Assembly: GCA_016787925.1 (NCBI GenBank)
Contig: JAEUSK010000205.1
Span: forward strand, 1 to 39,024
Direction of reading: 5' to 3'
Source: a bacterium
GTDB lineage: Bacteria > CLD3 > SB21
Length of the DNA: 39,024 bases
Shown: one piece after another, positions 1 to 39,024 of the stretch
Layout of the letters: each line of letters starts with the position of its first letter
Numbering within the stretch: position 1 is the stretch's first letter
The notes under the pieces: model-generated
Database searches by the model: none
What the model saw: only the letters and a program-made list of their open reading frames with translations
Told to the model about the DNA's origin: nothing
Made by a program: the position numbers and the translations under genes

Positions 1-1
1 C

Positions 2-2143
2 ACAATGTCGAACGATGGATTTAATCCGATCTTCATGATGATGGACTCCGGAGCCCGCGGTTCACGTGATCAGATCAAGCAGCTGGGCGGTATGCGCGGC
101 CTTATGTCCAAGCCTCAGAAAAGCATGACAGGCTCCGTCGGCGAAATTATTGAGCATCCGATCACGGCGAGTTTTAAGGAAGGACTTTCAGTCTGGGAAT
201 ATTTTATTTCAACCCATGGCGCCAGAAAAGGATTGGCTGACACGGCCTTGAAAACGGCCGATGCCGGTTACTTGACTCGCCGTCTTGTTGACGTTGCACA
301 GGATGTGATTATTACAGAAGAAGATTGCGGAACTATCCTAGGCGTCAAAACATCGGCAATTAAGGAAGGTGAAGAAATTAAGGAATCACTCGGCGAACGA
401 TGCATTGGACGCGTAGCAGCTGATGATGTGGTCGATCCCTCTTCAGGCGATGTCGTAATTGATGCAGGCGAATTGATTGATGAGAGCAAAGCGGAGATGT
501 TGAATAACTCCGCAATCGAAACTGTCGAAATCCGTTCCGTATTGACCTGCGAATCCAAACGCGGCGTATGTTCAAAATGTTATGGACGAAATCTTGCAAG
601 CGGCAACATAGTCAATATGGGCGAGGCAGTTGGTGTAATGGCCGCGCAATCTATCGGTGAACCCGGAACTCAGTTAACTTTACGTACATTCCATATTGGC
701 GGCGTTGCATCGCGTATTGGTGAGCAGCCGCAAGCGTTGGCTAGATCCGCTGGAAAGATTGTTTACGGTCCTGGAATGAAGATTATTGAGCGAAAAAGCG
801 ACAACGCGTCTATTTCAATGACCCGCAATGCTCGTATTGAGTTAATTGACAACGATACGGAGCGGCTTATTTATGCTTACAAGGTTCCATATGGCGCTGC
901 TATCGCGGTGAAAGACGGACAATCTGTAAAAAAAGACGATTTCATCATGACATGGGACCCATACAACACAAGTATCATTACGTCGCATGACGGCGTGATT
1001 GTATTTGAAGGATTGAAGGAGGGAATCTCATGCCGCGAAGAAGCGGATGAAGCAACGGGTATGAAACATCTTGTTGTTATCGAGTCTCGTGATAAGAAAA
1101 TTACACCGACATTGCTGGTTAAAAAAGGCAAAGAAATACTTGAAACTCACATATTGCCGACGCGCGCCTACCTTGTGATGAAAGACGGCGATAGCGTGAT
1201 TGCCGGTGAGGCCATTGCTAAGATTCCACGTGAAGCGGCTAAGACAAAGGATATTACCGGAGGTCTCCCGAGAGTTCAAGAACTGTTTGAAGCGCGAAAG
1301 CCAAGAGACGCGAGTTCTGTAAGTGAAATCGACGGTTATGTCAAGATCGGCAAAATATCACGAGGATATCGCGAGGTAACAATCGAAGGAAAGAACGGTG
1401 AAACCAAGTCGTATAAAATTCCATTCGGCAAACATCTGATAGTTCACGAAAATGATTTTGTGTATGCCGGTGAACAGTTGTCAGACGGCGCTGTAGCACC
1501 GCATGACATCTTACGCATCAAAGGTCCAGCTGAAGTTCAGCGGTATCTCGTGAATGAAATTCAGGAAGTGTACCGAACGCAAGGTGTTAAGATCAACGAT
1601 AAACATATCGAAATCATAGTACGTCAAATGCTGCAACGAGTTCGGATTGCTGATTCGGGCGATACCTATTTCTTGCAGGATGACCAGGTTGACCGTCTGC
1701 GATTCCTCGATGAGAATCAGAAAATACGTGAAAAGGTTGTTATCACGGATCGGGGAGAATCCAATACCAAGGAAGGCCAAATTCTGACCAGAGCGGAACT
1801 TGAAAAAGTGTTAAAAAAATATGATAAGAAGAAAGCGCCTGAATACCGTGAAGCTCAGCCTGCGACGGCGGAACCTTTGTTGCTCGGAATTACTCAAGCT
1901 TCGCTGAGTACAGAAAGTTTCATTTCCGCGGCGTCATTCCAGGAGACGACAAAAGTTCTGGCGGATGCGGCAATAAGCGCAAAAACCGATTATCTGTTAG
2001 GTCTCAAGGAAAACGTAATCATGGGCCGACTTATACCTGCAGGAACCGGGCTGAAGCGCTACCAGGGGATCGCTGTTTCGCTCAAAGAAAGTGTAGATGA
2101 TGAAAAAGGGAATGGCAGAAAAACGAAAAAAGAGAAAAAATAG
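2..2143 (+). CDS. rpoC: DNA-directed RNA polymerase subunit beta' (C-terminal part)
   Basis: Largest subunit of RNA polymerase, cut by the left window edge; the frame is already open at base 2, so the ATG at 5 is internal. The visible 712 residues (numbered from that ATG) begin just before the conserved MDSGARGS segment. They continue through the bridge-helix region ([14 protein letters not shown], 71-84), the second zinc site (Cys108, 182, 189, 192) and the trigger-loop segment with [12 protein letters not shown] (212-223). The conserved C-terminal block [20 protein letters not shown] is near 645. The protein ends in a Lys-rich tail at a TAG, 26 nt before a strong intrinsic terminator, so it closes its operon (rpoB presumably lies outside the window). 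Nothing in the visible part looks broken. Identification is by conserved motifs and is essentially certain. Confidence 0.98.
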
Positions 2144-2169
2144 AAACGATTTCACTCCCTGAGTGTTTG

Positions 2170-2203
2170 AGGTGATGTCGACAACGACATCACCTTTTTT
2201 TTT
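2170..2203 (+). terminator. Intrinsic terminator after rpoC
   Basis: Perfect 11-bp stem (AGGTGATGTCG at 2170-2180 with CGACATCACCT at 2185-2195), ACAA loop, followed by a run of nine T. Classic rho-independent terminator 26 nt after the rpoC stop. Confidence 0.95.
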
Positions 2204-2268
2204 CTGCGTTGGGGCAGGAGCAGCGATATGAAACTTGAAATTAAAATAAACATTAGATATCTTGTCCT

Positions 2269-3000
2269 ATGGAGAATCAAATAGCTGTTGTCACGGGCTC
2301 CGGCCGTCGTCTTGGTCGCAAGATAGCCATTGCACTTGCGGAGTATGGCTTCGACATCGTGATCAACTATAACCAGTCAAAATCGGCGGCTCTAAAAACT
2401 GTTCGCGATATTAGGAAACTGGGCCGACGCTGTATCGCCGTCAAGGCTGACGTGACAAAAATCACTCATGTACGTCGATTGATGAAGGAGACCGTAAGAA
2501 CTTTTGGTAAGCTGGATGTGCTCGTCAACAATGCGGCAATTTTTCCACCGCCCACCGAATTAAGAAGAATTAGCGAGGCTTTGTGGGATACCGTAATGAA
2601 TACAAATCTCAAATCATCTTTTCTTTGCGCCCAAGAAGCGTCGTCCTATATGATAAAACGAAAATCAGGCAGGATAATCAATATTGCATCCCTTGGCGCA
2701 TACCAGACTTGGCCGAAGCATATTCCATATTGCGTCTCGAAAGCCGGACTTGTGATGCTGACAAAAGTGTTAGCGAAAGCCCTCGCCCCGCATATTACCG
2801 TTAATGCCGTTGCCCCCGGTACGATTATTATACCTAATGAAGAAAGCAATAGCATTGTTCACCCATCCATTGAAAAAATTCCGCTTAAGAAATATGGAAA
2901 ACCTTCTGATATTACTGACATGGTAGTATTTCTTGCTTTGTCGTCAAAGTATATTACTGGTCAGGTGATCAAAGTAGATGGGGGAGCCACGGTTTCATGA
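2269..3000 (+). CDS. Short-chain dehydrogenase/reductase (FabG/pteridine-reductase-like)
   Basis: A 243-aa classical SDR, the usual length for the family. The N-terminal dinucleotide-binding motif TGSGRRLG is at residues 9-16, the NNAA motif near 87-90, and the catalytic Ser/Tyr/Lys appear as IASLGAY followed by YCVSKAG. The C-terminus has the typical ITGQVIKVDGG. The arginine pair after the glycine motif is usual for NADPH-dependent members and for pteridine-reductase-like SDRs, but the substrate cannot be read from sequence; a FabG-like 3-oxoacyl reductase is equally possible. It lies alone between the rpoC terminator and a terminator hairpin before tRNA-Thr, so it is probably monocistronic. 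The start at 2269 leaves the full Rossmann strand. Confidence 0.9.
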   Translation: MENQIAVVTGSGRRLGRKIAIALAEYGFDIVINYNQSKSAALKTVRDIRKLGRRCIAVKADVTKITHVRRLMKETVRTFGKLDVLVNNAAIFPPPTELRRISEALWDTVMNTNLKSSFLCAQEASSYMIKRKSGRIINIASLGAYQTWPKHIPYCVSKAGLVMLTKVLAKALAPHITVNAVAPGTIIIPNEESNSIVHPSIEKIPLKKYGKPSDITDMVVFLALSSKYITGQVIKVDGGATVS

Positions 3001-3056
3001 CGAAAGATCAGGAGATCGCCACGCGACAAGATTTACAGCTGTTCATGTAAAAACCA

Positions 3057-3084
3057 TTGCAAAGCTTGTGCTTCGCAATTTTTT
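3057..3084. terminator. Bidirectional terminator between SDR gene and tRNA-Thr
   Basis: TTGCAAAGC (3057-3065) pairs with GCTTCGCAA (3070-3078) with one G-U, loop TTGT, and six T follow on the + strand. On the - strand the same hairpin is followed by TGGTTTTTA. It can therefore serve both the SDR gene and the converging tRNA-Thr. Confidence 0.8.
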
Positions 3085-3089
3085 GATTG

Positions 3090-3161
3090 AGCCACAAGCG
3101 GGATTTGAACCTGCGACCTGCTGTTTACGAAACAGCTGCTCTACCGCTGAGCTATTGTGGC
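3090..3161 (-). tRNA. tRNA-Thr(CGU)
   Basis: Cloverleaf on the - strand. Acceptor stem GCCACAA/TTGTGGC, D arm GCTC/GAGC, anticodon stem GCTGT/ACAGC with loop TTCGTAA (anticodon CGU, codon ACG), variable loop AGGTC, and T loop TTCAAAT. The T stem GCAGG/CCCGC has one A-C mismatch at its middle pair. The discriminator base at 3090 is T and no CCA is encoded. A Bacteroidota-type promoter lies 19 nt upstream of the 5' end. Confidence 0.92.
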
Positions 3162-3179
3162 GTTAATTATTTTGCGGTG

Positions 3180-3211
3180 CAAAGATAGATATTTCATATT
3201 TCAAAATCAAA
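3180..3211 (-). promoter_or_regulatory. Bacteroidota-type promoter of tRNA-Thr
   Basis: On the - strand, TTTG (3211-3208), a 20-nt spacer and TATCTTTG (3187-3180) match the -33 TTTG / -7 TAnnTTTG consensus of the primary sigma factor of Bacteroidota. The -7 box ends 18 nt before the tRNA 5' end, a fitting distance. Confidence 0.8.
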
Positions 3212-3359
3212 TTATTTTATTTGAATTAATATTTCTTAGGATTGGATCTTGTTACGCATCGTTTCGGCTTGCAAATCTATGCTTACTTAATTATATTTTT
3301 TTCAATTCAAATCTTGCGCTACTGTTGCTTCGTTTTCATCCGTTTTAACAAACAACCAC

Positions 3360-3743
3360 ATGCTCGTTGACGAAAAATTTCGCATTGGAACCCTTGTTGA
3401 CAAAGCTAATGAAAGCCTCGGGGCGGCTGAATTGCTTATAGACGAGAAGCAGTACGAAGAATCAATATTGCGATGTTATCATGCTGTTTTTTTTACGCTG
3501 CGGGCATTCCTAAAAAAAAATAAGATCGAATTAGAAAAAACTTCTGATTCGATACCGGTATTCAAGGCGCGCTTTATTGACACAAAAGTGCTTTCATTGG
3601 CTTTGTACGACGATTTGTTAGAAGTCGTAAATGCCGGAGGATTTGAAAATCAATCCAACCCGCCCGCAGCAGATGAAGTATTAGCTCGTGAGGTTTACGA
3701 AAAAGCAGACCGATTTTATTTCACATTGACAGATTTAATATAA
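3360..3743 (+). CDS. HEPN-domain-like small protein
   Basis: A 127-aa all-helical protein. Its first half (ANESLGAAELLIDEKQYEES, then RCYHAVFFTLRAFLKK) fits the HEPN fold: a helix with spaced Ala/Leu, then a Tyr/His/Ala/Phe-rich helix. The C-terminal half lacks the R-x(4-6)-H motif of HEPN ribonucleases, so it is more likely a structural or binding version than a toxin. It is the first gene of the cluster, 14 nt upstream of the ATP-grasp gene, and is probably co-transcribed with it. The preceding 200 nt (3162-3359) are very AT-rich, hold the tRNA-Thr promoter on the other strand, and presumably the cluster promoter. The HEPN call is from pattern only; the partner or substrate is unknown. Confidence 0.65.
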   Translation: MLVDEKFRIGTLVDKANESLGAAELLIDEKQYEESILRCYHAVFFTLRAFLKKNKIELEKTSDSIPVFKARFIDTKVLSLALYDDLLEVVNAGGFENQSNPPAADEVLAREVYEKADRFYFTLTDLI

Positions 3744-3757
3744 GTAGAGGAGTCGCC

Positions 3758-4765
3758 ATGTCTGAAATAGCCCGAATCGGAGTTTTGCGGGGAATGGAAA
3801 CAACTTTTCCTGATGCTTTGATTGCCAATATCAATAAAGTAGCAACTGAGAAAAAGTTAAAAGTTGCCGCTGAATTCATAATGCTTGGCGGGACGAAAAT
3901 GAGGGAGCCATCCGGTTACAAAGTGATTATTGACAGAATTTCACATGAAGTTGCTTATTATCGGGCATATCTGAAGAATGCGGTTCTTGGCGGAACTGAT
4001 GTAATTAATAACCCTTTTTGGTGGTCGGCCGATGATAAATTTTTTAATTATTCCCTTGCCGATAAGATGGGGATACCTGTTCCTAAAACGGTGATTCTCC
4101 CGCACCATCAGCATCCGCCAAATACAACCTCGGAGTCTTTTCGTAATTTGACTTTTCCACTTCCGTGGGACCAGCTTTTTGAATACGTTGGTTTTCCGGC
4201 TTTTTTGAAACCATTTGACGGTGGAGGATGGCGGCACGTATATAAAGTTGAATCCGCCGATGACTTTTTCGACAGGTATAATCAGACAGGTGATTTGTGT
4301 ATGGTATTGCAGGAAAACATAAACTTTGAAGAATATTATCGATGTTACTGCATAAACAAAAAACATGTTCGCATCATGCAGTTTGATCCCGGTGCAGACC
4401 CTGTAAACAGATACGTAAAGAATCCGGCACCGCTGAACGACAAGAAAGCAAAGCAAATTGAAAAATATTGTGTGGATATATGCACGGCATTGGGTTATGA
4501 TCTTAACACGCTTGAATTTGCCGTGCGGGACGGTGTTCCTTATGCAATCGATTACATGAATCCCGCACCCGACTGCGATTACTATTCCGTGACTCCTCCC
4601 AATTTTGAATGGGTTGTTGACAAGGTTACTGAAATGGCCATTGATCGCGCTTTACACCACCAGCCCTATGCCGGGGAATTCCGATGGAATCAGTTTCTCA
4701 ACGGCAAGGAATCGGGCACGTCAAAGCTCCGGACGGCCAAAAAGAGCACATCTAATACAGAGTGA
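3758..4765 (+). CDS. ATP-grasp ligase family protein
   Basis: A 335-aa protein with the layout of an ATP-grasp ligase. An N-terminal pre-ATP-grasp region (residues 1-110) is followed by a lid/ATP-binding segment with FPAFLKPFDGGGWRHVYKV near 146-164, the VLQENINFEEYYRC strand, and a C-terminal catalytic part with LNTLEFAVRDGVPYAIDYMNPAPD, in which the E and D/N residues are typical metal ligands. Such enzymes activate a carboxylate as acyl-phosphate and join it to an amine or thiol. A ribosome binding site (GAGGAG) precedes the ATG. The gene is followed 11 nt later by a circularly permuted ATP-grasp gene, so two sequential ligations are plausible. The last 20 residues are Lys/Ser/Thr-rich and probably disordered. 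Substrate unknown. Confidence 0.82.
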   Translation: MSEIARIGVLRGMETTFPDALIANINKVATEKKLKVAAEFIMLGGTKMREPSGYKVIIDRISHEVAYYRAYLKNAVLGGTDVINNPFWWSADDKFFNYSLADKMGIPVPKTVILPHHQHPPNTTSESFRNLTFPLPWDQLFEYVGFPAFLKPFDGGGWRHVYKVESADDFFDRYNQTGDLCMVLQENINFEEYYRCYCINKKHVRIMQFDPGADPVNRYVKNPAPLNDKKAKQIEKYCVDICTALGYDLNTLEFAVRDGVPYAIDYMNPAPDCDYYSVTPPNFEWVVDKVTEMAIDRALHHQPYAGEFRWNQFLNGKESGTSKLRTAKKSTSNTE

Positions 4766-4776
4766 GAGATTAGCCG

Positions 4777-6138
4777 ATGGTTAGTATTCCGGAGAGTATC
4801 CAATACTATAACGACCTTCTTGAAAAAAGCGAATCGAAGATCGCAGATCTTTTTGCAGTTTTCATGAACGAATGTCAATCGCAAAAGTTGACATTTGGCG
4901 GACGTTCGATGTACAATTTTATTCGCCCGAATTTTATTTCCGTAGAACAATATGAATACATTCGATACGTCTGCGGCATTCTGCGGAATACCATAACCAA
5001 ATTTAAAAATGCGGCTCTGTCGAATCCCCATATCATGGCTCAGGCAGGCGTTAATGCTCGAGAGAAAGAACTTGTTGATATTCATCCCGGTTATGATCGG
5101 TTGTCCATAACGGCCAGATGGGATTCATTTATGCACGGTGATTCCCTTAAATTTGTTGAATTGAATGCAGAATGTCCTGCTGGTATTGCATATTCAGATG
5201 TTGCGGCTGAAGTTTATGACCGATTTCCATTTGTAACTGAATTTAAGAAAAGGTACTCGGTTGAAAAGTGTCAGATACGTCAGACACTATTAGACGGTCT
5301 TTTAGAAACATATGACGTCTATGGCGGTAACAAGAGGAATAAAAAGCCTGTCATTGCCATAGTCGACTGGCGAGACGTTCCGACGTATACTGAGTTTGAA
5401 CTCTTTCAGGAATTTTTTGAGTCAAAAGGATACAATTGTGTGATTGCAGATCCGCGGGATCTGGTGTATGAAAATGATATCTTGCGGCTTGAAGATACGG
5501 AGATCGATCTTGTTTACAAACGTATTCTGACCAATGATTGTGTTGAACGCCCCGAAGAGACTCAGACCCTGGTTGACGCATACAGAGACCACAACGTTTG
5601 CATGATTAATCCGTTTCGAGCTAAGATGGTTCACAAGAAATCGATTTTTGCCGTACTAACACATGAGAAAAACCATGACATGTTCAACGGTGAAGAACTT
5701 TCCGTTATCACAAAGCACATTCCGTGGACCCGTATAATACAAGAGGAAAAAACAGTCTATCGTGGCGCGAAAATTGACCTGATTTCTTACATCTCATCTA
5801 ATAAGGATGAATTTGTTATCAAGCCAAATGATGAATACGGCGGCAAGGGAGTATTTCTTGGGAAAGAAACGTCTGCAGACAATTGGAATGTCGTAATACA
5901 AGAGGCCCTGTCCGGTGAAATTTATGTAGTTCAGGAGCTCGTGCCAATCCCAAGAGTTCCGTTTCCTATTGTCGAAGACAACAAGATAAAGTATGTGGAC
6001 ATGGTCGTTGACATGGATCCATATGTTTTTGGTGCCAAAGTAGAGGGTATTTTGACAAGGTTATCCTCTTCGTCACTCGCTAATGTGACTGCTGGCGGGG
6101 GAACGACACCCACATATATCCTTGATGAAATCAGCTAA
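4777..6138 (+). CDS. Circularly permuted ATP-grasp protein
   Basis: A 453-aa protein resembling the circularly permuted ATP-grasp proteins described by Iyer and co-workers around COG2308. Features are an acidic/Asn catalytic segment early in the chain (SLKFVELNAECPAGIAYSD, residues about 124-142), a central Rossmann-like section (KPVIAIVDWRDVP), and the ATP-binding glycine loop late (FVIKPNDEYGGKGVFLG, about 348-364). The end has SSSLANVTAGGGTTPTYIL. The inverted order of these elements relative to a normal ATP-grasp is the main argument. It follows the linear ATP-grasp gene after 11 nt; a 131-nt AT-rich gap separates it from the YbdK-like ligase, where a further promoter may sit. It probably makes an amide or peptide bond on a small molecule or peptide; the exact product is unknown. 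Confidence 0.8.
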   Translation: MVSIPESIQYYNDLLEKSESKIADLFAVFMNECQSQKLTFGGRSMYNFIRPNFISVEQYEYIRYVCGILRNTITKFKNAALSNPHIMAQAGVNAREKELVDIHPGYDRLSITARWDSFMHGDSLKFVELNAECPAGIAYSDVAAEVYDRFPFVTEFKKRYSVEKCQIRQTLLDGLLETYDVYGGNKRNKKPVIAIVDWRDVPTYTEFELFQEFFESKGYNCVIADPRDLVYENDILRLEDTEIDLVYKRILTNDCVERPEETQTLVDAYRDHNVCMINPFRAKMVHKKSIFAVLTHEKNHDMFNGEELSVITKHIPWTRIIQEEKTVYRGAKIDLISYISSNKDEFVIKPNDEYGGKGVFLGKETSADNWNVVIQEALSGEIYVVQELVPIPRVPFPIVEDNKIKYVDMVVDMDPYVFGAKVEGILTRLSSSSLANVTAGGGTTPTYILDEIS

Positions 6139-6269
6139 ATTTGTAATGGAGAATCAAAATAGGGATGCTTTTCGGAGGCGTTATCCAAGCCAGTAGTGAT
6201 TTATAAGACATATTGCTGTAACTTAATTAATAAAAATATTTATTGTATTTATGAGATAATTCGAGAACA

Positions 6270-7394
6270 ATGACTGAAAAAGTGCCTTTTACTATTGGAA
6301 TTGAAGAAGAATTCCAGATCGTAGATCCTGAGACGAGAGAATTGCGCTCTCATGTTACCAGCCAAATGCTTGAAGAAGGCAAGCTGCTTCTTTCAGAACA
6401 GATAAAGATGGAGATGCATCAATCAGTTGTTGAAGTAGGAACGAATATTTGCAGGAATATCCATGATGCTCGCAAGGAAGTGGTAAAGCTCAGAACGGCC
6501 ATTGCCCAGTTAGCAATGAAAAGGGGATTGAGAATCATTGCTGCAAGTACTCACCCCATCAGCGATTGGAAAAGCCAGGAAATCAGCGATCATGACCGCT
6601 ACAGAGAAATTGTTGAAAATATGCAGGACATCGCCAGGGCCAATCTCATTTTTGGCCTGCATATTCATATTGGGATGCCGGATAATGAAACATGCATTGC
6701 GATTTTGAATCAGATTCGTTATTTTTTGCCGCATGTTCTGGCCATATCGACGAGTTCACCATTTTGGATTGGGCGAAATACCGGATTGAGTTCCATTCGG
6801 ACAAAGATATTCCAGCGATTCCCCCGGACCGATCTACCGCCAGTGTTTGAATCCTGGGCGGCGTTTGATGATTATGTAAACCTATTAGTGAAGACGAATT
6901 GTATTGATGACGGAAAAAAGATTTGGTGGGACGTTAGGCCGCATCCGAATTTTGGCACTCTTGAGGTTCGGGTTTGTGATCTACCAACTCGAGTTGATGA
7001 GACTATTGCTATCGCTGCTTTAATTCAAGCGCTAATGTTGACATTATACAGGCTGTACATGAGAAATATTTCGTGGCGGATTTATCCAAATCAATTGATC
7101 TCGGAGAACAAATGGCGCGCAAGTCGCTATGGAATAAATGGTAAAATGATCGATTTTGGCAAACGAGAAGAAGTACACACGAGAGACTTGATTTATGAAT
7201 TGATTCAGTTCGTTGATGATGCTGTCGAAGAACTAGGAAGCCGCAATGAGATTAATTACATTTATAGAATTTTAGACGAAGGCACGAGTTCTGACAGGCA
7301 GGTAAAAGTATTCAATGACAGCGGACGAGATCTAAAAGCCGTTGTCGACTTCTTATTAGCGGATACTCTGACCGGATTATCATTAAAGTCATAA
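6270..7394 (+). CDS. YbdK/GCS2-type carboxylate-amine ligase
   Basis: A 374-aa protein of the glutamate-cysteine ligase 2 family (glutamine-synthetase fold), the normal length for YbdK-like enzymes. Diagnostic motifs are GIEEEFQ (residues 10-16), GLHIHIGMPD near 130 and WWDVRPHPNFGTLEVRVCD near 220, which carry the Glu/His metal and substrate ligands. YbdK of E. coli has weak gamma-glutamylcysteine ligase activity; many relatives sit in ATP-grasp gene neighbourhoods and are thought to add an amino acid to a carboxylate. Here it lies between a permuted ATP-grasp gene and a pspA gene, which fits that pattern. Its true acceptor is not predictable. All signature motifs are intact. Confidence 0.9.
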   Translation: MTEKVPFTIGIEEEFQIVDPETRELRSHVTSQMLEEGKLLLSEQIKMEMHQSVVEVGTNICRNIHDARKEVVKLRTAIAQLAMKRGLRIIAASTHPISDWKSQEISDHDRYREIVENMQDIARANLIFGLHIHIGMPDNETCIAILNQIRYFLPHVLAISTSSPFWIGRNTGLSSIRTKIFQRFPRTDLPPVFESWAAFDDYVNLLVKTNCIDDGKKIWWDVRPHPNFGTLEVRVCDLPTRVDETIAIAALIQALMLTLYRLYMRNISWRIYPNQLISENKWRASRYGINGKMIDFGKREEVHTRDLIYELIQFVDDAVEELGSRNEINYIYRILDEGTSSDRQVKVFNDSGRDLKAVVDFLLADTLTGLSLKS

Positions 7395-7431
7395 TAAACT
7401 ATATATTACAACTAAACAATGAGGAGCGAAT

Positions 7432-8094
7432 ATGGGTATATTTGCAAGAATGACTGATGTTTTGAAGGCAAACGTGAATGATTTGCTGGATAAAGCTGAA
7501 GATCCTGAAAAAATGATTAAACAAATGGTTATTGAAATGGAAGAAGCGGTAAATAAAGCGACAACGGCCGTTGGCACGGCAATAGCAAATCAAAAACGGC
7601 TTGAAAAACAATTTAACGAGAATAAGAAGTTATCCGACGACTGGCAAAATAAGGCGATACAGGCGGTGAATGCCGGACGCGATGATCTGGCATCGCAGGC
7701 TCTTGCCAAGAAAACGACGTATATGAATTCCGCAGCGTCGCTGGAGCCGGTTTTGCAGCAAGCAACTCAGACGGCAGAGCAAATGAAGTCGCAGTTAATG
7801 CAGTTAAAGGCAAAACTTGATGAAGCGCGGGTTCGGCAGAATACGCTTATAGCACGTCATCAGGCGGCAAAAGCCAAGAAAATGATTGCCCAGCAAATGA
7901 GCGGCATTGGTGGCGGCGCTTTTGGTAACTTTGACCGATTTGAGAAGAAAATTGAAGACGTCGAGTCACAAGCTGACGCTCATGCGGAACTGTCCGATCA
8001 ATCCTCATCACTGGATGATGAATTCAAGAAGCTCACGACAGATTCGACGGTTGACTCGGAGTTAGCGGCGCTAAAAGCACAATTAGGCAAGTGA
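7432..8094 (+). CDS. PspA/IM30 family envelope-stress protein
   Basis: A 220-aa protein beginning with the amphipathic helix MGIFARMTDVLKANVNDLLDKAEDPEKM that is characteristic of PspA/Vipp1. A long coiled coil rich in Ala, Gln, Lys and Glu follows (about residues 30-150), and a shorter acidic helix at the end. PspA proteins are ESCRT-III-like and bind stressed membranes from the cytoplasmic side. A good ribosome binding site (AGGAG) precedes the ATG. It follows the YbdK-like ligase by 37 nt, presumably in one transcript. In E. coli the PspA paralogue YjfJ is likewise encoded beside an ATP-grasp protein (YjfC), so the association is recurrent. Confidence 0.93.
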   Translation: MGIFARMTDVLKANVNDLLDKAEDPEKMIKQMVIEMEEAVNKATTAVGTAIANQKRLEKQFNENKKLSDDWQNKAIQAVNAGRDDLASQALAKKTTYMNSAASLEPVLQQATQTAEQMKSQLMQLKAKLDEARVRQNTLIARHQAAKAKKMIAQQMSGIGGGAFGNFDRFEKKIEDVESQADAHAELSDQSSSLDDEFKKLTTDSTVDSELAALKAQLGK

Positions 8095-8312
8095 CGGCAA
8101 AGCCGCCCTTTAAGTGTTTGCCGCGCATATCATAAGATGTATAATATATATTATGTAAACTATAGCTATGTTCTCGCTTTTGTGGGTCTGGGCGATTCAG
8201 TATGTGGCTGTAGGTTTATGATAGACGCTCATGATTTATAAATATTTGTAGAGATGAGTTAAGCATCTTGTGCTGAAGTGAACTGCCTTCTAATCAAAAC
8301 CAATTGTCGCGT

Positions 8313-9121
8313 ATGAGTTGGAGTAATAAGGGAACACTTGCTTTCTTTTTTTGTATTCTTTTATCCCCGATTTCGGGCATGATGGCGCAAATTCTGTATC
8401 CGGAGAGTTTCACGGTCATCCTGGACACTACAAAGACGATAAAGGGTAGCATTACTCCGGAGTTGCAGATCCAAACGCAGAAAAAATTGCTGGTTGAGAT
8501 ATCAAATCTAGCAGACCTGGCTATGCGTTTTGGCGAAAATAGCATAACGCTGGCTAATAAAATAGAATTTACGAAGTTTGGCCGCGAAAAATTGCTCAGC
8601 GGAGGCTACGTTTACGGAAAATTCAGGAACGACCTGGATGCCCGCCTCGTCCTTGAGTATTATTCTCAGGTTCACTGGGCTGAGGCAAGAGGATTGGAAA
8701 GGAAATATGCTGCGGGAGCGGGAGCACGGATTAGAATTGTGCGGACGAACAAGACCGGAATTTTTGCAGGAACCGGCCATTTTACGAGTACGAGAAATGG
8801 AATTATGACGCCGTTTCACAATCTAGGCTGCCGACCGACCTTGCGCCGGTGACAAACAAGGGACTAAAGATCGGTTCGTATCTCAGTTATAAACAGTGGC
8901 TTTTTGACAATATATTTCTCGACTTAAGCCTTTACCATCAGGCGAGTTTCAAGAGTATTATCAGTTCTCCGCGGCTGGCTTCGAGCTCAAAGGCAGCCTA
9001 TCAGTTTAATGACTATCTGCAGCTTGTATTCATGTACCAGAATTTATACGATTACGAGCCCGTCGTTCCGATAAAACCTTGGTTTCACCGGTTTATCTCA
9101 ACCCTTTCAGTCTCTTTTTGA
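8313..9121 (+). pseudogene. DUF481-like outer-membrane protein, frameshifted
   Basis: Two reading frames make one protein. The first (ATG at 8313; TTG at 8304 is less likely) has a signal peptide (hydrophobic LAFFFCILLSPISGMMAQ), and the Gly/aromatic alternation YAAGAGARIRI typical of DUF481 outer-membrane barrels. Around 8778-8780 the frame shifts: the downstream frame reads FYEYEKWNYD and continues to SVSF*, a terminal aromatic barrel strand. One base is missing relative to an intact gene in the codon after Gly 8775-8777. Unrepaired, translation would end at 8850. This is either a real recent pseudogene or an assembly error. The 210-nt gap before it (8095-8312) contains only AT-rich sequence and a probable promoter. 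Function, if intact: small outer-membrane beta-barrel. Confidence 0.75.
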
Positions 9122-9275
9122 AAATTATCAAACTTTTTGTTGCCGATGTAAGTGGGAAATCAATTTCGGTTGCATGCAATTATCAGCGGGCAGTCAGAAG
9201 TGCGCACGCTGGAGCGGCTTGACATATGCTGCTGCAAGCATTGATTAAATAGCAGCTTAGATAAGCGTACAGCTA

Positions 9276-9611
9276 CTATTTCAAGTCCTCAATAATTGCC
9301 CCGATTTCTGACTTGATTTCCTTGACGAGTTCAATCGTATCCAAACCAGTTCTCGCCCTATCCTGAGGATTACCGTCTGCGAGAACTTTCTTGGCGCCCT
9401 CTATGGTATATTTCTCCTCGTACAAGAGCCTTTTTATTACGACGATGTTGTCAATGTCCTCTTTAGTGTATATCCTGTTCCCCGATCGGTTCTTTGACGG
9501 CTGCAAGATATCAAACTCGTTTTCCCAATATCTTAACACGTATTGCTTCAACTGTGTCATCTCGCAGACTTCGCTGATCGAGTAATAAAGTTTCTTTACA
9601 ATAACCGACAT
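9276..9611 (-). CDS. MerR family transcriptional regulator
   Basis: A 111-aa protein with an N-terminal winged helix-turn-helix of the MerR type. It has YSISEVCEMTQLKQYVLRYW at residues 10-29, then NRSGNRIYTKEDIDNIVVIKRLL and a second helix pair YTIEGAKKVL. The C-terminal 35 residues form a short coiled coil for dimerisation, with no effector domain and no metal-binding cysteines. This matches the short MerR-like regulators common in Bacteroidota/FCB genomes. It lies 234 nt downstream of ald in the same direction; the intervening region can fold into a branched structure and may carry its own promoter. Targets unknown. Confidence 0.88.
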   Translation of the reverse strand: MSVIVKKLYYSISEVCEMTQLKQYVLRYWENEFDILQPSKNRSGNRIYTKEDIDNIVVIKRLLYEEKYTIEGAKKVLADGNPQDRARTGLDTIELVKEIKSEIGAIIEDLK

Positions 9612-9712
9612 AAAATTAATTAGTTAAGTTAAATAGCTAAAATACTCTATAGGTAACAAGAGGATAGAAATTCACTAATTGCAAAGGCACTGGGGTTCTC
9701 TCCAGGTCTAGC

Positions 9713-9794
9713 CCGGAGCATACACGCTGAATCACTGGAGCACGATTCTGCGGAGCACTTTGACGTTTTTGTGCCGCAAAACCGTCTGCTCCGG
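9713..9794. other. Three-branched potential RNA structure between ald and merR
   Basis: An outer 8-bp stem (CCGGAGCA 9713-9720 with TGCTCCGG 9787-9794) encloses two hairpins. The first is CGCTGAATC (9725-9733) with GATTCTGCG (9744-9752), one T-T mismatch. The second is GACGTTTTT (9762-9770) with AAAACCGTC (9778-9786), one mismatch. GGAGCA occurs three times (9715, 9737, 9752), so the closing TGCTCC strand has alternative partners. No open reading frame covers it. No known RNA family was recognised; strand and function are open. Confidence 0.4.
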
Positions 9795-9845
9795 AATATA
9801 ATCAATTAAGCATCGTATTTTCAATGGGCTATGAATGCACTTCCG

Positions 9846-10961
9846 TCAATCAATGATGGATTCTACAGGACGAAAAGGAAGATTAAAGGCCTCTGCAACG
9901 CTCTTATATACAATGTTTCCATTAATGATATTACAGCCTAGCAATAACTCTCTATTTTCTTTTATTGCCCTTTTCCAGCCCTTATTCGCCAGTTCCATGG
10001 CGTATGGTAGAGTTGCATTGGTAAGAGCGACAGTGGAAGTGAATGGCACGGCCCCGGGCATATTTGCAACACAGTAGTGCACTATTCCGTCTATGATAAA
10101 TATGGGGTCCTCGTGGGTTGTAGGTTTGGTAGTTTCGACGCATCCCCCTTGGTCAACGGCAACATCCACAATAACAGCGCCTTGTTTCATGGTTTTTAAC
10201 ATGGATTTCGTAATGAGGTTTGGCGCCTTCGCGCCAGGGATCAATACTGCGCCGATCACAACATCTGCACTCTTAATGGCTTCAGCAATATTATAGCTGT
10301 TTGACATCATCATCGTCACATTTTTCGGCATAATGTCATCCAGATAGCGCAGCCGATATAAGTCGATATCCAGTATTGTGACCTTGGCTCCAAATCCGGC
10401 CGCGATCTTTGCAGCATTTGTCCCAACAACCCCCCCACCAATGATCACGACAGTGGCAGGCTCCGTTCCGGGAACCCCACTCATAAGGACTCCCCTGCCA
10501 CCAAATGTTTTTTCCAGGTATTTTGCTCCTTGGTGGGCGGCCATCCTTCCCGCCACTTCACTCATTGGGTCCAGTAAGGGCAATTTTCTATCTGAGCGCT
10601 GAACTGTTTCGTAAGCAATTGCGATACAGTCTGACTTGACCATTGCTTCAGTTAATTCTCTATCAGCAGCAAAGTGAAAATATGTGAAAACAATCTGATT
10701 TGAGTGAATCAGCTCATATTCCTGCTTTATTGGCTCTTTCACTTTTACGACCAAGTCTGATTTACTATATACATCCTTTGCCGTTGAGACAATCTGCCCA
10801 CCAGCCGCAATATATGCTTCGTTACTGAAACCACTTCCTTCGCCGGCGTTGTTTTCAATAATAACCTTATGGCCGTTCTTAGTCAGTTCAGAAACTCCAC
10901 CAGGTAAAAGGCCGACGCGGTTTTCTTTTATCTTTCTTTCCTTCGGAACGCCTATAATCAT
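9846..10961 (-). CDS. ald: Alanine dehydrogenase
   Basis: NAD-dependent L-alanine dehydrogenase (alanine to pyruvate plus ammonia), 371 aa, the normal length. The start is the ATG at 10961 (MIIGVPKERKIKENRVGL, the conserved N-terminus) with a GGGAG ribosome binding site; the open frame continues 35 codons upstream, but that part overlaps the upstream peptidase gene and is not conserved sequence. Visible are the AlaDH/PNT N-terminal domain with Lys and His of the pyruvate site (KVKEP and YFHFAAD), the Rossmann motif VVIIGGGVVGTNAAKIAAG, and MKQGAVIVDVAVDQGGC with the catalytic aspartate. It follows the M16 peptidase by 16 nt, so it is the distal gene of that transcript. Confidence 0.95.
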   Translation of the reverse strand: MIIGVPKERKIKENRVGLLPGGVSELTKNGHKVIIENNAGEGSGFSNEAYIAAGGQIVSTAKDVYSKSDLVVKVKEPIKQEYELIHSNQIVFTYFHFAADRELTEAMVKSDCIAIAYETVQRSDRKLPLLDPMSEVAGRMAAHQGAKYLEKTFGGRGVLMSGVPGTEPATVVIIGGGVVGTNAAKIAAGFGAKVTILDIDLYRLRYLDDIMPKNVTMMMSNSYNIAEAIKSADVVIGAVLIPGAKAPNLITKSMLKTMKQGAVIVDVAVDQGGCVETTKPTTHEDPIFIIDGIVHYCVANMPGAVPFTSTVALTNATLPYAMELANKGWKRAIKENRELLLGCNIINGNIVYKSVAEAFNLPFRPVESIID

Positions 10962-10977
10962 AATGCTGTGCTCCCGA

Positions 10978-12306
10978 TCAATAAAGAACAGATACTTCCA
11001 TTTTTCTTGCCGAGTGAGCCAAATAACTGGCCGCTTTCTGTATACTTCCGAGTGAGAGCTGGTCAATATAATCAGTTATATCAGAAATATTAAGTTTCTT
11101 CTTTAGATAGATCTCGTTCTTGGCTAGCCTTATCATTCTCGTCGATGTACTTTCAAGCCCAAAAAGCAAATTAGCCTTGATTTGTGCCTTTGCCATGTTG
11201 AGCTCATGATTCTTGATAGGATGGGTTAGTAACTTCTCACATTCCGATTTTGCAATTGCGATTGATTTTTCGAGATTATTCTTGTCAGTCGCCAAATAAA
11301 TTCCAAAAACTCCAGTATCATACATAAAATCTGCAAAACTATAAATCGAATAGGCCAAACCGTATCTTTCTCGAACTCGCTGAAAGAGTCTGGAGCTCAT
11401 CCCGCCGCCCAAAATCATATTTAATGCCAAAAAATCAAATTTTCTGTTATTTAAATAACTAATATTAATAGGATTACCTATACAAACGTGAGCTTGTGAT
11501 ATGTTTTTATTAATGACTTCCCTCTTGCCGACGCGGGTTCCGTTTGTAAACGTCTTGACCCCGTATGGCCAATAAGATCGGTTTGTTCGCCTATCTCTGA
11601 ACGAGAACTTTGTTCTTACAAGTTTTGTTAATTCACTTTCATCAAAGTTACCGGCGATTGAGATTACCATATTAGATGGGACATAGTACTTATTGTAAAA
11701 GTTTACTAACTGGACTTGTGTAAAACTTGAGACTGTTGTGCGTGACCCCAATATGCTATATCCTAAGGAATGGTCTTTGAACAACTGGCCGTAAAAATGG
11801 TCCTGAATGCACTCCTCGGGAGTATCTTCAGTATCTTTGATCTCCTCCAGAATTACTTGTTTTTCACGTTTGATTTCTTTTTCATCGAAAACGGCATTCT
11901 GGACTAAATCCGACAATACGTCGACTGCAAGCGGAAGATCTTCACTCAGAATTGTGGCGTAAAAACAAGTTTGTTCTTTACTGGTGAATGCATTCATGTT
12001 GCCGCCGACATTTTCAAGTGCTTTGGCTATCTGAAGGGCGTTTCTTTTCTTAGTTCCCTTGAATACTGAATGCTCGATGAAATGACAAATGCCCATATTC
12101 AATACTGTCTCATGTCTGCCGCCAACCAAAACCCAAACTCCGATAGTTATGGACCGGAGATTGGGCATATTCTGAGACAGCAGCGTGAGCCCATTTTCAA
12201 AGACAGTCTTCGAATAATTTTCTTCGCTATAGAGCGTTTTGCTCGCAGCGTTAGACGAATGGATAAAAGAAGGCGACAACCGATTTTTATCGGATCGTTT
12301 TTTCAT
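10978..12306 (-). CDS. M16 family zinc metallopeptidase (processing-peptidase-like)
   Basis: A 442-aa one-subunit M16B peptidase related to mitochondrial processing peptidase beta and B. subtilis MlpA/YmxG. The inverted zinc motif HxxEH is intact (His75, Glu78, His79 in CHFIEH), and the distal glutamate follows in VILEEIKDTEDTPEE near 155. The C-terminal half has LNMILGGGMSSRLFQRVRERYGLAYSIYS, the glycine-rich signature of the second domain. Its ATG directly abuts the pnp stop (TAG-ATG), indicating translational coupling. The order pnp then M16 peptidase is also common in Firmicutes and FCB genomes. Substrate unknown; no signal peptide, so probably cytoplasmic. Confidence 0.93.
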   Translation of the reverse strand: MKKRSDKNRLSPSFIHSSNAASKTLYSEENYSKTVFENGLTLLSQNMPNLRSITIGVWVLVGGRHETVLNMGICHFIEHSVFKGTKKRNALQIAKALENVGGNMNAFTSKEQTCFYATILSEDLPLAVDVLSDLVQNAVFDEKEIKREKQVILEEIKDTEDTPEECIQDHFYGQLFKDHSLGYSILGSRTTVSSFTQVQLVNFYNKYYVPSNMVISIAGNFDESELTKLVRTKFSFRDRRTNRSYWPYGVKTFTNGTRVGKREVINKNISQAHVCIGNPINISYLNNRKFDFLALNMILGGGMSSRLFQRVRERYGLAYSIYSFADFMYDTGVFGIYLATDKNNLEKSIAIAKSECEKLLTHPIKNHELNMAKAQIKANLLFGLESTSTRMIRLAKNEIYLKKKLNISDITDYIDQLSLGSIQKAASYLAHSARKMEVSVLY

Positions 12307-14424
12307 CTAGCTTTTTTTTTCTGGTTCGTGGTGTGGCTCTCTTTTGATCAAAGCTTTTCTGCTTAGTTCATATTTAGTTTTGCCGTCGCGAGTCATTATC
12401 TCTTGCAAAAGGACTTCAACCTCATCTCCTAATTTCAAGTATTCTTCTACTCTTTGAACCCGTTTGTGGTCAATCTCTGAGATATGGAGAAGTCCCTCTT
12501 TGCCGGGCAAGATCTCTACAAAGGCGCCAAAATCGGTAATCTTCTTCACGGTACCGCGGTATGTTTTGCCTTTTTCGGGATCTTCGGTTAATCCACGTAT
12601 AAAATTAATCGCAATTTCACTGCCTTCGGCATTGACGGACGCAATGAAAACCGTACCGTCTTCGCCAATGTCGATCTTAGCTCCTGATTTCTCGACAATT
12701 TCACGGATGGTCTTTCCACCGGGGCCAATTACCAGCCCAATTTGATCGACTTTAATTTTGATCGTAGTTATTTTCGGAGCAAATGGTGAAATATCCGGTT
12801 TACCCTGCGCGATAGTCTGGTTCATTATACCCATAATGTGGATGCGGCCCTCTTTAGCCTGAGCCAATGCTTCACGCATGATGTCAAAGGAAATTCCCTT
12901 GATCTTAATGTCCATCTGGCATGCAGTAATACCCTTAGCTGTTCCGGCGACCTTGAAATCCATGTCGCCCAAATGATCCTCATCTCCCAGAATATCACTC
13001 AGGATTGCATATTTCTGATCTTCCTTGATTAAGCCCATTGCAATGCCGGCGACCGGAGACTTGATAGGGACGCCTGCATCCATGAGCGATAATGAACCGC
13101 CGCAGACCGATGCCATAGAACTTGAACCATTTGATTCTAATATCTCACTTACTATACGAATGGTATATGGAAATTCTGCTTCATCCGGCAAAACGATTTT
13201 TAAAGCGCGCTCGGCGAGGTTACCGTGCCCGATTTCACGTCTTCCGGGTCCCCGCGACATGCGCGCTTCGCCAACCGAGAAATGTGGAAAATTATAATGC
13301 AACATGAATCTCTTATCGGATACAGGATCGATGCCATCAATAAATTGTTCATCAATTTTAGTGCCAAGTGTAGATATAACGAGAGCCTGTGTCTGTCCTC
13401 TGGTGAACAAAGCCGAACCGTGCACCCTGGGAAGAAAACTTATTTCGCAGGTAATAGGCCGAACAGCGGTCATTGAACGTCCGTCCAAGCGGCGTTTTTC
13501 ATCCAAAATCATGCTTCGCATGTCCTGGTATTGCAAGTCTTCAATGACTTTGGCGATTGCGCGGCCTGAATCCGGATATTTTTCTTTAAACTGTTCTTCC
13601 AAAGCTTTTCTTAATTCCTTTAACATACCATTGCGTTCCGACTTATCTGCAATCCTGTCCGCCTCATAAACCTTGGGTTTTGCAATTTCGGTAACTTCTT
13701 TCAGAAAGGATTCATCCAATTTTGCAGGTTCGAACGCCCGTATCATTCTTTTAACTTCTGAAGCAAGCTGTTCTTGAATAGCGACAATCTGCTTTATCGT
13801 TTCATGGGCAAACATGATCGCGTTTAACATATCTTCTTCGGATATTTCGTGCGACTCCCCTTCTACCATTGCTATGGAGTCCTTTGTACCGGAAACGATA
13901 ATATCCATATCACTTGACTGCAGCTGGTCGAAGCTGGGATTAATGATCAATGCGCCGTCGACTCTGCCGACACGTACTGATGCGATCGGGCCATGAAATG
14001 GGATATCACTTACCATTAGCGCAGCCGAAGCTCCGATACCGCCCAACACATCGGCGTTATATTCCTTGTCACTTGAGATGACATTGACATTTACGATCGT
14101 TTCGAACTGATAACCTTCCGGAAAGAGAGGACGGATTGGCCTGTCGATAAGGCGGCTGCTCAGGATTTCTTTTTCGGTGGGTCTTCCTTCGCGTTTAAAA
14201 AATCCCCCTGGAATCTTACCTGCGGCATAGGCGCTTTCACGATAGTCAACGGATAATGGGAAGAAATCGACGCCTTCTTTTGGTTCTTTGCTGGAGACGA
14301 CGGTTGCTAAAACGACGGTATCGCCATAACGTATGATCACTGCGCCGTCGGCTTGCCTGGCGACACGTCCGGTTTCGATGTGCAGCCTTTTTCCGCCAAT
14401 TTCCATTTCTTTTGAAAAAATCAT
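12307..14424 (-). CDS. pnp: Polyribonucleotide nucleotidyltransferase (PNPase)
   Basis: A 705-aa PNPase, the typical length. It has two RNase PH domains; the second carries the conserved RPI(T/S)CE entry and RRE/GHG catalytic region (PGRREIGHGNLAERAL). A KH domain follows (VGPGGKTI-like VIGPGGKTIREIVE near 561) and an S1 domain (GKTYRGTVKKITDFGAFVE from about 618). It degrades RNA 3' to 5' phosphorolytically and normally trims mRNA in a degradosome. A good AGGAG site precedes the ATG. The 207-nt leader contains a long nested hairpin typical of PNPase autoregulation. All domains are complete. Confidence 0.98.
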   Translation of the reverse strand: MIFSKEMEIGGKRLHIETGRVARQADGAVIIRYGDTVVLATVVSSKEPKEGVDFFPLSVDYRESAYAAGKIPGGFFKREGRPTEKEILSSRLIDRPIRPLFPEGYQFETIVNVNVISSDKEYNADVLGGIGASAALMVSDIPFHGPIASVRVGRVDGALIINPSFDQLQSSDMDIIVSGTKDSIAMVEGESHEISEEDMLNAIMFAHETIKQIVAIQEQLASEVKRMIRAFEPAKLDESFLKEVTEIAKPKVYEADRIADKSERNGMLKELRKALEEQFKEKYPDSGRAIAKVIEDLQYQDMRSMILDEKRRLDGRSMTAVRPITCEISFLPRVHGSALFTRGQTQALVISTLGTKIDEQFIDGIDPVSDKRFMLHYNFPHFSVGEARMSRGPGRREIGHGNLAERALKIVLPDEAEFPYTIRIVSEILESNGSSSMASVCGGSLSLMDAGVPIKSPVAGIAMGLIKEDQKYAILSDILGDEDHLGDMDFKVAGTAKGITACQMDIKIKGISFDIMREALAQAKEGRIHIMGIMNQTIAQGKPDISPFAPKITTIKIKVDQIGLVIGPGGKTIREIVEKSGAKIDIGEDGTVFIASVNAEGSEIAINFIRGLTEDPEKGKTYRGTVKKITDFGAFVEILPGKEGLLHISEIDHKRVQRVEEYLKLGDEVEVLLQEIMTRDGKTKYELSRKALIKREPHHEPEKKS

Positions 14425-14462
14425 GAGTACTTACTCCTAGTTAAATTAAGTGATGATTTCAC

Positions 14463-14576
14463 TTGAATAGCGGTAAGCACGTCGAGATTTTTTTTAGAAC
14501 GTCAGCCTAAATGAATTCTTAAAAACAAAACCCATTTAGAATGACGAAATAAAAAACCTCACTTATCGCTATTCAA
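14463..14576 (-). promoter_or_regulatory. Nested long hairpin in pnp leader
   Basis: An outer 15-nt arm (14463-14477) pairs with 14562-14576 with a single mismatch. Inside it, CGTCA (14500-14504) pairs with TGACG (14542-14546), and CTAAATG (14507-14513) pairs with CATTTAG (14533-14539) across a 2-nt internal loop. In E. coli, RNase III cuts such a leader duplex and PNPase then represses its own mRNA. This structure sits 38 nt before the pnp ATG and fits that role; the function is inferred. Confidence 0.6.
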
Positions 14577-14590
14577 ATTCATGTATAAAC

Positions 14591-14625
14591 GACAAAAGTT
14601 AAACCTGATAAGTTTAACTTTTGTC
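14591..14625 (-). terminator. Hairpin after rpsO (terminator or processing site)
   Basis: Perfect 14-bp stem, 14591-14604 with 14612-14625, 7-nt loop, 6 nt after the rpsO stop. The 3' arm ends in CTTTTGTCGTTTATA on the - strand, so it is U-rich but has no clean T-run. It probably causes partial termination or protects the rpsO mRNA, with read-through into pnp. Confidence 0.6.
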
Positions 14626-14631
14626 ATTTTG

Positions 14632-14904
14632 TTATTTTCTTATGCCCAGTTCGGCGATTAGTGATCGATATTTTTCAATATCTTTCTTGGTCAAATAAGT
14701 CAGTAAACGTTTCCGCTGCCCGACCATCTTTAATAGAGAGCGGCGGGAACTATGATCTTTAGCGTGCGTTTGCAGGTGCTTTGTCAAATCATTGATGTGC
14801 TGAGTTAATAAAGCAATTTGAACCTCAGAAGCACCGGTATTTTTTTCCGAGCCGCCGCTGTATTTCTTGATAGTTTCAAGCCTCATTTCTTTCGTAACTG
14901 CCAT
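14632..14904 (-). CDS. rpsO: 30S ribosomal protein S15
   Basis: A 90-aa protein with the full S15 signature. It has the [22 protein letters not shown] helices, then H[24 protein letters not shown], which bind the 16S rRNA three-way junction in the small-subunit platform. An AAGGAG site precedes the ATG. It lies between ribF and pnp in the classic ribF-rpsO-pnp order; the 103-nt gap upstream of it probably holds a promoter. Confidence 0.98.
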
Positions 14905-15007
14905 GGTATTTAGTTTCTCCTTCTATTTTTTTTGTTTATACCATTTTATATAAGTTGCACGGAATATATAGAAATTATTCTTATGAATCAAACTATTTAT
15001 TAAAAAC

Positions 15008-15946
15008 TTAATTTATTGGAAATCCTTTATTTAATGCTGTTTTTATATCCTCGGAAATTTGTTGTTTGAGTTCTTCTGTGGAATTGAATTTTGCCTCATC
15101 ACGAATTCGGTATAAGAACTCTATTTGTATTTCATCATCGTAGACGTTATTGGAAAAATCAAGTAAATGGGTCTCAATAATCGCCTCATCGGCGTTTGTA
15201 AAGGTCGGTCTGGATCCAATATTAGTTACAGCCATGTATTTATTGTTTTTTAAGTGAACGAAACAGGCATACACACCATTTTTTGGTACTAATTTAAGAG
15301 GATGCCCTGCGATATTTGCGGTTGGATAACCAATCGCCCTGCCTCTGCCATCGCCTTTGACAATTTTTCCAGAATAAAGATATGGGCGGTTAAGGAACTG
15401 GTTTGCCTTTTCTATATGTCCTTCACGGATAAGTCTTCGTATCAATGTGCTATTTATTACTGTGTCCTCGTGTACGATAGCGTTGATCTGATTTACCTCA
15501 AAACCGCAACTACGAGACAGGCGCATCATGAGGTCAAAATTTCCACTTCTGTTTTTTCCGAATACGTGGTCATGCCCAATCACGCATTTTGCCATTCCAA
15601 TTTTACTTAGCAGAATATCCTTAATAAATTCCTCACCGGTCTTAGATGCTAATTCGTTATCAAACTTGGCCACAATAAGGACATCCACACCTAGCTTATC
15701 AAGAATGTCTGCCTTTTCCCCGATAGTTGTCAATATGCGCATTTGCGGTATTCGTTCAGGCCGGATAATGGTCTGTGGATGGGGTTCAAACGTCAGTAAG
15801 ACACTACGCCAATTTCTAAGGGCCGATTCACTAACAAGCGATTTCAGTATTTCCTGATGGCCTCTGTGGATACCGTCGAACGTCCCAATCGTTATAATCG
15901 TATTTTTTGAATACGTGATATTCTCAAGGTCAGTTTGAATGAGCAT
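15008..15946 (-). CDS. ribF: Bifunctional riboflavin kinase / FAD synthetase
   Basis: A 312-aa enzyme that converts riboflavin to FMN and FAD. The N-terminal nucleotidyltransferase domain has GTFDGIHRGHQ (the HxGH-type motif) and LLTFEPHP, and the STLIRRLIREG segment near 170. The C-terminal flavokinase domain has YLYSGKIVKGDGRGRAIGYPTANI and NGVYA, the flavin/ATP site. The ATG at 15946 is preferred over the GTG two codons upstream at 15952. In either case the start lies inside the truB end (overlap 17-23 nt), showing tight coupling. Confidence 0.96.
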   Translation of the reverse strand: MLIQTDLENITYSKNTIITIGTFDGIHRGHQEILKSLVSESALRNWRSVLLTFEPHPQTIIRPERIPQMRILTTIGEKADILDKLGVDVLIVAKFDNELASKTGEEFIKDILLSKIGMAKCVIGHDHVFGKNRSGNFDLMMRLSRSCGFEVNQINAIVHEDTVINSTLIRRLIREGHIEKANQFLNRPYLYSGKIVKGDGRGRAIGYPTANIAGHPLKLVPKNGVYACFVHLKNNKYMAVTNIGSRPTFTNADEAIIETHLLDFSNNVYDDEIQIEFLYRIRDEAKFNSTEELKQQISEDIKTALNKGFPIN

Positions 15947-16715
15947 TCGCACTTTTTAATGAGTTAATTACTAATGCGATCTGGTCGATAGACAATGCAT
16001 CATCGCATGAATAGCTTCCGATTGATTCTCTCTTCAGGCTTTTTACATATGCACCGCACCCGATTTTGCTTCCAAAGTCGCGAGCAATGGCTCTGATATA
16101 AGTACCTTTGGAACAGCGAATACGTGTTTTCATTATAGGTTTCTTGTAATCAAGTATGTCAAACAACTCGATTTGAATTTTACGCGGCTTAAGGTCCGGC
16201 TGATTTCCCTTACGGGCGAGCTTATAGGATGGCGTGCCGTTAACTTTTATAGCGGAATACGCAGGAGGCATTTGTTCAATCTCGCCAGCAAACTCCATCG
16301 CAATTGCAGCAAGTGTTTCAATTGTATGATCTCCAACCGCTCCTATGTCGATGACTACGCCGTCGCAATCCAGGGTATCGGTCGTTTTTCCTAATTCAAA
16401 TTCATTCAGATAAGTTTTTGATAGTCCTGCAAATCTATCTACAATCTTTGTGGCTTTACCTGTACATACGATTAGCAAACCTGTTGCAAAGGGGTCCAAA
16501 GTGCCGCAATGCCCAACTTTTTTCGCCCTTGTTATATTTCGAATTTTATTTACAACATCAAAGGATGTCCATCCGGCCGGTTTACTAACCAAAACCACGG
16601 CTCCATCATCGAAAAAATTAGAAATAGCAGTAGGATCGATGGCCAACAGAACTGAGCCAATGGAATTAAGACTGTGGGTTGTGATCAGCGGGAATTCATG
16701 AGTTGAGTTTTTCAC
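15930..16715 (-). CDS. truB: tRNA pseudouridine-55 synthase
   Basis: A 261-aa enzyme that makes pseudouridine 55 in the T loop of tRNAs. The catalytic aspartate is Asp74 in GHCGTLDPFATGLL. The conserved lysine strand KPAGWTSFDVVNK (45-57) and the TRIRCSKGTYIRAIARDFG block are present; a PUA domain is absent, as in many short TruB proteins. The frame starts with GTG at 16715, overlapping the rbfA end by 20 nt. About 35 residues precede the usual conserved N-terminus and no ATG lies in that stretch, so the start is less certain than the gene. Confidence 0.95.
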   Translation of the reverse strand: MKNSTHEFPLITTHSLNSIGSVLLAIDPTAISNFFDDGAVVLVSKPAGWTSFDVVNKIRNITRAKKVGHCGTLDPFATGLLIVCTGKATKIVDRFAGLSKTYLNEFELGKTTDTLDCDGVVIDIGAVGDHTIETLAAIAMEFAGEIEQMPPAYSAIKVNGTPSYKLARKGNQPDLKPRKIQIELFDILDYKKPIMKTRIRCSKGTYIRAIARDFGSKIGCGAYVKSLKRESIGSYSCDDALSIDQIALVINSLKSANAHSN

Positions 16716-17046
16716 TATGGATTTCTCTGAATATCTGTTCTATTTTGTCGGCGTTTTGCTGGCTTTCATCGAAAAAAAACTTGATCTGCGGAATGTATTT
16801 CACATCAATTCGCTCCCCAACCTTACTGCGAAAAAATCCTTGTGCATGATTCAATGCCTTTGCAGTCTCCTTAATTTTCATATGGTCAGGTATGGTGAAA
16901 TAAACCTTGGCGTAACTAAGATCATCATTCAGCTTGACACCCGTGATGGTCAGGTCTTTGAATCGAGGATCACGCATCTCAGTAAGAATGATGGAGCCTA
17001 TCTCCCTGTAAATAAGTTCGGATAAGCGATGGTTACGTTGATTCAT
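16696..17046 (-). CDS. rbfA: Ribosome-binding factor A
   Basis: A 116-aa small-subunit maturation factor (KH-like fold) of normal size. It has RLSELIYREIGSIILTEMRDPR, then LTITGVKLNDDLSYAKVYFTI, the usual RbfA core, and a C-terminal QIKFFFDES strand. I chose the ATG at 17046; a GTG three codons upstream (17055) shares a base with the ylxP stop and is the alternative. It helps 16S rRNA 5'-end processing in the cold. It is part of the infB-ylxP-rbfA-truB run with overlaps on both sides. Confidence 0.95.
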   Translation of the reverse strand: MNQRNHRLSELIYREIGSIILTEMRDPRFKDLTITGVKLNDDLSYAKVYFTIPDHMKIKETAKALNHAQGFFRSKVGERIDVKYIPQIKFFFDESQQNADKIEQIFREIHSEKLNS

Positions 17047-17054
17047 GTTATTCA

Positions 17055-17336
17055 CTAGTAAATTTGTACTGATTGGGAAACAATTTCAGCTTCGCCTTTG
17101 AATTCGATCAACTTGATAATCTCATCAAAAGTCTGCTGGACAACACGTTTTTCATTGCTTATCGTGGCAATGCCAAGCCCGGCTAATTGCCATTTATCTA
17201 AATGCTTTACTTCAGCAATAGAAACATTAAATTTTCTCTTCACCTGATCTTTGATGCTTTTGAGCACAAAGCGTTTTTCTTTTAGCGATTTGCTAGAGTG
17301 AATAAACAATTCTAATTCACAAACTCCGACGAGCAT
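17055..17336 (-). CDS. ylxP: DUF503 protein, YlxP-like
   Basis: A 93-aa DUF503 family protein. It has the family signature of a beta strand (GVCELELFIHSSKSLKEKR) followed by FVLKSIKDQVKRKFNVSIAEV and GIATIS, a ferredoxin-like fold. In B. subtilis YlxP lies between infB and rbfA, as here, and is thought to assist ribosome assembly, but its biochemical role is not firmly established. It starts 3 nt after the infB stop and is clearly co-translated. Confidence 0.9.
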   Translation of the reverse strand: MLVGVCELELFIHSSKSLKEKRFVLKSIKDQVKRKFNVSIAEVKHLDKWQLAGLGIATISNEKRVVQQTFDEIIKLIEFKGEAEIVSQSVQIY

Positions 17337-17339
17337 ACG

Positions 17340-19943
17340 CTACACCGATAACGTTCGTTTCGTTTCCACTTTTTCGTAGCACTCAATCACATCGCCAACT
17401 TTGACGTCATTATAGTTATCAATGGTTATTCCGCACTCGAAACCCGATGCAACTTCACGGGCATCGTCTTTGAATCTCTTAAGTGAAGATAACCGTCCTT
17501 CATGAACAACTTCCCCGTTTCTTAACAGCCTGATAGGCTGGGTACGATTGACTTTACCGTCTACCACATAACATCCCGCAATTGTACCGACTTTTGAAAT
17601 CTTAAATACTTCTCGAATTTCCACTGTTCCGGTGGTCCTGTCCGAATGTTCAGGTTCAAGCAGGCCTTCAAGCGCTTTACGGATATCCTCGATGCAATCA
17701 TAGATGATATTGTAATACCGGATATCAATATTCTCTTTTTCGGCTAGTTTGCGCGCATTAAGATTGGGGCGAACATGGAATCCAATGATTATGGCGCCGG
17801 ACGCGGCGGCCAAAAGCACATCCGACTCCGTTATGACACCCACGCCGCGGTGAATAATATTCACTTTCACTTCAACGGTGCTGAGGCGCTGTATCGAATC
17901 GCTGAGAGCCTCTACTGAGCCGTCAACATCTCCCTTAAGTATGATGCCCAAATTGGATACTTTTCCTTCGCGCACTTGCCTTGAGATCTCATCCAGTGTC
18001 AAGAATCGCACTCGGCGGTGATCTTGTTCTCTTTTCAGCTGCTGTCGCTTTAATGCCAGACTCTTTGCAATGCGCTCACTTTTGGTTACAAAAAACTTAT
18101 CGCCGGCTTGCGGCAAGCCGTCAAAGCCAATCAGAGCAACCGGAGTTGATGGTCCGGCGGTTTTTACAATATTTCCTCGTTCATCATACATTGCTTTGAC
18201 TCGGCCGGAATAGATGCCGCAGATAAAAGGATCTCCAACATGCATGGTACCGGCCTCAACAAGAACTGTCGCCGTCGCACCTCGGCCTTTATCAAGCCGC
18301 GCTTCAATTACAGTGCCTTTTGAAAGTGTGTCTAACTTTGCTTTGAGTTCCATTACATCAGCTTCGAGCAAAATCTTTTCTAATAGCTGTTCGACATTCA
18401 GGCCTTTCTTGGCGGAAATTTCAACGCATTGATATTTGCCACCCCAGTCTTCGACTAATATATTCTTTTCTGATAATTGCGTTTTGATCCGCATCGAATT
18501 CGCTTCCGGTTTATCAATCTTATTGATCGCAATAATAATCGGCACTCCGGCGGCTTGTGCGTGATTGATCGCTTCCACAGTCTGCGGCATAACGCTGTCA
18601 TCTGCCGCTACAACAATGACGACAATGTCGGTGACTTGAGCTCCGCGTGCGCGCATCGCCGTAAAGGCTTCGTGACCTGGAGTATCAAGAAATGTAATCC
18701 TTCGTGTGTCCGGCAAAACCACTTCATAAGCTCCGATGTGCTGAGTAATTCCACCGGCTTCGCCTGCTACTACATTTGCTCGTCGAATATAATCAAGTAA
18801 TGAGGTTTTTCCGTGATCAACATGCCCCATGATTGTTACTATGGGCGAACGCGGCAATAATGGAACATCTACTTCGTCTTGTAATTCCTCGATCTCTACA
18901 TTGTCAAACTCTTCCATGCGTTCAGTTTGAAAACCAAATTCGCTCGCCACCAGCGTGATCGTATCCATGTCCAAACGTTGATTGATTGATACCATGAGTC
19001 CAAGGGATAAACAAGTTTTTATAACATTTGCCACTTCCTCTTCCATGAGATCGGCAAGTTCGTGAACCGAAAGATACTCCTGGACCTTTAGTATATTTTG
19101 TTCTTCAGCGGCTGCAAGTTCCTGCGTCTCCGCTTCGCGCTCTGCGCGTTTCATTTTTTTCCGCTTTTGTCTCTCTTCACCCAGCGTCTTACTTTCATCC
19201 ATTTTAGCAAGCGTTTCGCGGATAGCAGCTTCTACGTCCTTTTCGTCAACTTTTGCCTTTTTGCGTTTTTTCTTCTTTCCTTTTCCGTGTTTATCATCTA
19301 CAACAACTTCCGGCTCCGGGACGTCATCTTTACCTTTCTTCTTCTTTCCGCGACGCCCGAACGAATCAGCACCGGCTTCGTCTTTTAATGCCTGCTTTTC
19401 GAGTTGCTGGCGCGCTTTTTCAAATGCGAGTTTGAACTCTTCGATGGATTTGTGAGACGATTTTAGAGTTTCAAGAAGATCCACTTTCTTTTTGTCAGCT
19501 TTACCGGCTTCAACAGGTTTTTCAGTTTTCACAGTTTCATCAATTCGCATATCGGTTCCTCGGGTTGGAACCCTGCGTACCGTAGTTTCCTCGCTGCTGA
19601 GCGGTGTCTCGACCTCATGCTCGGTTGCTGGCTTTTCAATAACATCGTGAATAACCGGATGTTTTTCGGCTTCGACTGGGGCGGCCTCAACCGGCTGTTC
19701 AAACAAAGTCGTTTGATCGTCGTCTTTTTTGTCCTTTTTACCCTTCTGCTTGATGTATGTATCAGCATGTTTCTTCTCTTTACTGAAACGGGCTAACACC
19801 TTTTCCATCATTTCGTCGTCAACAGAACTCATGTGGGTCTTTACTGTCTTATAACCGCTTTTCTGCAAAAAGGCTATAATCTCGGCGTGTCCGACAAGCA
19901 ACTCTTTTGCGACCTGAAAAATTTTCTTACCTGTTTTTGCCAT
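17340..19943 (-). CDS. infB: Translation initiation factor IF-2
   Basis: An 867-aa initiation factor. The N-terminal IF2_N motif ([24 protein letters not shown]) is followed by a long, low-complexity Lys/Glu-rich linker (about residues 60-290). The GTPase domain has G1 GHVDHGKT near 371, G3 DTPGHEA and G4 NKIDKPE. Domain II follows ([21 protein letters not shown]), and then the C-terminal fMet-tRNA binding domain with [20 protein letters not shown]. It positions initiator tRNA on the 30S subunit and drives subunit joining. It lies 34 nt after nusA in the conserved order. Complete. Confidence 0.98.
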
Positions 19944-19977
19944 AAAAATTCTAGTGACCTATAGTAATTAAATAAAA

Positions 19978-21351
19978 TTATTCTTTAGTTTGTAATTTGG
20001 TATGCGTGCTAATCAGCTTGTTCAGGGATTTTTCCGATACGCCCTCGGCCTTTCTCAGTTCTTCAATATCGTTAATGTCACCCAATTTAACAAACCCCTT
20101 TTCGGCAAATATCTCGGCTGCTGCTTTTGACACACCTTTGATATCGTTGATCAAAGTTTCTTCGGTAACGGCTTCTTCTTCGGCTGATTCTGCGAGAGTT
20201 GCCTTGTCAGATTCTTCGGCTTCTGTAGCTTCAGTTATAGGGGCATCCATCGACGTTGCTTCCGTTTCTTGTTCATCAACCGTCTCCTCTTCACTCTCAG
20301 GTGTTCCGCTCAGTTCCGAGTATTTTATTGTCTCAATTTGGTAACCGGTTAAGCGTGACGCCAGATTGATATTCTGCCCAAAGCGCCCAACAGCAATGGA
20401 CATTTCGTCGTCATTAATCACCGCTAGCGCTTTTTTCTCATTCTGATCAACTTCGATTCGCAAGGGTTTAGCGGGACTGAGGGCGCGTGATATTAGAATT
20501 TCCGGATCTGAACTCCAACTAATTATATCGATTTTTTCATTGTTCAGCTCTTTAACTATGGCCTGAATGCGCACTCCCTTCATGCCGACGCATGCGCCGA
20601 CGGCATCGATTCGTTTATCGTTGGAGTAAACCGCAATTTTTGTTCTTTCACCGGGATCGCGCGCGATGGCCTTAATCTCAATGATGCCGTCATAAATTTC
20701 AGGTACTTCATTTTCGAATAAACGCATGAGGAACATGGGCTCAGAGCGCGAAACAACGATTCGCGGGCCGCGCGGATCATCCACCACCTCTTTGATCAGA
20801 GCACGGACAGTCTCCCCGCGCTTATATCGTTCGTTGGCGATTTGCTGAGCTTTCGGCATGATCAATTCGGCGCGTTCAAAACTGACGAAAATCTCATTAC
20901 GGTTGATCTGCCTTATTTCACCAACGATAATTTCACCGACACGATTAGAAAACTCATCAAATAGAAGTTTGCGCTCTATGTCGCGTATTCTTTGATTCAA
21001 TGTCTGCCGCGCACTGATGATTAATCGGCGCCCAAAGGTTGCCGGATCTATTACCTCGATAAAATCATCGCCAATTTCCATATCAGGCTCTACTTTTTTT
21101 GCCGAATCAACTGAAATCTGTGTAATTGGATCTTCAACTTCTTCCACAACCGTCTTGGTTTGATAAATTTCGATAGCCGCCTTGTCCAAGTTTACAATGA
21201 CGTCAAAATTTTCTTTTTCACCGTACTTTTTCTTAATCATCATTTTGAAGATCTCTTCAATGATAAGATTTAGTTCGTCTTTTTCAATATTCTTTTCCTT
21301 TGCGATTTGCGTAAATGCTTCTACGATCTCGCTTGAGTGATCCGCAGCCAT
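19978..21351 (-). CDS. nusA: Transcription termination/antitermination factor NusA
   Basis: A 457-aa NusA. The N-terminal RNAP-binding domain (to about 125) is followed by an S1 domain (VGEIIVGEIRQINRNEIFVSFERAE) and two KH domains with DPGERTKIAVYS and VGACVGMKGVRIQAIVKEL. An acidic Glu/Ala/Thr linker (about 360-405) leads to a C-terminal helix-hairpin-helix repeat (GVSKAAAEIFAEKGF). It controls pausing, intrinsic termination and rRNA antitermination. A GGAGG site overlaps the start region. Because NusA promotes intrinsic termination, the terminator ahead of rimP may give feedback control of this operon. Confidence 0.97.
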   Translation of the reverse strand: MAADHSSEIVEAFTQIAKEKNIEKDELNLIIEEIFKMMIKKKYGEKENFDVIVNLDKAAIEIYQTKTVVEEVEDPITQISVDSAKKVEPDMEIGDDFIEVIDPATFGRRLIISARQTLNQRIRDIERKLLFDEFSNRVGEIIVGEIRQINRNEIFVSFERAELIMPKAQQIANERYKRGETVRALIKEVVDDPRGPRIVVSRSEPMFLMRLFENEVPEIYDGIIEIKAIARDPGERTKIAVYSNDKRIDAVGACVGMKGVRIQAIVKELNNEKIDIISWSSDPEILISRALSPAKPLRIEVDQNEKKALAVINDDEMSIAVGRFGQNINLASRLTGYQIETIKYSELSGTPESEEETVDEQETEATSMDAPITEATEAEESDKATLAESAEEEAVTEETLINDIKGVSKAAAEIFAEKGFVKLGDINDIEELRKAEGVSEKSLNKLISTHTKLQTKE

Positions 21352-21390
21352 ATATCCTCCGTTAAACGATTAATATATAAAATAAATTTT

Positions 21391-21861
21391 TTACCATTTG
21401 AGTTGTATCAAGGCGGATGTGATTTTTGTAAGCGGAATTTCGATCAGTTCCGGCAGACTCTTTTTCTTGCCTTTGAGCTTCAAATGGAGTTTATCTTCAA
21501 TGACGTTTTCTATCGTGCCTTTGCATTCTTTGCTCGATTTATCGCGGTCTGTGTAATTTACAAGAATCTCGCGCCCTATATTTTTGCGAAACTGCCAATC
21601 TTCTTTAATTGGCCTTTCGACTCCAGGGGACGACACTTCTAAAACGTACTCGCTGTCTATGGTATTATCCTTCTCCATCTTGTCTGCAATTTTCCTGCTA
21701 AAGGCTTTGCATTGATCGATCGTAATGCCGCTTTCACTGTCAAGAAAGATTCGAATCATCTTGCGTGACTGGGCACTTTTTAAATCAATTTCAACTACTT
21801 TAAAATCAGTATTTTCAATAGCCCAGTGCACTGCTTCCTGTATTTTTGCCACAAGCTCCAT
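21391..21861 (-). CDS. rimP: Ribosome maturation factor RimP
   Basis: A 156-aa 30S maturation factor. I chose the ATG at 21861 (MELVAKIQEAVHW). The open frame runs 62 codons further upstream through a terminator hairpin, but that extension has no RimP-like sequence. The core has IRIFLDSESGITIDQCKAFSRKIAD and the highly conserved YVLEVSSPGVERPIK, followed by the C-terminal SH3-like part. It opens the rimP-nusA-infB operon. Its leader carries an intrinsic terminator that ends 15 nt before the ATG. Confidence 0.95.
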   Translation of the reverse strand: MELVAKIQEAVHWAIENTDFKVVEIDLKSAQSRKMIRIFLDSESGITIDQCKAFSRKIADKMEKDNTIDSEYVLEVSSPGVERPIKEDWQFRKNIGREILVNYTDRDKSSKECKGTIENVIEDKLHLKLKGKKKSLPELIEIPLTKITSALIQLKW

Positions 21862-21876
21862 TTCATCTCTACAAAA

Positions 21877-21903
21877 TAAAAAAGTGGGTCTTGAGAACCC
21901 ACT
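21877..21903 (-). terminator. Intrinsic terminator/attenuator in rimP leader
   Basis: On the - strand AGTGGGT (21903-21897), loop TCTCAAG and ACCCACT (21889-21883) are followed directly by TTTTTTATTTT. The hairpin lies 22 nt before the rimP ATG and about 70 nt after a TATAAT box. No gene lies upstream on this strand whose end it could mark, so it most likely attenuates the rimP-nusA-infB transcript. Confidence 0.75.
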
Positions 21904-21975
21904 CCGTAATAGGTAAAAGCAAACTGAGGTTAAAGATAAAGAAATAATGTTCATTTTGCAAGTAAAATTTACCGT

Positions 21976-21981
21976 ATTATA
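21976..21981 (-). promoter_or_regulatory. Candidate -10 box for the rimP operon
   Basis: A perfect TATAAT on the - strand in the sequence TTGTTATAATACGG, about 115 nt before rimP. No convincing -35 is placed 17 nt upstream, and the box is not of the TAnnTTTG type, so the call is tentative. Confidence 0.4.
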
Positions 21982-22134
21982 ACAATTTTCTTGCTTTTTC
22001 TGGCTTGAATATTTACATTGGCGGCGCCTGTTAATTTGGGGATACATCTTGCCGCCTCAGTCGGCGGGACAAGTATTCTTCGAAGGTAGGAAGTTAGTAA
22101 TTCGAAATTATTGTCATAGACCAAAGTGTTAGAT

Positions 22135-22207
22135 GGGGACATAGCTCAGCTGGGAGAGCGCAAGGCTGGCAGTCTTGAGGTCAGGGGTTCGATCCCCCTT
22201 GTCTCCA
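22135..22207 (+). tRNA. tRNA-Ala(GGC)
   Basis: Complete cloverleaf. Acceptor stem GGGGACA/TGTCTCC (one G-U), D arm GCTC/GAGC, anticodon stem CAAGG/TCTTG with loop CTGGCAG (anticodon GGC, codon GCC), variable loop AGGTC, and T arm AGGGG-TTCGATC-CCCCT. Discriminator A at 22207, CCA not encoded. The 3' side faces the genomic island, and the recombinase gene ends inside this tRNA on the other strand, so this is the probable insertion locus. Confidence 0.97.
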
Positions 22208-23717
22208 CACCCTGTATGACTAAGCATTTTTTTGCTTGGTCATTTTTTTTGTACGGCCGTAGAACATTGATATTACTGCGTAAAATGGCCAGTGCAGGAT
22301 TGAGAAAAGGGGTTCGACCGCCGGTTTTGGACAGTATGATCTTCTGCGGAAAAATCACGTTCAAAAGTTTCAATTTCTTGACAGTTTCCAATTGTAAGTA
22401 CCATGAATCCAAGTGTTGAAGAAGCTGCAATGTGAACCTTACTAGGGGTTCGACCGTACGGGTATTATTTTCTCCAATCACAAGGATTTTGTCCTGGATT
22501 TCGTTATTTTCTTTTGTGTAGCGCTCCCGCGCGGCCTTGTATTGAATCTCGTCGACAACACCTGCAAGGAGCTTGTCCGTTAACTTGATAAGCTTTTCAT
22601 CAATAATTTTTTGTGCGTTTTTCAGTCTGGATAAATTCTCTTTTCGACTGTTTTCGTCATTGGCATTGCGATCCCATATTTGTTCTTCGACTATGGCGCA
22701 CCATTCCCGTTCGATCTTTATTGACTTCAGATAATCAACGATCCATGTATTGGCCACTTTTGCCGGAATTCTTGTTTTGCACGGTGATTTGCAGTGATAG
22801 TACGGAAAGCGACCACCGTGCCGACCTTTAGAAAAACTTGCGGTTAATAGTCTCGGAGAACAATCCGCACACTCCAGAATTCCACGTAACGGAAACTCAT
22901 CATTGACCTTATTGAAGAAGAGCTTTCTGAATTTCCCGTCAAGGACACTTTGGACTCTGTTAAATGTGATTCGATCAACTATCTTTTCGTGACTTGCTTC
23001 AACCGTGTGGCCGACACCCTTCTCGGTATAATTGATTATTCCGGTGTAGCATTGGTTCCTGAGCATACGTGGATATTGCGTTTTACTAATGTTCAGCATG
23101 TATTTTGTATTTATGTAACTTCGAATCTGTTCAATCGAGTAATTTCCAGTCGCGAATTCTTTAAAGAGTTCTTGGATGACAGGAGCCTTACTATTCTGGA
23201 CAAGGCGTTTCTGTCCGTTTTCATTCTTGTATGAATACCCCAAAGGCGCCTTTGTGACCCACCGGCCTATTTTCAGTGCCCGGAGATTGCCTGCACGGAT
23301 GTTTAAGCTGCGTCTGCGATTTTCACTTTCCGGAGTAGCAACGTATACGGCGAGAAGAATAGCTTGCTCTGGAATTGAGAAATCAATCGGTTGTTCAACA
23401 GCTTGGACAGCAACTCCCATATCCTCAAATAATCTGATGAGCACGTAAGCGTCATGCGTGGTTCGTGAAAAACGATCCCATTTTAACACGAGAAACTCAT
23501 CAATCTCACTTTTGTGAGTCTTTGCGTATTGAATGGCTTTGAGCAGTTCAGGTCGTCCTTCGATATTCTTTGCAGATGCGTCTTCACGAAATATCATCGC
23601 TACGTCCTTCTGACGCTGTGCGCAGTTATTAAGCAACTTCTCCTCCTGATGACCCAAGCTGTATCCTGATGCTTGTTCGTCAGTAGAAACTCGACAATAA
23701 ATAATGGTTTTTTTCAT
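22146..23717 (-). CDS. Large serine recombinase (site-specific integrase)
   Basis: A 523-aa large serine recombinase. The resolvase domain has the catalytic Ser11 (YCRVSTDEQASGYS), DEFLVLKWDRFSRTTHDAY with the active-site arginines, and AVYVATPESENRRRS. A recombinase domain (about 170-275) is followed by a zinc ribbon (CADC near 280, HCKSPC near 308) and a coiled coil (about 350-420). The end of a normal protein is near the GGRTPFLNPALAIL segment. The last roughly 38 residues, including RGIEPLTSRLPALRSPS, are antisense to the tRNA-Ala terminator and tRNA-Ala itself, so they are probably host sequence picked up on integration. The gene ends the island on the tRNA side and very likely catalysed its insertion. 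The start at 23717 gives the canonical MKKTIIYCRVST. Confidence 0.94.
   Translation of the reverse strand: MKKTIIYCRVSTDEQASGYSLGHQEEKLLNNCAQRQKDVAMIFREDASAKNIEGRPELLKAIQYAKTHKSEIDEFLVLKWDRFSRTTHDAYVLIRLFEDMGVAVQAVEQPIDFSIPEQAILLAVYVATPESENRRRSLNIRAGNLRALKIGRWVTKAPLGYSYKNENGQKRLVQNSKAPVIQELFKEFATGNYSIEQIRSYINTKYMLNISKTQYPRMLRNQCYTGIINYTEKGVGHTVEASHEKIVDRITFNRVQSVLDGKFRKLFFNKVNDEFPLRGILECADCSPRLLTASFSKGRHGGRFPYYHCKSPCKTRIPAKVANTWIVDYLKSIKIEREWCAIVEEQIWDRNANDENSRKENLSRLKNAQKIIDEKLIKLTDKLLAGVVDEIQYKAARERYTKENNEIQDKILVIGENNTRTVEPLVRFTLQLLQHLDSWYLQLETVKKLKLLNVIFPQKIILSKTGGRTPFLNPALAILRSNINVLRPYKKNDQAKKCLVIQGVETRGIEPLTSRLPALRSPS
22216..22250 (+). terminator. Terminator of tRNA-Ala
   Basis: ATGACTAAGCA (22216-22226) pairs with TGCTTGGTCAT (22233-22243) with one G-U, six-T loop, followed by eight T (22243-22250). 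It lies 9 nt after the tRNA and inside the 3' end of the recombinase gene on the opposite strand. Confidence 0.88.
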
Positions 23718-23782
23718 ATATTGTGTGATTTATTACTAACACTTAATAATATATACTAATATAATAACTTAAAGTATCCAAT

Positions 23783-23968
23783 CTAATTATTTAATTCCAG
23801 TTGTTTTTCCGTTCCAAAGTCCTTTTCCTCAGACGGGTTATGATCAGTCGAATATTCAGGCAATAAGCTGATCAGCGATTCAAGAAACTCCAGTGCAACG
23901 GCGATATCTTCATCAGAGTAGTCTTTGTCGAATTGTGTCAGTATTTCTTTTGCTCGCTGGATGGTCAT
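23783..23968 (-). CDS. Small acidic protein of the integrase module (unknown)
   Basis: A 61-aa protein, acidic and helical (AKEILTQFDKDYSDEDIAVALEFLESLISLLP), with a polar tail. I do not recognise a family. It follows the ribbon-helix-helix gene after 14 nt and precedes the recombinase by 65 nt of AT-rich sequence, so it is likely co-transcribed with the former. The size and place are typical of small accessory or excision-type genes in integrative elements, but there is no direct evidence for such a role. Confidence 0.6.
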   Translation of the reverse strand: MTIQRAKEILTQFDKDYSDEDIAVALEFLESLISLLPEYSTDHNPSEEKDFGTEKQLELNN

Positions 23969-23982
23969 AATAAATACGGCTA

Positions 23983-24405
23983 TTAAGGTCTTGTAAATGG
24001 CTTATATGCCTTTGGTTCTTTTGCAGCGATCTCTGCGTATTTCGAGCGCAAATAATCCCCATACGGGTTTTCTATGATCCAGAACGTTTCCCGCAGCATG
24101 GCTCTGACAACCTCTGAAACCGACCTATCATACGCTTTGGCGCAAGCGGCAATCGTATCGTAAAATGATTTGGGAAGCCAGCACGACATCTGATGTTTTA
24201 GCGGCTGCGCGAAAAGGTTCGAGGGGCTTGGATTTCGATATTGTGATAGGTAACCACGCAAGAAGTTTTCAATAGCTAACCGTATTACAATACTGTGCGG
24301 CCAGTCTGCGTTTTGATTCCACGTGAGTTCGTGATATAGAGCGTGTTCCATATTTACTGTAACAATACAGTTATTTGATTCTCGAAAGTCCAATTCTGCG
24401 CGCAT
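23983..24405 (-). CDS. Ribbon-helix-helix-like DNA-binding protein
   Basis: A 140-aa protein containing a strand followed by two helices, MSCWLPKSFYDTIAACAKAYDRSVSEVVRAML (about residues 73-104, two overlapping motif halves), which fits a ribbon-helix-helix unit. The first half (CIVTVNMEHALYHELTWN, then SIVIRLAIENFL) looks like a second, degenerate unit. Such proteins act as repressors, plasmid-maintenance factors or accessory DNA-bending proteins. It lies upstream of the 61-aa gene and the recombinase and may regulate the element. The fold assignment rests on pattern only. Confidence 0.55.
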   Translation of the reverse strand: MRAELDFRESNNCIVTVNMEHALYHELTWNQNADWPHSIVIRLAIENFLRGYLSQYRNPSPSNLFAQPLKHQMSCWLPKSFYDTIAACAKAYDRSVSEVVRAMLRETFWIIENPYGDYLRSKYAEIAAKEPKAYKPFTRP

Positions 24406-24709
24406 TTCTATATTCTCCTTATTGATTCCTTATGGCTAGATTTACTTGATAAATATTCAATAATTATGGCTTTCTGAGGCTTCTCTAGGATGTTATTCCG
24501 ATACATTTATTGGATTTAACGCAGTTTCTTTTTCGAATGTCGTGTTTCTTAAGAGAATCATTACAAACTTCTTGTGTTTCAAGTGTCAAACTGAGAATTA
24601 GTAAAAACATGTTCTTCTGACTTACGGTAATGTTGCTCGTCTTACAGCCCCAAAAGACGTCAGTCCGTAGTTCCATGTAACACATTTCCTTATCCTCTGA
24701 CAGTGAGTA
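24406..24709 (-). other. 304-nt gap with a doubtful 66-codon frame
   Basis: AT-rich stretch between the ribbon-helix-helix gene and the helicase remnant. An open frame at 24485-24685 (- strand, 66 codons) has low-complexity, Cys/Lys-scattered sequence without motifs and no clear ribosome binding site. I see no RNA structure or repeat here. It probably holds the promoter of the downstream small genes. Confidence 0.4.
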
Positions 24710-26114
24710 TTAAAAACTACATTTACTTCGCAGAACAATTCCATCAAATCCACGTGCAATTCCGGTAGATTTGGGTGTTAACTTGTCGTGATAAGATTGC
24801 ATTAGTTTCTTTCGAAGGCCTTCCTTGCTCAATACATAGTTGCGATTAATACCCTCTTCTAACGCCCACTTGCCGTAATCCTCAAAGAGGTTGGCAAGTG
24901 ATGTGAAAGTAGCGCCGCACCTGTCCGCTCCATGCAGGACACAGTTTTCCTCTACCCAGCGCATTACCTGGTTGGCTTCTGAACGTAATTCATCACGCCA
25001 GTCCTGACAACTTTGGGGCAATTCAAACGCGATTCGATCCATTTGATCGAGCTCCTTTATTCCTTCAATAGTCCAATTGAGGATGCCCGGCATCTCTTTG
25101 TCAAATGATTGGGTCTCAGAAAACCATTTTATCTGCTTTGCCGGTGATATGACTTTGTCGAACCTGATCGGTATGATGCGTCTAAAAATTGCATTACTCG
25201 CATCTGACATGGCGGGAAAATTGTTAGATACAATGAGAAGCTTACTTCGTACCTGTAAATCCTGACCTTGATGATATTTTTTTCTATGCCTGATTAGGCC
25301 AAAACCTGCAAGTATTTTGATAATCTTCTCAGTTTGCGGTTTCAATCGCTGAACTTCAAATTCATCGATGAAAAGAAACTTTTTCCTTCGAATTGAATCG
25401 AGCGGAAAATTATCCGACTCATCTCCTATGTCCAGTACACTTGAGAACTCAGCGCCAATCAACTTATAGAGGGTCTTGCCAAGGGATGCTTTTCCCTGTA
25501 CCCGGCTGTCCGAGAATATGCAAATAGTACTGCAAGTCAATGCGATCAGAGAGGACATAGGCGAAAAAGCACCGTAGTAGCCGCATGAGGTCATCGTTAT
25601 CGTTGGTTACAAAACGCAGAAACTCAATCCAGTTTGGGCATTCGGCTTTTCGATCAAAGGCCCAAGGAATTTGGTACATTGAGTATGAGAAACGTGTATG
25701 CTTAATGAATCCATCACTTCGGATAAGATACAGACCGTTTGTAAAATTGAGAGAGACCGGCTGAGTGCTGACGGTTTCGTTAGGCATTATGAAATTTTCA
25801 CGAACAAGATCAAGAAGCCTGGTTCTGATGTCTCTTAACTTTGCTGAACTGACTTTTGTTGGGCAGTAATCTGAAAACAATTGTGCGATTTGGTTATTGA
25901 TCCTGTAGGCTTCGACCACAACCCAGACTCCTCTTTTTTCATCATAGATCCAGTATTCAGAATCGAAATATCGGAGTTTTAATAGACTTTGCAGATAAAA
26001 CGCGATTTCTTGGACTTTTAATTGACCGTTTGCAAGATCAGCAGTGACCTTTTCAAACAGGGTTTGGTCAAAAGGTTCGTCTATCGGCGATCCAAAAATG
26101 TCGAGAGATTCCAT
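24710..26114 (-). pseudogene. Phage/plasmid-type SF3 helicase (primase-helicase C-terminal type), frameshifted
   Basis: Two frames encode one protein of about 468 aa. The first (ATG 26114) has a D5_N-like region (YWIYDEKRGVWVV, then FTNGLYLIR) and enters the P-loop LGQPGTGKS. There the frame breaks at a four-A run (TTTT at 25490-25493 on +). One base fewer would join the P-loop to the other frame, which reads ASLGKTLYKLIGAEFSS, then FLFIDEFE (Walker B), LLIVSNNFP and RRIIPIRF (sensor and arginine finger). Such helicases start replication of phages, plasmids and integrative elements. The canonical -1 slippery heptamer is not in the right register, so decay or an assembly indel is more likely than programmed frameshifting. 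Iteron-like repeats lie upstream. Confidence 0.82.
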
Positions 26115-26191
26115 AAAAATTTCTCCGCTTGTAATTACTGTCTATCCTGAATATAAGGACAAAAAAGATGCGGGTGTTAAGGAGCTGGTGT

Positions 26192-26262
26192 GTAGGAGTG
26201 AGCAGAATCAGAGGGAATTCCGTAGAAAAATCTGTAGAACAACCTGTAGGAACCTGTAGAAC
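26192..26262. repeat. Iteron-like GTAG(A/G)A repeats before the helicase gene
   Basis: GTAG occurs at 26192, 26222, 26234, 26246 and 26256; the last four stand at 12-, 12- and 10-nt spacing within (C)TGTAG(A/G)AAC units. On the - strand they read TTCTACAGG. Helical-turn spacing in front of a replicative helicase suggests initiator or repressor binding sites, possibly the element's origin. Confidence 0.5.
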
Positions 26263-26278
26263 AGAAAACAAATATATT

Positions 26279-27034
26279 CTATACTAATTTTCTGTTTTTT
26301 AATGTCTTAAGAACGGTTTTATATGTGGTTTCAATTCGTGTTTTATTTTTATTGAAAATTCCCTCAAGTTTTGACATGCCGTAGGTGGAAATGACAGATT
26401 GGAGTTGCTTCCAACTTAATTCCTCACGAGGTATTCTGAAATTATTTGCTACCTTTTTATAACCATCTACATTCGAAGATGCGAACCCGAAATTATTCAA
26501 TTCCCGGGCTACCAACGCTAGAATATAAATGGGACAATCAATAACAACAAGGTTCCGTTTTGAAACAGAGTCGCTTTTTGGAAATGAGGAGGCATATACT
26601 TTATCGATAAGAAGTGAATGTTCCTTCTGATCATAAAATCGAATCTTTTCGTTGTAATCCAAGTAAAGAAATTCAATGAAGAACGCGTTAAGATCGCTTT
26701 GCAGCTTGGTCTCCTTTCGAAGTCGTGCTAAGAAGCCCCCCGCATATTTGATAAACCAAACATATAGCTCTTCATAGGCCGATTTGTAGTCTTCTTTTAG
26801 AAAATTGAATTCCATAGGGACGCAACCATCAACGGATAAAATTGAATTGAATTGCTCGTTTCTGTTTTGAAAATAGTCCAATTGTCCTTTAGGTATCTCA
26901 CTGTCTCCCTGGATCAAGTGTGCATTTCTGATCCTATTCCAAAATCTGTGATTGTCAGAATGATTTACCCGATATACCCACGAATGTGTTTTTTTTGAAG
27001 GTCGTTTGGAGTTTGGTTTGAATTCAGTATTCAT
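26279..27034 (-). CDS. Unknown 251-aa island protein
   Basis: A 251-aa soluble protein with a basic N-terminus (NSKRPSKKTHSWVYRV) and a helical, aromatic-rich body. The end has two segments (ELSWKQLQSVISTYGMSKLEGIF and TRIETTYKTVLKTLKNRKLV) that could be DNA-binding helices. I do not recognise a family. It lies directly upstream of the repeat block and the SF3 helicase remnant in the same direction, the place where an initiator or replication accessory protein is often found; this is inference from location only. No signal peptide or membrane segment. Confidence 0.6.
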   Translation of the reverse strand: MNTEFKPNSKRPSKKTHSWVYRVNHSDNHRFWNRIRNAHLIQGDSEIPKGQLDYFQNRNEQFNSILSVDGCVPMEFNFLKEDYKSAYEELYVWFIKYAGGFLARLRKETKLQSDLNAFFIEFLYLDYNEKIRFYDQKEHSLLIDKVYASSFPKSDSVSKRNLVVIDCPIYILALVARELNNFGFASSNVDGYKKVANNFRIPREELSWKQLQSVISTYGMSKLEGIFNKNKTRIETTYKTVLKTLKNRKLV

Positions 27035-27095
27035 GTTACAAATATTATTATAACACCCACCAGGTACGCTGAATGTTGACTTGTTTCATTTCTAG

Positions 27096-27123
27096 GAGTG
27101 ATAAGTGGACAATGCTATCACTC
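27096..27123. repeat. 8-bp inverted repeat between ORF251 and hsdS tail A
   Basis: GAGTGATA (27096-27103) pairs with TATCACTC (27116-27123), 12-nt loop. No T-run follows on either strand. Could be an operator for the 251-aa gene or a weak transcript end for the 469-aa gene. Confidence 0.35.
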
Positions 27124-27245
27124 ACGCTACCAACTTCCCTTTAAACGCCCTCTGCATCAAGCTCTTAAATAAATTCTTCAATTCCTGCTCCGATGCGCGC
27201 TGCTTCGCACGCATGGCTTCAGCTTTCTCGACAGGTGCAGCGAAT
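27122..27245 (-). pseudogene. hsdS 3'-end remnant (copy A)
   Basis: On the - strand this encodes the last roughly 40 residues of a HsdS protein (segments AMRAKQRASEQELKNLF and LMQRAFKGKLVA, then stop). It matches the end of the intact hsdS at 28875 but lacks everything upstream. It lies directly after the 469-aa gene. It shares a 53-nt perfect repeat with copy B on the other side of that gene, and is slightly less like the intact gene. Confidence 0.85.
27141..27193. repeat. 53-bp direct repeat, copy A
   Basis: Identical over 53 nt to 28704-28756. Both are parts of hsdS 3'-end remnants and flank the 469-aa gene in direct orientation. Confidence 0.9.
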
Positions 27246-27267
27246 GCCCAGCTAGTACAAACACATT

Positions 27268-28677
27268 TCAAAAGCCTTGAATGGGGCTAGATTTGAGATT
27301 TCTAAGGTAGAAACGCTCCGCCTTTGAAAAAGGTCGCTTCCAAACTGTTATACACTCTTTTTCCAATGAAAGTGTTGCAGCCGCCAAATCTCGAGCTTGA
27401 ATGATAAACCGAAGACTCCTGCGATGGACATGTTGAGAAAAGAAACCCCATGGATCGTCGTTGATGCATTTAGCCAATGATAGAACCGTTTCTGTAGGCT
27501 TTCCAAAATACGCTTTGGCGACACACCCAACAATTTTGATTGCAGAGTCAACACTTTTGTGCCGAAACTCTTTTTTGTCGGTCAATGCTTGCGACATTTC
27601 GTGAATCTTGCTTAAATCAAAATTCTCATCAGAACAAGCTAATCGGAATTCAGACATTCGATTACGATATTCTAAGGATTCGGAGCGCATTTCTTTTGCG
27701 ATCTCTACCCAGTTGGGTTTGTTATAATCTTGTATCTTTTTCATTAATACAGCCAGGCTTGGATTAAGCTGCAACAAAGGCATTTCAGCAATTGGAGGTT
27801 CTTGGGGTTCGGTAGAGTGCATTACGGCATTCATGAGTTTAATGTTCAGTTTTGGATTCAAATAGTCCTTCTGATGATCCAAACATTCTACTGGGATAAA
27901 GTTAACAGCAACACCTCTCATTCCGCAAGACAAATATGGGCACCTCAAATATTCTGACAGACAGTAGTAGAAAATTGATCTGTAAGTATGGTATGAAGCC
28001 AATACTGACAGCCTCTTTGAATCGGTAAGAGTGTAAAGAGGTGAAGTCGGTTTCACAACCTGTGATTTCCAATCTGCATACGTCCCCCCAAGGAATTCAG
28101 CATCATTGTGTAATTCAGGACTAAGAGGCTGAGACGGTGAAGTCAATAAGCGGTCCATCGTGTGCGGACTGAAGAAATAGGAGGGCTTGATGTCAGATAC
28201 TTGCAATATTCTTCCCCACGCTCCTGACCATTTTGTGTGCAGTGAACTGCGCTTTCTAAATTCTGTTTGAATGGTTGTAAAAATCAAATAAACTTGATTC
28301 GCAACAGAATCGTCTTTTTTGAACTCGTCTTTCCAATTCACAATAGTTAGGCTCGGAACGATTTCTTGAATTTGACGCCTCTCGTCTACGCTCAATCCGT
28401 GGTCTAGCAAGATCAAGTCGTCAAAATGTGTTAGAGCAAAGAACAATATGGAAAGATCAGGAATCAATGCTGCGTGAAATGAATCTGGAGCACTGAGTCC
28501 AGAGTTCATCAAAGTAAGCGCATTGTGAATGGTTGTGTTGTCCAACAGTGCAGCCCGATTTGGTGTGGGAACCAGACCTTTCAATTTATCCCAGATTGGG
28601 TTGGTCTCAAAATCGAGATCAATATACTTTTTACCAAGCCTGGCATACGACTTTTTTAGTAATTGAAGTTCAGTCAT
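27268..28677 (-). CDS. Unknown 469-aa defence-island protein
   Basis: A 469-aa protein without a recognisable catalytic motif. The N-terminal half contains alternating hydrophobic segments (IPDLSILFFALTHFDDLILLDHGL) and the middle part a Cys cluster (YYCLSEYLRCPYLSCGMRG). The C-terminal third is helical and basic (DKKEFRHKSVDSAIKIVGCVAKAYFG, then RRSLRFIIQARDLAAATLSLE). A strong AAAGGAGG site precedes the ATG, and the reading frame of hsdS remnant B runs into the start, giving translational coupling. Because it sits in an hsdS-bounded cassette next to type I modification and Hachiman genes, a role in defence is plausible but not shown. It is intact. Confidence 0.7.
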   Translation of the reverse strand: MTELQLLKKSYARLGKKYIDLDFETNPIWDKLKGLVPTPNRAALLDNTTIHNALTLMNSGLSAPDSFHAALIPDLSILFFALTHFDDLILLDHGLSVDERRQIQEIVPSLTIVNWKDEFKKDDSVANQVYLIFTTIQTEFRKRSSLHTKWSGAWGRILQVSDIKPSYFFSPHTMDRLLTSPSQPLSPELHNDAEFLGGTYADWKSQVVKPTSPLYTLTDSKRLSVLASYHTYRSIFYYCLSEYLRCPYLSCGMRGVAVNFIPVECLDHQKDYLNPKLNIKLMNAVMHSTEPQEPPIAEMPLLQLNPSLAVLMKKIQDYNKPNWVEIAKEMRSESLEYRNRMSEFRLACSDENFDLSKIHEMSQALTDKKEFRHKSVDSAIKIVGCVAKAYFGKPTETVLSLAKCINDDPWGFFSQHVHRRSLRFIIQARDLAAATLSLEKECITVWKRPFSKAERFYLRNLKSSPIQGF

Positions 28678-28772
28678 TTATGTCCTCCTTTACCAACTCC
28701 CCCTTAAACGCCCTCTGCATCAAGCTCTTAAATAAATTCTTCAATTCCTGCTCCGACGCGGCTGCTTCGTAC
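28670..28772 (-). pseudogene. hsdS 3'-end remnant (copy B)
   Basis: The - strand frame encodes a second HsdS tail (SEQELKNLFKSLMQRAFKGE, then LVKEDIND) that continues past the usual end and stops inside the first codons of the 469-aa gene. The upstream part of hsdS is missing; the sequence is cut by the 101-bp inverted-repeat element. It differs from the intact hsdS end but is nearly identical to copy A. Confidence 0.82.
28704..28756. repeat. 53-bp direct repeat, copy B
   Basis: Identical to 27141-27193. Together the two copies bracket the 469-aa gene (about 1.5 kb). Confidence 0.9.
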
Positions 28773-28775
28773 GGC

Positions 28776-28876
28776 AAACCTATAAGGTTTATCGAATCTT
28801 ATAACGATTTCAAAATATTTCATCAAACTGATGGCGGAGTTAGTAACGAGTTTGATCGCATAAACCTTATAGGTTT
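28776..28876. mobile_element. 101-bp MITE- or REP-like element
   Basis: A 17-bp perfect terminal inverted repeat (AAACCTATAAGGTTTAT at 28776-28792 with its reverse complement at 28860-28876) bounds a 67-nt core, which has its own inverted pair ATCAAACT/AGTTTGAT. The element overlaps the last bases of the hsdS stop codon on one side and cuts remnant B on the other. No coding capacity. No clear target duplication is visible. Confidence 0.6.
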
Positions 28877-29972
28877 AACTCACCAACTCCCCCTTAAAAG
28901 CCCTCTGCATCAAACTCTGAAACAAATTCTCCAATTCCTGCTCCGATGCGCGCTGCTTCGTGCGCATGGCTTCAACTTTCTCGACCAGTGCAGCGAATTT
29001 TTGTTGTAAGAACAGAGGTGGAAAATAGACATTAAATGTCTCCAATATTTTTGGACTAATTCGTGGTAGATTCGCTCCGGCGGATAGAGATGTAGCCTTA
29101 TCTACAAAAGATTTGTGTTTCATATGGTAGGCAAGAAAGAATTTGTTTGATTTTCCTTTGATAGGCATTATTGGGATAATGTCAGTACTGCAAATGCCAC
29201 TTATATTCGGAATACACACTTTGTTAAGATACGGTCGAAGTTTTCCATATAATATGTGTTCAGATGTAAAAATGAATTTGTTGCTCTTCAAATCCGCATC
29301 AAACGCATTCTGATAACCGATTAATCTTCCCGACTCTTTTTCAATGTGTTCTAAACCTACATAAAAGGAATCCTTCGGAATATTCAAAGGTAGAATTCCA
29401 TCTTTCTCAATGTCAGCGATTTTATTAAACGTGTTAACATCCCACCCCTTCGGATTTGTCACCGGATCGCCGAACATTTCGAGGAAGGCGGACTGGAGAA
29501 ATTTGTCCGTGAGTTCGATTGTTTGTCGACGTTTTTCGCGGGCGGCGTCGGCTTTCTCAAGTATCGCGGCGATGCGCTTCTGGATGGGAAGAGGAGGAAG
29601 AGGGATTTTGAAATCTGTTATGTTGTGCAGTCTTATGTAATTTGTTGCAGATCCGTATTGTTTCCAAATAACTGAAAACTTCCAAAGTCCTTTCAAGAAA
29701 TAGAAAATGTATGGTGCATGCTCCTTAAAATTATGAAGGACGTATGTTCGCTGATACGCCTCGAACTTGCCGTGATAGAACATGACAAGCCCGACATTTG
29801 CACCATTTCCGGGCAATAAAATTGCATCGCCATCAAAGGAATAACTATTACTTCTCAGGGGCAAAGCTGCACAAGTAAAAAATGGATAGAGCCCGTCATT
29901 GGCACCTTCGTTTACGTCCTTCTCCCCTGTTGTGACAGTGCAGACTTCAGAAATTTTTCTGTATCCTATCAC
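28875..29972 (-). CDS. hsdS: Type I restriction-modification specificity subunit
   Basis: A 365-aa HsdS that determines the DNA target of the HsdM complex. The first target recognition domain (residues 1-125) is followed by a conserved coiled coil (LPPLPIQKRIAAILEKADAA, 128-147) and the SAFLEMFGDPVTNPKGW linker. The second recognition domain (about 180-320) is followed by the second coiled coil ending in LMQRAFKGELVS. The ATG overlaps the hsdM stop by 4 nt. The stop codon lies at the edge of the inverted-repeat element. Two further copies of the 3' end lie downstream, so this gene end has been duplicated. Confidence 0.95.
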   Translation of the reverse strand: MIGYRKISEVCTVTTGEKDVNEGANDGLYPFFTCAALPLRSNSYSFDGDAILLPGNGANVGLVMFYHGKFEAYQRTYVLHNFKEHAPYIFYFLKGLWKFSVIWKQYGSATNYIRLHNITDFKIPLPPLPIQKRIAAILEKADAAREKRRQTIELTDKFLQSAFLEMFGDPVTNPKGWDVNTFNKIADIEKDGILPLNIPKDSFYVGLEHIEKESGRLIGYQNAFDADLKSNKFIFTSEHILYGKLRPYLNKVCIPNISGICSTDIIPIMPIKGKSNKFFLAYHMKHKSFVDKATSLSAGANLPRISPKILETFNVYFPPLFLQQKFAALVEKVEAMRTKQRASEQELENLFQSLMQRAFKGELVS

Positions 29973-31450
29973 TTCATCATCCCCCTTATCTCTTCCATAT
30001 CTCTCTCAATCCCCTTTTCCAATTCCAGAATCTTATTCATGATCACATCTGGCGTTTCATATTCGATTTCCGTGTGAACGATCTCTTTGTATCGTGAAAT
30101 GGAAAGATCGTATTTGTTTGAGCGAATATCTTTGACCGGCACAAGAAATGATTTCTTTGAAGCTTTCTTCTTTTCCCATTGTTTGATGATGTCCGGAATA
30201 TCATTCGCCTCGATGCGCTGGCGCTTATCGTCAAGAGAAAATCCGTCGGCTTCCATATCGTAAAACCAGACTTTGTCCGTCGTGCCGCCTTTCTGGAATA
30301 TCAGCACTGCCGTGGAAACGCCCGCATACGGCTTGAATACGCCCGAAGGCATGGAGATCACCCCTTCCAGGCCGCATTGATCCACGATGATCTTCCGGAT
30401 CGCCAGATGCGCGTTACTCGTTCCGAATAGCACGCCGTCGGGCACGATCACGCCCGCCCTGCCGCCGTTTTTCAGCAAGCCGTAGATCAATTCGATAAAC
30501 AGCAGTTCCGTTTTGGTCGTGCTGGTCGTAAAACGCTCATTGATATCACTTTTGTCAATCGAGCCTTTGAATGGCGGATTGGCTAAGATCACGTCGTATT
30601 CCGATTTTTCGGTAAACGCCTTCGACATGGTATCGGTGTAAACGCAGCGCGGATTGTCAATGCCGTGCAGCATCAGGTTCATCGCGCCGATACGCACCAT
30701 CGTGGAATCGAAATCGTATCCCGTGAGCGCGCGGCTTTTCAGGAATTGCATCAGCTTCTTATCCGCGATCTTATCGCCGATCAGGTGGTGCGCCTTTCCG
30801 TCTTCGTCGCGTTCAATCAGATCGGGAGTGGTGTTTTCTTCGAGAATCTGTTCGTACGCCGCGACGAGAAAGCCGCCCGTGCCGCAGGCCGGATCGCAAA
30901 TGCGCTGGCCGATCTTCGGATCGACGAGTTTCGTGATCATGCGAATGATATGCCGCGGGGTGCGGAATTGGCCATTCTTGCCGGAGGTGGTAAGCTGGCT
31001 CAGCAAATACTCATACAGATCGCCCTGCACGTCCACGTTTTGTTCCGAAATGTGCATATCGTCGATGATCTTGACCGCTTCCTGCAAGAGCGACGCTTTC
31101 GGAATGACAAACACGGCGTCTTCCATGTGCTGTGTGAATGTGCTCGTCTCCCCGCCAACTTCCCGCAGGAAATCGAACACCTTATCGCGCACATGTTTCA
31201 GCATCTGATCGCCGGGCAATTGACTCCAGTGCGACCATTTGCATTCTTTATTTCCGTGGAATACTGAGCGGTACGTTTCATTTCTCCGCTTGGCCGCGGC
31301 TGCGCGGGCATTGTCCATGTCTTCCAATCTTTTCAGGAAGATCAGATAGGACATTTGTTCGATGGCCGTCAGCGGATTTGATATTCCGCCGGACCAGAAT
31401 TTGTCCCAGAGGGAATCGATTTTGGATTTTAGTTCAGGGTTTGTGAGCAT
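29969..31450 (-). CDS. hsdM: Type I restriction-modification DNA methyltransferase subunit
   Basis: A 493-aa N6-adenine methyltransferase. An N-terminal helical HsdM domain (LWDKFWSGGISNPLTAIEQMSYLIFLKRLED) is followed by the SAM-binding motif CDPACGTGGFLVAAY (near 185) and the catalytic NPPF (near 290), all intact. It methylates the bipartite target chosen by HsdS to protect host DNA. It starts 3 nt after the hamB stop and overlaps hsdS by 4 nt, so it is read in one transcript with Hachiman. The segment at about 30250-31350 is clearly more GC-rich than the flanking hamB and hsdS genes, suggesting a separate origin. No hsdR is present in the window. Confidence 0.96.
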   Translation of the reverse strand: MLTNPELKSKIDSLWDKFWSGGISNPLTAIEQMSYLIFLKRLEDMDNARAAAAKRRNETYRSVFHGNKECKWSHWSQLPGDQMLKHVRDKVFDFLREVGGETSTFTQHMEDAVFVIPKASLLQEAVKIIDDMHISEQNVDVQGDLYEYLLSQLTTSGKNGQFRTPRHIIRMITKLVDPKIGQRICDPACGTGGFLVAAYEQILEENTTPDLIERDEDGKAHHLIGDKIADKKLMQFLKSRALTGYDFDSTMVRIGAMNLMLHGIDNPRCVYTDTMSKAFTEKSEYDVILANPPFKGSIDKSDINERFTTSTTKTELLFIELIYGLLKNGGRAGVIVPDGVLFGTSNAHLAIRKIIVDQCGLEGVISMPSGVFKPYAGVSTAVLIFQKGGTTDKVWFYDMEADGFSLDDKRQRIEANDIPDIIKQWEKKKASKKSFLVPVKDIRSNKYDLSISRYKEIVHTEIEYETPDVIMNKILELEKGIERDMEEIRGMMK

Positions 31451-31453
31451 GGG

Positions 31454-33610
31454 TTATAATATTTCCTTCAATTTTCTTATTTCATACGGCAGAAGACCAA
31501 GTTCAGACAGATTGAGCGTCCTAATCACATCTAACGCGTTCAATTCATTCTGCGATATTTTGGATTTCAATTGCATAAGGGCAGATGACGGAACATCGTA
31601 TTCCAAAAGAATCGAAAGATTTGATGGAAGAAACTTTCTCTCAAGCTCAGATATGAAATACGTGTAATCTCCTGCTGCATAGCCGTTTAATTCAAAAACA
31701 TATACTTGCATTTTATGCATGCAATTGAGCAAGCTCGGAAGTTTGAAATCAAACCAATGCTTGGCAATGTGGAAAACTTCACTAACAACCACTTGAATTC
31801 GTCGATAATCGTCGGGCTCTTCAGTTTTCCAGAATTGACTATCTATTGCTCTGTTAATTATACCCACAAGAGATTTTTGTTCATAGTACTGCAATGTATA
31901 GAGCGTAAGCTGGCGTGGACTGACACGACCAGCTTCTCTTGGTTTCAACAGAAACTGAAAAGCTAGCTCAAGAGTTCGCGCCAACTGATTGAAACTTGGT
32001 ATTCTATTCCAGTTCAGCAGTTCATCTAAATCGCCAACTTGCGAGTCCATGTAATCAAAAAGACTGGACTGACCTTCAAATGGAAACCCAACATTCGATT
32101 TGATTACCTTCTTTAATTCCTCTTCTATTGGCAACCTTTCCATCCGCTGTCTTGCAGAATCTGACAAATCTGCGTCCTCTAATTGAATAAGAAGTTCCAA
32201 AGGTGCATTTTGTTGATCAAAAAGCGGTATCTCAAGATCAATTTCCATTTGGGCTGGATCAGGGTAGAATTGCCACACCTTCCCCGTGTAATATATTTTC
32301 ATTCGCCCCGACCGTCCTACAATATTCTTGTAATCAAAAAAGTCCATCGGTTTGGGGCCCTTTTTCTTGTCGAACAAAACAACATTCTTGGCAACAGTAT
32401 TAACTCCCTCCATCAAAGTGGATGTGCAGAACAAATACTGTAAGAGCCCATCATTAAACAAATCTACAATTGTACTTCCCAAATGTCTTGGAAGTGAGCC
32501 ATGATGTACACCCATTCCCTTCTTGAGTCCGTCAGCTAAAAACCATTGAGGATGAATGTTCATTTTTATCCATTCGACTAATTCAGTTATCTCGCCGTCT
32601 GGTTCAGGTTGTTCAGCACCTTGCACTCCGTTTAGCGTAGCAGCGTAGGATTGAAGCAATTCGTTAGCCTTATCTGGACTTGAGCAGTAAATCAAGGTAG
32701 GCTCATGAAAAGTAGTCAACAATTCAAATAATGCACGTTCTCTTTCGTCCCGTTTCTTGCCAGATTCTATTCTTTGAATGTCAACCGCCACTGTAGAAAA
32801 ACGAGTGTTGTGGAATAGACAATTGTGTTGTTCCAAAAATATGGGAGATACATCGTGGACATTTGGACCAAGCATGTAGAAATTATGCGTATGCTTCAGC
32901 AATTTATACAATGCGTAATTCAAGGATATTGCACGGTCATCCTCTCTTTGCATACTCAGTTTGTAAAACTCATCTATCACAAAGAAATCAATATTTGGCA
33001 GATCATTATATTCAACCACTCTTTCCGCAGTCAGTAAAAACAAATTATTCTCCTTTGCGGATTGGGAAGTTGATATAATGATATTGTAATAGTCTGAGTA
33101 TTTGCGAAGTTTTTTTCGAGTTTCATCTAGAAGGGCCAACGTTGGTTGTATGATCACAATATTTTTGTATTTACGACTCGATACAACTTCTTCAATTAGG
33201 AGGCTCTTTCCAAAACTTGTTGGCGCACTTAAGACAACGCTTCGCCTTCCCTCCAGAGCTGTCGATAGGAGTAGTTGTTCTTCATGCAAATAGATGTCTC
33301 CCGGCAAGAACTTGGAGTGGTGCGATTCTAGACTGAGAGCTGTAGAGACTGGCAAAACCATTTGTCTATCTTGTAAATAAGTATATAATCCCGATTTTTC
33401 AATTAATGATGTCCATAGGTGATGTGTTTGTGTGTTAATTGACTCCCACGCATCTAAAGCGCGGATTATTAACTCTCGCCCAGATTCTTGGGTTTCAGCG
33501 TTCGATAGAATGCGGTTGCAGCTTTCCGCGGCATCGAAACTCGTAGCAAAATCAATTTCATGCCCGGAAGAAAATAATTCCCTGATCTGAACATATGTTA
33601 GTAAGTTCAT
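31454..33610 (-). CDS. hamB: Hachiman helicase HamB
   Basis: A 718-aa superfamily 2 helicase of the Ski2-like type. It has Walker A APTSFGKS (129-136), a DEFY motif II (213-216), STLMEGVNTVAKNVVLF (397-413, motif V region) and VGRSGR (431-436, motif VI). The C-terminal 250 residues are helical and specific. With HamA upstream, it forms the Hachiman anti-phage pair, in which the helicase is thought to sense DNA damage or invasion and free the HamA nuclease. It overlaps hamA by 4 nt (ATGA). The motif II residue after DE is Phe rather than the common Ala/Cys, which is not unusual for this branch. Confidence 0.88.
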   Translation of the reverse strand: MNLLTYVQIRELFSSGHEIDFATSFDAAESCNRILSNAETQESGRELIIRALDAWESINTQTHHLWTSLIEKSGLYTYLQDRQMVLPVSTALSLESHHSKFLPGDIYLHEEQLLLSTALEGRRSVVLSAPTSFGKSLLIEEVVSSRKYKNIVIIQPTLALLDETRKKLRKYSDYYNIIISTSQSAKENNLFLLTAERVVEYNDLPNIDFFVIDEFYKLSMQREDDRAISLNYALYKLLKHTHNFYMLGPNVHDVSPIFLEQHNCLFHNTRFSTVAVDIQRIESGKKRDERERALFELLTTFHEPTLIYCSSPDKANELLQSYAATLNGVQGAEQPEPDGEITELVEWIKMNIHPQWFLADGLKKGMGVHHGSLPRHLGSTIVDLFNDGLLQYLFCTSTLMEGVNTVAKNVVLFDKKKGPKPMDFFDYKNIVGRSGRMKIYYTGKVWQFYPDPAQMEIDLEIPLFDQQNAPLELLIQLEDADLSDSARQRMERLPIEEELKKVIKSNVGFPFEGQSSLFDYMDSQVGDLDELLNWNRIPSFNQLARTLELAFQFLLKPREAGRVSPRQLTLYTLQYYEQKSLVGIINRAIDSQFWKTEEPDDYRRIQVVVSEVFHIAKHWFDFKLPSLLNCMHKMQVYVFELNGYAAGDYTYFISELERKFLPSNLSILLEYDVPSSALMQLKSKISQNELNALDVIRTLNLSELGLLPYEIRKLKEIL

Positions 33611-34503
33611 ATTTGCTGCATACTCCTTAAGCGCTCATCAAGGGTTGTCACAAGCTGCTCTTTTGATGGAATTGGTAATAGCATTAGGATTACATCAATA
33701 TCTGTTTCAATATGCCCTTCGTCAAATTTAGTTTTCAATTTTCTACATTCACTCACGAATGTATCAATGTAATCTTGACTCTCAGAAGTATGATTGTCAA
33801 AAATTGGGCTTGTGTATGTGCAAACCATCGGTAAACAAATTCGTTGAACAATTGCATCCAAAGTTTGATGCTCGTGTAATAACAGAATCCATTTATCACG
33901 ATCTGGAAATTCAATAGGCACCTTTGTTGATATTAGGCTGAATTCTCTACGTAGATAGTCCTCTTTCAAATGATTTTCGAGATCTCCAAGCAGGGATGCA
34001 ATACCAGCAGCGCCGTCAGTATAGATTTTCGATTCCCCCAACCACATTGTTGCATTTTCAGCAACTACGTGAACGCCATCAAAACCGTGCACGGTTGAAT
34101 TATCTGAATCCTTAAAGTAGATTTTGGATATTAATGGTATTGTGCCACAGAAATCTCTCAATAATAGATGCAGTATTAGTTCCCCAAATTCACCGCGCCT
34201 TCCGTATTTGTCTGTAGTGTAGACCCTCTTAGCGGCTTCTCTTAGACGATTAACTATCTTTGTCTGGTCAACAGTGGCTCCCTGATGTAATCCGAAAACA
34301 AACTCCGGAATGACGCTGCAAATGACGTCCACAAGAGGTTTAAGGCGAAATACATTTTGATCAAAACCCACATGATATGCGCGAAGCTCGGCTTCAGATA
34401 TTTGTTCTCTCATTACCAAGTGAGAACTAAATGGAGGAGGTGGCAATTCCTCATGTTCGTCAGTAGATGGCAATCCTTCAAGTGCGTCGTCTATCGGTTT
34501 CAT
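33607..34503 (-). CDS. hamA: Hachiman nuclease-like protein HamA (DUF1837)
   Basis: A 298-aa DUF1837 protein. The core GEFGELILHLLLRDF (104-118), GFDGVHV (Asp142) and LGESK (Glu157, Lys159) gives a PD-(D/E)xK-like nuclease arrangement, which is the reported HamA active site. The N-terminal 40 residues are Pro- and acid-rich and probably flexible. HamA is the effector of Hachiman and is reported to degrade DNA non-specifically when released by HamB. It starts 1 nt after the stop of the upstream 300-aa gene and overlaps hamB by 4 nt. The catalytic residues are intact, so the pair is expected to be active. Confidence 0.88.
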   Translation of the reverse strand: MKPIDDALEGLPSTDEHEELPPPPFSSHLVMREQISEAELRAYHVGFDQNVFRLKPLVDVICSVIPEFVFGLHQGATVDQTKIVNRLREAAKRVYTTDKYGRRGEFGELILHLLLRDFCGTIPLISKIYFKDSDNSTVHGFDGVHVVAENATMWLGESKIYTDGAAGIASLLGDLENHLKEDYLRREFSLISTKVPIEFPDRDKWILLLHEHQTLDAIVQRICLPMVCTYTSPIFDNHTSESQDYIDTFVSECRKLKTKFDEGHIETDIDVILMLLPIPSKEQLVTTLDERLRSMQQI

Positions 34504-34504
34504 C

Positions 34505-35407
34505 TCATGTTTTTTCCTTATGAGTCAAATATTCTCGCAGTCTGATTGTATTGCACCAGCTCCCAATGCTCCTATTGAACATTTGGTATGCAATTCTTGA
34601 GGGCGACCAATTCATCAGTCGAGCACCAATGACACACTGTCTTGGGTTGCTGGAACAAATCAGTTGTTCCGATTCATTTGGTATTTCAATTGGAGTGATT
34701 TCTACTAACGCCTCCTCTACTGATAACAATCCGGCATTTACTAATGCTGCCAATTGAATCGGATGATCATAATCTCCTCTTCCACGACCAACGACTCCGA
34801 CAAAATGTCCTCCACAAATAGCCACAATATCAAGATAAGCCCTCAAAACAGATGTGCCAACAATATTTCCAACTCGAATGTCGCGAACTGTACACCAGTG
34901 TTCCCACACCCTACCGCCGTCCTTTGGAGATTCAACGTCGTGCTCATAATCCTGGCGCAAGTTATTGTTGAATTTGTCCGCCGTATCCCGTACTGATCGC
35001 GCAGAAATGTGACCAAGAGAGGTGCCTTCAACAAAACCTAACATTGTTGGACCATCAAGAAGAGCCTTTCCTTCACTCGAATTCAAAGGAAATGTCGTGA
35101 CATTCTCCCTTGAACATTCGACTGTAACTGTTGCCGTATAGATATCTATTACAGGGAGATGTGAAATCTCAACCCACAATAGTTCTCCGGATGGCCTACG
35201 AAAAACTGCGCAAGCTGCAGCCAAATGACAAAGAATATGCCAAGCCCCATAATCAAAATCACCTGGATCGCCAGGTCCGAGGGCATTATTTACGATGGCC
35301 TTGTCTAAGAATAGCTCCCGCAACTTTTCAAGGTTGTGTGAATTAGAGATAACATTGCCTTCTTTAGTAATCTCGAACTCGTATGTTCCACGTATTGAAC
35401 TGCTCAT
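34505..35407 (-). CDS. Unknown 300-aa protein in the defence operon
   Basis: A 300-aa protein; the ATG at 35407 was chosen because it overlaps the stop of the upstream gene (ATGA). The open frame is 24 codons longer but that part lies inside the upstream gene. I do not recognise a family. Visible are an early LGPGDPGDFDYGAWHILCHLAAACA segment, a beta-rich middle (LLWVEISHLPVIDIYTATVTVE), GFVEGTSLGHISARSVRD and a Gly-rich GGHFVGVVGRGRGDYDHP. It lies between the MfnB-like gene and hamA with 4- and 1-nt junctions. It may be an accessory of Hachiman or act on the product of the MfnB-like enzyme; both are inference. Confidence 0.7.
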   Translation of the reverse strand: MSSSIRGTYEFEITKEGNVISNSHNLEKLRELFLDKAIVNNALGPGDPGDFDYGAWHILCHLAAACAVFRRPSGELLWVEISHLPVIDIYTATVTVECSRENVTTFPLNSSEGKALLDGPTMLGFVEGTSLGHISARSVRDTADKFNNNLRQDYEHDVESPKDGGRVWEHWCTVRDIRVGNIVGTSVLRAYLDIVAICGGHFVGVVGRGRGDYDHPIQLAALVNAGLLSVEEALVEITPIEIPNESEQLICSSNPRQCVIGARLMNWSPSRIAYQMFNRSIGSWCNTIRLREYLTHKEKT

Positions 35408-36120
35408 TGTACACCTGGAAGAAGTTGAGAAACAAGCTCTGATCTTACAGTTCCTCCTCGATCGGTAACACTTCCGCACGCTGCACTTCTAACGCAAATG
35501 ACGTCCACTCCTGTTTGCCACAGTTTCTTTATTTGGGTTAGTTTAATTGAGCCAGCTATCCACGCTTCTAGCTTTGCTTTATGGCAATTATCAACAAAAC
35601 TCTTAATCTTTCTTACGTCCACATAATCCAATAAATCCTTATGTATTTCTTTATTATAGGTATCAATCAGAATACCATCAATCTTATCAAAGTTAGCTAA
35701 CCATGCAACCTGAATGAATGGATCGAATGACTTTCTTAGAGCCGTATCAACAAAAAACGCCGGAATTACCTTGCTTCTCGGATACCAGTGTTTTATTGTT
35801 CTGCTCACTCGATCAGTGAGCATTTCTACCTTGTCTCTGTTCAAACCGGCCATACCAATCTTGATTATATCCGCTCCTGCTGTTGCGACTCCAAGTCCCA
35901 TTTGGCAAGCCGTCTTCCTGTTTAACTGTTTCTCGCCTATATTTGTTGAAACAGTTATCCCCTTATGCTTCAAAGCCAGACTCTTAATAGTCGCGATATT
36001 TAGAGGATATACTTTCCCCAGCGCTGATTCGGGGTATTCAGCGTCTACAATCCTGGCGCCCCCTACAATTGCCACCAAAGCTTCTTTTGGCCCACGAACA
36101 CTAACTAATAATTTCTGCAT
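35404..36120 (-). CDS. MfnB-like TIM-barrel protein (methylfuran phosphate synthase family)
   Basis: A 238-aa protein resembling MfnB ((5-formylfuran-3-yl)methyl phosphate synthase), which makes the furan precursor of methanofuran from two glyceraldehyde-3-phosphates. Matching segments are MQKLLVSVRGPKEA (strand 1), GGARIVDAEYPESALG, TAGADIIKIG, LIDTYNKE and ICVRSAACG. Against the M. jannaschii active-site set (Asp25, Lys27, Lys85, Lys155), this protein keeps Asp26, Lys87 and Lys157 but has Glu28 where the lysine thought to form the Schiff base should be. The ATG at 36120 with an AGGAG site was chosen; the frame is open 20 codons upstream. It follows the methyltransferase-nuclease gene by 10 nt. 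The reaction is therefore uncertain. Confidence 0.75.
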   Translation of the reverse strand: MQKLLVSVRGPKEALVAIVGGARIVDAEYPESALGKVYPLNIATIKSLALKHKGITVSTNIGEKQLNRKTACQMGLGVATAGADIIKIGMAGLNRDKVEMLTDRVSRTIKHWYPRSKVIPAFFVDTALRKSFDPFIQVAWLANFDKIDGILIDTYNKEIHKDLLDYVDVRKIKSFVDNCHKAKLEAWIAGSIKLTQIKKLWQTGVDVICVRSAACGSVTDRGGTVRSELVSQLLPGVQ

Positions 36121-36130
36121 TATTCTCTCC

Positions 36131-37549
36131 TCACTTTCGTCCGATGAGTGATATAAATTTACTATTAAGCATGTCCTCAATTGCGTCTAGTTCAGATTTT
36201 TGACTAAATTGTAAAAGCTTTATCAAATCATTGTCGTCAAATGAAATAATATGTTTTTCATCGTCCAATCGATCTTGGCACTGCTTCAAAGCAACCTTCG
36301 GATTACCATCTCGATATACCAAAAAGCCAAAAAGACCAAACGTTTTGTTGAGCCTGCCGCCAATTTGATCAAACTCCGGATTTCCGAGTTTGGCAGTGTA
36401 GTTCTTGCATTCTATTGGTATATATCCACATTTTATTTGATGTTTGCTTGACAGTTCTTCAAAAAAACCCTTACTCGCAGAGTTGATTGCAACCAGATCT
36501 ATTCTCTTTCTTCCTTCATTTAGAGTTTCTTCGAACTTTATCTTTGAAAATTGATTGGCGAAAATCTTCGAGAAAATCAGGTGAACCAACTTCTGATATT
36601 CCAGTGCTTGCTTCTTTCCAGGTTTGATAGCTTTCAATCTATTTATATATAAACTCTCTGAGGCCAGTTTTTCTGACTCTGGTTCTTGAAGCCCCCGCCT
36701 AGGGCTTCGTTTCACTGATTTTGGTTTGACCTGATCTGGTTTTGGTACACCTCGTTTGATGTTCAAACACTTTTGAATTAACGAGGGATGAAGAACTTGT
36801 TTTAGAACATTGGTTTCTACTTTCCGATAAAGTCGAGCTTGGTTGTGTGATACTGGAAAAGATTTTTCAAGAACAAAGCCACAGCTAAGTAGCATTTGAT
36901 CAATCTCATGCGTTGAGAACTCCCTGTAAAACGATTTGAACTTACTATTCTTTCCAATGTAGTAACCGTCACCTAATACATTGGCAGTCGTGCAGCGTTT
37001 GTTCTGATCGTAATCTCCGTATTGAGTATACCAGAGTAGATATCCGTCTTCCTTTATTTTCTGATAGCAATATTGAAGTACCAATAGCCTCTCTGCTGGA
37101 ACGGGCATGATATTCAAGACATTGATCAACAACGCTAAGTCAAATTTTGCAGTTGATTGTATGAATTGATCAGGAAAGACTAATTCTTTAAATTGAGACT
37201 TGAACCCATTTGCTTTCTCTAAAAGTCGTTGCCCCTGGTTCGATTCTTTTGACAATTTTTCGAACTCAACAGCGGTCACCTTGTGCTTTTTCTGTAACAA
37301 GTAGATTGTATTTCGAAGCTTGCCCGCACCAAAGTCCAAAACAGTATTTGTTTGTTTTCCTTGTGACTTCAAATATTCAATGCTTTCATTTAGAATACGG
37401 CTAAGTGTCTTTCCTGGGTCTTCGAATGAAGGCGCGGATGTCGTTACATCTACAACTATCTCTTTGAGCATTTCACTGCTTGTCTTAGCCGTGTCAGTCG
37501 GAATACGAAACTGATAAATAGGGCTTTTCCACAATTCTTTAGTGTTCAT
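36131..37549 (-). CDS. SAM methyltransferase fused to PD-(D/E)xK nuclease-like domain
   Basis: A 472-aa two-domain protein. The first 245 residues form a class I methyltransferase (motif I VLDFGAGKLRN at 70-80, acidic VEFEK loop, and FDLALLINVLNIMP). It has no NPPY/DPPY catalytic motif, so a small molecule, RNA or protein substrate is as likely as DNA. A basic linker (KPKSVKRSPRRG) leads to a nuclease-like domain with GRKRIDLVAIN (about 346-356) and IPIECKNY (about 377-384), the D...ExK pattern of Mrr/restriction nucleases, followed by GNPEFDQIGGRL. It is the first gene of the tightly packed defence run; its ATG is 124 nt after the upstream gene. Function unknown. Confidence 0.75.
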   Translation of the reverse strand: MNTKELWKSPIYQFRIPTDTAKTSSEMLKEIVVDVTTSAPSFEDPGKTLSRILNESIEYLKSQGKQTNTVLDFGAGKLRNTIYLLQKKHKVTAVEFEKLSKESNQGQRLLEKANGFKSQFKELVFPDQFIQSTAKFDLALLINVLNIMPVPAERLLVLQYCYQKIKEDGYLLWYTQYGDYDQNKRCTTANVLGDGYYIGKNSKFKSFYREFSTHEIDQMLLSCGFVLEKSFPVSHNQARLYRKVETNVLKQVLHPSLIQKCLNIKRGVPKPDQVKPKSVKRSPRRGLQEPESEKLASESLYINRLKAIKPGKKQALEYQKLVHLIFSKIFANQFSKIKFEETLNEGRKRIDLVAINSASKGFFEELSSKHQIKCGYIPIECKNYTAKLGNPEFDQIGGRLNKTFGLFGFLVYRDGNPKVALKQCQDRLDDEKHIISFDDNDLIKLLQFSQKSELDAIEDMLNSKFISLIGRK

Positions 37550-37673
37550 ATTATTCTCTAGATTACTTAATTAAACTACGGGCAACTTCCTCTCTATTTC
37601 TAAAATAGTTTATCCCATCTAATAAGTATGAATTCACGGACGGGACCCAAACAGAGCTACCTACTCTGGTCAG

Positions 37674-39024
37674 TTAACTAATATCTTCTTCAGTACTGGA
37701 ATAGGGACTTGAATGACATATCACCTTATAATATGGCTCAGCAGATTGCTGGAAATGTGAACGTTTTTCTGTAATTAATTCATCGAAATTGATCTGTCTT
37801 TCAAACGCCAAGTTAAGCTCATCGCCATCTATGAATAATATCATTTTCTCATTACGTTTACCCTTTGCCCAGGCAACCGCACTTGTTGTAAAACCGGACA
37901 TAGAAATTAGCAGCCCAGCAACGCTAACGGTATCTAACTTGTTAAAAAACATTCCGACGGCGTTTTTATCAAGTGGATCCTTTTCCCATTTGCACTCAAA
38001 TCGATAACCTAAGTTATTATGTTCGAAGTATCCATCAATTTGATCTTGATATGACTCAGGATTGGTTTGATATAAATTGCGGTAAGAGGGTTTTACAATC
38101 GAAATTGTCAGAGCCAGCAATTGATAAAAAAGCCTCTCAAGTTCAAACCCTCTCCTATTCTCGTCATTATCCAAAGATTGCAACTGTTTGAATTTATCGC
38201 GCAGTTGTTTGAACTTTATCATCCCGACTATCTGATGCGTTTGTTCGTTGTATGACATTGCATTCGCTTTGAGTTTCTTGCTTGGTCTTAACGATGGCTT
38301 CATCTGATAGAGAATCTCTAAAGTTGATCTCCACGAAGTAAAGCGCCTATCTGAATGGCTTCCGGCATCATTAAGAAGTTTTTTTGCTTCGTCCAAGGAA
38401 GACTCGTCAGATTTCGACTCAATAAGAAATCTAGCTAAGTTAGTCTGGCATATTGCATCCTTACCTCCACCAAGCTTCAATGCGTACCTATACAACATTT
38501 CTGCAGTGTGTGGTTCGTCTAAAAATGTACTAACATAATTACCAAGTTGGGTCCAAGCACCGGGCATATTTATACCTAATAAAAATCCTTGCAATGCTAT
38601 GTCGTCAAATGCTTCTTGACCGATTTCACCTAATTTTGACCAATCAATCGAGATCCCATCCTTTGATAGTAAATCCAACACCATTCTTCCTGATTCAACT
38701 CCTTCGACGACCGACTTCAGAAAAGCCAAATCGATAAAAGCTCTTGCATTTTGAATCCCTGAATCAATTGCCCTTTGTAAAAGCTCAATAGCTTGTGTCA
38801 AATGATAACGGGTTATTTGCTCAGGATACTTCTGGTAATAAATCGCCAACGCAGCTTCAGCATAAACATCAGCGGACCTTAAGATTCCTCGAATATCAGA
38901 ATAACCAGTGATTGGAAAAGATTTGCATGCCTGTAAAGGCTGGAATGTCAAACGATAGAATCGCGCTAGCTGTAGCTTCGCAGATTCAAGTTGTAACACA
39001 GATGGGCGAGTCAAATAGAATTCG
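37674..39024 (-). CDS. TPR-like protein with restriction-endonuclease-like C-terminus (partial)
   Basis: At least 446 aa; the frame is open through the right edge (the apparent TTG start at 39014 need not be real), so the N-terminus may be missing. The N-terminal two thirds are helical repeats of TPR/SEL1 character (AIELLQRAIDSGIQNARAFI, AEMLYRYALKLGGG). The C-terminal part has RGFELERLFYQLL, then QIDGYFEHNNLGYRFECKWEKD, which gives the E...D...ExK pattern of PD-(D/E)xK nucleases (motif halves given separately), and SVAGLLISMSGFTTSA. It precedes the methyltransferase-nuclease gene by 124 nt in the same direction and probably belongs to the same defence island. A type IV-like sensor-nuclease role is inference. 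Confidence 0.68.
   Translation of the reverse strand, partial: EFYLTRPSVLQLESAKLQLARFYRLTFQPLQACKSFPITGYSDIRGILRSADVYAEAALAIYYQKYPEQITRYHLTQAIELLQRAIDSGIQNARAFIDLAFLKSVVEGVESGRMVLDLLSKDGISIDWSKLGEIGQEAFDDIALQGFLLGINMPGAWTQLGNYVSTFLDEPHTAEMLYRYALKLGGGKDAICQTNLARFLIESKSDESSLDEAKKLLNDAGSHSDRRFTSWRSTLEILYQMKPSLRPSKKLKANAMSYNEQTHQIVGMIKFKQLRDKFKQLQSLDNDENRRGFELERLFYQLLALTISIVKPSYRNLYQTNPESYQDQIDGYFEHNNLGYRFECKWEKDPLDKNAVGMFFNKLDTVSVAGLLISMSGFTTSAVAWAKGKRNEKMILFIDGDELNLAFERQINFDELITEKRSHFQQSAEPYYKVICHSSPYSSTEEDIS

Follow-up and report, generated by a model that had tools for sequence, protein, structure and literature searches.

The MfnB family is known for the synthesis of a methane-cycle cofactor, and its reaction converts two molecules of glyceraldehyde-3-phosphate to 4-HFC-P. 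The window, by which is meant the whole 39,024-nucleotide stretch of bacterial DNA analyzed here, carries an MfnB-like gene within a run of defense genes. This raises the question of whether the encoded protein still carries out the MfnB reaction or serves another purpose in this setting. The relevant features of the window are the following:

37674..39014, minus strand: Mrr_cat-type restriction endonuclease protein (PF04471, E = 1.6e-5); its start is uncertain because the open reading frame runs to the contig end
36131..37549, minus strand: fusion protein of a class I SAM methyltransferase and a PD-(D/E)XK-type nuclease domain, matched by PDC-M36A, a PADLOC candidate
35404..36120, minus strand: MfnB-like TIM-barrel protein, 238 amino acids (PF04476 match, 4rc1 match, residue counts, AF2 model)
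34505..35407, minus strand: orphan protein P2, 300 amino acids (placed by its coordinates)
33607..34503, minus strand: HamA, Hachiman effector nuclease (PF08878, E = 1.7e-52; PADLOC HamA, E = 3e-90)
31454..33610, minus strand: HamB, Hachiman helicase (PADLOC HamB, E = 2e-219)
29969..31450, minus strand: HsdM, type I DNA methyltransferase (family matches; GC3 of 0.66)
28875..29972, minus strand: HsdS, type I specificity subunit (family matches)
27268..28677, minus strand: uncharacterized 469-amino-acid protein at the end of the defense gene run, without a family match of note
22146..23717, minus strand: large serine recombinase of the island (Resolvase and Recombinase domains)
22135..22208, plus strand: tRNA-Ala(GGC) (ARAGORN), closely followed by the island boundary at 22257

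Fold and active site of the MfnB-like protein

The MfnB-like open reading frame is intact, running from an ATG at 36120 to a stop codon ending at 35404, and its start is preceded by a ribosome-binding-like sequence (AGTGAGGAGAGAATA-ATG). PF04476 (MfnB, 4-HFC-P synthase) matches the whole protein (E = 1.3e-42, profile positions 1 to 227 of 228), and the sole sequence match in the PDB is MJ1099 of M. jannaschii (4rc1/4u9p, E = 4.2e-23). The AF2 model, built with 38 relatives, has a mean pLDDT of 88 and a pTM of 0.88, and superimposes on MJ1099 with a TM score of 0.91 to 0.92 at 32% identity. The full-length profile match and the fold place the protein in the MfnB fold family, of whose 33 conserved positions it retains 24. 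Its best score of 136.6 bits falls below the NCBI equivalog cut-off for 4-HFC-P synthase, which is 304. The next structural neighbors of the model are the ribulose-phosphate 3-epimerase and 3-hexulose-6-phosphate synthase barrels (TM scores of 0.6 to 0.7, 11 to 17% identity). According to its title, one of the crystal entries of MJ1099 carries PRPP.

MfnB requires two lysines and two aspartates, and its Schiff base is formed by Lys27 (PMC6604932). Alignment of the window protein with MJ1099 places Glu28 at the position of Lys27, so that the Schiff-base lysine of a 4-HFC-P synthase is lacking. This column is lysine in all 96 members of a first family set, in 137 of 137 readable members of a larger set outside the branch described below, and in 62 of 62 members outside that branch after reduction to <70% identity. 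Asp26, Lys87, Asp153, and Lys157 (D25, K85, D151, and K155 in MJ1099) are kept, as is Arg211, which is also among the family-conserved residues. The alignment and the column counts confirm the preliminary description, made from the DNA letters, which had reported Asp26, Lys87, and Lys157 as retained and Glu28 in place of the lysine. The otherwise invariant Gly32 is replaced by serine, and the loop after strand 2, between Glu28 and Ser32, is one residue shorter. These changes lie in the loop at 30 to 36, where the model is least certain. The idea that the Schiff base had moved to Lys36, a new lysine in this loop, was considered and rejected because the residue is not conserved in the two relatives that share the glutamate, where it is Thr and Asn; this nearby lysine is thus not the displaced Schiff-base residue for which the preliminary description had allowed.

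A glutamate-bearing branch of the family

Relatives of the window protein are sparse. Single-protein scans of genome_contigs and viral_contigs returned none, and no recognized relative was present in the phage records and IMG/VR contigs searched; the matches listed from an alignment scan of genome_contigs were for the most part lysine-type MfnB of archaea, at about 34%. In a broad sample of 386 genomes there are 11 other PF04476 genes, and all 10 that are readable at the Lys27 column are lysine-type. Two relatives with glutamate in this column were found in a targeted sample of 395 genomes from one phylum. The one from genome G530, which belongs to another phylum than the window, is about 50% identical to the window protein (49 to 50%), and the one from G766 is a longer protein of 479 amino acids with large insertions. 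A short 49% match in a further genome (G742) proved to be an ordinary lysine-type fragment.

The three Glu-type proteins have in common the Lys-to-Glu and Gly32-to-Ser replacements, the one-residue deletion that shortens the loop, and a TNIGE.Q motif. The segment around the glutamate reads DAEYPESALG in the window protein, DVEFPASALG in G530, and DSEDPKSALG in G766. Glu and Ser at these positions are unique to the three proteins in a comparison with 62 nonredundant others, and the DNA form of the TNIGE.Q motif is present only in their three loci among the loci examined. Lys87, Asp26, and Asp153 are found in all three proteins and Lys157 in two, with Asp125 and Lys157 not clearly retained in G766. 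The three proteins form one clade (support of 100/99), which falls in the half of the tree that is mostly of archaeal type; an earlier grouping of the window protein alone with a Nitrososphaerales MfnB (93/74) was dropped as a long-branch effect after the closer relatives were found. Pairwise identities within the clade are 49, 32, and 31%, and the persistence of the glutamate over this divergence, in three sequences, argues for selection. Judged from their sequences, the Glu-type proteins are a small, previously unnoticed, divergent branch of the MfnB family with three known members.

Island, operon, and the loci of the relatives

Up to base 22257 the window is about 90% identical to two sister genomes, which carry other genes from there on. 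In the sisters, a lipoprotein-like gene is the open reading frame nearest the junction, and after it come genes which, from their translations, we take to be selD, recN, and ribH. The whole island, with its defense run, is absent from both sisters at the same tRNA-Ala site. By this comparison the defense run is part of an inserted tRNA-Ala island, since sister identity stops at 22257 in both genomes and other genes follow. Beyond HsdS lie a D5/DUF5906 primase-like pair, the large serine recombinase, the tRNA-Ala, and the housekeeping genes rimP-nusA-infB. The contig ends at 39024 and carries only the tRNA-Ala end of the island. Elsewhere, the tail of the tRNA-Ala region recurs as a 55- to 57-base copy (L156:2234-2288, contig C223 of G000) beside a gene reading as a DnaE-type polymerase, and on contig C76 (L155) the genes that follow the tRNA-Ala in the sisters are preceded by genes whose translations resemble a LexA-type repressor and a Y-family polymerase; together these suggest that the same attachment site has received a second insertion. 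At 3360 to 6138, near a tRNA-Thr (3089 to 3161), the window also contains three consecutive genes, for a HEPN protein, an uncharacterized 335-amino-acid protein, and an ATP-grasp protein of the circularly permuted kind.

On the minus strand the gene order is Mrr-type endonuclease, methyltransferase-nuclease fusion, MfnB-like gene, P2, HamA, HamB, HsdM, and HsdS. The fusion and MfnB-like genes are separated by 10 bases, the stop of the MfnB-like gene overlaps the start of P2 (ATGA), and HamA and HamB overlap; the only wide junction in the run, of 124 bases, separates the fusion from the Mrr-type gene. Because of the ATGA overlap, P2 is probably translationally coupled to the MfnB-like gene. In the fusion protein, the Pfam family Methyltransf_23 scores just below its curated cut-off, and PDC-M36A matches over 302 to 467. 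The preliminary description had placed the MfnB homologue between the fusion and Hachiman: the fusion is indeed upstream and HamA and HamB are downstream, but the gene does not adjoin Hachiman, since the 300-amino-acid orphan intervenes. P2 gave nothing of note against Pfam, NCBIfam, PADLOC, PHROGs, or the PDB, and neither plasmids nor IMG/VR nor 290 genomes yielded a relative; weak matches in G041 (a lipoprotein) and G202 (a frame with two stops) were treated as chance, and its single-sequence AF2 model (pLDDT of 33) was unusable. HsdM has a GC3 of 0.66, whereas the Hachiman and MfnB-like genes are at about 0.36, a contrast suggesting that HsdM has its own, recent origin. No HsdR was recognized among the window proteins scanned, though HsdM and HsdS are present.

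In G530, the closest Glu-type relative lies in a CBASS locus with the following genes:

L202:8406-9287: second cyclase
L202:9421-10170: MfnB-like gene, on the same strand as the CBASS genes, between NucC and the second cyclase
L202:10263-11006: NucC effector
L202:10990-11607: E2-type protein
L202:11436-12521: CBASS cyclase

The two cyclases of this locus (L202:8406-12521) differ in subtype. Gaps of 92 and 133 bases separate the MfnB-like gene from its neighbors, so that co-transcription is less certain here than in the window. In both defense loci, the MfnB-like gene directly follows a gene for a PD-(D/E)XK-type nuclease. The other partners differ, as the G530 locus lacks P2 and HamAB and the scan of window proteins revealed no cyclase, and therefore no conserved partner points to a mechanism. 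The G766 protein is encoded in a four-gene cluster (L203:9154-15088), and its partners there are a 697-amino-acid protein that no family matches with confidence, an endonuclease/exonuclease/phosphatase family protein, and a 337-amino-acid orphan. Of the neighbors checked, none is a recognized defense gene. The occurrence of two of the three Glu-type members in unrelated defense clusters suggests that a metabolic enzyme has been re-used in immunity. The preliminary description had raised the prospect of a Glu28 clade restricted to defense islands; the single clade is borne out and two of its three members lie in defense loci, but "restricted" is too strong because of the uncharacterized G766 cluster.

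A tblastn search with the window and G530 defense proteins detected no homologue in the flanks of lysine-type loci, a control biased by queries drawn from Glu-type loci, by its reach to tblastn-detectable homologues only, and by the shortness of some flanks. On a Streptomyces plasmid, a lysine-type MfnB gene shares a run with genes for an aldehyde and an alcohol dehydrogenase (L003:6995-10271), perhaps a furan natural-product route.

Proposed role and comparison with known systems

The best reading, and a moderately probable one, is that the window protein is a TIM barrel that binds sugar phosphates, has changed chemistry, and was recruited to nuclease-based defense in an accessory role; support for the defense role comes from two loci among the three known Glu-type members. 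Having lost the Schiff-base lysine, a Glu-type MfnB would no longer form 4-HFC-P in the way known for the family. A small ligand is probably still bound, because Lys87, Asp26, Asp153, Lys157, and Arg211 are retained, and this ligand would be of the phosphorylated sugar type, as MJ1099 was crystallized with PRPP and the next structural neighbors are phosphosugar barrels. Because its gene immediately follows one for a PD-(D/E)XK-type nuclease in both loci, and is coupled by ATGA to the next gene in the Hachiman operon, the protein may be an accessory part of nuclease-based phage defense. The least certain steps belong to the likeliest mechanism, namely that an acid-base or metal-assisted site around Asp26, Glu28, and Asp153 would replace the imine, and that binding or converting a phosphorylated metabolite altered during infection would inform or tune the neighboring nuclease effectors. 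Both an enzyme and a sensor fit the sequence and context data, and the changed reaction or sensor role put forward in the preliminary description is thus supported in part. A more far-reaching version, in which a portable module senses or converts a phosphorylated metabolite and controls adjacent PD-(D/E)XK nucleases in Hachiman and CBASS, possibly via a new immune signal or a nucleotide or DNA modification, is doubtful.

The main rival is that the gene is a passenger, that is, a metabolic gene with a changed reaction that travels on mobile defense-carrying islands and has no part in immunity. The mixed cargo of the window island, the differing partners, and the G766 cluster without recognized defense genes would all agree with this, whereas the short or overlapping junctions within the operon and the independent presence of the same rare subfamily inside a CBASS locus speak against it, making it rather unlikely. 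It is more improbable still that the protein remains a class I aldolase, with Lys87 or Lys157 taking over the Schiff base and an MfnB-like furan or aldol product still being made. Such a reaction could draw on Lys87, Asp26, and Asp153, which all three proteins have, and on Lys157, present in two of them, but the otherwise invariant Lys27 is the reported Schiff-base residue (PMC6604932), the new loop lysine varies among the relatives, and the altered loop is modeled with the least certainty.

Two further explanations are very improbable. Decay of the gene, with the lysine loss as mere damage, would account for the long branch of the window protein when placed alone, but it conflicts with the intact frame and its ribosome-binding-like sequence, with the 24 of 33 conserved positions retained, and with the same substitutions being conserved in relatives at 32 to 49% identity. 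Ordinary methanofuran cofactor biosynthesis would suit a member of PF04476, but this role is unlikely because the window gene is the sole PF04476 gene of its genome and FTR (formylmethanofuran transferase, PF01913), the sole marker sought, is absent from it; these absences are not absolute, as the assembly is 95% complete. The missing invariant lysine, the location on an island, and the lack of PF04476 in eight other genomes of the phylum weigh in the same direction. The methanofuran genes envisaged in the preliminary description were therefore not encountered, as far as the FTR marker is concerned.

If the recruitment of this barrel into defense is true, a biosynthetic TIM-barrel family joins the parts list of bacterial immunity, its signature (Glu27, Ser32, and TNIGE.Q) becomes searchable across all genomes, and a concrete question arises as to what a phosphosugar barrel does beside Hachiman and CBASS nucleases. 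For enzymology, the branch is a natural case of a complex, multistep imine enzyme that has exchanged its catalytic lysine for an acid and retained the remainder of its active site.

The MfnB-like gene is absent from the PADLOC models used, and none of the open-access journal papers searched links MfnB with Hachiman, CBASS, or defense. Full-length, adjacent HamA and HamB in the window operon identify a Hachiman system; two related loci (L097 and L099) have no MfnB-like gene near HamAB, and the gene is accordingly not a regular part of Hachiman. The likeness to CBASS with E2 and NucC comes from the closest relative in G530, which sits in such a locus, whereas no cyclase was matched among the window proteins scanned. 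With MfnB/MJ1099 (4rc1, 4u9p), the window protein shares the fold and Asp25, Lys85, Asp151, and Lys155, but it differs in having Glu for Lys27, Ser for Gly32, a loop shorter by one residue, and no methanofuran setting found. Ribulose-phosphate 3-epimerase and 3-hexulose-6-phosphate synthase, which are not of the same family, resemble the model as structural neighbors and are phosphosugar barrels that need no imine.
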